From a virus, in IMG/VR virus record IMGVR_UViG_3300033141_001686, positions 1 through 39,933 of that record: a DNA stretch of 39,933 bases. One strand, written 5' to 3'. The notes under the pieces were generated by a model, which was given only the letters and a program-made list of their open reading frames with translations, ran no database searches and was not told the DNA's origin. Position 1 is the stretch's first letter, and every line of letters starts with the position of its first letter. Both the position numbers and the translations under genes were made by a program. Below are positions 1 through 39,933 of the stretch, piece by piece.

Positions 1-15
1 AAAAAAGGTATCGTT
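1..15. repeat. Terminal direct repeat, copy 1
   Basis: The first 15 bases (AAAAAAGGTATCGTT) are identical to the last 15 bases. The joint restores an intact reading frame, so this is best read as an assembly overlap of a circular or terminally redundant genome. Confidence 0.95.
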
Positions 16-144
16 AAGGATATACTCAAGGAGACTTGGGACGTAGCTAATTGGGCTATGATTATCTGGGATAACACACGGAGGAACGCCGATGAAAATG
101 CCAAGCAAGAAAGTACAGGAGGGGGTGATACTTCTCCACGATAG
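1..144 (+). CDS. MazG-like nucleotide pyrophosphohydrolase, C-terminal part
   Basis: This open frame starts at the window edge and ends with TAG at 142-144. Joined to the gene that begins at 39676, with the 15-base overlap counted once, it completes a protein of 128 residues. The part here contains KETWDVANWAMII, the second acidic E-x2-D helix of the MazG/dUTPase-like all-alpha pyrophosphohydrolase fold. The first acidic helix (DEEVVELKEA) lies in the other piece. Such enzymes hydrolyse (d)NTPs to monophosphates; the actual substrate is unknown. The tail after the helix (ESTGGGDTSPR) is short and probably disordered. The family call comes from motif recognition. Confidence 0.85.
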   Translation, partial: KKGIVKDILKETWDVANWAMIIWDNTRRNADENAKQESTGGGDTSPR

Positions 145-173
145 TTTAAATCAAATAAAAATGGGGGTCGATT

Positions 174-545
174 ATGACAGATTTTGTGGAGATAAAAGGC
201 TTCCCAGGCTACAAGATAAACAGAGCGGGGAAGGTAATAAGTAGCAGGAAGCCAGAGGGTTTGTCCCCTTATGACAACACGACAGGCTATTTGAAAGTAG
301 ACCTTTATAAAAAAGGTAAGAAGTATAAAAAATACGTGCATATTTTAGTGGCTCTGGCTTTCATACCGAGGAAGAAACCACAAAGGCTTTTTTGCGAAGT
401 AGACCATAAAGACGGGGTTAAGAGCAACGTCCACGAGAGCAATCTTCAGTGGATGTCTAGACCTCAGAACGCTAAGAAAATGCACAGAATGAGGAAGGAG
501 AGACAAGTTGACAAACATAGCAGAGAAGATAGCGACGTTCGGTAA
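174..545 (+). CDS. HNH homing-type endonuclease (NUMOD4-HNH)
   Basis: A 123-residue protein. Residues 3-45 resemble the NUMOD4 DNA-recognition motif (EIKGFPGYKINRAGKVIS, then TTGYLKVDL). Residues 56-95 carry an HNH nuclease core with H56 (VHILVALAF), VDHKDG at 76-81 and the NLQWMS segment. The C-terminus is basic. Free-standing genes of this type are mobile nicking or cutting enzymes in phages. It sits between the MazG-like gene and a small unknown gene whose start lies inside its 3' end. Start at ATG 174, preceded by a weak GGGGG ribosome site. Family confidence is high; mobility and target are unknown. Confidence 0.9.
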   Translation: MTDFVEIKGFPGYKINRAGKVISSRKPEGLSPYDNTTGYLKVDLYKKGKKYKKYVHILVALAFIPRKKPQRLFCEVDHKDGVKSNVHESNLQWMSRPQNAKKMHRMRKERQVDKHSREDSDVR

Positions 546-855
546 CTGGAAAAAAGGCGACGAACTGGTAAGCGTACACGAAGAGTTAGAGCAGGTGTAC
601 AACGAGTTGGGGAAAGAAAAGATAGAAACAGTACTGATAACAGATATGGAGATGCTATTAATAGAGCTAGAATCACCCAAAAACGCTAAGTTAAAGCCCG
701 CCATAGCGAAGCTGTCGGTAACTCTTTCTGCCATACTGTGGAAGCATAAGGATGTACGACACATGATGTTTCAAGAACTGGCAGACTGGTTGAAAGAAGT
801 TTTCCCCGAAGAGACAGCCGAACCAACAGACGAAGACCTAATGGGAATGTTATAA
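508..855 (+). CDS. Hypothetical protein, 115 aa
   Basis: Function not recognised. The protein is acidic and mostly helical in appearance, with leucine-rich stretches (MEMLLIELESPKNAKLKP) and an acidic tail ending in EDLMGML. The only in-frame start with a good ribosome site is TTG at 508, preceded by AGGAAGGAG. This places the start 38 bases inside the HNH endonuclease gene. It could be a replication accessory factor by position, but nothing in the sequence proves that. The coding frame itself is well supported by spacing and lack of a competing frame. Confidence 0.75.
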   Translation: MTNIAEKIATFGNWKKGDELVSVHEELEQVYNELGKEKIETVLITDMEMLLIELESPKNAKLKPAIAKLSVTLSAILWKHKDVRHMMFQELADWLKEVFPEETAEPTDEDLMGML

Positions 856-867
856 CGAAATATTTCG
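856..867. promoter_or_regulatory. 12-bp perfect palindrome CGAAATATTTCG
   Basis: The palindrome begins immediately after the stop codon of the preceding gene, in the short AT-rich gap before the HTH protein gene. It could be an operator for that protein or a weak RNA hairpin. No U-tract follows it, so it is not a standard terminator. Confidence 0.3.
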
Positions 868-922
868 ATTTGATAATATCCAAAAAATTCATTAAACTAA
901 AAAATTACAGGAGGTACTAACA

Positions 923-1213
923 GTGCTAAAATTCCCCATGAAGAAAGAAAACGGTGAACTTACACCACCAATAGCCCACTATACCATAGCGGAAGTGGCT
1001 AAAGAAACAGGAATACACCCCCAAACAGTTCGCAACAGAATAAAAGATGAAGAAATAAAGAGTGTGATGTTCAAACAGAAACATTATATAGCCCAAGAGT
1101 ACTTAGATGTGCTCAGGGCTGAATCGCCTTTAGCTGCACACAGAGTTGGGGTGGTAGGGGTAATAATGGTCGAAGATGATATGACCCCAGACGAATTAGA
1201 AGATCTACTTTAG
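923..1213 (+). CDS. Small helix-turn-helix DNA-binding protein
   Basis: A 96-residue protein. Residues 19-55 (HYTIAEVAKETGIHPQTVRN, then RIKDEEIKSV) form a MerR/excisionase-like helix-turn-helix with the usual A-x3-GI-x-TVRNRI pattern. The C-terminus is acidic (MTPDELEDLL). Translation starts at GTG 923, seven bases after an excellent AGGAGGT ribosome site. The primase-helicase gene follows after 10 bases, so the two are cotranscribed. Probable roles are transcription control or DNA-binding help for replication initiation. The fold is fairly clear; the target is unknown. Confidence 0.8.
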   Translation: MLKFPMKKENGELTPPIAHYTIAEVAKETGIHPQTVRNRIKDEEIKSVMFKQKHYIAQEYLDVLRAESPLAAHRVGVVGVIMVEDDMTPDELEDLL

Positions 1214-1223
1214 GGAGACACCC

Positions 1224-3317
1224 ATGAACCGAAAACAAATAATGGATTTCTACCGTGACAACGGTATGGGGGTTATCAGGCTCTTAGGAAAGATACCTAT
1301 GACCAAAGAATGGCAGAAGATCGGGCCTGATAATTTAGACGCCTACGATTATGAAGGCAACATCGGAGCCAGTTTACCGCCAGACATAGTAGTCATAGAT
1401 GTCGACCCTCGGAACTTCCCCGAAGGCAGGAACCCGTCCGCAGAATTGTATAAGGTGTGTGGCATGTCGAAGCAGGACACTCTCAAAGTTACTACGGGCA
1501 CAGGCGGAGCGCATGTCTATTTTAGGAAACCTGCGGACATAACTTGTAAGAAGAATTTGGATAAGGATGGATACCCTGGAATAGACATAAAAACTATGAA
1601 TGGGGAAAAAGGTGGGCAGGTTGTTATGCCTACTTCTATAAACCCCGAAACCAAATTGGAGTACGTTCTGACAGACGGTGAACTAAGCTCCATAAAAGAT
1701 ATACCCAAAACCCTGCTAGACATCATCAAGAAACCAAGAGTAGAAATTTCAGAAATACGAACGACGGAAGTACCAATAGGTAATGTCGAGGCAGCTATGA
1801 GTCAGTACGTGGCTTGGCTCACATCAAACGCCCCAGTAGCTATTCAAGGGCAGAGCGGTGACCAAACAACTTTTAACGTAGCTTGCAAGGGTAAAGATAC
1901 GGGCTTGGACGAGCAGAACACCTATTTCTGCATGTTGGACTACTGGAATGAGCTTTGTAGCCCTGAATGGGATGATAACGAACTGCTAGAAAAGGTTCAG
2001 AACGCATACCAATACGGTAGCGAAGCCATAGGCAGTAAAAGCCCCGAGCGTTTGCTCAACGACATAGGTGAAACCGCCGCCAGAGAGGTAATTCACATAA
2101 AATGGGACATGCAGAAGGACGGTAAGTACACCAAGACTTTGTTCAACACCGTTAACTTCTTCCGACTCCCATCAACAGGACTTGTGAACCTCCTGACGTA
2201 CAACGAGTTCACGCAGAAGATAGAGTTCACATCCAAACCCCCTTGGCAAGGTTCTTTTTACCGGGAGACGTGGGCAGACGAGGACATAACAGCCTGTAAG
2301 TACCATCTATCTAGTAACTTCCAGTTCGAGATAGGAGATAAGATAATAAACGAAGCTGCGACCATAGCCGCATTGGAGAACAGGTCGCACCCGGTGAGAG
2401 ACTATCTGAATGAGCTTATATGGGACGGCAAGCCGAGGTTGAATACTTGGCTCCACAAATATGGCAGAGTAGAGAACAACGTGTATACCAGAGAGGTGGG
2501 CAGGAAATTCTTGGTGGCAGCAGTATCCCGCATCTTTAATCCGGGCTGTAAGTTTGACTATGTGACAGTGCTCGAAGGTAAGCAGGGCATAAGGAAGTCA
2601 ACCCTGTGCTCCATACTCGGAGGAGAGTGGTACGCCGAAGCTGTCTTAGACCCCAGAAACAAAGACATGGTTCACGTTATGACAGGTAAGTGGATAATAG
2701 AGCTATCTGAGATGGAGACATCTAGGAAGTCTGAAGCGGACGCCTTGAAAGCTTTCATAACCACTTCCAAAGATCGGATGCGTATGCCTTTTGCTAGGCA
2801 CGCCGTAGATGTTAAGCGACAGTGCGTATTCATAGGTACTATCAACCCTGAGGCGGGAGTTGGGTACCTAAAAGACCAGACAGGTAACAGGAGATTCTGG
2901 TGTGTGGAAATTATGAGCGAGATAGACACTGACGGCTTGGAAGAAGCCAGAGATCAGTTGTTCGCTGAAGCCGTTCACTGCTACAGACAAGGCGAGAAGC
3001 TATACATCGAGAAAGCAGATGTTGACGCCATGGCAAGGTTGGAATCTGATAAGCGATCTGGTGGTGACCCTTGGTCAACGGATATAGGGGACTACCTCAA
3101 AGCTAACCCTAAAGTGGATATGCTAAGAGCCGTTGACTTCTATAAATCCGCTCTCCGGGGCAAGTCTATTGACTTCGGTATAAGAGAGAAGATCAGGGTA
3201 CAAAAAGCCATGAAGCAATTAGGTTGGGAAAAACTATTAATAAAAGATGATGCCACTGGACTCAAAGAGGAAGTCTTTAAGAGAAGGTGGTACAGCGGAA
3301 AGAAGGTAAAAGCATGA
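1224..3317 (+). CDS. Primase-helicase: AEP/Prim-Pol domain fused to VapE-type SF3 helicase
   Basis: A 697-residue two-domain replication protein. The N-terminal archaeo-eukaryotic primase/Prim-Pol domain shows the catalytic DxD (VVIDVDPRN, D59 and D61), the histidine motif GGAHVYF (H97) and a third acidic residue in GIDIKT (D121). The C-terminal half is a virulence-associated-E/D5-like ATPase: Walker A GKQGIRKST at about 452-460, Walker B region GKWIIELSEMET near 490-500, then FIGTINPEAG and TGNRRFWCVE as sensor-type motifs. It should unwind DNA and make primers at the phage fork. The gene has an AGGGAG ribosome site. Its stop overlaps the next ATG (ATGA), indicating translational coupling. 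Confidence 0.92.
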   Translation: MNRKQIMDFYRDNGMGVIRLLGKIPMTKEWQKIGPDNLDAYDYEGNIGASLPPDIVVIDVDPRNFPEGRNPSAELYKVCGMSKQDTLKVTTGTGGAHVYFRKPADITCKKNLDKDGYPGIDIKTMNGEKGGQVVMPTSINPETKLEYVLTDGELSSIKDIPKTLLDIIKKPRVEISEIRTTEVPIGNVEAAMSQYVAWLTSNAPVAIQGQSGDQTTFNVACKGKDTGLDEQNTYFCMLDYWNELCSPEWDDNELLEKVQNAYQYGSEAIGSKSPERLLNDIGETAAREVIHIKWDMQKDGKYTKTLFNTVNFFRLPSTGLVNLLTYNEFTQKIEFTSKPPWQGSFYRETWADEDITACKYHLSSNFQFEIGDKIINEAATIAALENRSHPVRDYLNELIWDGKPRLNTWLHKYGRVENNVYTREVGRKFLVAAVSRIFNPGCKFDYVTVLEGKQGIRKSTLCSILGGEWYAEAVLDPRNKDMVHVMTGKWIIELSEMETSRKSEADALKAFITTSKDRMRMPFARHAVDVKRQCVFIGTINPEAGVGYLKDQTGNRRFWCVEIMSEIDTDGLEEARDQLFAEAVHCYRQGEKLYIEKADVDAMARLESDKRSGGDPWSTDIGDYLKANPKVDMLRAVDFYKSALRGKSIDFGIREKIRVQKAMKQLGWEKLLIKDDATGLKEEVFKRRWYSGKKVKA

Positions 3318-3481
3318 CAAAAGAAGGTATCAACGGGGGGTTAACGTGTATGGAGTGCGGAGGCTCTCTTCCCGCACTGCATATCGAAGGGGAGGACATA
3401 TACATATGTGAGTTTCCGCAGTCTGACCACTATAAACATTACCTTTCTAAAGACCACCCCCAGTGTGAGGAGTCGGTATGA
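3314..3481 (+). CDS. Small zinc-ribbon protein, 55 aa
   Basis: A 55-residue protein with a CMECGG knuckle near residue 12 and later cysteines (YICEF, HPQC), which together could bind one zinc ion. I chose ATG 3314, which overlaps the stop of the primase-helicase in an ATGA arrangement with AAGGTAAAAGC upstream. The frame is open further upstream, but only inside the primase gene. It also ends in an ATGA overlap with the next gene. The role is unknown; the context suggests a replication accessory protein. Confidence 0.75.
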   Translation: MTKEGINGGLTCMECGGSLPALHIEGEDIYICEFPQSDHYKHYLSKDHPQCEESV

Positions 3482-3735
3482 AAAAATACAAAGTGTGGAG
3501 AAGTGCCAACGGCTCTGTGTCTAAGGTATCAGACATGGCTGACAGCCACATTAAAAACTGTCAAAAATTTTGTGCTCGGCAAGCATGGAAGTCACTGGTG
3601 TATCTTGCAGTGTTCACTCTAGAGAGAGCCAGAAGGTTTTTCATAGTTCCTCTAACCGCAGTACAAACGGTTGACCCTTTGTTCCCAGAAGAAATGATTG
3701 ACTCTTTTTTGGGGGCTAACGATGAACCACACTGA
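3478..3735 (+). CDS. Hypothetical protein, 85 aa
   Basis: Function not recognised. The first half is basic (MKKYKVWRSANGSVSKV), followed by SHIKNCQKFCARQAWKSL and a hydrophobic helix around residues 40-60 that is not long enough to be a sure membrane segment. It is stitched between neighbours: its ATG overlaps the previous stop, and its 3' end overlaps the helicase start by 14 bases. The gene is supported mainly by this compact arrangement. Confidence 0.6.
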   Translation: MKKYKVWRSANGSVSKVSDMADSHIKNCQKFCARQAWKSLVYLAVFTLERARRFFIVPLTAVQTVDPLFPEEMIDSFLGANDEPH

Positions 3736-5023
3736 CCTTAGACCTTACCAAAAAGACGGGCACGATTTCCTTGTACCCGCTAAGACAGGTGTGATAGGGG
3801 ACGACCCAGGACTAGGCAAAACCTGCCAGACTATAGTGGCAGCAGAGAGCTTAGGTAAATACCCTTGGGTTGTCGTCTGCCCCTCAACCGTTAAGAACCA
3901 GTGGAACAGAGAGATAGCAGAGTGGACAGATAAGTACACAATCACTCAGATAATTAGAACAGGTAAGGACCTGGTCCAACCTGCACATGTCTACATCGTA
4001 TCATATGGGTTGGCAGCTAAACTGTCGGCTCAGTTGGAAGAGATAGGCACTCTGATTATAGACGAGATCCACTACTGCAGATCTCTCTACTCTAAAAGAA
4101 CCAGAGAAGTCCTGGGCGGTGAGTTTTTAGGGGGGAAAGCTGAGAGGATATGGGGCTTAACAGGCACCTTAATCTTCAACAAGCCAATAGACTTGTACCC
4201 CATACTTTTATGCCTGTACCCTCAAGCATTGGTGAAGGCTCCGACATACATAGAGTTCGCCAAGAGATATAATAGCGGGTACTGGATAAGAGGTGCGTAC
4301 AGGTCAGAAGAGAACATGCGTATGGGAGAAGCTAAGAACACTGAAGAGCTCAAGTTCCTGATGGAAGGATTCATGCTCAGAAGGTTAAAAAGAGATGTGC
4401 TTGACGACCTCCCCCCTGTCCATGTTAACATGGTGGAAGTGGAGTTAACACCTGCACTGAAAAAGCTTAACAAGAAATACGCAGAACACAAAGGTAAAAA
4501 GAGAAACGAAATAAACGAGAGGCTCAAAGACCCACGAGGAGAACGAGTGATAATACGGAAAGAGTACGCATTAGCCAAAATAAAATTCGCTGTCGATTAC
4601 ATCGAGAACGATCTCCAATCCTATGAAAAAATTGCAGTCTTCACCTACCACAGAGATGTGGCAGAACAGCTACGTCTTGCCCTAAGAAAATACAAGCCCG
4701 TTGTATATCAAGGTGCCATGAACGATAGGGAAAAAGACGAGGCTGTTCAAGTATTTCAAGGGAAAGAATGTAGAGTTTTCATTGGCCAGGTTCGCGCATC
4801 TGGGACTGGCCTCGACGGACTACAAAAAGTTTGTAGTCGTGGCGTGTTGGTAGAGTGGGACGAAACACCTGGTGCGGTTACTCAGTTATTGGGTAGGCTT
4901 GATAGATTTGGGCAGATATCACCAGTGTACTTCTCTTTTCTAGTTGCCCCAGATAGTCTTGAGAGCGATATGATAACAAGTCTAATAAAGAAAAGAAAAG
5001 ACGTTAAGAAAATAATAGGTTAA
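3722..5023 (+). CDS. SNF2/SF2-type DNA helicase-translocase
   Basis: A 433-residue superfamily 2 ATPase. An N-terminal Q-motif-like LRPYQKDG is followed by Walker A DDPGLGKT (27-34), motif Ia VVCPSTVKNQW, the DEIH box (114-117), motif III GLTGT, and C-terminal motifs IAVFTYHRDVAEQL, YQGAMNDREK and motif VI QLLGRLDRFGQ. This order matches SNF2-family proteins of phage replication modules. I start it at ATG 3722 because the conserved LRPYQ follows at once; codons further upstream overlap the previous gene. A role in fork remodelling or recombination is inferred. A specific annealing or remodelling activity cannot be read from sequence. Confidence 0.9.
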   Translation: MNHTDLRPYQKDGHDFLVPAKTGVIGDDPGLGKTCQTIVAAESLGKYPWVVVCPSTVKNQWNREIAEWTDKYTITQIIRTGKDLVQPAHVYIVSYGLAAKLSAQLEEIGTLIIDEIHYCRSLYSKRTREVLGGEFLGGKAERIWGLTGTLIFNKPIDLYPILLCLYPQALVKAPTYIEFAKRYNSGYWIRGAYRSEENMRMGEAKNTEELKFLMEGFMLRRLKRDVLDDLPPVHVNMVEVELTPALKKLNKKYAEHKGKKRNEINERLKDPRGERVIIRKEYALAKIKFAVDYIENDLQSYEKIAVFTYHRDVAEQLRLALRKYKPVVYQGAMNDREKDEAVQVFQGKECRVFIGQVRASGTGLDGLQKVCSRGVLVEWDETPGAVTQLLGRLDRFGQISPVYFSFLVAPDSLESDMITSLIKKRKDVKKIIG

Positions 5024-5028
5024 GCAAG

Positions 5029-5038
5029 ACCGTACGGT
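5029..5038. promoter_or_regulatory. 10-bp palindrome ACCGTACGGT between genes
   Basis: It lies just after the helicase stop codon and is followed by TTTTGTAAAA. It might be a protein-binding site or a very short hairpin with a U-rich tail. It is too small to be called a terminator with confidence. Confidence 0.25.
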
Positions 5039-5071
5039 TTTGTAAAAATTAGAATAATAAGGGAGATAGAA

Positions 5072-5467
5072 ATGAATGAACAAATAAAAGAGCAGGCGTT
5101 ATTAGCGGTGAAGGACTTGGCGATAATGACAAAAGAAGGAATACTTAGCGGAACAAAAATCTTGCAAACACAGTTCCCAGAATTATGCGAGCAAATAATT
5201 AAAGTAGAAATAATGTACTGTTTAACATGGTTGTTATTCGGGTTAATATTGCTTGTTGTGAGTATTATCTTAGGGATAGTCTCAATAAAAGCACTGAAAA
5301 AATATACAAGTAATTATAACCCTGGGTTAGATATGCTAATTGTTTTTTCAGTAATAGCGGCCACATCCTCCTTGTGTTTTATTCTCCCTAATCTCTTTTG
5401 GCTAGGTAAATGTGTTATGGCGCCTAAGATTTATCTAATGGAATATTTTGCGGCATTAATTAAATAA
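5072..5467 (+). CDS. Membrane protein with two predicted TM segments, 131 aa
   Basis: The N-terminal 45 residues look soluble and helical. Two long hydrophobic segments follow, one near residues 50-75 (LTWLLFGLILLVVSIILGIV) and one near 88-110 (MLIVFSVIAATSSLCFILPN), separated by a basic loop (KALKKYTSNYNPG). No family was recognised. The gene lies between the helicase and a small basic protein in the replication operon, so it may anchor replication proteins to the membrane or act in host takeover; this is only inference. ATG 5072 has a good AAGGGAG site. Base composition is more AT-rich than its neighbours. Confidence 0.75.
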   Translation: MNEQIKEQALLAVKDLAIMTKEGILSGTKILQTQFPELCEQIIKVEIMYCLTWLLFGLILLVVSIILGIVSIKALKKYTSNYNPGLDMLIVFSVIAATSSLCFILPNLFWLGKCVMAPKIYLMEYFAALIK

Positions 5468-5485
5468 AGAACGGGGGGTGATCGT

Positions 5486-5614
5486 ATGCCAAAAGGTACT
5501 AAAGTGGAGAGATGTTTCAGCAAGAATAAAAAGAAAATGGGCGCTGCAAAAGCGGCTAAGATTTGTCAGAAAGCAACAGGCCAGTCTTTGAAGACAGGTA
5601 AAAAACTAAAGTAA
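5486..5614 (+). CDS. Small basic protein, 42 aa
   Basis: A short lysine-rich protein that starts MPKGTKVERCFSK and ends QKATGQSLKTGKKLK. Proteins with this opening and closing pattern occur widely as uncharacterised small phage proteins. The two cysteines are C10 and C27. ATG 5486 follows GGGGGGTGATCGT. The high positive charge suggests nucleic-acid binding, but function is unknown. Confidence 0.75.
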   Translation: MPKGTKVERCFSKNKKKMGAAKAAKICQKATGQSLKTGKKLK

Positions 5615-5631
5615 TAAGGGAGAACACGGGT

Positions 5632-6354
5632 ATGTATTTAGACATAAGAGTAAACGGAAATTTGTTTGAGTTGCAGGAAGTTTTAAAAGTGTTGGCTAAC
5701 GCGGATACTACAGAAGAGAGAAAGCATTATGAGCAGAATATGCTTGCCCATCCTTCAGTTCCTCAGCCTACAAAAGTAGACACCACTGAAACAGTTGGTG
5801 TAGAAGAGGAAACAAAGATCGATGAAACCACAGCGGTAGCCGAGGTAAAAAACGCCATGGAAGAAGCTGCAACTACAGCCCCCGCTGAAGTACCTGCGGT
5901 TGAGGAACCAACGCCCGAGCCAGAGCCTGAACTCGACAGAAAAGCTATTAGGGCAGAGTTAGATGCCATGGTTACGTTGAAGATCATCGAGCCATATAAA
6001 AAAGGACTTGGGACTCCTAACTTGGCTAAGCTACTGGAAGAAGCCAAGGCAACTCAACAAGCGCCGCCAACAGTACAGACAGAGACTTCTTCTCAACCAG
6101 ATCAAATTGTAGACGCTGCAGTTACAGAGGTGGCTACAACCACAGAACCTGAAGCTTCACTAGACGACTTCTCCAACGCTCTCGCCGCTACTGTAAGAAA
6201 GAAAGCTGCGGAACTTGGCGGGGGGGAACCTAACTTCCACAAGGCAATAGCCTGGATGCGTGAAACGTACTGTGACAAAAGAGAGAAGAAAGATGTTAGA
6301 CCTGAAGAGTACGCGATGATCGTAGCCGACATGAAGCTATACACAGAGGCATAG
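5632..6354 (+). CDS. Hypothetical acidic protein with low-complexity linkers, 240 aa
   Basis: Three parts can be seen. The first is a compact N-terminus (MYLDIRVNGNLFELQEVLKV), probably a small alpha/beta unit. The second is a long Glu/Ala/Thr/Pro-rich linker (about 45-95 and 140-180), with a conserved-looking helix pair between (ELDAMVTLKIIEPYKKG, then LAKLLEEAK). The third is a folded C-terminus (about 180-240) ending in YAMIVADMKLYTEA. No family recognised. It lies immediately before the DUF2800 nuclease, with four bases between. Its linker style resembles proteins that tether partners, such as ssDNA-binding or recombination accessory proteins. Confidence 0.75.
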   Translation: MYLDIRVNGNLFELQEVLKVLANADTTEERKHYEQNMLAHPSVPQPTKVDTTETVGVEEETKIDETTAVAEVKNAMEEAATTAPAEVPAVEEPTPEPEPELDRKAIRAELDAMVTLKIIEPYKKGLGTPNLAKLLEEAKATQQAPPTVQTETSSQPDQIVDAAVTEVATTTEPEASLDDFSNALAATVRKKAAELGGGEPNFHKAIAWMRETYCDKREKKDVRPEEYAMIVADMKLYTEA

Positions 6355-6358
6355 GCGT

Positions 6359-7618
6359 ATGTTTCTAGAAGAGATCGTAAAAGAAATAGAGGAAGAAGAA
6401 GCACAACCGGGGGCACACTCTGATGTTGGCGCTTCTTCCTCCGACAGGTGGTGGAATTGTCCTGCCTCCCCGCACCTAAGCAGGGGTATAGAGGACTCAA
6501 AGAGTATCTACGCCGTTAAAGGTAACTTCTACCACAAGATAGGGGAGCTACTGCTAGAGAAGCGAATAGTTGATCTTGATGCTAACTCCTACATTGGGGA
6601 AGAAGTGGAGCTTATGAAAGACAATTTGGGGAAACCTTTCAAGTTCAAAGTAGAAGAAGAAATGATAGAAGGTGTCATAATGTACAAGGACTACGTTATG
6701 GAGAAGATTGAGGAAAGACCTCACGCCTTTCTGACCATCGAGGAAAGGTTCTGTATAAAATCTGTTGACGAGAAGTGCTTCGGTAGAGGTGACGCTATCA
6801 TTAATGATCCGTTCAAAACATTAGAGGTCGTGGATTTAAAAACAGGGCGTACTAAAGTAAACCCTAATGGCAAGCAGTTGAAGTACTATGCCCTTGGTGC
6901 TCTTGAGATGTGCGACACAGACGTGGACGAAGTTTACCTCACCATTGCACAGCCTACGGAGTCTGAAGACTACAAGATAAAAACGTATGTGCTGACAAAG
7001 GCGGAGTTGATGGAGTTTAAGGTCGAATTAGCTGAGGCTATTAAGAGAGTCCGGGAAGCTACGAAAGCGGATGTGTGCGAGGGTGATTGGTGCAGATACT
7101 GCAGAGCCAACAGCCCTAACATATGCCCTGCCAAGAATAAAAAGATGTTGGCTGTTATAGACATGAAGCTACCAGACTTAGCGGTAAAGGAAGAGAAGCA
7201 TGTCAGCATTTTAATGACACCAGAGCAACGTGTGTGGTGTCTAGATAACTCTTCCTTTATAAAGGAGATATTGGACGCTGTTCACGAAGAGTCAACTGCC
7301 ATTGCTAAAGCAGGTAACTGCCCAGAAGGTTACAAACTGGTTAACAAAGTAGCACACCGTAAAGCGTTCCCTGAAGCTGAGGCTAAGCTTACGGAGATTC
7401 TAGGAGAGGGGGCTTTTAAAACATCGAAGAAGCTTTTAACGTACAACCAAGCGTTGAAAGAGATGAAAGATTCAAAAGGTGTTAAAAAGAAAAAAGCTGA
7501 CGGAATGATAGCAGATCTATTTTACACACCTGATAACGGTTTGGTATTGGTTAAAGATGATGATAGACGAACAGCAGTAATCTTGATTGATGCAGTGTTT
7601 GACACGAGCATACTATAA
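6359..7618 (+). CDS. DUF2800-family PD-(D/E)XK nuclease (Cas4/RecB-like)
   Basis: A 419-residue protein. The N-terminal segment SSSDRWWNCPASPHLS is the signature opening of DUF2800. The nuclease core is visible as GRGDAI (D145) and LEVVDLKTG (D159, K161), followed by the helix QLKYYALGAL. A four-cysteine cluster, C240-x4-C-x2-C-x7-C (WCRYCRANSPNICP), could hold zinc or an iron-sulfur cluster as in Cas4/AddB-like enzymes. In phage replication modules these nucleases normally sit beside DUF2815 and PolA genes, as here. A role in DNA end processing or recombination is inferred. Confidence 0.88.
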   Translation: MFLEEIVKEIEEEEAQPGAHSDVGASSSDRWWNCPASPHLSRGIEDSKSIYAVKGNFYHKIGELLLEKRIVDLDANSYIGEEVELMKDNLGKPFKFKVEEEMIEGVIMYKDYVMEKIEERPHAFLTIEERFCIKSVDEKCFGRGDAIINDPFKTLEVVDLKTGRTKVNPNGKQLKYYALGALEMCDTDVDEVYLTIAQPTESEDYKIKTYVLTKAELMEFKVELAEAIKRVREATKADVCEGDWCRYCRANSPNICPAKNKKMLAVIDMKLPDLAVKEEKHVSILMTPEQRVWCLDNSSFIKEILDAVHEESTAIAKAGNCPEGYKLVNKVAHRKAFPEAEAKLTEILGEGAFKTSKKLLTYNQALKEMKDSKGVKKKKADGMIADLFYTPDNGLVLVKDDDRRTAVILIDAVFDTSIL

Positions 7619-7644
7619 ACAACGAAGAAAGCGAGAACACGATT

Positions 7645-8352
7645 ATGGCAGAACTAAATAGAATTAGATACCAAGTAACATTACCAATAGGAAGAGTTAG
7701 TTACCCTAACTTAGCCAAGGCGACTGTGAGTAGAGATTACCCAGACAACGACCCGGAGTTCAACGTAGAGTTCATCTTTGGCAAGGACACCATGGATTTG
7801 GACGCCAAGTACCACACTCCTGACGCATCAGTACAACCTTTAACTGTTCAGGGATTAGATGCGTTGATGAAACAGATCACTGAAGAGCACAAAGCAGCTA
7901 ATGGCGGGTACATCGATATGTCCGCTTGGAGAAACCCCTTCAAGCCCGGAGCCGCTAAAGCTCACACAAAGTCAGCCGAGCAGTACAAAGGAAAGTTTTT
8001 CATCTCCGTTAAGAACAAACAGCCTGTTATCTGCTTGGACCAGTTCAAGCAACCTTTGGACCCTGCTGATAAGAGAGAGGTGTATGGAGGTATGTACGCC
8101 AGAGCGGTAGTTTCTTTTGTTACTTACAACAAAGGAATCAGCGCTTACATAGATGTGTTCCAGAAGATAGAAGACTTTACTCCTTTTGGAAACAACAGTG
8201 CTTTAGATGGCATGGATATGTTAGGGGCGCTACCTGCATCAGGAGCAACACCTGCACCTGCACCTGCAACACAGGTAGCACAGACAACACCTGTAGCACA
8301 GGCAACACCTGCAGCACCTGCAGAAAAGTTTAATCTAGCAGGTATGCTGTAA
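7645..8352 (+). CDS. DUF2815 single-stranded DNA-binding protein
   Basis: A 235-residue protein of the DUF2815 type, recognised by the N-terminal RVSYPNLAKA, the mid-region IDMSAWRNPFKPG and the YGGMYARAVVSFVTYNKG segment. The family is regarded as an OB-fold-like ssDNA-binding protein that coats template strands at the phage fork. Residues 195-228 form a Pro/Ala/Thr/Gln linker encoded by a short tandem repeat. The last residues EKFNLAGML form a conserved-looking tip, analogous in position to the interaction tip of bacterial SSB. It follows the DUF2800 gene with its own ribosome site and precedes the polymerase. Confidence 0.85.
   Translation: MAELNRIRYQVTLPIGRVSYPNLAKATVSRDYPDNDPEFNVEFIFGKDTMDLDAKYHTPDASVQPLTVQGLDALMKQITEEHKAANGGYIDMSAWRNPFKPGAAKAHTKSAEQYKGKFFISVKNKQPVICLDQFKQPLDPADKREVYGGMYARAVVSFVTYNKGISAYIDVFQKIEDFTPFGNNSALDGMDMLGALPASGATPAPAPATQVAQTTPVAQATPAAPAEKFNLAGML
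8248..8322 (+). repeat. Degenerate ACACCTGC-type tandem repeat in the SSB linker
   Basis: Imperfect units built from ACCTGCA, ACACAGGTAGC and ACACCTGTAGC encode the Pro/Ala/Thr/Gln linker before the C-terminal tip. The repeat probably arose by slippage and may vary in length between related phages. Confidence 0.75.
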
Positions 8353-8363
8353 AAAATTTAATC

Positions 8364-8383
8364 CGGGGGGCTTCGGCTCCCCG
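8364..8383 (+). promoter_or_regulatory. UUCG-tetraloop hairpin upstream of the DNA polymerase start
   Basis: An 8-bp stem with one G-U pair (CGGGGGGC/GCTCCCCG) closes a C(UUCG)G tetraloop, the most stable RNA tetraloop. It begins 11 bases after the SSB stop and ends 11 bases before the polymerase ATG, next to the GGGAGA ribosome site. No U-tract follows, so it is not a rho-independent terminator. It may set polymerase translation or protect the upstream message from 3' exonucleases. Confidence 0.8.
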
Positions 8384-8394
8384 CGGGAGATACC

Positions 8395-10671
8395 ATGAAA
8401 TTAACAATCGATTTCGAGACAAGAAGTACGGTCGAACTTGTAGGAAAAAAGAGTAGAGGAGCGGCTGTGTATGCCGAAGACCCAAGCACAGATATACTCT
8501 GCATGGCTATTAAGCTAAACGACAACCCCCCTGTGATATGGGTGCCAAATAAATTTCAGCATATAGTTCGGGGAAGACATTCTTTCTACGGGGTGTTCGA
8601 TACAGAGGTAACCACGGCGATAGAGAAAGCCGACACCATAGAAGCCCATAATATTTTCTTTGAGACTTCTATATGGCACCACATAATGCACAAGCGTTAC
8701 GGGTTCCCGGATTTACCAAAAGATAAAATTAGATGTTCTGCAGCTAAGGCTGCGGCTCACTCGTTGCCAAGAGGTTTAGGGGGAGCTTGCGACGCCCTCG
8801 GAGTAGAACAGCGTAAGGACAAAGAAGGCTACAAGATAATGATGAAGATGTGTAAGCCTCGTCGAGTACTAAAAGCTGACAAAGAGATGTACCCTGATAC
8901 ATGGAAGGACCTGGTCCTTTGGCACGAAGACCCGGAAGAGTTTGCAAAATTGTGTGATTATTGTCGCCAAGACGTAGAGGCGGAACACTCTCTGAGTGAG
9001 GCGTTAGACGACCTGCCGCCTGATGAATTAGAAATGTTCCTCCTTGACCAGAGGATAAACAACACTGGCGTTAAGGTTGATGTACCCGCAATAGATAATA
9101 TAAAAGCTAAAGTCAACGGCAAAGAGGCAGAGCTGTTGGCAGAATGTAGCGTAGTAACTAACGGAGAGGTGTCTTCTACAAGGAAGGTCGCCGCAAGCTT
9201 AACCTGGCTGAAAAGGGAAGGGGTTGGTCTCCCCAACTTTCAGAAGGAAACTGTGAATCTCGCCTTAAAAAGGAAAGACCTCTCCGTTAAAGCACGAAGA
9301 CTCCTACAAATAAGGCAGTCTCTAGGCAAATCTAGTGTGGCTAAGTTGGATGCCATGAAGAGATGGGCTAACAAAGACGGTAGGGTAAGAGGCGCCATGC
9401 TATACCACGGTGCTAACACTGGACGTTGGGCGGGCAAGGGGATACAGCCTCAGAACTACCCAAGAGATAGCTATTATGCTTACGACATAAACAGAATACT
9501 TGACCACCCTACGCACGTTGAAGTGGACGAAGATTATGGGTGCTCAATAAAGACAGCCTCTGCCTGTCTAAGAGGCATGATAACCTGCGAGCCTGGAAAC
9601 ACACTGTACTGTGCTGACTTCAGTTCTATTGAAGCCAGAGTATTAGCGTGGTTAGCGGGAGAAGAGAAGATACTTGACAACTTCAGAAACGGTCTGGACG
9701 CCTACAAGGTGGCAGCATCTGCTATCTTCGACAACCCCTACGAGAAAATAATAGACGACGAGAGAAAGATAGGTAAAGTATCCGAGCTTGCCTGTGGCTT
9801 TGGTGGCGGGGTGAACGCCTTCGTAAGCATGGCTCCTACTTACGGGGTGTACGTTGAGAAGAAACGTGCCCGACAGATAGTGAAAGCTTGGAGAGCGGAC
9901 CGACCAGAGACTGTCGCTTTCTGGGCAGGTGTAGAAAATGCTGCCGTGTCTGCTATACAATCAGGTCTGCCCCATAGTTACAACGGTATAATCTATGAGG
10001 TCAGAGGCAGATTCTTGAAGTGCAGACTGCATAGCGGCAGAGAGCTTTCATACTGCGATCCAGAAACTAAGACGGCATATGTGACTAACCATGCGTGTAA
10101 GAACGAAGAGTGCGAGAACTTCTGGAATAAGAAAAAGAACACTGAGCACCCCAGAGGGGACGTGTTTTGCCCTGAGTGTGGGGGCTACGAAATAACGTAC
10201 CGCAAATATAGGACAGAAAATCACCACGTTCTGGAACACGTTTGCGTGGACAAGGCGTGTAGGCACTCTTGGGAAAAGAAGAACAACTCTTATCCCACCT
10301 CAGATATAAGTTGCCCCGATTGTGGAACCTTCGAGATAGAAACGTACACCGCTGAGAAAGAAGAGATCCGCTTTATGGGTGTAGACTCATACACTACTCA
10401 GTGGCAGAGGCAGTTCACTTATGGCGGGAAGCTTACTGAGAATATCGTACAGGCTGAAGCAAGAGACTTACTGAGAGACGCTCTTATCAGATTGGGTGCA
10501 GCAGGATATAAAACAGTAATGCATTGCCACGATGAAGCACTTGTAGAGGTAGCAAAGGGTTCAGTTTTAACATACGAGAATATGGAAGCAATAATGGTGA
10601 AGAACGAGCCGTGGTCAACCGGGATTCCTCTAGGGGCGAGCGGTTGGGTCGGAGAAAGGTATCGTAAATAA
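8395..10671 (+). CDS. DNA polymerase I (family A) with 3'-5' exonuclease and tandem zinc-ribbon insertion
   Basis: A 758-residue replicative polymerase. The exonuclease domain opens with IDFETRS (D6, E8). Polymerase motif A is YCADFSSIEARV (D408), motif B covers GKVSELACGFGGG (about 460-472) and motif C is MHCHDEALVEV (D713). Between LHSGRELSY and EIRFMGVDSYTTQW, which are normally close together, about 95 residues are inserted (about 555-655). They hold two similar zinc-binding units: CKNEECENFW with CPECGGYEI, and CVDKACRHSW with CPDCGTFEI. There is no 5'-3' exonuclease domain. The ATG follows a GGGAGATACC site downstream of a UUCG hairpin; the stop overlaps the next ATG (TAATG). Confidence 0.95.
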   Translation: MKLTIDFETRSTVELVGKKSRGAAVYAEDPSTDILCMAIKLNDNPPVIWVPNKFQHIVRGRHSFYGVFDTEVTTAIEKADTIEAHNIFFETSIWHHIMHKRYGFPDLPKDKIRCSAAKAAAHSLPRGLGGACDALGVEQRKDKEGYKIMMKMCKPRRVLKADKEMYPDTWKDLVLWHEDPEEFAKLCDYCRQDVEAEHSLSEALDDLPPDELEMFLLDQRINNTGVKVDVPAIDNIKAKVNGKEAELLAECSVVTNGEVSSTRKVAASLTWLKREGVGLPNFQKETVNLALKRKDLSVKARRLLQIRQSLGKSSVAKLDAMKRWANKDGRVRGAMLYHGANTGRWAGKGIQPQNYPRDSYYAYDINRILDHPTHVEVDEDYGCSIKTASACLRGMITCEPGNTLYCADFSSIEARVLAWLAGEEKILDNFRNGLDAYKVAASAIFDNPYEKIIDDERKIGKVSELACGFGGGVNAFVSMAPTYGVYVEKKRARQIVKAWRADRPETVAFWAGVENAAVSAIQSGLPHSYNGIIYEVRGRFLKCRLHSGRELSYCDPETKTAYVTNHACKNEECENFWNKKKNTEHPRGDVFCPECGGYEITYRKYRTENHHVLEHVCVDKACRHSWEKKNNSYPTSDISCPDCGTFEIETYTAEKEEIRFMGVDSYTTQWQRQFTYGGKLTENIVQAEARDLLRDALIRLGAAGYKTVMHCHDEALVEVAKGSVLTYENMEAIMVKNEPWSTGIPLGASGWVGERYRK

Positions 10672-10868
10672 TGGATGGTACACAGCTCGAATTGTTCAGC
10701 GAAGAAACTAAAATGAGGGTTATGTTTAATGATATGGGCCACATACCAGAGGGCAGATATAATCTGGAACCTTGGGTTACAGAGTACCCACGATACGGGT
10801 TAAAGATACATCCCGACGGCAACACCCACACATTTTTAAAGGGGGTGCTGACACATGAAAACTCTTGA
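10671..10868 (+). CDS. Hypothetical protein, 65 aa
   Basis: Function not recognised. It opens MDGTQLELFSEETK and contains PEGRYNLEPWVTEYPRYG. The segment QLELF near the N-terminus resembles the QL(S/D)LF clamp-binding peptides of proteins that dock on the beta sliding clamp; the C-terminus is basic and Gly-rich. Start and stop are both shared with neighbours: TAATG overlap with the polymerase, and a 14-base overlap with RusA. A clamp-binding role is only suggested. Confidence 0.65.
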   Translation: MDGTQLELFSEETKMRVMFNDMGHIPEGRYNLEPWVTEYPRYGLKIHPDGNTHTFLKGVLTHENS

Positions 10869-11319
10869 ATTTTTTATTCCGGGCGACCCGAAAGGGAAAC
10901 AACGTCCACAATTTAACAGCGTATCCAAAAACGCTTTCACCCCTATTCAGACCATGCGCTATGAGGACTTTGTTAAGATATTCATACACTCTAAGTGGGA
11001 GGCGGGGGAGATCGTGCGTTGGGGGGCAAAAGAGCCTCTTTTCATGTTCTGCACGTCTGTCCACAGACCGTCTAAAGCCGATGCTAAGCTGTACAATAAG
11101 CTTATGGGCATGTTATGGCCGGCCAAAAAGCCCGACTTCGATAACATAGCCAAGATAATAGCAGACGCCATGAACGATATGGTGTTCCCGGACGATGCCC
11201 AGATAGTAGGCACTTTGTTGTATAAGAGATTTGTTGCAGAAGGTGAAATAGCGGGAGTCTACGTTCGAGTTATAGATATGATAAACGTAGACCCCGGACT
11301 AACAAAACATTTTATTTAA
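10855..11319 (+). CDS. rusA: RusA-family Holliday junction resolvase
   Basis: A 154-residue protein with the RusA hallmarks: N-terminal GDPKGKQRPQF (10-20), and the catalytic segment KKPDFDNIAKIIADAMNDMV (91-110) followed by FPDDAQIVG. Asp94, Asp96 and Asp113/114 are the likely metal ligands. RusA enzymes cut four-way DNA junctions symmetrically and resolve replication or recombination intermediates before packaging. The gene overlaps its upstream neighbour, so translation is probably coupled; GGGGGTG serves as ribosome site. Confidence 0.93.
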   Translation: MKTLEFFIPGDPKGKQRPQFNSVSKNAFTPIQTMRYEDFVKIFIHSKWEAGEIVRWGAKEPLFMFCTSVHRPSKADAKLYNKLMGMLWPAKKPDFDNIAKIIADAMNDMVFPDDAQIVGTLLYKRFVAEGEIAGVYVRVIDMINVDPGLTKHFI

Positions 11320-11333
11320 AAAGGAGAAAAGAT

Positions 11334-11867
11334 ATGCAAGACACACACGTAATGATAGACATAGAAACATTAGGACTAGAGGAAGATGCTGTTATAGTTT
11401 CCATAGGTGCGACCGTTTTTAATATGCAAGGTATTATAGACGAACTGCATATTAAGGTTGGCCTAGACCAAAAGGATAGAAGCATAATGGCCTCTACTGT
11501 AGCTTGGTGGATGCAGCAGAGTAAAGAGGCTATAGATAGCACCTTCAAAGGCGACAGAGCGTTGTTGCCTGATTCAATAGCCACCTTGGGCAACTTCATA
11601 AATGAGTTCTCACCCACACTGGTTTGGTCTAACGGTTCTATGGACATAAATGTCCTCACCCACGCATACAAACAGTATTGCCTTGGCGTAACCCCTTGGG
11701 CGTATTACCAAGTTGCTGACTACAGAACTATAAGAAGCGTGCTAGATAAAGATGGTTCTTTAGGGAGAGAAGTGCCACCTACCATTAGGCATAACGCATT
11801 AGAAGATGCTAAGTGGCAAACTCAACATCTTCTGTTAATGCTCAATAAAGGGGCAATAGTTATTTAA
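11334..11867 (+). CDS. DEDDh 3'-5' exonuclease (RecE/Rv2179c-like)
   Basis: A 177-residue exonuclease-fold protein. Motif I is MIDIETLGL (D9, E11), motif II is WSNGSMDINVL (D104), and motif III is IRHNALEDAKWQ (H153, D158), giving the DEDDh set. WWMQQSKEA and YRTIRSVLD match the small stand-alone family related to Rv2179c and phage exonuclease VIII fragments. It probably trims DNA or RNA 3' ends. It has a strong AAAGGAG ribosome site and is the last gene of the + strand operon; its 3' end overlaps the convergent gene by eight bases. Confidence 0.88.
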   Translation: MQDTHVMIDIETLGLEEDAVIVSIGATVFNMQGIIDELHIKVGLDQKDRSIMASTVAWWMQQSKEAIDSTFKGDRALLPDSIATLGNFINEFSPTLVWSNGSMDINVLTHAYKQYCLGVTPWAYYQVADYRTIRSVLDKDGSLGREVPPTIRHNALEDAKWQTQHLLLMLNKGAIVI

Positions 11868-12453
11868 ACAGTTCCTTAAACCATTCCGCCAGTTGTGCAG
11901 GGCTTAGATTGTCGAACATGTTAAACTTCTCGCCCACTGCTTCAGAGCAGAAGTATTTATCAAGATCTTCGATATCTTTGTTCTGCACAGCTTGACCAAC
12001 GCAACCAGTTATATCGTAACCCTTGATCTTGTCGTTGATACAAGCCTTCCTTAGTTCTTCTTTGTCGCCCCACCGTTTAGGTAGCCTCTCGTCTCGTACA
12101 TCTATGATCTGAGTCTCCCATTTTCCTTTGTTGTAATCCACAGCAGAAAACCCCACACAAGATTTGTCTAAAGCTTTACAACCCTTGCAATCTTTCGTGT
12201 CATCCTTGGCCATCATCGGGCAGGTAGAACAAGCCTTAGCGTTTGTCTTACCCCCGCCTTCGAAAGCGGACCAACTCCCCTGTCCTAACCTTGGATCTGG
12301 GTTAACATCCATGAAGTCCAATTCAGTGTGGCATCTTGAATCAAAATGTCCGTCCATGAAATTACCTATGGTTATGAAAAAACCAAATATCCCATCGAAC
12401 CTTCCTTTTCTAAATGACTTCTTTGTTCTTATAGCGACCTCGTACTTATTCAT
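11860..12453 (-). CDS. Cysteine-rich hypothetical protein, 197 aa
   Basis: No family recognised. The N-terminus (KYEVAIRTKKSFRKGRFDGI) looks beta-rich, and then DFMDVNPDPRLGQGSWSAFEG follows. The centre has closely spaced cysteines (ACSTCPMMAKDDTKDCKGCK, DKSCVGFSAVDY), suitable for a metal site or disulfides; more cysteines occur at ACIND, TGCVG and YFCSE. It is the last gene of the late - strand operon, directly after the L,D-transpeptidase-like gene (TAATG overlap, GGAGGTG ribosome site). It could be a virion or lysis accessory protein. Confidence 0.7.
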   Translation of the reverse strand: MNKYEVAIRTKKSFRKGRFDGIFGFFITIGNFMDGHFDSRCHTELDFMDVNPDPRLGQGSWSAFEGGGKTNAKACSTCPMMAKDDTKDCKGCKALDKSCVGFSAVDYNKGKWETQIIDVRDERLPKRWGDKEELRKACINDKIKGYDITGCVGQAVQNKDIEDLDKYFCSEAVGEKFNMFDNLSPAQLAEWFKELFK

Positions 12454-12857
12454 TAATACACCTCCAATATTATTTTTGCTCTCTTAGGTATTAACGATTT
12501 CAATATCTTAAAAAATTTAGTGTCCTCTGTCAATAAGCCTATGCAGCCTAAAGTCCCGAGTACATTTCCCTCAGGGTGAGCGCCGAGTGCCGTCCGATAC
12601 GTCTTAAACTGTGGCATAATCCGCATGAACCAAGGGAAACCCTCCCGTTTGTATGGTGTGTTGGATTTGATGTCTTTTATGGCATCTATATGCGTCACAA
12701 GATATGACCCGTGAGGCAGTATGCCCAGACCGTGACCCCCGCTTAAAGCTTTCCAGGTGTACATCCTCACTCCGCCGATATATAAACGAAGAGAACCCTG
12801 CATACATACCGGGTCCTCTTTTATTATTTTGTTCGGAAAGAACTTTAGCTTAATCAT
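12453..12857 (-). CDS. L,D-transpeptidase/DUF2778-like protein, candidate cell-wall lysin
   Basis: A 134-residue protein. The C-terminal pattern LGAHPEGNVLGTLGCIGLL (about 92-110) has the His, then Gly-x-x-Gly-Cys-Ile order of cysteine-dependent YkuD/DUF2778/DUF5675-type proteins that act on or mimic peptidoglycan peptides. A GLGILPHGSYLVTHI segment upstream also fits the beta-sheet core of that fold. No signal peptide is seen. Because no other endolysin is visible in the genome and this gene is at the end of the late operon, it is the best lysin candidate. Fold assignment is moderate; the lytic role is inference. Its start overlaps the previous stop (TAATG). Confidence 0.6.
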   Translation of the reverse strand: MIKLKFFPNKIIKEDPVCMQGSLRLYIGGVRMYTWKALSGGHGLGILPHGSYLVTHIDAIKDIKSNTPYKREGFPWFMRIMPQFKTYRTALGAHPEGNVLGTLGCIGLLTEDTKFFKILKSLIPKRAKIILEVY

Positions 12858-14152
12858 TAGAACAGTTCACTCCATCTTATTGATAAGTCAGCGTCACCGC
12901 CGACGGCGACACTCAATATTGCAAAACTCGCCATACCTCCTGGCGGTAAATCTAAAAATAATTTTTCAACGTCTTCAAAGAAATCTGCCTCTTTACCAGT
13001 ATTCCAACCGAGAAATAAATCGGTACTCGCAGCATAATCTGCAACAGCGTTTATGCTATATTCTAAAGTACTATTGTTTGTGTTTACATCTGTCCATACA
13101 GGTACTGGCGCTGCTTCTAATACGGGATTCCTATAAAGGCGCCATTTTAATGTTTTATTAGCAGAATTAGCTCCTGATATTAATAATAGTCTTGCTTGAA
13201 CTCTATTTGCTATACTATTAAATGTTGTCTTATTTCTGAAAGTAACTAAAGTTTCATTACCAGTAACATTAAAGGTAGTTGTATTTGCCCATGTAAATCT
13301 TCTACCTGCTATATCTTCACCGCCGCCGTCAACGATGCCTGCAGCAAGACTACCAACCTTAAGCACAATATCTGTATCATTACCAGTATTAGCTACTTTA
13401 CCCCTAACAGGCAGGAATGTTTGAGTAGTATGCGTGACTACTTCGCTATTAGGGTACGCTATTATATCAAGTTTAGCTAAACCGCCCCATGGTCTAACTA
13501 CTTCAAGTAGTATAGGTGCAAACCCTAAATAACCATAGCTTATTTTATAAATGTTTCCTTTTAATGGGTCTAGTGTGTAACCCTCTTTTTCTGCAAACGC
13601 GTCTAAATCTATTGTCTGTGAGTAGTCTGCTCCATCTCTTCTTCTAGTGAATGTAAATGTTGTATCTACAAACCCTATAAAGAAGCCATTTTGGTCATCA
13701 TATAACCCCGCTTCTTGATAACTATTTTCTTTAGGCGCAGTAAACACTGGTGTAAAGAAACAATATACTTCTTGCCCTGGTACATATCTTACCGCCTCAG
13801 TACTCTGTATAGTTGCGCTACCCGCTACGTCTGTACCAGAGCTAATAACTAGCATAGCCTCTTCTATAGTTATAGTGCCACCATTTTCGACTTCAGGAGT
13901 AGCATCGCCATCTTGTATTCCGTAGGCAAATTGGGCGGCTATAGTAGTTTTTCGTATACCTACTGTCTTATCCCCAAATACTGTATTTGTTGCACCATGT
14001 CCGTTTTTATCTATATCGGCAGAAGGTAAAGGATTAATTTTTGATACAGGACTGCCCGCAGGACTTTCTATCATAACAGGTACTTGTCTGATTCTTTCCC
14101 CCGCTTCATCCCTGCCGTTAACTTCTCTTGCACTCTTGTTAACTTCACTCAT
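12857..14152 (-). CDS. Putative virion surface or tail fibre protein, 431 aa
   Basis: A long beta-rich protein with many Thr, Val, Gly and Asn residues and few cysteines, typical of phage fibres or adhesins. The N-terminus is charged (MSEVNKSAREVNGRDEAGE). The middle has FTPVFTAPKENSYQEAGLYD and the C-terminal part ends GMASFAILSVAVGGDADLSI. No catalytic motif was seen. It follows a lectin-like protein and a small protein in the block downstream of the T7-type tail fibre, where host-recognition proteins are common. ATG has a GGGAGAC site. The structural role is inferred from composition and location. Confidence 0.65.
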   Translation of the reverse strand: MSEVNKSAREVNGRDEAGERIRQVPVMIESPAGSPVSKINPLPSADIDKNGHGATNTVFGDKTVGIRKTTIAAQFAYGIQDGDATPEVENGGTITIEEAMLVISSGTDVAGSATIQSTEAVRYVPGQEVYCFFTPVFTAPKENSYQEAGLYDDQNGFFIGFVDTTFTFTRRRDGADYSQTIDLDAFAEKEGYTLDPLKGNIYKISYGYLGFAPILLEVVRPWGGLAKLDIIAYPNSEVVTHTTQTFLPVRGKVANTGNDTDIVLKVGSLAAGIVDGGGEDIAGRRFTWANTTTFNVTGNETLVTFRNKTTFNSIANRVQARLLLISGANSANKTLKWRLYRNPVLEAAPVPVWTDVNTNNSTLEYSINAVADYAASTDLFLGWNTGKEADFFEDVEKLFLDLPPGGMASFAILSVAVGGDADLSIRWSELF

Positions 14153-14154
14153 GG

Positions 14155-14412
14155 TTAGTCTCCCTCAGGCATATCAGCCATAAACTCTTCATCTGTCACA
14201 AACTCTTTGGGCCCGGGCAGAGTTACGTTTCCTATGTTCTTCTCTATGCCCTCGTATTGCAAGTCCGTATATTTTATATACCGGGACCCGCTAATCCCCT
14301 CAACTGGGGCAGCGTATGTATCTGCAAAAGCGTTGGGGAAACCAAATTTATTATTGGTCGCCTGTACCATTGCCACCGCTACTGCTTCGTTGTTATACTT
14401 TATAAAAGTCAT
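14155..14412 (-). CDS. Hypothetical protein, 85 aa, adhesin-block
   Basis: No family recognised. I use the ATG at 14412 (MTFIKYNNEAVAVAMVQATN) because it has a strong GGAGAGG site and forms an ATGA overlap with the stop of the lectin-like gene; an upstream in-frame ATG would add eight residues but lacks such a site. The C-terminus is acidic (DEEFMADMPEGD). It may be a small virion protein or a chaperone for the neighbouring adhesins. Confidence 0.65.
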   Translation of the reverse strand: MTFIKYNNEAVAVAMVQATNNKFGFPNAFADTYAAPVEGISGSRYIKYTDLQYEGIEKNIGNVTLPGPKEFVTDEEFMADMPEGD

Positions 14413-15182
14413 AGGGCAAACCTCTCCTGTAGCCATGCTTCTACCTTATTTAAATCGGAGTCTGACAGCTCACTCGGGTGATATCCTATCCAAGCTATGT
14501 CACCTAACATTCCTCTAGCGTAATCTGATGGTCTGTTTGCAAGGCAAAAAACTCCACCTGCGTCACTATTCCTTGAACCGTTTCTTGGGTTCTGCTCTGT
14601 CATAGCTACTGGTGACCCGTCTACATCAAACAATACATTATTATCCGGGGTGTCTGTGTTATACCTTATTGCCACTACCTTAAACCCAACAGATGAACCT
14701 ATAAATGGGCTAGTAGGATACCACGTTACTGTACCATCTGTGTATGTCCATCTTTGCTCTAATGTGTGTAACGAGTTATCTCCTGCCCCCGGTTGCAGTA
14801 GATTGTTAACGGTCTTTTCGTAAATCCTAGCACTTGCTTGCTTTTTGCTAGTAAGTACCATCAGGAACGTACCGCCGCCATCATACATATTATCAAGTTC
14901 ACCTGCGCCGAGGCACATTCCTTCTGTCCCGTCAGCTCTAGCAACCCTATGCCCGTTGAGCACACCAGTGTGTACGCTAAGTTGGTTTGCACCCACTAAC
15001 TGAGAGAAATCGAATGAACCTTTTTCTGGGTTCCAAGTCGAAAAGCTGTCCCCGTCGTTGCCAACAATATCATCGGCGTTCCATATGTCACTAAGGACAT
15101 CGGAAGGATGAAAGGGTTCTCCGCCCCCCGCTACCTGGGAGGCTAAATAGTTTATACCTATCTCTATCCTCATATCAAGCAT
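14409..15182 (-). CDS. Concanavalin A-like/LamG-type lectin protein, putative adhesin
   Basis: A 257-residue protein with the layout of a LamG/ConA-like jelly roll: VLTSKKQASARIYEK, GFKVVAIRYNT, NVLFDVDGSPVAM strands and a typical C-terminal end GDIAWIGYHPSELSDSDLNK followed by VEAWLQERFA. Such domains bind glycans and are common in phage tail-tip or baseplate adhesins. The gene has a GGAG site and is downstream of the T7-type fibre. Its first 12 codons are nearly repeated by a 13-codon reading frame just upstream. Confidence 0.75.
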   Translation of the reverse strand: MLDMRIEIGINYLASQVAGGGEPFHPSDVLSDIWNADDIVGNDGDSFSTWNPEKGSFDFSQLVGANQLSVHTGVLNGHRVARADGTEGMCLGAGELDNMYDGGGTFLMVLTSKKQASARIYEKTVNNLLQPGAGDNSLHTLEQRWTYTDGTVTWYPTSPFIGSSVGFKVVAIRYNTDTPDNNVLFDVDGSPVAMTEQNPRNGSRNSDAGGVFCLANRPSDYARGMLGDIAWIGYHPSELSDSDLNKVEAWLQERFAL

Positions 15183-15216
15183 GGTTTACTCCAATCTCTA
15201 TACTTATCTCTAACAT
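15175..15216 (-). CDS. 13-codon leader peptide duplicating the start of the lectin gene
   Basis: A short frame reads MLEISIEIGVNHA and stops by overlapping the ATG of the lectin-like gene. The lectin protein begins MLDMRIEIGINYLA, and the DNA of the two starts is also clearly similar. A GAGGTAAACTTCT site precedes the short frame. It looks like a tandem duplication of the gene start, left as a translated leader peptide or as the remnant of an earlier gene copy. Confidence 0.55.
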   Translation of the reverse strand: MLEISIEIGVNHA

Positions 15217-15222
15217 AGAAGT

Positions 15223-15504
15223 TTACCTCTTGTACGCTATGATAGATCCGCTTGTGAGTGTGACTGATTTAAACGCGATAGGCGCCACAATACCAACGGG
15301 TAAATTATCTAACTCGGTTACGTCAGTCACGGCGTCGCTGTTTGCGTCTAACATGGCCGAGAAAGCCGGGGCGTCTAAAGGTTGTACACCGTAATAATCA
15401 CCTGTGTATGTCCCCGCGCCTGAAAGTATATCGAAGTACGAAGGTATAGCCCTCGATGCTTTTGTTGCGTTTGCTATCTTTCTTTTCTTATCCGCTGCTG
15501 CCAT
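15223..15504 (-). CDS. Hypothetical protein, 93 aa, late operon
   Basis: No family recognised. The first 20 residues are basic (MAAADKKRKIANATKASRAI); the remainder is a compact, neutral, beta-prone segment (VGIVAPIAFKSVTLTSGSII). It has a very good AAAGGAGAACACTT site. It stands between the holin-like gene and the lectin-like gene, and may be a small virion component. Confidence 0.7.
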   Translation of the reverse strand: MAAADKKRKIANATKASRAIPSYFDILSGAGTYTGDYYGVQPLDAPAFSAMLDANSDAVTDVTELDNLPVGIVAPIAFKSVTLTSGSIIAYKR

Positions 15505-15516
15505 AAGTGTTCTCCT

Positions 15517-15714
15517 TTACGCTAAAAATTTAGTTATTAGTTTTTCCACTACTTGAGCAGTTCTTATACCGGCCCCGTAGCAGGCTATCCCAGCTACTAT
15601 TATGATAGCAGCCCATATTGTTCTTCGTTCTTTTTTGATTTCAGATACTACCGCTTCGGCTATCTTTTCAACCTGTAATTGCTCATAATCCGAAAACTTG
15701 TGTGCCTCTGCCAC
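15517..15714 (-). CDS. Single-TM small membrane protein, candidate holin
   Basis: A 65-residue protein with an amphipathic, charged N-terminal helix (about 1-31), one membrane segment (about 33-50, TIWAAIIIVAGIACYGAGI) and a short charged tail (VVEKLITKFLA). Size, topology and position directly after the tail fibre gene match T7 gp17.5, the class II holin. The start is GTG 15714, preceded by AAAAGGGGATAG. It could also be a small membrane protein of another kind. Confidence 0.6.
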   Translation of the reverse strand: MAEAHKFSDYEQLQVEKIAEAVVSEIKKERRTIWAAIIIVAGIACYGAGIRTAQVVEKLITKFLA

Positions 15715-15746
15715 GTGCCTATCCCCTTTTTTAAAATTTGATTGCT

Positions 15747-16958
15747 TTATAGAGTTTTAACTATTGACCAATTTACCTGCCTTGTTGCCGCCCCTGCGTT
15801 TACTTGTGTAAATTGCAAGTCCGTATCCGATCTTGCAAGCGCTAATGTAGTGGTTCCTATCCCGGCTGTCTCCTGCTCTGTAGAGCTAAAATGCACTCCT
15901 GACGCATCGTAACAGTAAGACCAAACAGAACAACGACTATCCCCTTCAATAGTAGCCATCACGTACCCTGCTTCTTGAGACGATAAAAATGTATAAAATG
16001 ATGTGGCCGTATTATTTGGGCATGAGATTTCGCCGCTGTTGATATTGCACCTAGGCCCAATACCCATACGACCATTAGGTAATGACGCGTTTCCGCTTTC
16101 TTCAACTTCAAACAGGCTAACTCCTGCGTCTTGTGTATCGCTATCTTTCTGTATCTTAAACTTGGCGTCGGTACTAGAATCGTTTGAATCTAAAAAGATG
16201 TCTACGCTCGCGCCACTGTCTATTATGTGAGACGCTCTTATCGAATTGTCGTAGTACTGCCTAGACCTGTCTAACCCCCCTTGCCAAAACTTCAGCGGGT
16301 ATGGGTCGAATACATTAACCGACCCCCCTGACGCCCATATATCCCCTGCAACCGTAACGTCGTTGGAAAAGCTCGCCATCTGGTCGGCATCTAGCCTGAG
16401 AGCTATGATATCATTGGTTAATAAATCCATTATATTAGTTGATTCATTGTAGACTATCTTGCCAGGCACAGTCACATTAGCTACTGCAGACAAAATAAAT
16501 TGACTAGTGTCAGCGTCCCATATAATAGCGTATTTATCTGCGTCGTCCGACACCACTATCTCGTCTAGGTCATAGTTAAACCCTATCCTTAATGATCTGC
16601 CAGAAACTTCTAAGGCTTGTTGTGTCAGCATAGTAATTTTATCTAACGACAGTTCATTAGCTTCTGCGTCTATGGCTTTATTCTTTTCAAAGTCTGTGCC
16701 TTGGGTATCAGGTGTTTCTCTAACTATCAATACGTTTAATGAGCCAGAGACTGCTACCCCGAATACTACTGTGCCTCCTTCTACATCTTGAACGAAGGTA
16801 ACTGTGTAGTCTACGTTAAGAGTTTTAAGAGTGAGTATCTTATCTGAATCCTCTGTATATACTTGAAGGTCTGAATCGGCAATTATACGAAAAGGAAAAC
16901 TGTAATCAGTAACCCCTCCTACTGCGTCTTTTTTAGTTGTCTCATTTGAAATAGTCAT
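15747..16958 (-). CDS. Tail fibre protein with T7 gp17-type N-terminal domain
   Basis: A 403-residue protein. Residues 1-125 match the T7 gp17 N-terminal capsid/tail-attachment domain: TDYSFPFRIIADSDLQVY, LNVDYTVTF, GGTVVFGVAVSG, IVRETPDTQGTDF and a helix LSLDKITMLTQQAL. The rest is beta-rich with glycine and serine (from about 190), which would form the trimeric shaft and the receptor-binding tip (VMATIEGDSRCSVWSYCYD near the end). It is shorter than T7 gp17 (553 residues). A promoter-like sequence lies just upstream. Confidence 0.88.
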   Translation of the reverse strand: MTISNETTKKDAVGGVTDYSFPFRIIADSDLQVYTEDSDKILTLKTLNVDYTVTFVQDVEGGTVVFGVAVSGSLNVLIVRETPDTQGTDFEKNKAIDAEANELSLDKITMLTQQALEVSGRSLRIGFNYDLDEIVVSDDADKYAIIWDADTSQFILSAVANVTVPGKIVYNESTNIMDLLTNDIIALRLDADQMASFSNDVTVAGDIWASGGSVNVFDPYPLKFWQGGLDRSRQYYDNSIRASHIIDSGASVDIFLDSNDSSTDAKFKIQKDSDTQDAGVSLFEVEESGNASLPNGRMGIGPRCNINSGEISCPNNTATSFYTFLSSQEAGYVMATIEGDSRCSVWSYCYDASGVHFSSTEQETAGIGTTTLALARSDTDLQFTQVNAGAATRQVNWSIVKTL

Positions 16959-16983
16959 GATCTACTCCTCATTGTTATTATTT

Positions 16984-17012
16984 ATAATACACTATACGCC
17001 GTGCGTTAGCAA
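16984..17012 (-). promoter_or_regulatory. Candidate sigma70 promoter for the tail fibre gene
   Basis: On the - strand, TTGCTA at 17012-17007 is followed after 17 bases by TATTAT at 16989-16984. The match is 4/6 for -35 and 5/6 for -10. It lies in the 58-bp gap between the large internal virion protein and the tail fibre. Confidence 0.55.
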
Positions 17013-17016
17013 ACTA

Positions 17017-19995
17017 TCATTGAATCCTTCTTCTCTTTTTATCGTGGACACTCACCCCAACACCCATAAACGCTGCAGTGGCTAAAGGGATTATCGCCGA
17101 GGCGTCTAAATCGCTATTAGCTAACTCTACCGCTTCCTGCAGGGCTAAAGGTATTACGTTGCCGACTAGAGTTTCTAAAGGGGTTACCTCTTTACCTATG
17201 GCTGTTTTCCCCGACACCAGTGACAGTGCTATGCTTACAGGTGGTGACGCTTTATAACGGGCGAAATTTTTAATGGCGTTCGTTGTATCCAACCTGCTAG
17301 TAGCCTTGCGTATTCCCGCCGTATCTAGCCCTTGTAGTATAGGGGTAAGCAAAAGTCTCGCAGGTTGTGCGAACCCCGCCCATATATCTATCCTCGTATC
17401 GCCTATGACTATTTTACCGAAGTCAGACTTCTCTGGGTCAAGTCCAACTTTAGCCCCGCCTAACGACGCCAGTGTAAGAGTCAACATCCCCGTCCCCACA
17501 AAAGCTAACATGTCTTTTACCATTACTTTTCTTAACAGAGGGTCTTTCAGTCCTTTTACCATTCTTATTACAGTTTCTGGTCGAGAAACCGCAAACCTCG
17601 GGGAGAAAATCACCGTTGCTAGGTTACCCGCAGCATTTTCAAAATTGCCCAAGTTCCCCCGCCCACTGGCCGCGTTAACATATTTAGCAAAAGCTTCTAA
17701 CTGTTCCTTCGTGGCAGTGGGGTTGGCGTCCACAAAACTGTCAAAGGCTGACACCCTCATAAGGTTTAGGAAACCAGACATGTGCCTCTCTGAAGCCTTC
17801 ATAACGTGGCTCAACACTGGTATCTTGTTGGCCGCCCTAGATATGAACGCCTCTTCTCTTGAGCCTAAGGACTGGTTTATGTCAGACATAAACAGCCCTG
17901 ATTTTTCTCGGATCTCTTGTTTAGCCGATCTCCGTATCATTATGTCTAATTTATCCGCTGACGTCTGGCTGAAGAAAATCGGGAGAGACTTCGCTATGTT
18001 TTTTGCGAAAGTCACTGGTCTACCTATCCCCAACATTAATCCTTGTCTGAAGACAGCGGATATGTCCGCCGTAGCCAATAAAGCCCTTGGTAAGTTGGCT
18101 ATGTCTTTCGCAGCACCCACGAGTGTTCTCTTCCTCAGCTTGAATATCATCTCGTCTATTTCTCTTTTAAACTTTACAGCTTTCGCCGCTTCATCCAATA
18201 TCTTCTTGTTTACTTTCCTCTTATCCTTACCCTCTTTGGTTTTCGCTAACTCCTTTTCTAACCTCTTTATTTTATCTTCTTGGTTTTTAATCTGTTCAGC
18301 CAGTTTCTTTATCTTATCTTTTTCAGTTTTTGTAAGATCAGACCCTTTAGTATCTCTGGCTTTTGGAAGTAATTTAGCTATTTCGTATGTACCCTTATCT
18401 ATGGCGACTTGTTGTAGGGCCAGTGATCTACCTGCTTGTGACCCGGCTATGCCAGAGGCACCCCTTAACAGCAGTTGCTTAAGTATCAAATCGTTCTCCA
18501 CCTGGTCGAGCCTTTGTGCCTCCAGAGGATCTGTTTTATCGTCCACCAACTCCGCTTCTGCAGTGGCTCTATCTAGCTCAGACTCTACTTGGGCTGTTCT
18601 TAAGTGCAATCCCGCTCTCTCTTCAGGAGATATAGGTTTGTTGGTCGCTAGTACCTCTTCAGCTAAAGCCTCTGCTGACTTGTCTAACCCTTTGCTTTTA
18701 GCCCTTTCGAAAGTTTCCTGCTGAGTTTCCTTTGGCAAACCCTCCACCTCAACTATCGCTTCGGTTTCGGCTTTTGTAAGCTTGGTTGTTTTCTTAGGCT
18801 CTTCTACCTTAGGCTCAACTTTCTTCTCAACCTTAGGTTTCGCTTTGGCTTTCTCTTCTGGTGGTATTGTGAGAGTGGCTTTAACTTCACCTTCTGCTTT
18901 AGCCTTTATCTCAGGAGTTTTCTTTACGTCCTTGACCTCTGGCTTTGCCGTAGGTGCTTCCGCTTTTACTGCACCACCACCCGCACCGCCTAAGAACAAC
19001 CCTCCTACCAATGCTTCTAACCACCCTTCAAACAATTTAATGCCTTTATCGAAACCATAATGGGCGATCATGTTGCTACCTACAGTCTGAGACACCTCTT
19101 GTATTGGCTCAACTATAGCCCCCGCAGCGGCTCTTCCCGCTATCCCTGACCTCTGCAGCTTCTTTAGTGCTTTAAAACCGTGTTTTCCCAACAGCATGTT
19201 AAAAGGTAAAGCTTCACTACCGCTCGTCCATACGCCGTCCATAAGTGCTAGTGTCGCTGCCGCCTCTGGCTCTAAACCTTTAGCCCGAGCGTTCTCATAA
19301 GTCTCCGCAGTTTGGGTTACCCCGAAAAGCCCGGAAGCTATAGCGGGGCTTTTGGTTATGATGGTTGCTGCTATGGCTGTAGCGTAAAAGGGTATAGCCC
19401 TACCTATCACTTGTGCCGTTTTCGTTATAGGTGTGTGCCTAAACGTAGTGCCCTGTAAAGGTGCCTCTATTCCTTCGGAGGCTTTTTTCGCCCAGGCATC
19501 AGCCCAAGCTCTTCCTTTCTTGGCGAGACTTCCTCTTAAAGCTTCTGAGTTATCCTCTGATAGCTTTATAAACTCTTTAAGCTCTGGGTTTTGCTCCTGA
19601 AGCTTTTCTTTAAAACCAGTTAAATCTTCTGGCTCTCCCGCAAAAGCTCTCTCAGCTAAGAAAGCTGTTCCTTTTCCTAAAACGCCTACCACGTCTTCTT
19701 CAATACCTGCTCCCAGTGCTTTAAATATTTCTTTCACTGGGGTAAAGACGCCTGTCTCGGGAACCTTTGGTTCACCTATTGTTGGTGTGTCAGCCACGTC
19801 TGTCAGATATTTCTCGTCGTCAGCTATGGTTAACGTAGGGGTTACTGAATCATCCGCTTGGTTATCGAAGTCCTCCCAAGAGGCGTCTACGTCCTGCTCA
19901 GACATAACGCCCGGAGAAACCGCAGACTTATCCTCGTCGCTTTCATCTATGCCCGCCCACATTGCGTCTATGTCTTGCTCAGATAATACTGCCAT
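17017..19995 (-). CDS. Large internal virion/ejection protein (T7 gp16 position, LPD38-like C-terminus)
   Basis: A 992-residue protein. The N-terminus has two copies of a short peptide (VLSEQDIDAMWAGID, VMSEQDVDASWEDFD), then disordered acidic segments, a Lys/Glu/Pro-rich region near 345-410 and a charged coiled coil (about 535-600). The C-terminal 300 residues (for example FARYKASPPVSIALSLVSGK, then TAFMGVGVSVHD) resemble the LPD38 domain of large phage proteins. Position between gp15-like and gp17-like genes matches T7 gp16, which enters the cell first and forms the DNA channel. No lytic transglycosylase motif is seen. The gene overlaps its neighbour by one base. Confidence 0.75.
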   Translation of the reverse strand: MAVLSEQDIDAMWAGIDESDEDKSAVSPGVMSEQDVDASWEDFDNQADDSVTPTLTIADDEKYLTDVADTPTIGEPKVPETGVFTPVKEIFKALGAGIEEDVVGVLGKGTAFLAERAFAGEPEDLTGFKEKLQEQNPELKEFIKLSEDNSEALRGSLAKKGRAWADAWAKKASEGIEAPLQGTTFRHTPITKTAQVIGRAIPFYATAIAATIITKSPAIASGLFGVTQTAETYENARAKGLEPEAAATLALMDGVWTSGSEALPFNMLLGKHGFKALKKLQRSGIAGRAAAGAIVEPIQEVSQTVGSNMIAHYGFDKGIKLFEGWLEALVGGLFLGGAGGGAVKAEAPTAKPEVKDVKKTPEIKAKAEGEVKATLTIPPEEKAKAKPKVEKKVEPKVEEPKKTTKLTKAETEAIVEVEGLPKETQQETFERAKSKGLDKSAEALAEEVLATNKPISPEERAGLHLRTAQVESELDRATAEAELVDDKTDPLEAQRLDQVENDLILKQLLLRGASGIAGSQAGRSLALQQVAIDKGTYEIAKLLPKARDTKGSDLTKTEKDKIKKLAEQIKNQEDKIKRLEKELAKTKEGKDKRKVNKKILDEAAKAVKFKREIDEMIFKLRKRTLVGAAKDIANLPRALLATADISAVFRQGLMLGIGRPVTFAKNIAKSLPIFFSQTSADKLDIMIRRSAKQEIREKSGLFMSDINQSLGSREEAFISRAANKIPVLSHVMKASERHMSGFLNLMRVSAFDSFVDANPTATKEQLEAFAKYVNAASGRGNLGNFENAAGNLATVIFSPRFAVSRPETVIRMVKGLKDPLLRKVMVKDMLAFVGTGMLTLTLASLGGAKVGLDPEKSDFGKIVIGDTRIDIWAGFAQPARLLLTPILQGLDTAGIRKATSRLDTTNAIKNFARYKASPPVSIALSLVSGKTAIGKEVTPLETLVGNVIPLALQEAVELANSDLDASAIIPLATAAFMGVGVSVHDKKRRRIQ

Positions 19996-21491
19996 TATCT
20001 CACCTCCGCGGGTTCGAATATGGAACTGTTTACTTCGTCAAGAGCGATCCTCATAACTCTTCCGAATACATCCCTGTACTCCTTGGATGTCAGAGGTCTT
20101 CCTTTTTCAGCCTCTCGTTTTATCGTCATTCTGTTGAAATTTACTTTCATGTCCACACCGACTCTGTCCTTAAACCCTTTTGGGGCGGAGTCAAATGTCG
20201 CCTTATTAATCTCACTGTCCAAAAATTTATCGAACTTTTGATATGTAGAAGATACAATTTTTATCTCTTTAGCCTCTTCTCCCCCAATAGCGGACCAAGT
20301 GCCCCCTATCGACCCGTCTACTTTCACTGCGGTCTTGTCTAACATAGCTTGGGCGTCGTTGTACAGGCTCTTGAACCCCGCTTCGGTTAGCTGACCCCTG
20401 AGCATCATTTTGTTTATCTTCGCTTTGTATTTAAGTATGGCGTCCATAGCTACGTCAGAGTCGTTCTTGCTCACAAACGTAGTCACCTCTGTTAGTTCTT
20501 TGCTCAGACCTGACATGTTGTCCATCTTAACGGAGAGAGGGAGCTTAACACCTTTGTATGTTTGCTCCATCCACTCGTTCAATCCGTCTTTGTACTCCTG
20601 TGGGATGTTCGGTGAGTCCTTAACAGAGTTGTACTCGTCCTCTATGTCTTTAGCTGTGAAAGAATTGTCCATAACTTTCTTGCCTAATTCGCTTCCTCTT
20701 ATCACTGCGGAGGACTTAGTTTTAGTAACTGCGTTCTTCTCAGCGTTGTTTATCCCACTCTTTGCTCTACCAATCCATTTACTCTTTTCGTCAGCTGATA
20801 GGTGTTTATCTAGCTTTCCACCGTCAAGATCGTTCAACGCTTGGAAAGGGTTGTCGTCTACCTGATTCTGGATATACTTTTCAGCGGATCTACCAAGAGC
20901 GGATTTTATATTCTTTACGCCCTTCTCTTTTCCGTATACGCTCCCGTAAAGTTCTTTATTAGATGACGCCCAATCTATGGCTTCACTATTAAAAACATTA
21001 ACGTCTGAGGAAGTGCCTAAAGACAACACTGCTCCTATCTCCGCCTTCTCTGTATCGCTTCTAGCTCTGTCACCTTGTTGCTTAGTGGACCAGGCCATGG
21101 CTGATATTGTTTGAGTCTTTATTGTGGTGTTGCTATTGTTTAAGAAACTGCTTCTTATCTCAGGGCTTGATATCTGCTCCGCCATGTCCCCGTATATCTC
21201 GTCACCTACGTCTTGGATAGACTGTATCATCTTCTCAGGGTCTTCTGACTGCTCCGCTTTTATAATGCCTATTCTCTTGTTATATTCTATTGCGGCTCTT
21301 CTTTCGAGTTTAGACGCAGTAGCTGTGTCAGCTATTTTCTTCTGAGCCTGAAAGTTTGATGCTACTTCTTTGCCTATGGCACCCAATAGTTGGCCGGCCG
21401 CAGCTGCTTCTCTTCCTGCAGAAGGGTCTACCCCCGGAGTACCTACAGCCCGGGGTAGGTTTTGTTTTACGTATCTAGGTATCTTAGCCAT
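19995..21491 (-). CDS. Internal virion protein (T7 gp15-like position), 498 aa
   Basis: A helical, charged protein. It opens MAKIPRYVKQNLPRAVGTPG and has an alpha-helical coiled region at about 25-110 (AAAAGQLLGAIGKEVASNFQ, then KKIADTATASKLERRAAIEY), as in the rod-like internal core and ejection proteins of podoviruses. No catalytic motif was recognised. The order gp14-like, this gene, gp16-like, gp17-like is that of T7. It probably forms part of the ejected core with its neighbours. The stop and the next start overlap (TAATG). Confidence 0.75.
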   Translation of the reverse strand: MAKIPRYVKQNLPRAVGTPGVDPSAGREAAAAGQLLGAIGKEVASNFQAQKKIADTATASKLERRAAIEYNKRIGIIKAEQSEDPEKMIQSIQDVGDEIYGDMAEQISSPEIRSSFLNNSNTTIKTQTISAMAWSTKQQGDRARSDTEKAEIGAVLSLGTSSDVNVFNSEAIDWASSNKELYGSVYGKEKGVKNIKSALGRSAEKYIQNQVDDNPFQALNDLDGGKLDKHLSADEKSKWIGRAKSGINNAEKNAVTKTKSSAVIRGSELGKKVMDNSFTAKDIEDEYNSVKDSPNIPQEYKDGLNEWMEQTYKGVKLPLSVKMDNMSGLSKELTEVTTFVSKNDSDVAMDAILKYKAKINKMMLRGQLTEAGFKSLYNDAQAMLDKTAVKVDGSIGGTWSAIGGEEAKEIKIVSSTYQKFDKFLDSEINKATFDSAPKGFKDRVGVDMKVNFNRMTIKREAEKGRPLTSKEYRDVFGRVMRIALDEVNSSIFEPAEVR

Positions 21492-21504
21492 GTGATATTT
21501 TCCT

Positions 21505-22065
21505 TTATGTTACAAACGTATTTGGAGTTTCGAAACCGCCTGAGGCTTGAGTGCCACCGCCCCCGCCCCCGCCGCCACCCGCGCCTAGTTTGCTTAGGCC
21601 AGATACATTCCCCGCCACGGAGGATATTCTCTCTGCAAAAGTCTTCTGCCCTGCTCTAGCGGTTCTGGCAGCGCTTTCTCTTCTTAAACTTCTTACTCTG
21701 CCTGCTCTCGATACTTCTTTTGAAAATCTTTCAGATATTCCCGTTTGTGTTTCTTCTAACACTTCTAAAGGAGAACCCCTAAATTCAATACCGCTTGCTG
21801 AAATACCTAAAGCCTGTTGAGCTAAAAACTGCTCTCCTTGTTCCTGTGCGAGGTCTGCTGCGTTTAGGGCATCTTGAAATTCTATATCGGCTTCTGCCCT
21901 TATGGCTCCCGCTTCTCTTTTGGCTTCTGCTTCTGCTTCGTTTCCCGCAACCACATCCGCCACACCTTTAGCTGCACCTATAGCAGCACCCGCAGGTCCA
22001 CCTGCTACGAAACCTGTGACTGTATTAGCCGCTACCTCTAAGACATCTTCTATTATGTCGCCCAT
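21505..22065 (-). CDS. Internal virion protein (T7 gp14-like position), 186 aa
   Basis: I take ATG 22065 (MGDIIEDVLEVAANTVTG), which has GGAGGG upstream; an in-frame GTG six codons earlier has no site. Residues 10-45 form a hydrophobic, glycine-rich segment (GFVAGGPAGAAIGAAKGV) suited to membrane insertion. The centre is a long charged helix (EAEAKREAGAIRAEADIEFQ). Near the end is a run of nine glycines. The gene overlaps the gp13-like gene by 13 bases. T7 gp14 has similar size, an apolar segment, and inserts in the outer membrane during ejection. Confidence 0.72.
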   Translation of the reverse strand: MGDIIEDVLEVAANTVTGFVAGGPAGAAIGAAKGVADVVAGNEAEAEAKREAGAIRAEADIEFQDALNAADLAQEQGEQFLAQQALGISASGIEFRGSPLEVLEETQTGISERFSKEVSRAGRVRSLRRESAARTARAGQKTFAERISSVAGNVSGLSKLGAGGGGGGGGGTQASGGFETPNTFVT

Positions 22066-22481
22066 GAATTGACCCTCCGCCACATTAAGTGTTTTTCTGA
22101 CTGATTGGGGACTTCGACACTTTCGCCTTGGTCAAACCCAAGAAATTTCATCCATCTATTTACTATCTTATCATCTTTGGACACGGTTTGCACTACATCC
22201 CACTCTTCACCTGCTAATAAGTTCCACAATAAATCTCTAGTTATCTTGGCTACTCTTACTCCATGCAGGAAGAAGAAAACCGCAGGGGTCAGATAACATA
22301 TAAAGTTTTTCGGAGCTATCTCTTTTAGGCACATATACGCTAATATAGTTCCGCCTTCGTCTTTCACCAAGACTCGATATCCTTCCCCTTTGTGTAATTT
22401 GCTACGACTGTTCGTATCAGCCAATACCATACTATCTAATTTTTCTGGTGTTATGCCCCAATCTAAATTAAGCTTATTCAC
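22053..22481 (-). CDS. T7 gp13-like/GNAT-fold phage protein, 142 aa
   Basis: The pattern YRVLVKDEGGTILAYMCLKE, then the C-terminal KIVNRWMKFLGFDQGESV, is that of the small acetyltransferase-like (DUF2833-type) proteins encoded between tail tubular protein B and gp14 in T7-like phages. Acetyl-CoA binding residues are not clear, so it may be a structural or assembly relative. Start GTG 22481 with a GAGGAGGTATCTC site, overlapping the end of the gp12-like gene by eight bases. Confidence 0.72.
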   Translation of the reverse strand: MNKLNLDWGITPEKLDSMVLADTNSRSKLHKGEGYRVLVKDEGGTILAYMCLKEIAPKNFICYLTPAVFFFLHGVRVAKITRDLLWNLLAGEEWDVVQTVSKDDKIVNRWMKFLGFDQGESVEVPNQSEKHLMWRRVNSWAT

Positions 22482-24915
22482 GAGATACCTCCTCGTATAT
22501 ATCGACCAGAGATATGTTAAGAGGTTGTGGTTCTTTCTGGAAGAAAGTAATTTCTGTCTTACCTTCCCAAGAGCTTTGAGGCCTTATAGCATAAGTATCG
22601 TTTATATACGGCTTCCAGTTATAAATACCTGGGTCTTTGAAATCAAAATCCTCGGCCGCTATTCTGTTAATCCAAACTTGCCCATCTCCTGTATTAATAA
22701 GTCTAAACATTATCTCCGCTATGCTTTTCTTTCTGTTCACTCCTAACTGCCCTGACCCAGACGTGGATAGGGGAACCATCGTAAACATACCTGTGTATTT
22801 AAGTCCTACATGGGCAAAAAAAGTATCATCGGATAGACTTATGGAATAATAGCCGTACCCGTTTTCCGCCTCTGATATATCCGCTTCTTTGTCTATCTTG
22901 CCATCCGATATAACTAATGCTAAAGGGTCTAATAACGAGTTAGTAGATATATTAAAATCACTGAAAGATACAAACACTTTTGATAGTCTAGAAGCTCCTA
23001 ATTTTAAAGGAAATATATTCTCATCTAATTCTTCCTCTGTGAAAAGATAGTTTGCGTAGAAATCTCCCTCTGGCGTTATCTCTTGCGCGTACTCTATGGC
23101 TATGCCTATTTCTGGCAAAAGTAGTTTTTTGTCCGATAAATTAGTGCCCGTATCAGATGTTATTTTAATATCGTAACTCCCGTTATCGGATTCCAATAGG
23201 GTCATTATACTGCCGTAGGCGTCTGCGCTAATAGAATGGGAAAAACTATCGTCCAACTGATTAAATTTTATGCCGTTGAAAAAAGTTGTTACGAGAGTAT
23301 TGTATTCGCTAATAAATGGGAAAAGTTCAGGTAAAGAAAATACGAAATCATACCTAAAAAATCTTTCTACGCTAAATTCTAAAGTTTTGTATTCATCTTC
23401 ACCTTCGCCCCCGCCTTCATCTTTTACAATATTCATCCCTATTATCTGGCCTTCTTCGTCACTATACGAGAAGATGTTGCTTATAATATCCCCTGGCGCC
23501 ACTGTCTCCCCCATAAAAACAGATATAGGGAAAAAACTTAACCCCCTGTCTGAGCTTCTCAATCCTAACAGTATATCCCCGTCTTCTTGTAAAGCTATTA
23601 ACCCTTCTTCTTTTCCTGTGAAATTTATCATTTCTATTATAGGGGATTTAACATTTACTAATTGCGTTAGGTTATATGAAATGTCCGCGTCAAAATCAAA
23701 CGAAAACGAACTCTCGTATATCTTACCGCCATCTAGGGATACCCAATTTACGTAATTATCAAATACTTTAGGTTTAACACCACTAGGGTCTTTGAACGAA
23801 AAAACAGAAGCCGCTATGTCGTCTGGCGCTAAAGCCACACCCTGAGAAGTTATTTCTACTATGCCCTCATTAGTACCCAGAAGTAAAGCTCTACTGCTAC
23901 CTTCCGCCCATTTAATAGCCGATACCGGGGATAATTTATCAGGGTTTATATACACTTTTATGGCGTCGGTAGCTAAAACTCCGGTGGTAAAATCATCGTA
24001 CCTAGTGCCACCAGTAGAAGGGTCGGGCGATCTAGATAAAGCAAGTAAATCCGGCTCTGTCACAAAGCCACTGTATATTAAGCGATTTTGGTATAGCCCT
24101 ATTACCGCAGGATTATCGTCTGTGGGAAACGGGCTGTTTGTTATGGCATATGCTTCGTTTACGATAGGGGTGGACTCCGTCGTTAACATAGTTATTTTGT
24201 ACCTGTTGAATCCGTCCACTATGTACAAGTCGTTTCCAGCTATAACCCAATCAAAATTCTGTTCTATGGGGGTGTCGAATTCCCCTCCCATCATATCTAA
24301 CCCGTCCCCAGTCCTATCAGGCATAGAGGTAAAAGGCTGCCCGTCAGCTTGCACTACTTTTATTATATCTTTGTCTGCCGGGTCCGCTTCCGATATTATT
24401 ACCGGGGTCCTAATGCTGCCATCTTTTAAATTTATAAAAGACCCTACTCTATGGAGTTCATCTTTAAGATCAGAGACTAAAGTTATAACGCCGCTAGATG
24501 TGTTGCTCGCTATATTGGGGGGTACATATGTGGGGTCCCCCGAAAATCTTAATGACCCGTAAGCTTTATCTCCCACCCTATAATATACCTGAGTGTATTT
24601 GCCCGTAACTTTACCCAAACAAAAATCAAAAAATACCCACCCTCCTTCTATAGGGGCCGACCCGATGAATCCAGGTTTAACAAACATAGGTATTGTTTTA
24701 ACCCCTCCGGTAGTTATGTCCGAGCTATCTGGTTTTGGAGCAGCCATAAGCCCCTGGCTAAAAGCTTTTCTAAATCTTGCCGCCCCGTCAAGCCCGCTAA
24801 AAAAGTTTTGCGACTCTTTTATGCCTTGTCGGTATATGCCTAAATCCGGTCTCCCTTGGAACCCGTCTGACAGATTACCTTGTGAAAAAGAATATCTAGA
24901 ACTGTTAAATGGCAT
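22474..24915 (-). CDS. Tail tubular protein B / nozzle (T7 gp12-like)
   Basis: An 813-residue beta-rich protein. The N-terminal signature NLSDGFQGRPDLGIYRQG, with AARFRKAF downstream, is typical of podovirus nozzle proteins, in which a conserved 'gR-D-Y-G' opening is followed by a beta-propeller-like body. Six copies would form the tail nozzle beneath the gp11-like ring. The length is close to T7 gp12 (794 residues). It follows the gp11-like gene with no gap, its ribosome site lying in the last codons of that gene. Confidence 0.88.
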   Translation of the reverse strand: MPFNSSRYSFSQGNLSDGFQGRPDLGIYRQGIKESQNFFSGLDGAARFRKAFSQGLMAAPKPDSSDITTGGVKTIPMFVKPGFIGSAPIEGGWVFFDFCLGKVTGKYTQVYYRVGDKAYGSLRFSGDPTYVPPNIASNTSSGVITLVSDLKDELHRVGSFINLKDGSIRTPVIISEADPADKDIIKVVQADGQPFTSMPDRTGDGLDMMGGEFDTPIEQNFDWVIAGNDLYIVDGFNRYKITMLTTESTPIVNEAYAITNSPFPTDDNPAVIGLYQNRLIYSGFVTEPDLLALSRSPDPSTGGTRYDDFTTGVLATDAIKVYINPDKLSPVSAIKWAEGSSRALLLGTNEGIVEITSQGVALAPDDIAASVFSFKDPSGVKPKVFDNYVNWVSLDGGKIYESSFSFDFDADISYNLTQLVNVKSPIIEMINFTGKEEGLIALQEDGDILLGLRSSDRGLSFFPISVFMGETVAPGDIISNIFSYSDEEGQIIGMNIVKDEGGGEGEDEYKTLEFSVERFFRYDFVFSLPELFPFISEYNTLVTTFFNGIKFNQLDDSFSHSISADAYGSIMTLLESDNGSYDIKITSDTGTNLSDKKLLLPEIGIAIEYAQEITPEGDFYANYLFTEEELDENIFPLKLGASRLSKVFVSFSDFNISTNSLLDPLALVISDGKIDKEADISEAENGYGYYSISLSDDTFFAHVGLKYTGMFTMVPLSTSGSGQLGVNRKKSIAEIMFRLINTGDGQVWINRIAAEDFDFKDPGIYNWKPYINDTYAIRPQSSWEGKTEITFFQKEPQPLNISLVDIYEEVSRE

Positions 24916-25566
24916 TTAGCACCTCATATAGTGTCCGTTGAGATTGTTCGGTATACCGCAGCCTCCGAACCGAGACTTTATTATTCTGCTTGTTTCTACT
25001 CTTTTTATCTGTGTGTCCTGACCATCTGCACTCTTGGATTTAGGAGTGAGGTCTTTTATCTCCTCTGATATCCTGTCTACTAAAGTGCTCTTCTTGGTAA
25101 GTGCGTAGCATATTGTATGTGCTACCTGTAGCCTAACAAGCTCCCTAAAAAGAGTGTCCCATTTGTTTACGTCTTTCTCGTCATAGATGTAAACGATATC
25201 CAGTATCCCTGCGTCCTCATTAGTATTGTTGTTCACTAATAGTTGACCGTTCTCCAAAGAGAAGTCTATGTCCTTACGATCTGCTTGGCTGTCTCCTATC
25301 TGTATAAGCCTTATGAAACCTGTCGGCAGATTGTAAGCTGTGTCATATTGAAACAGGGGCGCCGTGGGTTCGGCGGATATTCGAACTCTCTTTTTAGCGA
25401 AATTCCATGTGTGGTTTCTTAGGAGCCTTTGTCGGATATCGTCATAACACTCAGCACAAAGTAGTTCTTCGTTTGTCTTAGGGTTCTCTATACTCGCTAT
25501 AGTCTTTGAAACTCCTATGCGGATTAGGGACCTTCTGCATACTCCTACTGGTGATAGTGACGACAT
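24916..25566 (-). CDS. Tail tubular protein A / adaptor (T7 gp11-like)
   Basis: A 216-residue protein with the family layout: VCRRSLIRIGVSKTIASIEN, then ECYDDIRQRLLRNHTWNFA, and YNLPTGFIRLIQIGD. It should form the dodecameric adaptor joining portal and nozzle. T7 gp11 is 196 residues. It is the first gene after the strong terminator, so its expression must depend on read-through or on a promoter not clearly visible in the short gap. Confidence 0.9.
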   Translation of the reverse strand: MSSLSPVGVCRRSLIRIGVSKTIASIENPKTNEELLCAECYDDIRQRLLRNHTWNFAKKRVRISAEPTAPLFQYDTAYNLPTGFIRLIQIGDSQADRKDIDFSLENGQLLVNNNTNEDAGILDIVYIYDEKDVNKWDTLFRELVRLQVAHTICYALTKKSTLVDRISEEIKDLTPKSKSADGQDTQIKRVETSRIIKSRFGGCGIPNNLNGHYMRC

Positions 25567-25576
25567 GGTTTTATCC

Positions 25577-25608
25577 TTTTAAAAAGGTGCCCCCCGGATA
25601 GGGGGCAC
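25577..25608 (-). terminator. Rho-independent terminator after the capsid/decoration genes
   Basis: Read on the - strand, an 8-bp stem GTGCCCCC/GGGGGCAC (25608-25601 with 25594-25587) with a six-base loop is followed by CTTTTTAAAA. It separates the capsid genes from the tail genes, in the same place as the T-phi terminator of T7, and probably lowers tail expression relative to capsid. Confidence 0.85.
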
Positions 25609-25626
25609 TTTTAGATTTTTACTCGC

Positions 25627-26136
25627 TTACGCGTTAGTGAAGTCTGTAAAGACTACTATGGTTCCGTCTGCTGAACCAACAGTGTTAGCTGTTAAAGCTA
25701 AGCAATATCTTGGGTCTTTTTCAACAAGACCACTCACTGCTGCTGCAAGCTCTGCCACAGTCTTGTCAGAGTCAGCTAAAGATATAGCAGAGATGCCTGT
25801 TATCTCAGCGCCTCTAGCTATCGCAACTGCCATAGTCTGACCATCTAAGAACGTGTCTTTTTCGATAACAGCGCCGATTGTTCCGTCGGCGTCCATTCTG
25901 TAAAGACCGATATCGTAGTCTGTACCTGCTGTAATCTCGGAACATACTAATTTAATATCTTTTACTATCGCTCCACCTGGAAGTGCTACCATGCCGTATA
26001 CGGAAGCGTCCGTATCTGCCGCCAGAATAGCGACCTTACTGATAGCTGCCGCTACCTTAGAGCCTTCTTTCTTAGGTGACGCCTGAGGGTAATTAGTGTC
26101 CTGCTCGTCCACCGCCCATTTATTTTGAACTACCAT
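25627..26136 (-). CDS. Putative head decoration or minor capsid protein, 169 aa
   Basis: A beta-rich, alanine- and glycine-rich protein (SVYGMVALPGGAIVKDIKLV, DYDIGLYRMDADGTIG) of a type often found directly after the major capsid gene in phages. Family not securely recognised. It has a very strong AGGAGGAAATCATT site, as expected for an abundant virion protein, and is bounded downstream by a terminator. A decoration (head-stabilising) role is inferred from position. Confidence 0.65.
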   Translation of the reverse strand: MVVQNKWAVDEQDTNYPQASPKKEGSKVAAAISKVAILAADTDASVYGMVALPGGAIVKDIKLVCSEITAGTDYDIGLYRMDADGTIGAVIEKDTFLDGQTMAVAIARGAEITGISAISLADSDKTVAELAAAVSGLVEKDPRYCLALTANTVGSADGTIVVFTDFTNA

Positions 26137-26206
26137 AATGATTTCCTCCTGTTAGTCTCCTGTATAAAATACAGTTATTTGTCTAAACGTCTACTGTGCG
26201 GCTATA

Positions 26207-27091
26207 TTAGCTTACAGTAGTTTGAACCTTCTGAACTCTAACGCCCTCAGTTCTCACTGCACCTATGTACATGGTGACAACGATCTGCCAAGTAGTAACA
26301 AGGTCATATCTTGGCTGAACCTGAATGTCTACATCTTTCCATAGACCTAAAGCCAATCCACCTTGAGCTAGTGACAGACAGTCTCTAACTGAAGTATTAA
26401 CATCAAGGATTGGAAGAGAACTGTTAGCACCAAACAAGATAATCTTGTTACCGTTAGCACTTTCAAGTCTTCCACCTACAAGAGCTTTATCGTTTACGAA
26501 GTCAACATCTAAGAACTCTGCTTCTCCCATAAGATCGGTATGCTCTTCACCTGAGATAGCTAAAGCTACCATCTGCGTGTTCTCGATTGTTACTTCGTTA
26601 TCGATGTAGTTCTGGTTGATCTCGTCAAGCTTCTCTTTGGTAAGACCTGAAGTAGCATCAACAGTAATTCCACCATCATCGGCGAAAGTAATAACTACGT
26701 CCATATCCTTGCCTGTATTAACATCGGCGAAAGCAGCGTTGTAAAGAACTTTGTCTTTTCTTCGCTTCATTGCTTCTGCGGCTCTGATAGCGTATTTACC
26801 AGTAGGGTCTGAAAGAACTTGATTAACGTCCTTCTCGTCAACAGGTAAAGTAACGATGAATTGTCTACCCTTAATCTCACGTCTAAGATGCTCGATGTTG
26901 TCGAACTTAACTGGTTGATACTGTGCAGTTACTTCTGAAGCTTCAACAGTTCCTAAACCGTCGTATGCGTGCTTCTCCCCTTGAACGGTTATTACTTCCG
27001 CCAACGGACTTAGACGACTCTCTGTCTGAGAGACTTCCATGTGTACTCTTTCTGAAAATTGTATAACGTATGCCGGGTTTACATCTACCAT
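26207..27091 (-). CDS. Major capsid protein (HK97-like fold, T7 gp10-like position)
   Basis: A 294-residue protein. I start at ATG 27091 (MVDVNPAYVIQFSERVH), which has GAGGAGG; the frame continues upstream but without a site. Segments such as LSPLAEVITVQGEKHAYDGL, RREIKGRQFIVTLPVDEKDV and the C-terminal YDLVTTWQIVVTMYIGAVRT, then EGVRVQKV, fit the capsid proteins of T7-like and related podoviruses. It follows the scaffold gene and has its own strong promoter, so high expression is expected. The fold is inferred from arrangement and pattern. Confidence 0.85.
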   Translation of the reverse strand: MVDVNPAYVIQFSERVHMEVSQTESRLSPLAEVITVQGEKHAYDGLGTVEASEVTAQYQPVKFDNIEHLRREIKGRQFIVTLPVDEKDVNQVLSDPTGKYAIRAAEAMKRRKDKVLYNAAFADVNTGKDMDVVITFADDGGITVDATSGLTKEKLDEINQNYIDNEVTIENTQMVALAISGEEHTDLMGEAEFLDVDFVNDKALVGGRLESANGNKIILFGANSSLPILDVNTSVRDCLSLAQGGLALGLWKDVDIQVQPRYDLVTTWQIVVTMYIGAVRTEGVRVQKVQTTVS

Positions 27092-27192
27092 GTGTCTATC
27101 CTCCTCAAAGTTTTTTATTGGTTTCGCCAATACTGCCCGGTTCCCGGATATCAACTTCAAGTTAGACGCCTTGCGCGCTGTGTATAAAACAC

Positions 27193-27226
27193 GAGGTATA
27201 GGACGACGAACGCTACCCTATACCTC
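27193..27226 (-). promoter_or_regulatory. 10-bp inverted repeat at the start of the capsid transcript
   Basis: GAGGTATAGG pairs perfectly with CCTATACCTC across a 14-base spacer. It begins two bases downstream of the -10 box of the capsid promoter, so the expected start point lies inside the first arm. It may be an operator controlling the promoter or a stem at the capsid mRNA 5' end. Confidence 0.7.
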
Positions 27227-27227
27227 A

Positions 27228-27256
27228 ATTTTAATACTTAAATTTCCTGTTGTCAA
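27228..27256 (-). promoter_or_regulatory. Strong sigma70 promoter for the major capsid gene
   Basis: On the - strand, a perfect TTGACA at 27256-27251 is followed after exactly 17 bases by TAAAAT at 27233-27228 (5/6). It lies in the gap between scaffold and capsid genes and would give capsid its own high-level message. Confidence 0.8.
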
Positions 27257-27260
27257 ACTT

Positions 27261-28145
27261 TTACTTAGTTTTTGCCTTAAACGTAACTATTAGATTAGAC
27301 AACCTGTTTACTTCTGCCGATGCTTTTGCGTGTATAGCGGTAGGGGTTCTTGGGTCTTTGTATTCTGGTTTGTTCATAGCCGTTTGAAGAGCGGCTCTGA
27401 TGTCTTCCAGACTTGTGAAGTTACCCGCAGGTGCCTTGTCTCTAAGAGAAGATATATCGTCAGAAGAGATGTACTCGTCTGATATCCCTTTAAGGACAGA
27501 GGCGAACACCATCTTCGCTTCTGGGTCTAAGCCCTCCATCTTATCCTTTAACCCTTCTGGCATATACTTTTCCAATAGGGTGTTAGATAGTTCTAAGGTC
27601 GCTTCCTTCTCTGCCCCGAGGACCTGGTCCGCGGCCGCATTAAATGCAGCTGTAGATTTCTCTTGGTTGATCTTGCCGTTGGCTTCACCGAGCATCTTAG
27701 AGTTTTCTACGAAGCCTTTGGTTATAGCTTCTACTTGAGCTTTATTTAGCCCCGCTTCGTGAAAAACTTTTTCCAAAGAAGAGTTAAAAGCCTTCCCGTG
27801 TTCGGATATCTCTTGCCCACCTTCCGCTACGGTGTTAAGTCCATAACCGTCAGATGCTTCTGGCCGGCCAAGCTTATCATAGAACTTACCCCATTGTTCA
27901 GGGGTGGCGCCTTCGCCTGGAACCTTAGTGGCTCCTATTAAAGCCTGAGCACCGTCGAACTGCTTGAACATATCCTCTGAGGACTTAATGTTCTGCATAT
28001 AAGGTTTGTCCTTATACTCCGCAGGTACTGAATCCAAAAAGCTTGGAGCATTTCCTGCGCCTGCGCCCGCGTCGCCCGCTCCCGTATCACCCGCATTACC
28101 CGCGTCTCCGCTTTGAGCAGCTGCTGCTGCTGCACTGGCGTCCAT
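27261..28145 (-). CDS. Scaffold protein
   Basis: A 294-residue, acidic, helix-rich protein placed between portal and capsid genes, the usual place of the T7 gp9-type scaffold. The N-terminus is low complexity (Ala, Gly, Asp), followed by SFLDSVPAEYKDKPYMQNIK, a conserved style of opening in phage scaffolds. The C-terminal end is basic (EVNRLSNLIVTFKAKTK), consistent with capsid binding. The start overlaps the stop of the upstream gene (TAATG). Confidence 0.82.
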   Translation of the reverse strand: MDASAAAAAAQSGDAGNAGDTGAGDAGAGAGNAPSFLDSVPAEYKDKPYMQNIKSSEDMFKQFDGAQALIGATKVPGEGATPEQWGKFYDKLGRPEASDGYGLNTVAEGGQEISEHGKAFNSSLEKVFHEAGLNKAQVEAITKGFVENSKMLGEANGKINQEKSTAAFNAAADQVLGAEKEATLELSNTLLEKYMPEGLKDKMEGLDPEAKMVFASVLKGISDEYISSDDISSLRDKAPAGNFTSLEDIRAALQTAMNKPEYKDPRTPTAIHAKASAEVNRLSNLIVTFKAKTK

Positions 28146-28549
28146 TAGACTTCAAGCTCCGGGCGTTCAATTCTGTTAAGAAGTTCTGGGTGCTCTCTTA
28201 GAAAAGGTCTGATAGATGCCATATACACAGATTGCCTTCCTAAGTTGTATGTAGTCGCGTGGACGTCATACCCTTCATTTGATACTTGGGATGCTACACG
28301 AAAAACCCCAACTGATATAACCAAGTGTTCAAGAACTATCTGCCCTGCCTTGGTAGAAGCAATCGTTTTAAAAGCATCTTTTAACTCCTGCGCCCTTTTT
28401 TGTCTCTTTTCTGACTTATCAATTTCCGCCTGTTCGGCAGGTGTTCTTGCAGGTTTCTGTGGTTGCTCTAGTGTTTTCAACCCTGAAGTCTTCGGCTTCC
28501 CACCTTGTAATACTGTCATTCCTTTGTTGCCTTTTCCTTTACTTGACAT
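28145..28549 (-). CDS. Bbp19-like small protein, 134 aa
   Basis: The N-terminal half is basic and disordered (MSSKGKGNKGMTVLQGGK). The C-terminal part carries TKAGQIVLEHLVISVGVFR and TYNLGRQSVYMASIRPFL, like the Bbp19-type domain found next to portal or scaffold genes in podoviruses. Its function in that family is not settled. It lies between portal and scaffold, with an AAGGGAG site. Confidence 0.6.
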   Translation of the reverse strand: MSSKGKGNKGMTVLQGGKPKTSGLKTLEQPQKPARTPAEQAEIDKSEKRQKRAQELKDAFKTIASTKAGQIVLEHLVISVGVFRVASQVSNEGYDVHATTYNLGRQSVYMASIRPFLREHPELLNRIERPELEV

Positions 28550-28599
28550 ATTCTAATCTCCCTTACTACTTTCGATTGGGACGCTTGCGCGCTGTCCCG

Positions 28600-28614
28600 A
28601 ACGGCAAAGCCGTT
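28600..28614 (+). other. Hairpin AACGGC-AAA-GCCGTT with T-run on the + strand
   Basis: The stem ends exactly at the portal stop codon and is followed on the + strand by TTATT, giving a terminator-like shape for transcription running opposite to the late genes. On the - strand it is a simple post-stop hairpin without U-tract. It could limit antisense transcription. Confidence 0.4.
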
Positions 28615-30327
28615 TTATTCCTTAGTCATTTGGGATGCCTGCGCCGTATCCCTTAGAGCCGTAGCCCCTTTGTTCGCGTTCTCTAACTTCTGCGCCTCTG
28701 CCGCCGCCGCCGCGTCTGCTGCTTTAAGCTCTTTTACTTCTTCGGCTGATCTAAGCAGTTTAGTATCTCCGCCTGTATTCGTTAAGTGGAGCACAACTGC
28801 TTCGTGCGACTTTATAGAGTACCTCATATCAGGGAATGTATTGATAGCTTCGTTAATCATAGCTAACGTACTTAACAGAGATGTTATCTCTTCCCTTTTT
28901 AGTATTCTAGCAGAAGGTGAGGTATATTCCAACTCATAAACATCTTTGTTCTCTCTAATCCTGATTAGAATTTCCTCTGGTATCAGTTTTACTTCTACGC
29001 CTTCCCTCTTTAGCTTCTTGGCTTTAGCGTCGTCTAAAGAGAACACACCTAAGAAACCTCTGTCGAATAATGTGTTAAGGCCCTTCTTGAATAGAGGGTT
29101 TATCATTTCGGTTGTCTGTCTGTTATATACAGAAGACAAAGACTCTCCCCTCAACTTCTCTCTTACAGAAGTCTCAAAGGCTGTCATTCGTGTGTCGTTG
29201 TTAAGATCAAGCAGTCTATCTATAAGGAAGTGCTCCATTATCTTGCCGCGGGTTTCCGCCAGAGTCTCCTTCATGCTCCTGCTTTCTCCGACAGTAAACA
29301 TTGGCTTCAGAGGGTCAGAAGTAGGAAATCTACCGTTGTATGCGAGTATGTTAACTGCGCCCGCTGAGGTGTCGATATAATCGGTACCCAACGAATTGTC
29401 GTCTATTATGTATAGAGGTGGGTCTAGTTGCTTCTCTGCAGCCCGGATAATGGATTCACTCTGAGCGTTCGCCATCTTAACATCAGGAAACGAATCTGTT
29501 CCCGGAGATGCGCCGTAAGTCTCCCCCGAGGTCTTATAGAACCTCGCCATAGTTGCGGGGCTCTCATTAAAACCTGATTCTTTTAAAAGCTTCTTGGAAT
29601 CTACCGCTATGTGGATAGACGCTATCGGCATATTCTTGTTGCCTTTTTTACCTATCTCAAGTTTTGTTCTCGGCTGTATGGCTACGAGCACCCTGATAGT
29701 GTCTGATAGTTTACCATCTTTGGCTAAGTCTTTAGCTTTCTTAGGGAGCTTGGATAACCCGTATTCTTGTATGGCATCGGATATCTGCATATCGATCTCG
29801 TTATACACCATAATGATTTTACCGAAAGAATCCTGAGCCATATATGTATGGACAGGGTCCCAACTCGCAAATTTAAGAGGGGTGTCAAAATCGTTGCGGT
29901 CGTCTTTCATATAGATACCACCCCAACCGAAAGCCCCTGAGTCTAACATATACTCGTCAAAAGCTATATTAAGCCCCGCTTCTTTTAGCTCCATATAGTG
30001 AGCAAGTTTATTCGAAGCCCACTCGTAATACTCTTTAATCTCTTTATTGCCTTCTAGATCCTTAGGCGGTCTTATCTTAACCGTCTTGGCTCCGTTCGGA
30101 AGTACGTTTCCTGTGAGGGCAGAAGCCATTGTTCGGAGAGCAAATGCGCCAGTAGTATCGAATATCTTATCTGTTACAAATTCCCCTTTGGTGTCCTGAG
30201 AGGTAAAGTTCTGTTTGTGGTATCTTACATACTCTGCGATATCCTGCCACATCACCTCATATCGGGCTTTGTCAGCTTTCATAATATCAAACATTCTCAT
30301 TACATTCGTGACTAAATCTTTAGACAT
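28615..30327 (-). CDS. Portal / head-tail connector (T7 gp8-like)
   Basis: A 570-residue protein of the podovirus head-tail connector family: KADKARYEVMWQDIAEYVRY at the N-terminus, TTGAFALRTMASALTGNVLP, and YDEYMLDSGAFGWG-like wing segments (FDEYMLDSGAFGWGGIYM). The C-terminus holds an Ala/Glu-rich helix (ELKAADAAAAAEAQKLENAN). It forms the dodecameric DNA entry ring and docks the terminase. It follows the terminase gene with a GGAGGAACATCCT site. Length is close to T7 gp8 (536). Confidence 0.93.
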   Translation of the reverse strand: MSKDLVTNVMRMFDIMKADKARYEVMWQDIAEYVRYHKQNFTSQDTKGEFVTDKIFDTTGAFALRTMASALTGNVLPNGAKTVKIRPPKDLEGNKEIKEYYEWASNKLAHYMELKEAGLNIAFDEYMLDSGAFGWGGIYMKDDRNDFDTPLKFASWDPVHTYMAQDSFGKIIMVYNEIDMQISDAIQEYGLSKLPKKAKDLAKDGKLSDTIRVLVAIQPRTKLEIGKKGNKNMPIASIHIAVDSKKLLKESGFNESPATMARFYKTSGETYGASPGTDSFPDVKMANAQSESIIRAAEKQLDPPLYIIDDNSLGTDYIDTSAGAVNILAYNGRFPTSDPLKPMFTVGESRSMKETLAETRGKIMEHFLIDRLLDLNNDTRMTAFETSVREKLRGESLSSVYNRQTTEMINPLFKKGLNTLFDRGFLGVFSLDDAKAKKLKREGVEVKLIPEEILIRIRENKDVYELEYTSPSARILKREEITSLLSTLAMINEAINTFPDMRYSIKSHEAVVLHLTNTGGDTKLLRSAEEVKELKAADAAAAAEAQKLENANKGATALRDTAQASQMTKE

Positions 30328-30343
30328 AGGATGTTCCTCCGTT

Positions 30344-31969
30344 TCATGGCATAGCTCTTATTATATGTATGTTATTGTTTCTTCTATTCTGACCTGAATT
30401 ACCCCTCATTGTCAACAAAGGAGATCTACTTGACTGATTTCGTTGGGCTTGAAAGGTATTCGGTTTGTTCATTACTTGGACCCGTTGATCTCTTCTTTTA
30501 ACCGGGTAGGCAAAGGATAAAATAAATATATCAAGTATGCCTGGTGACTCCCCGTTATTGTTTTTCTTAACTTCATCTTTGGGAACAATAAGCATCTTAC
30601 TACTGGAAGTTAGTTTCTCCATAGGAACCGCTAATAGTTGTTTCTGCATCTTTCTTTCGTTCGGGATAGATACGCCTATCTGCTCCAACCACTCTCTGCC
30701 CAAGTCGTGCATCTCAGCACGCTTGTTTGCGTATCTATCGGGGTCCATAGCTCCGTCAGCAAATCCAACGCCCATAACTCTTTTACCGTATCCAAGTTCG
30801 TGAAGCCTGGCTATAATACCGTCACCGTACCCTCTATCTATGAAAACCATATCAGGATCGTCGTCGTTTATAATTTTAACCGTTCTTCCAACTACATACA
30901 TCTGGAATTGGGGGTCTTTTATATTACCTTCGATCTCGTCGTACTTATAAAAGTCCCTTCCTCTTCTCCACCCGAAAGCTGTAGTGTCCTTGCCTCCGCC
31001 TGAAGGGTCAAGAGTTATAATAAGAGGTGCCCCAGTTTCGTCAGGTCTTAGGTTGTTCATGGCTTCTACTACTGACTTAGCAGTAAAGAACTTCTCTCCT
31101 GAGGTCTGGAACGCTTCCATGGCATCACAAGGATACTCCTGCTTGAACTTCCATTCCTTCTTTCTGAAATCCTCAATCTTCTTTCTTCGCCAGTACATCT
31201 GAGCCATATCAAGGTTGTATGTCCTCTGCAAGAACTCTTCTTCTTCTGTGAGCTTGAAATCTGGGCTAGGTTGTTTCCTGTATTCATCTTGCCAGAACCA
31301 CGGGATAAATATTGGTATGTAGTCGCCCCCTCCATCAAGGGCTATCATATACTTCTCGTAGAAATATCCAGAGGCTCCGTTAGCGGTAGACTCAAGGATA
31401 ATCTCTGTGCCGGGAAGATCGGCTACAGATTGTAGTAAACCCGTGTCCAAGTTATCGGTATTCTCCCAGAAGGCAACCTCACTTCCGTGGAAGAGCTGAA
31501 GGGTGCCTCCTCTACCTACTTCGGCGTTACCCGCGGTACCTACGGTGTAACTAGACTCTAAGTCTGCGAACACCAGACGGCGAGAGTTCTTTGTGTCTAA
31601 TCCTGGCTTTATTGGCTCAGGTAAATGTTTATAGAAAGTATCTACCATATCAAATAGTTTCTGGGTTGTCTGTGAGTCGTGAGAAAGGATGAAAGTGTTT
31701 TTATTCTTCTGGGTGACGTTCTTCTGAAAGTATCTTCCCGCTGTGTAAGTAGAGAAGCCTTGTTGCCTTCCTTTTAAAGCGAGTGCCCGGACCTGGCCCT
31801 GAACCTTGATCTGGTCTTCGAGTTTTATGTGAGCGTATTTCTGAGCCCTGTTAAATTCAAAGTTAGTTCTGCCACCCTGCTTAGTAGATATCTGTAGACA
31901 GTTTCTGGCGAAGAAAGGTAGATCGTTGTGTATTTTGTCGTGAGCTTTAAGTTGCGCTTGGGTTGACAT
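30344..31969 (-). CDS. terL: Terminase large subunit (TerL)
   Basis: A 541-residue packaging motor protein. The ATPase shows a Walker A-like KGRQQGFST (66-74), a Walker B region LQLFHGSEVAFWEN (157-170) and coupling motif ILESTANG (191-198). The C-terminal RNase H-like nuclease shows ITLDPSGGGKDTTAFGW (D321), VFIDRGYGDG (D378) and GVGFADGAMDPDRYANKRAE (D406 region). It pumps DNA through the portal and cuts concatemers. It follows the candidate small subunit after one short gene, and precedes the portal. Confidence 0.95.
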   Translation of the reverse strand: MSTQAQLKAHDKIHNDLPFFARNCLQISTKQGGRTNFEFNRAQKYAHIKLEDQIKVQGQVRALALKGRQQGFSTYTAGRYFQKNVTQKNKNTFILSHDSQTTQKLFDMVDTFYKHLPEPIKPGLDTKNSRRLVFADLESSYTVGTAGNAEVGRGGTLQLFHGSEVAFWENTDNLDTGLLQSVADLPGTEIILESTANGASGYFYEKYMIALDGGGDYIPIFIPWFWQDEYRKQPSPDFKLTEEEEFLQRTYNLDMAQMYWRRKKIEDFRKKEWKFKQEYPCDAMEAFQTSGEKFFTAKSVVEAMNNLRPDETGAPLIITLDPSGGGKDTTAFGWRRGRDFYKYDEIEGNIKDPQFQMYVVGRTVKIINDDDPDMVFIDRGYGDGIIARLHELGYGKRVMGVGFADGAMDPDRYANKRAEMHDLGREWLEQIGVSIPNERKMQKQLLAVPMEKLTSSSKMLIVPKDEVKKNNNGESPGILDIFILSFAYPVKRRDQRVQVMNKPNTFQAQRNQSSRSPLLTMRGNSGQNRRNNNIHIIRAMP

Positions 31970-31972
31970 CGA

Positions 31973-32155
31973 TTACCTCACTTCTATAAAATTGAATAAT
32001 AGTTTAGGAAAAGAAACTAGTTCGTCTCTTGTTGCGGTTAGCCTACACTCGCGGAATATATGGGGCGTAACATAGGCGGCCATGTTTTGATACGAGTATA
32101 CATTCCCTACTCTACAATTAAGATTGTCGTCTTCATGGCCTGCCGCTATTACCAT
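31973..32155 (-). CDS. Hypothetical protein, 60 aa, between terminase genes
   Basis: No family recognised. It reads MVIAAGHEDDNLNCRVGNVY and ends FPKLLFNFIEVR. The ATG has an AAGGGAAAGAT site and the stop is three bases from the TerL ATG, which supports real translation and coupling. Such short frames between terminase genes are common and mostly unstudied. Confidence 0.6.
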   Translation of the reverse strand: MVIAAGHEDDNLNCRVGNVYSYQNMAAYVTPHIFRECRLTATRDELVSFPKLLFNFIEVR

Positions 32156-32164
32156 ATCTTTCCC

Positions 32165-32677
32165 TTATAGCATATCATATAAATTAGGCGGTTCTCCGTC
32201 CGCCTCTGCTACCTCACCGCTTATGCTCGCTAGCCAAGAAGGGTAGTCCATCTTGGCAGAAACATTAAGATTCTTCTCTACTGCTTTACCTGCTATTCTC
32301 TCGTTTATCATTTTGAATATTTTGTAGTCACCTCTTGCCGCTTGTTCAGCCATCTTGATACTGGCTACCTCGCCGTTGGTCATACCCCGATAATCTTCTT
32401 CGTCCGGGTCCTCTATATATCTTCGCTCCGCGCCGTCTTCTATCTCGTCTAAAGTCTGGGTTGGGTCTGGTATCTTACGAAGTTTATAGGGGAGCATGGT
32501 TGCAGCAAAGAGAGTCCGGTCAACTATGTTTCTGTTAACCTTATCGAGATTGTAGTTCGCCATAGCAGGCACTCCGTTATCAAAGACCAACAGCCTTCTT
32601 GATGAAACCACCAAGGGCTGTTGGTCAGCGGGAGATACCGACTCTGCGGTCGAGACAGGGTCAGTATTGATTTCCAT
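32165..32677 (-). CDS. Candidate terminase small subunit
   Basis: A 170-residue protein located just upstream of TerL. The N-terminus is disordered. The middle has KIPDPTQTLDEIEDGAERRY and GMTNGEVASIKMAEQAARGD, followed by KIFKMINERIAGKAVEKNL, a helix pattern (repeat-dose helix then 'NERIAGK...') typical of proteins annotated as small terminases of podoviruses. No clear HTH motif was seen. Assignment depends mainly on position and the 'IxxRIxGKxxE' type segment. The start overlaps the preceding stop (TAATG). Confidence 0.65.
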   Translation of the reverse strand: MEINTDPVSTAESVSPADQQPLVVSSRRLLVFDNGVPAMANYNLDKVNRNIVDRTLFAATMLPYKLRKIPDPTQTLDEIEDGAERRYIEDPDEEDYRGMTNGEVASIKMAEQAARGDYKIFKMINERIAGKAVEKNLNVSAKMDYPSWLASISGEVAEADGEPPNLYDML

Positions 32678-33408
32678 TACAGTTGGCTAATCAGGGTAGC
32701 GTTACCTTCTTCGACGGTAGCCCCTGCTCCTTCGCCGTCGCCATTATCGATGTTGGAAGCGTTTGCAGCTTCTTCAGCCTGCTTAGCTATCCTGGCTTCT
32801 TTGATCTTTTCCTTGATAGTATCTTCGCCCCAAGCTGCTGTGGCTTTAATGCCAAGCCCTTTAGCGATCTCTATAAGCTCTTCTTTGCTAACTGGTGGCT
32901 TGTCTACTGGTGCGGCGCCTCCTGCTAACTGAGGGTTAAGAGCAAGCATCCTAGAATGGGCGCCCATAGTCTTACCGTCTCGCTCTTGCTTTAACGCGAG
33001 CTTCTTAGGTGATTGCAAGCCAAGGTGTAAAGCATCTCTTAGCGCCTGGGTGGTTGGGTAATAATCTGCTACAAGGTCGATCTTCTTAACCCTAGCGAAT
33101 TTGATTAGGTCTGCACGAGACATTAATCTTACTCTCTGCTCTTCGGGAAGAAACTCAAGATTAGCACCTTTAGTGATAGGTCTTGTTTCTTCTACGAAAA
33201 CTGTTCTTACTCTTACGAAAGAGGTGTCAAGCTTCTTTAATACTACTGGTAGAAAATGCTTCTTAATAGAAGGTACTGCTACCGCTAAATTACTTTCCTC
33301 TATTCGTATTTTTTGTGATGGGTATTGTCGTCGGACTTTCTTACCTGTTGCGGAATCTTCACTGATGTAAGTTCCTGATACTGTTACTTCAAAAATTGCT
33401 TCTGCCAT
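32677..33408 (-). CDS. Hypothetical late protein with two SAP/LEM-like helical modules, 243 aa
   Basis: I start at ATG 33408 (MAEAIFEVTVSGTYISEDS), which follows GAGGAGG; the frame is open further upstream but lacks a site. After a beta-rich N-terminus are two helix-turn-helix-like segments: SRADLIKFARVKKIDLVADY and SKEELIEIAKGLGIKATAAW. Both follow the L-x-x-A-x-x-x-x-I pattern of SAP/LEM/Rho_N-type DNA-binding modules. It is the first long gene of the late operon and lies just downstream of a strong promoter. A DNA-binding or packaging role is possible. Confidence 0.68.
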   Translation of the reverse strand: MAEAIFEVTVSGTYISEDSATGKKVRRQYPSQKIRIEESNLAVAVPSIKKHFLPVVLKKLDTSFVRVRTVFVEETRPITKGANLEFLPEEQRVRLMSRADLIKFARVKKIDLVADYYPTTQALRDALHLGLQSPKKLALKQERDGKTMGAHSRMLALNPQLAGGAAPVDKPPVSKEELIEIAKGLGIKATAAWGEDTIKEKIKEARIAKQAEEAANASNIDNGDGEGAGATVEEGNATLISQL

Positions 33409-33455
33409 AATAAATATACCTCCTCGAATTTGACTAGAACATAGCCTTACCATTA

Positions 33456-33484
33456 AGTATATAGATTGGAGGAGGGGGTGTCAA
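33456..33484 (-). promoter_or_regulatory. Strong sigma70 promoter for the late operon
   Basis: On the - strand, a perfect TTGACA at 33484-33479 is followed after 17 bases by TATACT at 33461-33456. It lies upstream of the SAP/LEM-like, terminase and portal genes. The spacer is pyrimidine-rich (CCCCCTCCTCC). Confidence 0.85.
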
Positions 33485-33494
33485 GTTTTTGGTG

Positions 33495-33704
33495 TTACAT
33501 CCCGTGATACGGGTCGTACTTGTTTTCTACTCTAGCTACCTTTTTGAACTTCTCCGCTATCATGCTACTGGAAGTTTTTATGCTTAGTTCTCTTCCATCA
33601 GTTAATCTTATCCTGCCCCCAGAATCTTTTTGCTTTATGGATGTTACCTGAAAGACGTTAACTATTATGGTTCCTTCTTCCTCTGTATGCAGATGCGCGA
33701 ACAT
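33495..33704 (-). CDS. Small FlbD-like hypothetical protein, 69 aa
   Basis: A 69-residue protein reading MFAHLHTEEEGTIIVNVFQV and RIRLTDGRELSIKTSSSMIA. The spacing of an N-terminal beta-hairpin, a 'LTDGRE' turn and a C-terminal helix looks like FlbD/YlzI-type or Sm-like small proteins, but I cannot assign a function. It has a GGGAGGG site that directly follows the tRNA-like gene, so both are transcribed together. Confidence 0.6.
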   Translation of the reverse strand: MFAHLHTEEEGTIIVNVFQVTSIKQKDSGGRIRLTDGRELSIKTSSSMIAEKFKKVARVENKYDPYHGM

Positions 33705-33721
33705 ATTTAGCCCTCCCTAAG

Positions 33722-33794
33722 GGGTACAGCTCGGAATCGAACCGAAGTCTACACACCTCCGGGGTGTGATTGCCTGCCACTAGCCTACTGTACG
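33722..33794 (-). tRNA. tRNA-like gene, possible anticodon CGG (Pro), degenerate
   Basis: The - strand gives a 73-base cloverleaf: acceptor CGTACAG/CTGTACC (C1-C72 mismatch), TA at 8-9, D-loop AGTGGCA, anticodon stem CACAC/GTGTG, five-base variable loop TAGAC and T-arm TTCGG-TTCGATT-CCGAG. The T-arm is canonical. The seven-base anticodon loop CCCGGAG places CGG at 34-36, but position 33 is C instead of the nearly universal T. No CCA is encoded and the discriminator is C. Isotype is therefore uncertain. Its 5' end coincides with the start predicted from the upstream promoter. Confidence 0.7.
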
Positions 33795-33800
33795 TTTTAA

Positions 33801-33829
33801 ATTATACTACCTGATTCTGTTTGAATCAA
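33801..33829 (-). promoter_or_regulatory. Strong sigma70 promoter in front of the tRNA-like gene
   Basis: On the - strand, TTGATT at 33829-33824 is followed after 17 bases by a perfect TATAAT at 33806-33801. The predicted start (about seven bases further) falls at 33794, the first base of the tRNA-like cloverleaf. Confidence 0.8.
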
Positions 33830-34031
33830 ATTGAATTATTCTGTTTCAAGAACGTAAAATTTTTTGGGAAAATTTTTTCTCTGTCACGTCCTGTCTCAGG
33901 TATCTCGAGTGAAAAGATAGGTGTGGTGCATAAGCCCTCTACCTCCCCGCCGCACAGCCCGCGAATCTCTGGGGTTGGCAGGGGTCGCAAAAGGGCACCC
34001 CCCTCTTCACTTTTTAATAAATGTACCCGCA

Positions 34032-34072
34032 GGTGCACGTGCACCCAGACGCGCGTTATAACACACGTGTGT
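34032..34072. promoter_or_regulatory. Two CACGTG-centred palindromes
   Basis: GGTGCACGTGCACC (34032-34045) and ACACACGTGTGT (34061-34072) are perfect palindromes with the same six-base core, and the cores are 28 bases apart. The whole stretch, including GCGCGT between them, alternates purine and pyrimidine. This suggests paired operator sites for a dimeric regulator, or a segment prone to Z-DNA or cruciform formation. Confidence 0.6.
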
Positions 34073-34140
34073 GTGGTATGTCAAGCAGTAATCACTCATA
34101 TTCAAGTTCTTTAATATAAGGTGCAAATCACAACAATAGC

Positions 34141-34206
34141 ATCAATCATGCAAATAGTATCAATCATGTATTGAGGTGATTGAGATGATTGAAGCGATTG
34201 AGGGGA
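34141..34206. repeat. 9-bp tandem repeats and inverted TCAATCATG boxes
   Basis: ATCAATCATG occurs at 34141-34150 and 34159-34168. Four adjacent 9-mers follow without gaps: TTGAGGTGA, TTGAGATGA, TTGAAGCGA and TTGAGGGGA (34171-34206). TGATTGA in the array is the reverse complement of TCAATCA in the flanking boxes. Spaced at about one per helical turn, they look like iterons for an initiator protein or a cooperative repressor array. Confidence 0.8.
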
Positions 34207-34264
34207 TTTGTCAAACCCATAACATAACAGCTTTTATCGGTGCGTTCACTGAAAGCCAGTAATA

Positions 34265-34332
34265 GGTGGAAAGCCGTTTTTGAAAAAGTTCAAACTCTCT
34301 GTGGGAGGTGCGGGATTCCCACCGATTCCACC
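34265..34332. other. Nested inverted repeat, possible structured RNA
   Basis: An outer 7-bp pairing GGTGGAA (34265-34271) with TTCCACC (34326-34332) encloses an inner 6-bp pairing GTGGGA (34301-34306) with TCCCAC (34317-34322), and a small TTTTTGAAAAAG dyad. The arrangement would fold as one hairpin with arms on either strand. No promoter directly in front was recognised. Confidence 0.45.
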
Positions 34333-34497
34333 CTACACCACTGCTACCCCTATAATATACTACTTTAAAGTTATAGAGTAATAAAAAAGAACAGTGCAGT
34401 TATACCAAGGGATTCAACAAACGTACCCAAATTTCCTGTTATTGACGTTTTTAGTTATTTAAAGCTGCCACCTTCTTACTCCTGTCTGAAATGTACC

Positions 34498-34517
34498 TCA
34501 ATCATGCAAATCAATCA
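34498..34517. repeat. TCAATCATGCAAAT copy and adjacent TCAATCA box
   Basis: The 14-mer TCAATCATGCAAAT at 34498-34511 repeats exactly the one at 34142-34155, and a second TCAATCA follows at 34511-34517. They end seven bases before the -35 box of the early promoter, the position expected for an activator or repressor site. Confidence 0.75.
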
Positions 34518-34523
34518 AATCTC

Positions 34524-34551
34524 TTGACAAATGATTTAGCCGTGTTATACT
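34524..34551 (+). promoter_or_regulatory. Strong early sigma70 promoter
   Basis: A perfect TTGACA (34524-34529), 16 bases, then TATACT (34546-34551). The predicted start is near 34558. It points into the block of small early genes and, through the joined ends, into the replication genes; no later strong + promoter was recognised. Confidence 0.85.
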
Positions 34552-34557
34552 GGTAAC

Positions 34558-34797
34558 AGATAAAACGAAAAGAACACGGCATCCACACCGCCACCGCAGC
34601 TTACTAATTGGTTAATCAATCTGTCCCACACCATCAGTGAACATGGGACAAGCAAAAACTATTTGATGGTAACTATTAAACAACACGGTTATTGATTATT
34701 AAAGACTAAAGCCGTGACCCTTATGAGGAGTAAAGTAAACTTTCCTCGTATCACTAGCCAAAGCGTATTGGTGCTGTGTTGGTTGATAGTCTAATGT
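34558..34797 (+). other. Long structured 5' leader of the early transcript
   Basis: About 240 bases without a credible gene follow the predicted start. Hairpins can be drawn: TGTCCCA (34621-34627 area) with TGGGACA about 20 bases later, and GAGG-AGT-AAAG with CTTT-CCTC near 34724-34746. Leader length and structures suggest post-transcriptional control or protection of the early message. Confidence 0.55.
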
Positions 34798-34853
34798 TTC
34801 TAAATGGTTACGCCATAAGGCGTACCGATTTTAAGATATTGGAGGGTGGTAAT
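34798..34853 (+). promoter_or_regulatory. Stem-loop leader element, copy 1
   Basis: The 5' arm TTCTAAATGG is followed by a perfect 6-bp hairpin TACGCC-ATAA-GGCGTA (34809-34824), then the 3' arm CCGATTTTAAGATATTGGAG holding the ribosome site. The outer arms can pair (TCT/AGA, AAAT/ATTT, GG/CC with bulges). The inner hairpin and 3' arm recur nearly unchanged before the next gene, with a compensating T-A to C-G change in the outermost inner-stem pair. Confidence 0.75.
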
Positions 34854-34982
34854 ATGAAATGCGACGTGTGCAAATGTGACACAGATTTATCATACTACAG
34901 AGAAGACGAAAACGAAACCGTCTGCGAAGACTGCTACATCGAATGGCAAGGCGAATTATTAAACAAGGGGTTCGGGCTATGA
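34854..34982 (+). CDS. Small zinc-ribbon protein, 42 aa
   Basis: The protein MKCDVCKCDTDLSYYREDEN, with CEDC further on, contains two CxxC knuckles (C3-x2-C6 and C-x2-C near residue 25), a minimal zinc ribbon. ATG 34854 is chosen because it follows GGAGGGTGGTAAT; the frame is open upstream through the leader hairpin but without another site. It is the first gene of the early transcript, so a host-takeover role is plausible. The function is unknown. Confidence 0.75.
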   Translation: MKCDVCKCDTDLSYYREDENETVCEDCYIEWQGELLNKGFGL

Positions 34983-34994
34983 TAGATGATAACG

Positions 34995-35039
34995 CACGCC
35001 ATAAGGCGTGACGATTTTAAGATATTGGAGGGTGGCGAT
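34995..35039 (+). promoter_or_regulatory. Stem-loop leader element, copy 2
   Basis: CACGCC-ATAA-GGCGTG (34995-35010) is followed by ACGATTTTAAGATATTGGAG and GGTGG, nearly identical to copy 1. The outermost stem pair is C-G here and T-A in copy 1, so base pairing is kept while sequence changes. The 5' arm of copy 1 is not conserved here. Confidence 0.75.
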
Positions 35040-35252
35040 ATGGTCGTTAGTTTTAAAAACGATAGACAAAAGAAAGTGGTTGAAGCCATGGGGAAAGCGC
35101 AGATAGACCAGGGCGCCACTCTCAGCGACACCATAATGTGGAAAGTTTTAGGTGTTAGTTGCCCGTTTTGGGTTTGCGACTACCCAAACGGAAAGCAAAA
35201 ACGATACGCCATAAATGAATTAGGGTATGATTGTTTCTTACCTATCAACTAG
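35040..35252 (+). CDS. Hypothetical early protein, 70 aa
   Basis: The protein starts MVVSFKNDRQKKVVEAMGKA and has VSCPFWVCDYPNGKQKRYAI, with two cysteines. I chose ATG 35040, directly after the leader's GGAGGGTGG. No family recognised. The frame is also open upstream through the leader, as in the first gene, so an extended form starting at 34986 cannot be fully excluded. Confidence 0.7.
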   Translation: MVVSFKNDRQKKVVEAMGKAQIDQGATLSDTIMWKVLGVSCPFWVCDYPNGKQKRYAINELGYDCFLPIN

Positions 35253-35267
35253 AAAAGAGGGTGATCT

Positions 35268-35423
35268 GTGATAGACGATAATGCACCTTATATAGTAGTT
35301 GACAGCCAGACAGGAAAAACCGTCTACACCACGACGTATAAAAACAGGAACCGGGCACGAGCAAGAGCAAACAAACTTGATTTACAATATGGCGGGTATC
35401 GCTATAAAGCAAAATTAGTATAG
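35268..35423 (+). CDS. Small basic early protein, 51 aa
   Basis: GTG 35268 opens the frame MIDDNAPYIVVDSQTGKTVY, TTTYKNRNRARARANKLDL, QYGGYRYKAKLV. The pattern (acidic start, 'VVDSQTGK', then 'NRARARANKLD...YGGYRYKAK') is that of short conserved phage proteins of unknown function. The ribosome site is AAAGAGGGTGATCT. A terminator-like hairpin lies 10 bases after the stop. Confidence 0.75.
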   Translation: MIDDNAPYIVVDSQTGKTVYTTTYKNRNRARARANKLDLQYGGYRYKAKLV

Positions 35424-35433
35424 TATGTAACCT

Positions 35434-35459
35434 GAGCAAGTTATAAAACTGCTCTTTTA
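35434..35459 (+). terminator. Terminator-like hairpin GAGC-A-AGTT/AACT-GCTC with U-run
   Basis: An 8-bp stem with one bulged A and an ATAA loop (35434-35454) is followed by TTTTAT. A related hairpin (GAGCA/TGCTC, 37632-37651) stands at the same distance in front of leader copy 4. It could act as a partial terminator or processing site within the early transcript. Confidence 0.65.
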
Positions 35460-35460
35460 T

Positions 35461-35510
35461 ATTCTAATTGGTTGGGTTGTATAGCCTAACGAATTTAGAT
35501 ATAAGAGGTG
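35461..35510 (+). promoter_or_regulatory. Stem-loop leader element, copy 3
   Basis: The 5' arm ATTCTAATTGG, then an inner stem GTTGGGTT-GTAT-AGCCTAAC (35471-35490), then the 3' arm GAATTTAGATATAAGAGG. The outer arms resemble those of copies 1 and 4 while the inner stem sequence is completely different but still pairs. Confidence 0.7.
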
Positions 35511-35517
35511 TAAAGAT

Positions 35518-35976
35518 ATGAATAAGAAAAGACTTAAAGATATGAATAGAGGCGACAGGTTTTCAGTCAATTTAGGATTTAATAAAGAAGTGTATGTGTT
35601 TAATAGGCACGCATTGGCATCCGACGAATACTACGCTGTCAGTGAGAAAACAGGAAACGCGGATGCTTGGTCAAGCGGAGATGCTAGGTTTTACATGGTA
35701 GAGACAATTAAGATCGGAATCCCTTCTATGCAGAGTCTGGAAAAAGGCGACGAGCTTGTATCTGGCTCTAGAAGAAGTATAAAAGTAACCGCCATAGCTG
35801 AAGAGGGGTTCACAGCTAGGTTCACCGATTCAGCACAACAAGAAGCGTATTTCAAGTTCCAAGAGCTATCCTGGTATACGTACAAGCAAGAGCCAAGAGA
35901 AACAATCACAATCGGTAAACATTCCTATGACAAGGAAGATTTTGAAAAAGTCGTAAAAGATTTAAAAACGGTATAA
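35518..35976 (+). CDS. Hypothetical early protein, 152 aa
   Basis: Function not recognised. It begins MNKKRLKDMNRGDRFSVNLG and looks like a compact beta-rich domain of about 110 residues (FNKEVYVFNRHALASDEYYA; SGSRRSIKVTAIAEEGFTAR), with a C-terminal helix DKEDFEKVVKDLKTV. Two internal segments, DMNRGDRFSV and SLEKGDELVS, share the pattern of a strand after a 'GD' turn and may be a duplicated small barrel. The start follows leader copy 3 and an AAGAGGTG site. Confidence 0.7.
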   Translation: MNKKRLKDMNRGDRFSVNLGFNKEVYVFNRHALASDEYYAVSEKTGNADAWSSGDARFYMVETIKIGIPSMQSLEKGDELVSGSRRSIKVTAIAEEGFTARFTDSAQQEAYFKFQELSWYTYKQEPRETITIGKHSYDKEDFEKVVKDLKTV

Positions 35977-36019
35977 ATGTTAGTTATGTATCTCGGGGCG
36001 TACTTGTTGCGCCTCTGAT

Positions 36020-36035
36020 AGATAATTAATTATCT
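36020..36035. promoter_or_regulatory. 16-bp perfect palindrome AGATAATTAATTATCT
   Basis: It lies between two early genes, 27 bases before a short membrane peptide gene. A further short dyad GGGGCG/CGCCTC precedes it. It may be an operator, or with the upstream dyad a leader similar in spirit to the other early hairpins. Confidence 0.45.
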
Positions 36036-36062
36036 GGTAACACGAAGAGAACAGGAGCAAGT

Positions 36063-36155
36063 ATGATAGTAGATGCATTCTTATTCACTATGGTTTTAGG
36101 GCTAAACTGGTGTTTGTTTAAATACCATATCAACGACAAAGGGGTTATATTATGA
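36063..36155 (+). CDS. 30-residue membrane peptide
   Basis: ATG 36063 opens a frame reading MIVDAFLFTMVLGLNWCLFK and YHINDKGVIL. Most of the first 20 residues are hydrophobic, giving one membrane segment. It has a good ACAGGAGCAAGT site, and the stop TGA overlaps the next ATG (ATGA), indicating coupling. Function unknown; small early membrane peptides often target host functions. Confidence 0.65.
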   Translation: MIVDAFLFTMVLGLNWCLFKYHINDKGVIL

Positions 36156-36442
36156 GTGAATTATTAAAACCTACACTAAATAGCAAAGAGAAATACGACG
36201 ATGACGACTACAAGCAAATGCTGGATGATTGCCACGAAGAGATAAAAATAGGTTGTTTGACATTCAGCCCGTCGCAAGTCTTGGAAGAATGCGACCCCAT
36301 AGCATATAACTGTGGTTTTAGTGATTACCAAGAATATGAGGACGTTTGGGAATGTCCAATATGTGACACTGAACACGATGATGAAGACGAAGCAACGTAT
36401 TGTTGCCAAGAAGAAACAGAGGAGGAAGAAGAAAATGTATAA
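36152..36442 (+). CDS. Acidic zinc-ribbon protein, 96 aa
   Basis: An acidic protein (MSELLKPTLNSKEKYDDDDY) with a C-terminal zinc ribbon: WECPICDTEHDDEDEATYCC, where CPIC and CC (about residues 69-86) can bind zinc, followed by an acidic tail (EETEEEEENV). The strong negative charge could mimic DNA. The start overlaps the peptide gene stop and the end overlaps the next gene. Function unknown. Confidence 0.75.
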   Translation: MSELLKPTLNSKEKYDDDDYKQMLDDCHEEIKIGCLTFSPSQVLEECDPIAYNCGFSDYQEYEDVWECPICDTEHDDEDEATYCCQEETEEEEENV

Positions 36443-36713
36443 AAAGATAACAGTTAAGAGCATGATAAGTGATAGTGGAAATGCGATAGCAAACCAGTTT
36501 GTTATAACAACCCCAATGCATAAGGTGTTCCAGTCTTATAATAGCGTGATAGCTATAAAAGGGTTTGCAACTGGTCAGATTGTACTAGACAGAAACACAT
36601 GGGACTACTCAAGGACAACGGGTAAGTATAGAAATATATTTCTAGGGGAAAACACAGCTGAAACCAGAAAGAAAATAAAATCAGGTGAGTACAAACTGAA
36701 AGATTTAAACTAG
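36435..36713 (+). CDS. Basic hypothetical early protein, 92 aa
   Basis: Start ATG 36435 (MYKKITVKSMISDSGNAIAN) is chosen because it follows GAGGAAGAAG; the frame is open upstream but inside the zinc-ribbon gene. The protein is basic and beta-prone (QFVITTPMHKVFQSYNSVIA) and ends TRKKIKSGEYKLKDLN. No family recognised. It overlaps the upstream gene by eight bases, so translation is coupled. Confidence 0.7.
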   Translation: MYKKITVKSMISDSGNAIANQFVITTPMHKVFQSYNSVIAIKGFATGQIVLDRNTWDYSRTTGKYRNIFLGENTAETRKKIKSGEYKLKDLN

Positions 36714-36722
36714 GGGGGAGCC

Positions 36723-36932
36723 ATGGACAAGATAATACTTAAGAACCACAGAAAAGACTTAACCGATGTCGATGTACTGATATTCATTAAAAAAGTTATG
36801 CAAAGTGGTAAGATATCAAAGCAGGATGGCAAGCCATTGTACTGTTTTATTACTAAGTTTGAGATGGTTGATAATGTAACAGTTAGCTGCAGACTAACAA
36901 AAACTGGAACAACAGTATTTACAATATGGTAG
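36723..36932 (+). CDS. Hypothetical early protein, 69 aa
   Basis: Reads MDKIILKNHRKDLTDVDVLI and VTVSCRLTKTGTTVFTIW. A neutral to basic alpha/beta small protein with no recognised family. ATG 36723 follows a strong GGGGGGAGCC site, nine bases after the previous stop. Function unknown. Confidence 0.7.
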   Translation: MDKIILKNHRKDLTDVDVLIFIKKVMQSGKISKQDGKPLYCFITKFEMVDNVTVSCRLTKTGTTVFTIW

Positions 36933-36947
36933 GTTATCTTTCCACCG

Positions 36948-36973
36948 CAAAGCCTCAGATTATCGGGGCTTTG
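36948..36973 (+). promoter_or_regulatory. 9-bp stem-loop between early genes
   Basis: CAAAGCCTC (36948-36956) pairs with GGGGCTTTG (36965-36973) across AGATTATC. Flanking CCA and TGG, and TATC and GGATA, can extend the stem with internal loops. No U-tract follows. The design recalls the other early leaders. Confidence 0.65.
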
Positions 36974-37017
36974 AAATGGACGGATAGTTCAAATAAAAAC
37001 AAAGTGAGGTATGTACT

Positions 37018-37410
37018 ATGGGATCAGGATACGAAGCCGGAGGAACCCTTGATATAAGTTTAATTAATGACGAGATTATTCACCTGTTCAACGATATAGA
37101 ATCAATAAATGATGGAGCACAGAGCGAGAAACTTTTGGGAGTATCAACAATCCCCCACTTCTCACTAAATGCAGAAGACAAAGAGATTGAACTGGAATAT
37201 GACCAGTGTGACCCTGACGATCAAATGCTCTGCTTAAAGGCCATTATCGAGAAGATCAAGCACACCGGAGCGGTTATTGAAGGCCAGATAAATTGGAACT
37301 GCCTTTCTGATAGTGAGAGCTTCGGGTATTATGAAGTAGAGGACGGAGTAATAACAGAGTATAAGGGGGTAGTTGATTACGTCCTCTGTGACGATCAAAA
37401 TTTTAAATAG
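37018..37410 (+). CDS. Hypothetical early protein, 130 aa
   Basis: An acidic protein: MGSGYEAGGTLDISLINDEI, then ELEYDQCDPDDQMLCLKAII, and GQINWNCLSDSESFGYYEVE. No family recognised. The last third ('INWNC...FGYYEVEDGVIT') looks like one compact beta-hairpin unit. The start follows a GTGAGGTATGTACT stretch and the stem-loop at 36948-36973. By charge and position it could be an inhibitor of a host DNA-binding protein; that is speculation. Confidence 0.7.
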   Translation: MGSGYEAGGTLDISLINDEIIHLFNDIESINDGAQSEKLLGVSTIPHFSLNAEDKEIELEYDQCDPDDQMLCLKAIIEKIKHTGAVIEGQINWNCLSDSESFGYYEVEDGVITEYKGVVDYVLCDDQNFK

Positions 37411-37420
37411 ACACGTAAGC

Positions 37421-37442
37421 ATCCATTCTTAATTGAGTGGAT
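37421..37442 (+). promoter_or_regulatory. 8-bp stem-loop between early genes
   Basis: ATCCATTC (37421-37428) pairs with GAGTGGAT (37435-37442) across TTAATT, including one T-G pair. It stands between a stop codon and the possible GTG start at 37450, without a U-tract. Confidence 0.55.
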
Positions 37443-37449
37443 ACCATAG

Positions 37450-37713
37450 GTGTTTAACATATATTCAGCGATATATGCACCATGCTACTCTATAGAACTT
37501 TGGTCGGTGGGAGTAGAATCAAACGAGAGAACGGTAGTTATCCTGTACTTTGACCAAGGGCAGGGGGCCGACATCGGGGAGAACGATCATGTACGCACCA
37601 CAGGGAGAGCCTGTGATATCCTAAAGAGACTGAGCACTCTCAAACCTGCTCACTTTATATTCTCATTGGGTATCCTGTACTGGGTACCGAATCTAAATAT
37701 AAGGTGGTGCTGA
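37450..37713 (+). CDS. Possible early protein, 87 aa
   Basis: A frame from GTG 37450 reads MFNIYSAIYAPCYSIELWSV, VILYFDQGQGADIGEND and RACDILKRLSTLKPA. The ribosome site is poor and the last 25 residues run through the hairpin leader that precedes the next gene, which makes the true 3' end doubtful. The frame fills a space that would otherwise be empty in a tightly packed operon. No family recognised. Confidence 0.45.
   Translation: MFNIYSAIYAPCYSIELWSVGVESNERTVVILYFDQGQGADIGENDHVRTTGRACDILKRLSTLKPAHFIFSLGILYWVPNLNIRWC
37654..37707 (+). promoter_or_regulatory. Stem-loop leader element, copy 4
   Basis: TTTATATTCTCATTGG, an inner stem GGTATCC-TGTACT-GGGTACC, then GAATCTAAATATAAGGTGG. The flanks match copy 3 closely (TTATATTCT and ATATAAG shared), while the inner stem differs but still pairs. 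A GAGCA/TGCTC hairpin precedes it at 37632-37651, as at copy 3. Confidence 0.7.
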
Positions 37714-37714
37714 T

Positions 37715-37975
37715 ATGGATATAAAAAAGTTTGTGGAATCTTGGTACCTATTTGTTGTAAATCACTCTGGGGGTAAGGACAGCCAAGCCATGATGCTACT
37801 TATTGAGCAGCTGGTACCCAGAGAGCAGATCATGGTTGTACATGCTGCACTGGGGGGTGGGTGGACTACAGTTCAATGTTGTGACTGTGGTGAAAAAGTA
37901 TTTGGTAATAATCTACACCACGCTATACAGCGGTGGAACGCTCTAGAAAAGGAGAAAAATAGTGTTAATAATTAA
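37715..37975 (+). CDS. Truncated PP-loop (PAPS reductase-like) domain fused to a Lar-like zinc ribbon, 86 aa
   Basis: Residues 11-47 (LFVVNHSGGKDSQAMMLLIE, then PREQIMVVHAALG) are the ATP-binding PP-loop start of phage PAPS reductase-family proteins, with SGGKDS at 18-23. The remaining two-thirds of that domain is absent. Instead residues 50-80 (WTTVQCCDCGEKVFGNNLHH, then AIQRWNALEK) resemble the C-terminal zinc knuckle and 'A-x-x-x-WN' helix of Lar restriction-alleviation proteins; the usual N-terminal CPFCGG of Lar is absent. This looks like a chimera formed by recombination. Reductase or sulfurtransferase activity is unlikely. The start follows leader copy 4. Confidence 0.75.
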   Translation: MDIKKFVESWYLFVVNHSGGKDSQAMMLLIEQLVPREQIMVVHAALGGGWTTVQCCDCGEKVFGNNLHHAIQRWNALEKEKNSVNN

Positions 37976-38066
37976 CGGAATTTACGTAGACACAGCTTCG
38001 GCGCTAGCCAGAAGGTTTGATGAAGTAAATGAAGAGGAGGAAGAACAGCTATGCCAGAAGAGATAG
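37962..38066 (+). CDS. Small acidic peptide, 34 aa
   Basis: GTG 37962 follows AAAAGGAGAAAAATA and gives MLIINGIYVDTASALARRFD then EVNEEEEEQLCQKR. It overlaps the end of the chimera gene by 14 bases and the start of the next gene by 16 bases. The stretch of glutamates is also the next gene's GAGGAGGAAG ribosome site. Function unknown. Confidence 0.55.
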   Translation: MLIINGIYVDTASALARRFDEVNEEEEEQLCQKR

Positions 38067-38275
38067 TAGCTATGCAACTACAGCAACAACTGACAAAGAC
38101 AGAGTACGCTATAAAATCTGCGTCACGTCTTCTCAAAGAAGAGCCAAAAGACATAAAAGTACTTCAAGGTCTCAGAGTTTCCCTTGGTGAATTGATAACA
38201 AAGGTGAACTCAATCGTCTTAAAAATAAAAGTAGAGGAGGAAAACGCAAAATGTCAGGAAAAACAGAAGTTATGA
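38051..38275 (+). CDS. Coiled-coil hypothetical protein, 74 aa
   Basis: A fully helical, charged protein (MPEEIVAMQLQQQLTKTEYA; EEPKDIKVLQGLRVSLGELI) with a heptad-like pattern across most of its length. It probably forms a dimer or pairs with another small protein. No family recognised. It overlaps the next gene by 25 bases. Confidence 0.7.
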   Translation: MPEEIVAMQLQQQLTKTEYAIKSASRLLKEEPKDIKVLQGLRVSLGELITKVNSIVLKIKVEEENAKCQEKQKL

Positions 38276-38481
38276 TGGCGGTAACGATAGAAGAATACCC
38301 CAGTTTTGACCGCGCTTTGGTCAAAGCCATAGAGGACTACAAAGCTCAGAAGATGGAAGACCCAGATACATACGCTGAAGACTTATGGAACGTGAAATTC
38401 AAATTGGAAAGAGTAACGGTTGAAGATAACTATAAAAGAAAAGAGTACACCTATGTATTCCAGATACAGGAGGAGGACTAA
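38251..38481 (+). CDS. Hypothetical early protein, 76 aa
   Basis: Reads MSGKTEVMMAVTIEEYPSFD, then KAIEDYKAQKMEDPDTYAED and ends TYVFQIQEED. ATG 38251 has a strong GAGGAGGAAAACGCAAA site inside the preceding gene. Acidic; no family recognised. The end lies one base before the next ATG. Confidence 0.7.
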   Translation: MSGKTEVMMAVTIEEYPSFDRALVKAIEDYKAQKMEDPDTYAEDLWNVKFKLERVTVEDNYKRKEYTYVFQIQEED

Positions 38482-38482
38482 T

Positions 38483-38836
38483 ATGTTAGAGGCATGTAAT
38501 CATCTAACAGGCGGAGATCTATTCGCCCTGATTATGTCAGTTTATTTGATAGGGTTTATAGTAGGGAAGGTTGCGCCACGGAAAAAGAAAAAACAGATCG
38601 TTGATTTCTCCCGTTTCAGGTCTACCTATTACTCACAGACGGGGAAACACCTGCACGTCACGGTATCTTTTGATAGAATGGGGCATGTTGTATACTTGGA
38701 AGACGAGAAAGGGCAGACACATTTAGACACAGTGGCTTGCTCTATACCTTCTTTAACTGAGGCGTTAGACGAATTAGAAGTAAACATAAACTACCTGCTT
38801 GAGCGGGGAGAACTTTTTACGAAATGGGGAAAGTAG
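38483..38836 (+). CDS. Membrane-anchored hypothetical protein, 117 aa
   Basis: ATG 38483 follows AGGAGGAGGACTAAT. The N-terminus MLEACNHLTGGDLFALIMSV continues into YLIGFIVGKVAPRKKKK: one membrane helix (about 12-30) followed by a positive patch, so the C-terminal domain is probably cytoplasmic. That domain has HLHVTVSFDRMGHVVYLEDE and a long helix at the end. Function unknown; it could bring a partner to the membrane. Confidence 0.7.
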   Translation: MLEACNHLTGGDLFALIMSVYLIGFIVGKVAPRKKKKQIVDFSRFRSTYYSQTGKHLHVTVSFDRMGHVVYLEDEKGQTHLDTVACSIPSLTEALDELEVNINYLLERGELFTKWGK

Positions 38837-38837
38837 T

Positions 38838-39032
38838 ATGGGCGTTAAACTAGAGGTAGAGCACGAGCCTACGGAGGACGAGCTTAAAGGAATGAAGGTA
38901 GGGGACCAGACTTGGGACAGAAGGCTTCAGTTAGGAATAGATAGAGTCCACGGAGGGTGGCTTTACTACGGGTGGGACCACACCGACAACAGGATACACC
39001 CTTCTACTTTTGTGCCGGAGGTGGCCAAATAA
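38838..39032 (+). CDS. Hypothetical early protein, 64 aa
   Basis: Start ATG 38838 (MGVKLEVEHEPTEDELKGMK), preceded by GGGGAAAGTAGT; the frame is open upstream only within the previous gene. The second half has LGIDRVHGGWLYYGWDHTD, an aromatic beta segment. No family recognised. Its stop overlaps the next ATG (TAATG). Confidence 0.7.
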   Translation: MGVKLEVEHEPTEDELKGMKVGDQTWDRRLQLGIDRVHGGWLYYGWDHTDNRIHPSTFVPEVAK

Positions 39033-39433
39033 TGAACACATCAGAATTTGAAGAAAATGTGGAGCACAGAATTGATATGATAAGATCAGTACTAACCAGT
39101 AAGGGCGAAGAGTACGCAGTAGGAGGTGACAGGCTGCACAATTTCAAAGTAGCGGCCAGAGTTAAGGGCGAAACTATGGAGAAAGCCCTAGAAGGTATGC
39201 GTATCAAGCATGACGTATCTATTATGGATATGATTAACAACCCAGATAGCGTTACTGAAGCTATGATAGACGAGAAGATAGGCGACCGTATAAACTACGA
39301 CGTCATACTCTCCGCCATCTTTTTAGAGAGAATAAAGCTCAAGAAAGAAAAAGATTACTGGAAGTTCAAAGACAGCCCAAAAGTGACGCCCATCGAGGCT
39401 TTATCTGGTGGTCACTTAGAGATGGAGGCTTAG
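39032..39433 (+). CDS. Nmad1/DUF1599-like protein, 133 aa
   Basis: ATG 39032 gives MNTSEFEENVEHRIDMIRSV. The core EEYAVGGDRLHNFKVAARVK, followed by EKALEGMRIKHDVSIMDMI, matches the conserved pattern 'KG-EYA-DRL-NF ... AL-G---KH--SI-D' of phage proteins annotated as nucleotide-modification-associated domain 1 or DUF1599. The His and Asp residues in this pattern may bind metal. It lies two genes before the MazG-like enzyme, which fits a role in nucleotide metabolism; the reaction is not established. Confidence 0.72.
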   Translation: MNTSEFEENVEHRIDMIRSVLTSKGEEYAVGGDRLHNFKVAARVKGETMEKALEGMRIKHDVSIMDMINNPDSVTEAMIDEKIGDRINYDVILSAIFLERIKLKKEKDYWKFKDSPKVTPIEALSGGHLEMEA

Positions 39434-39436
39434 GCT

Positions 39437-39679
39437 ATGAAGAAAAGGTACGAGAAGTTGGTACACAAACTATCGGCAGTTGTCCTCTCCGCTGATGGCA
39501 GGCACAAACAAGCAACAGCTAGATTTATGACCCTAGTAACAGATGAACTAGATAAAGAGAGGTTCTCCCACAGCAAGAATGTAAGGAACACCATACACAT
39601 TGGGTTGGCACAGGCTAGGCGAGATTTCAATAAGAAATTCGGAAAGTTTAAACGTATAGAAGAGGCGGTGAGACTATGA
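39437..39679 (+). CDS. Small basic hypothetical protein, 80 aa
   Basis: Reads MKKRYEKLVHKLSAVVLSAD and THIGLAQARRDFNKKFGKF-like segments (NTIHIGLAQARRDFNKKF). Basic and helical. Ribosome site GGAGGCTTAGGCT. The stop and the MazG-like ATG overlap (ATGA). No family recognised. Confidence 0.7.
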   Translation: MKKRYEKLVHKLSAVVLSADGRHKQATARFMTLVTDELDKERFSHSKNVRNTIHIGLAQARRDFNKKFGKFKRIEEAVRL

Positions 39680-39933
39680 CAGAAACTAAATATGAGCACA
39701 GAATAGAGGACGACTTCTATAACGGCATGAAAGAGTGTAGGCAAAACGATAAAGAGAAACGCACTGCCAAATATATGTTTAAGAAAGTGGCGGGGTTTGG
39801 TAGGGGTATGCTGACCAAGCTAAGAGACAACAATCACAAGCCACACTGGAAAGACTACGACATAAGTTATTGCCTCCACAGATTAGACGAAGAAGTAGTT
39901 GAATTGAAAGAAGCGAACAAAAAAGGTATCGTT
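39676..39933 (+). CDS. MazG-like nucleotide pyrophosphohydrolase, N-terminal part
   Basis: ATG 39676 overlaps the previous stop (ATGA) and the frame runs off the right edge. It contains DYDISYCLHRLDEEVVELKE (about residues 62-81): the E-E-x2-E metal-binding helix of MazG-type enzymes. Its continuation at positions 16-144 supplies the second acidic helix and stop, for 128 residues in total. These proteins hydrolyse non-canonical or excess (d)NTPs. An upstream helical extension (about 60 residues, basic) is also present. Confidence 0.85.
   Translation, partial: MTETKYEHRIEDDFYNGMKECRQNDKEKRTAKYMFKKVAGFGRGMLTKLRDNNHKPHWKDYDISYCLHRLDEEVVELKEANKKGIV
39919..39933. repeat. Terminal direct repeat, copy 2
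   Basis: Identical to bases 1-15; it closes the circle in frame through the MazG-like gene. Confidence 0.95.

Follow-up and report, generated by a model that had tools for sequence, protein, structure and literature searches.

The question raised by this locus is why several early genes of a single phage are each preceded by a stem-loop leader, and whether these leaders are functional RNA elements. The window, meaning the whole stretch of DNA that we analyzed, is a 39,933-base virus record from IMG/VR. It carries a podovirus gene set that includes a head-tail adaptor, terminase, tail proteins, primase/helicase and DNA polymerase, and both genome ends bear a 15-base direct repeat, which suggests a complete, permuted genome. 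The phage is probably marine. Late genes occupy the minus strand, and from 34.8 kb onward the plus strand carries the early genes. The top promoter match on the plus strand of positions 33000-39933 is a sigma-70-type site upstream of all hairpin copies (Table 1). Judged by its sequence, this site is presumed to be the early promoter for the whole array, and a single early transcript would then cross the array from one strong promoter ahead of it.

Table 1. Promoter match and predicted hairpins of the early region
Feature	Positions	Strand	z-score	Remarks
Sigma-70-type promoter	34524..34551	+		TTGACA-16-TATACT, TG before second hexamer; 11/12 consensus matches
Copy 1	34790..34843	+	−6.4	21 bp; before ATG at 34854
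Copy 2	34976..35029	+	−3.2	Partial duplicate of copy 1; before ATG at 35040
Accessory GAGCA/TGCTC hairpin	35433..35453	+		Directly 5' of copy 3; RNAfold
Copy 3	35454..35507	+	−5.3 on +, −3.0 on −	Before ATG at 35518
Irregular hairpin	35979..36027	+	−5.3 on +, −2.4 on −	9 bp, 1x1, 4 bp, 2x1, 8 bp
Irregular hairpin	36934..36987	+	−5.1 on +, −5.0 on −	6 bp, 1x1, 4 bp, 3x3, 9 bp
Hairpin at stop codon	37408..37456	+	−5.5 on +	Gene 37018-37410
Accessory TGAGCA/TGCTCA hairpin	37631..37652	+		5' of copy 4, alternative fold; from sequence
Copy 4	37652..37705	+	−7.1 on +, −4.9 on −	Before ATG at 37715

Architecture of a 54-nt hairpin family

Copies 1, 3 and 4 are each 54 nt long, align without gaps and share the same predicted dot-bracket structure. 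From the 5' end to the tip, the shared fold consists of a 10-bp outer stem, a 2x2 internal loop, 4 bp, a 1x1 G.G mismatch, 8 bp and a tetraloop. The only exceptions are one middle pair and the tetraloop-closing pair, which are open in copy 4, and one inner pair, which is open in copy 1. The outer stem is formed by paired AT-rich flanks, with the arms TCTAATGTTT/AGATATTGGA in copy 1, CTTTTATATT/GATATAAGAG in copy 3 and ACTTTATATT/AATATAAGGT in copy 4.

An earlier, sequence-only reading had described four copies, and their coordinates and sequences were correct on re-check. The copies are real, but the unit proves longer and of more regular build than that reading had drawn it, extending to 54 nt with the AT-rich flanks paired as the outer stem. 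Its family of four also shrinks to copies 1, 3 and 4, as copy 2 retains only the inner stem and the 3' half and folds weakly. Copy 2 matches copy 1 over 47 nt at 91% identity, keeping the inner stem, the 3' half and the Shine-Dalgarno (SD) sequence and having lost the 5' outer arm; the T-A to C-G change reported between the two inner stems is present. The two copies stem from a recent, partial duplication. Copies 3 and 4 are 74% identical. The GAGCA/TGCTC hairpin that had been noted before copies 3 and 4 was likewise found, but in the minimum free energy fold of copy 4 it competes with an extended outer stem. A cmsearch scan detected no further copy of the element in this genome.

Pairing is retained beyond chance

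In counts made on three sequences from one genome, with a structure derived from the same three (so that the sliding control is biased), 12 of the 22 stem pairs are altered on both sides among copies 1, 3 and 4. Standard pairs account for 95.5% of the 66 pair cells in the three copies, and none of 500 shuffles matched either this share or the number of two-sided changes. The inner stems had been called unrelated in sequence but always pairing; pairing is indeed kept, but the stems fall in shared columns of the ungapped alignment. The internal-loop bases (C.A, U.U and G.G) are invariant at all six positions, compared with 14 of the 44 paired bases (p about 0.002).

Folding strength provides evidence that is independent of the copy alignment. 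Each hairpin was compared with its own dinucleotide shuffles, and the resulting z-scores of copies 1, 3 and 4 (Table 1) indicate pairing beyond chance. Throughout the entire 39.9 kb, seven plus-strand hairpins reach z ≤ −5, six of them inside the 3-kb early operon.

Hairpins fill the sizeable gaps of the early region

The sequence-only reading missed three further strong hairpins, which begin at 35979, 36934 and 37408. They are similar in size to the 54-nt family and unrelated to it in sequence. The 35979 hairpin lies right behind the stop codon at 35976 and ahead of the ATG at 36063, and the 36934 hairpin right behind the stop codon at 36932 and ahead of the ATG at 37018; neither extends to the SD sequence. 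With these included, every gap of at least 57 nt from position 34560, just past the promoter, to position 37715 holds a hairpin, and shorter gaps hold none. Five of the six strong hairpins have 19-27 bp and the 37408 hairpin has 17 bp, with internal loops present; most offer about 23-25 stacked positions, or two helical turns, interrupted by small internal loops. We rejected the possibility that the hairpins are intrinsic terminators, as none is among the terminator-like sites, which require a T run after the stem.

The array is also asymmetric between strands. The stems of the 54-nt family contain nine GU pairs and zero A.C pairs, and an unbiased scan gave better z-scores on the plus than on the minus strand for most array hairpins, the 36934 hairpin being about equal on the two. 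Because of the GU pairs and the strand asymmetry, the constraint would act on mRNA rather than on double-stranded or template-strand DNA, and the folding models point to RNA, not DNA, as the selected form. The covarying stems, the fixed internal loops, the stronger plus-strand structure and the presence of a hairpin in every sizeable gap of the early transcript all support the earlier suggestion of a selected RNA element acting in stability, translation or processing.

Searches for the element in other genomes

A strict sequence pattern for the 54-nt element had no match in IMG/VR or GTDB contigs. A relaxed pattern gave three viral and three genomic matches, none of which folds into the hairpin, and these appear chance-like. 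Relatives were sought through TerL, primase/helicase, DNA polymerase and two early proteins, and this yielded distant phages only; the nearest (60% in TerL) is a 12.7-kb contig with 2 kb upstream of TerL. Neither IMG/VR nor the GTDB contigs yielded a relative with this early region. The search of related phages with a covariance model, proposed along with the sequence-only reading, returned no match in 25 whole records of relatives or in 115 loci, the available relatives all being distant. Because the relatives examined lack the element, the evidence for covariation comes from three copies within a single genome. Scanning for hairpins in the early regions of more distant phages that share the replication and packaging genes revealed no comparable arrays, and nothing in Rfam 15 scored above the gathering threshold in the window.

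A model for processing of the early mRNA

We propose that the hairpins mark RNase III-type processing of the early mRNA, which would be divided into separate messages and have its ribosome-binding sites exposed; we give this reading about an even chance. The sigma-70-type promoter would give rise to a polycistronic early mRNA with a hairpin in each gap of at least about 57 nt. The nuclease, host RNase III or an enzyme with similar double-strand specificity, would most likely cleave an internal loop on its 3' side, about 20-27 nt upstream of the start codon, where the internal loops of the 54-nt family sit. Cutting would release mono- and dicistronic pieces and free an SD sequence previously covered by the outer stem. 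In the intact leaders of copies 1, 3 and 4, the predicted SD accessibility is 0.29, 0.34 and 0.04, compared with 0.78, 0.70 and 0.31 once the 5' side is removed. We infer a host enzyme because no RNase III domain encoded by the phage was found in the genome. Under the same model, copies 1, 3 and 4 would represent one fixed 54-nt plan with C.A, U.U and G.G that was copied ahead of different genes, after which the copies would have diverged under selection for pairing.

RNase III cuts the early transcript of T7 at five sites (PMC4858673), and the R1.1 cut is at nt 5887 (PMC8708148). The T7 sites R0.3, R0.5, R1, R1.1 and R1.3 resemble the array: they too are long, irregular hairpins that span about two helical turns and contain internal loops, and several such sites are likewise found per early polycistronic mRNA, downstream of host-type promoters and in gaps just before genes. 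For R0.3, R0.5, R1 and R1.3, we take the cut positions to be those of Dunn and Studier 1983. The same folding code predicts for T7 R1 a hairpin of 4 bp, 1x1, 5 bp, a 2x3 internal loop, 9 bp and a tetraloop, and the internal loop is presumably cut on its 3' side, 33 nt upstream of gene 1; the 36934 hairpin comes nearest to this plan. By the same method, the T7 RNase III sites have 18-29 bp and z-scores of −1.7 to −4.2, which is weaker than the array described here. They lie mostly 27-35 nt before start codons, and R1.1 lies 120 nt before one (all positions other than that of R1.1 are presumed). There are also differences. The T7 sites share an inner stem (AAGGT..GGCCTT) that is absent here, whereas in the present array the inner stems vary and the internal loops and flanks are fixed. 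That shared stem is a feature of T7, however, and RNase III itself does not need it. In addition, the outer stem of the 54-nt family includes the SD sequence, unlike the T7 sites.

RNase III-type processing is thus favored because build and placement are T7-like and the SD sequence is mostly paired until the 5' part is removed. Some observations count against it. Since RNase III is not very selective for sequence, a site for it need not strictly keep its internal-loop bases invariant; the fixed bases here may set single-strand cutting, or another protein may bind at them. In copy 2 the SD block persists although the long stem is gone, the hairpins have no sequence similarity to the T7 sites, and such arrays are missing from the early regions of more distant relatives.

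Alternative explanations

The main rival is a translational operator, in which a phage or host RNA-binding protein would read C.A, U.U and G.G, keep the outer stem shut over the SD sequence and so co-regulate the genes that follow copies 1, 3 and 4. Such an operator would fit invariant internal-loop bases set within variable stems, an SD sequence that is partly paired in all three copies, and a 54-nt hairpin that precedes only a subset of early genes. We nonetheless consider it rather unlikely, since the 35979, 36934 and 37408 hairpins lack these bases and the first two miss the SD sequence, so that the array would need another reason. Moreover, no RNA-binding protein was identified among the early genes.

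The hairpins could instead be uncut protective stem-loops at the 5' or 3' ends of cistrons, which would block entry of exonucleases or RNase E and stabilize segments of the message. Their positions are compatible with this role, in that the 35979, 36934 and 37408 hairpins start at or just after stop codons and the others lie right before start codons. We regard this explanation as improbable, because uncut internal hairpins create no ends that need protection, and the invariant internal loops and the SD pairing would be left unexplained.

The put sites of HK022 consist of two stem-loops, and copies 3 and 4 similarly present two adjacent stem-loops, the GAGCA hairpin and the long hairpin. An antitermination signal of this kind, read in nascent RNA by RNA polymerase, is very unlikely here: the element occurs in several copies tied to start codons rather than to a promoter, and in copy 1 the upstream hairpin is missing. 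The sole plus-strand terminator-like site in the operon (36297-36315) is intragenic, and terminator-like sites are no commoner than in shuffled sequence. We see just as slight a chance that the leaders have no function and were carried with gene cassettes by recombination, their hairpin shape being incidental. The recent duplication of copies 1 and 2 and the resemblance of copies 3 and 4 would fit this history, but the diverged copies retain pairing through two-sided changes at 12 pairs, and unrelated strong hairpins fill the remaining gaps.

Two other phage systems place repeated inverted repeats or hairpins ahead of genes. The start-associated sequences (SAS) and extended SAS (ESAS) of cluster K mycobacteriophages resemble the 54-nt family in being repeated, with inverted repeats just before the start codons of small non-structural genes, and in having a conserved SD-containing block alongside (PMC3203893). 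Changes in the ESAS arms generally do not support RNA pairing, and the authors favor a DNA-binding site (PMC3203893). The 54-nt family differs in its compensatory changes, which favor RNA, in its sequence and in its far lower copy number, and direct reading of the leaders of copies 1-4 showed that they lack the 13-bp GGGATAGGAGCCC that cluster K carries at start codons. The early promoters of N4 also are hairpins with differing stems ahead of early genes; they are short, with a stem of 7 bp in the solved structure, and form in template-strand DNA for the virion RNA polymerase (PMC4496689). A virion protein of the present phage (17017-19995, minus strand) matches phrog_2206, named virion RNA polymerase (E 1e-9). 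We rejected DNA-hairpin promoters of this type as extremely improbable on strand, hairpin form and missing polymerase domain: N4 requires a short template-strand hairpin with a 3-nt loop, whereas these are 22-bp irregular hairpins with a tetraloop that pair better on the non-template strand; the phrog_2206 match covers profile positions 240-623 of 3406, outside the transcription domain (residues 998-2103 in N4; PMC4496689); and the PF00940 single-subunit RNA polymerase domain is absent from the genome with a positive T7 control, an absence that is not absolute given how highly diverged virion RNA polymerases are.

Implications for phage early gene expression

There is a smaller chance, which we put forward tentatively, that the 54-nt hairpin with its three fixed mismatches represents a new phage-specific family of cis-acting RNA. 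It would be served by a dedicated RNA-binding protein or nuclease and act as a portable leader ahead of unrelated early genes, with processing switching on access to the SD sequence.

RNase III handling of early polycistronic mRNA is best documented in T7. The phage described here belongs to a different lineage and has no detectable T7-type RNA polymerase; its array is denser and more regular, and the covariation is between paralogous copies within one genome. If RNase III processing is confirmed, marking of early mRNA by RNase III would be a more general phage strategy, and the 54-nt family would provide a well-defined RNA whose internal mismatches could be put to direct test as determinants of cleavage or binding.

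Other predicted hairpins

Several strong hairpins lie elsewhere (Table). The inverted repeat with the arms GACCAACAGCC and GGCTGTTGGTC falls within a minus-strand coding frame (32165-32677). The hairpin at 25583-25612 separates two minus-strand structural genes and resembles a bidirectional terminator. In L005, a locus of a relative phage, the array of GGCTATGGCGATGGCTCTGG-type repeats has a very stable predicted fold.

Table. Features of the window and, where marked, of L005 (own coordinates); z, fold stability against dinucleotide shuffles
Position	Strand	Feature	Remarks
11796-11841		strong hairpin	convergence point of early and late operons
17017-19995	-	992-aa virion protein	matches PHROG named virion RNA polymerase
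25583-25612		strong hairpin	flanked by A and T runs
32585-32626		strong inverted repeat	z -6.2 (+), -6.8 (-)
36435-36713	+	early protein gene	matches in pelagiphages HTVC203P, HTVC109P
37715-37975	+	small gene directly 3' of copy 4 (54-nt hairpin)	PAPS reductase fragment, Cys-rich tail
L005 3655-4404		long low-complexity array	between primase and terminase

Gene content

The virion RNA polymerase match is confined to the N-terminal part (profile 240-623 of 3406), a stretch outside the transcription domain, and may reflect a region that ejection proteins have in common. A chimeric origin seems likely for the small gene that follows copy 4: its product starts with a piece from the N-terminal part of a PAPS reductase, including the SGGKDS loop, and continues into the Cys-rich tail, which has weak likeness to the restriction-alleviation protein Lar.

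The early protein is 57-59% identical in amino acids to its two pelagiphage counterparts, and Skadi phages also show local DNA similarity to its gene. The remaining early region, by contrast, hardly matches; on sequence comparison, this is a gene exchanged between marine phages.
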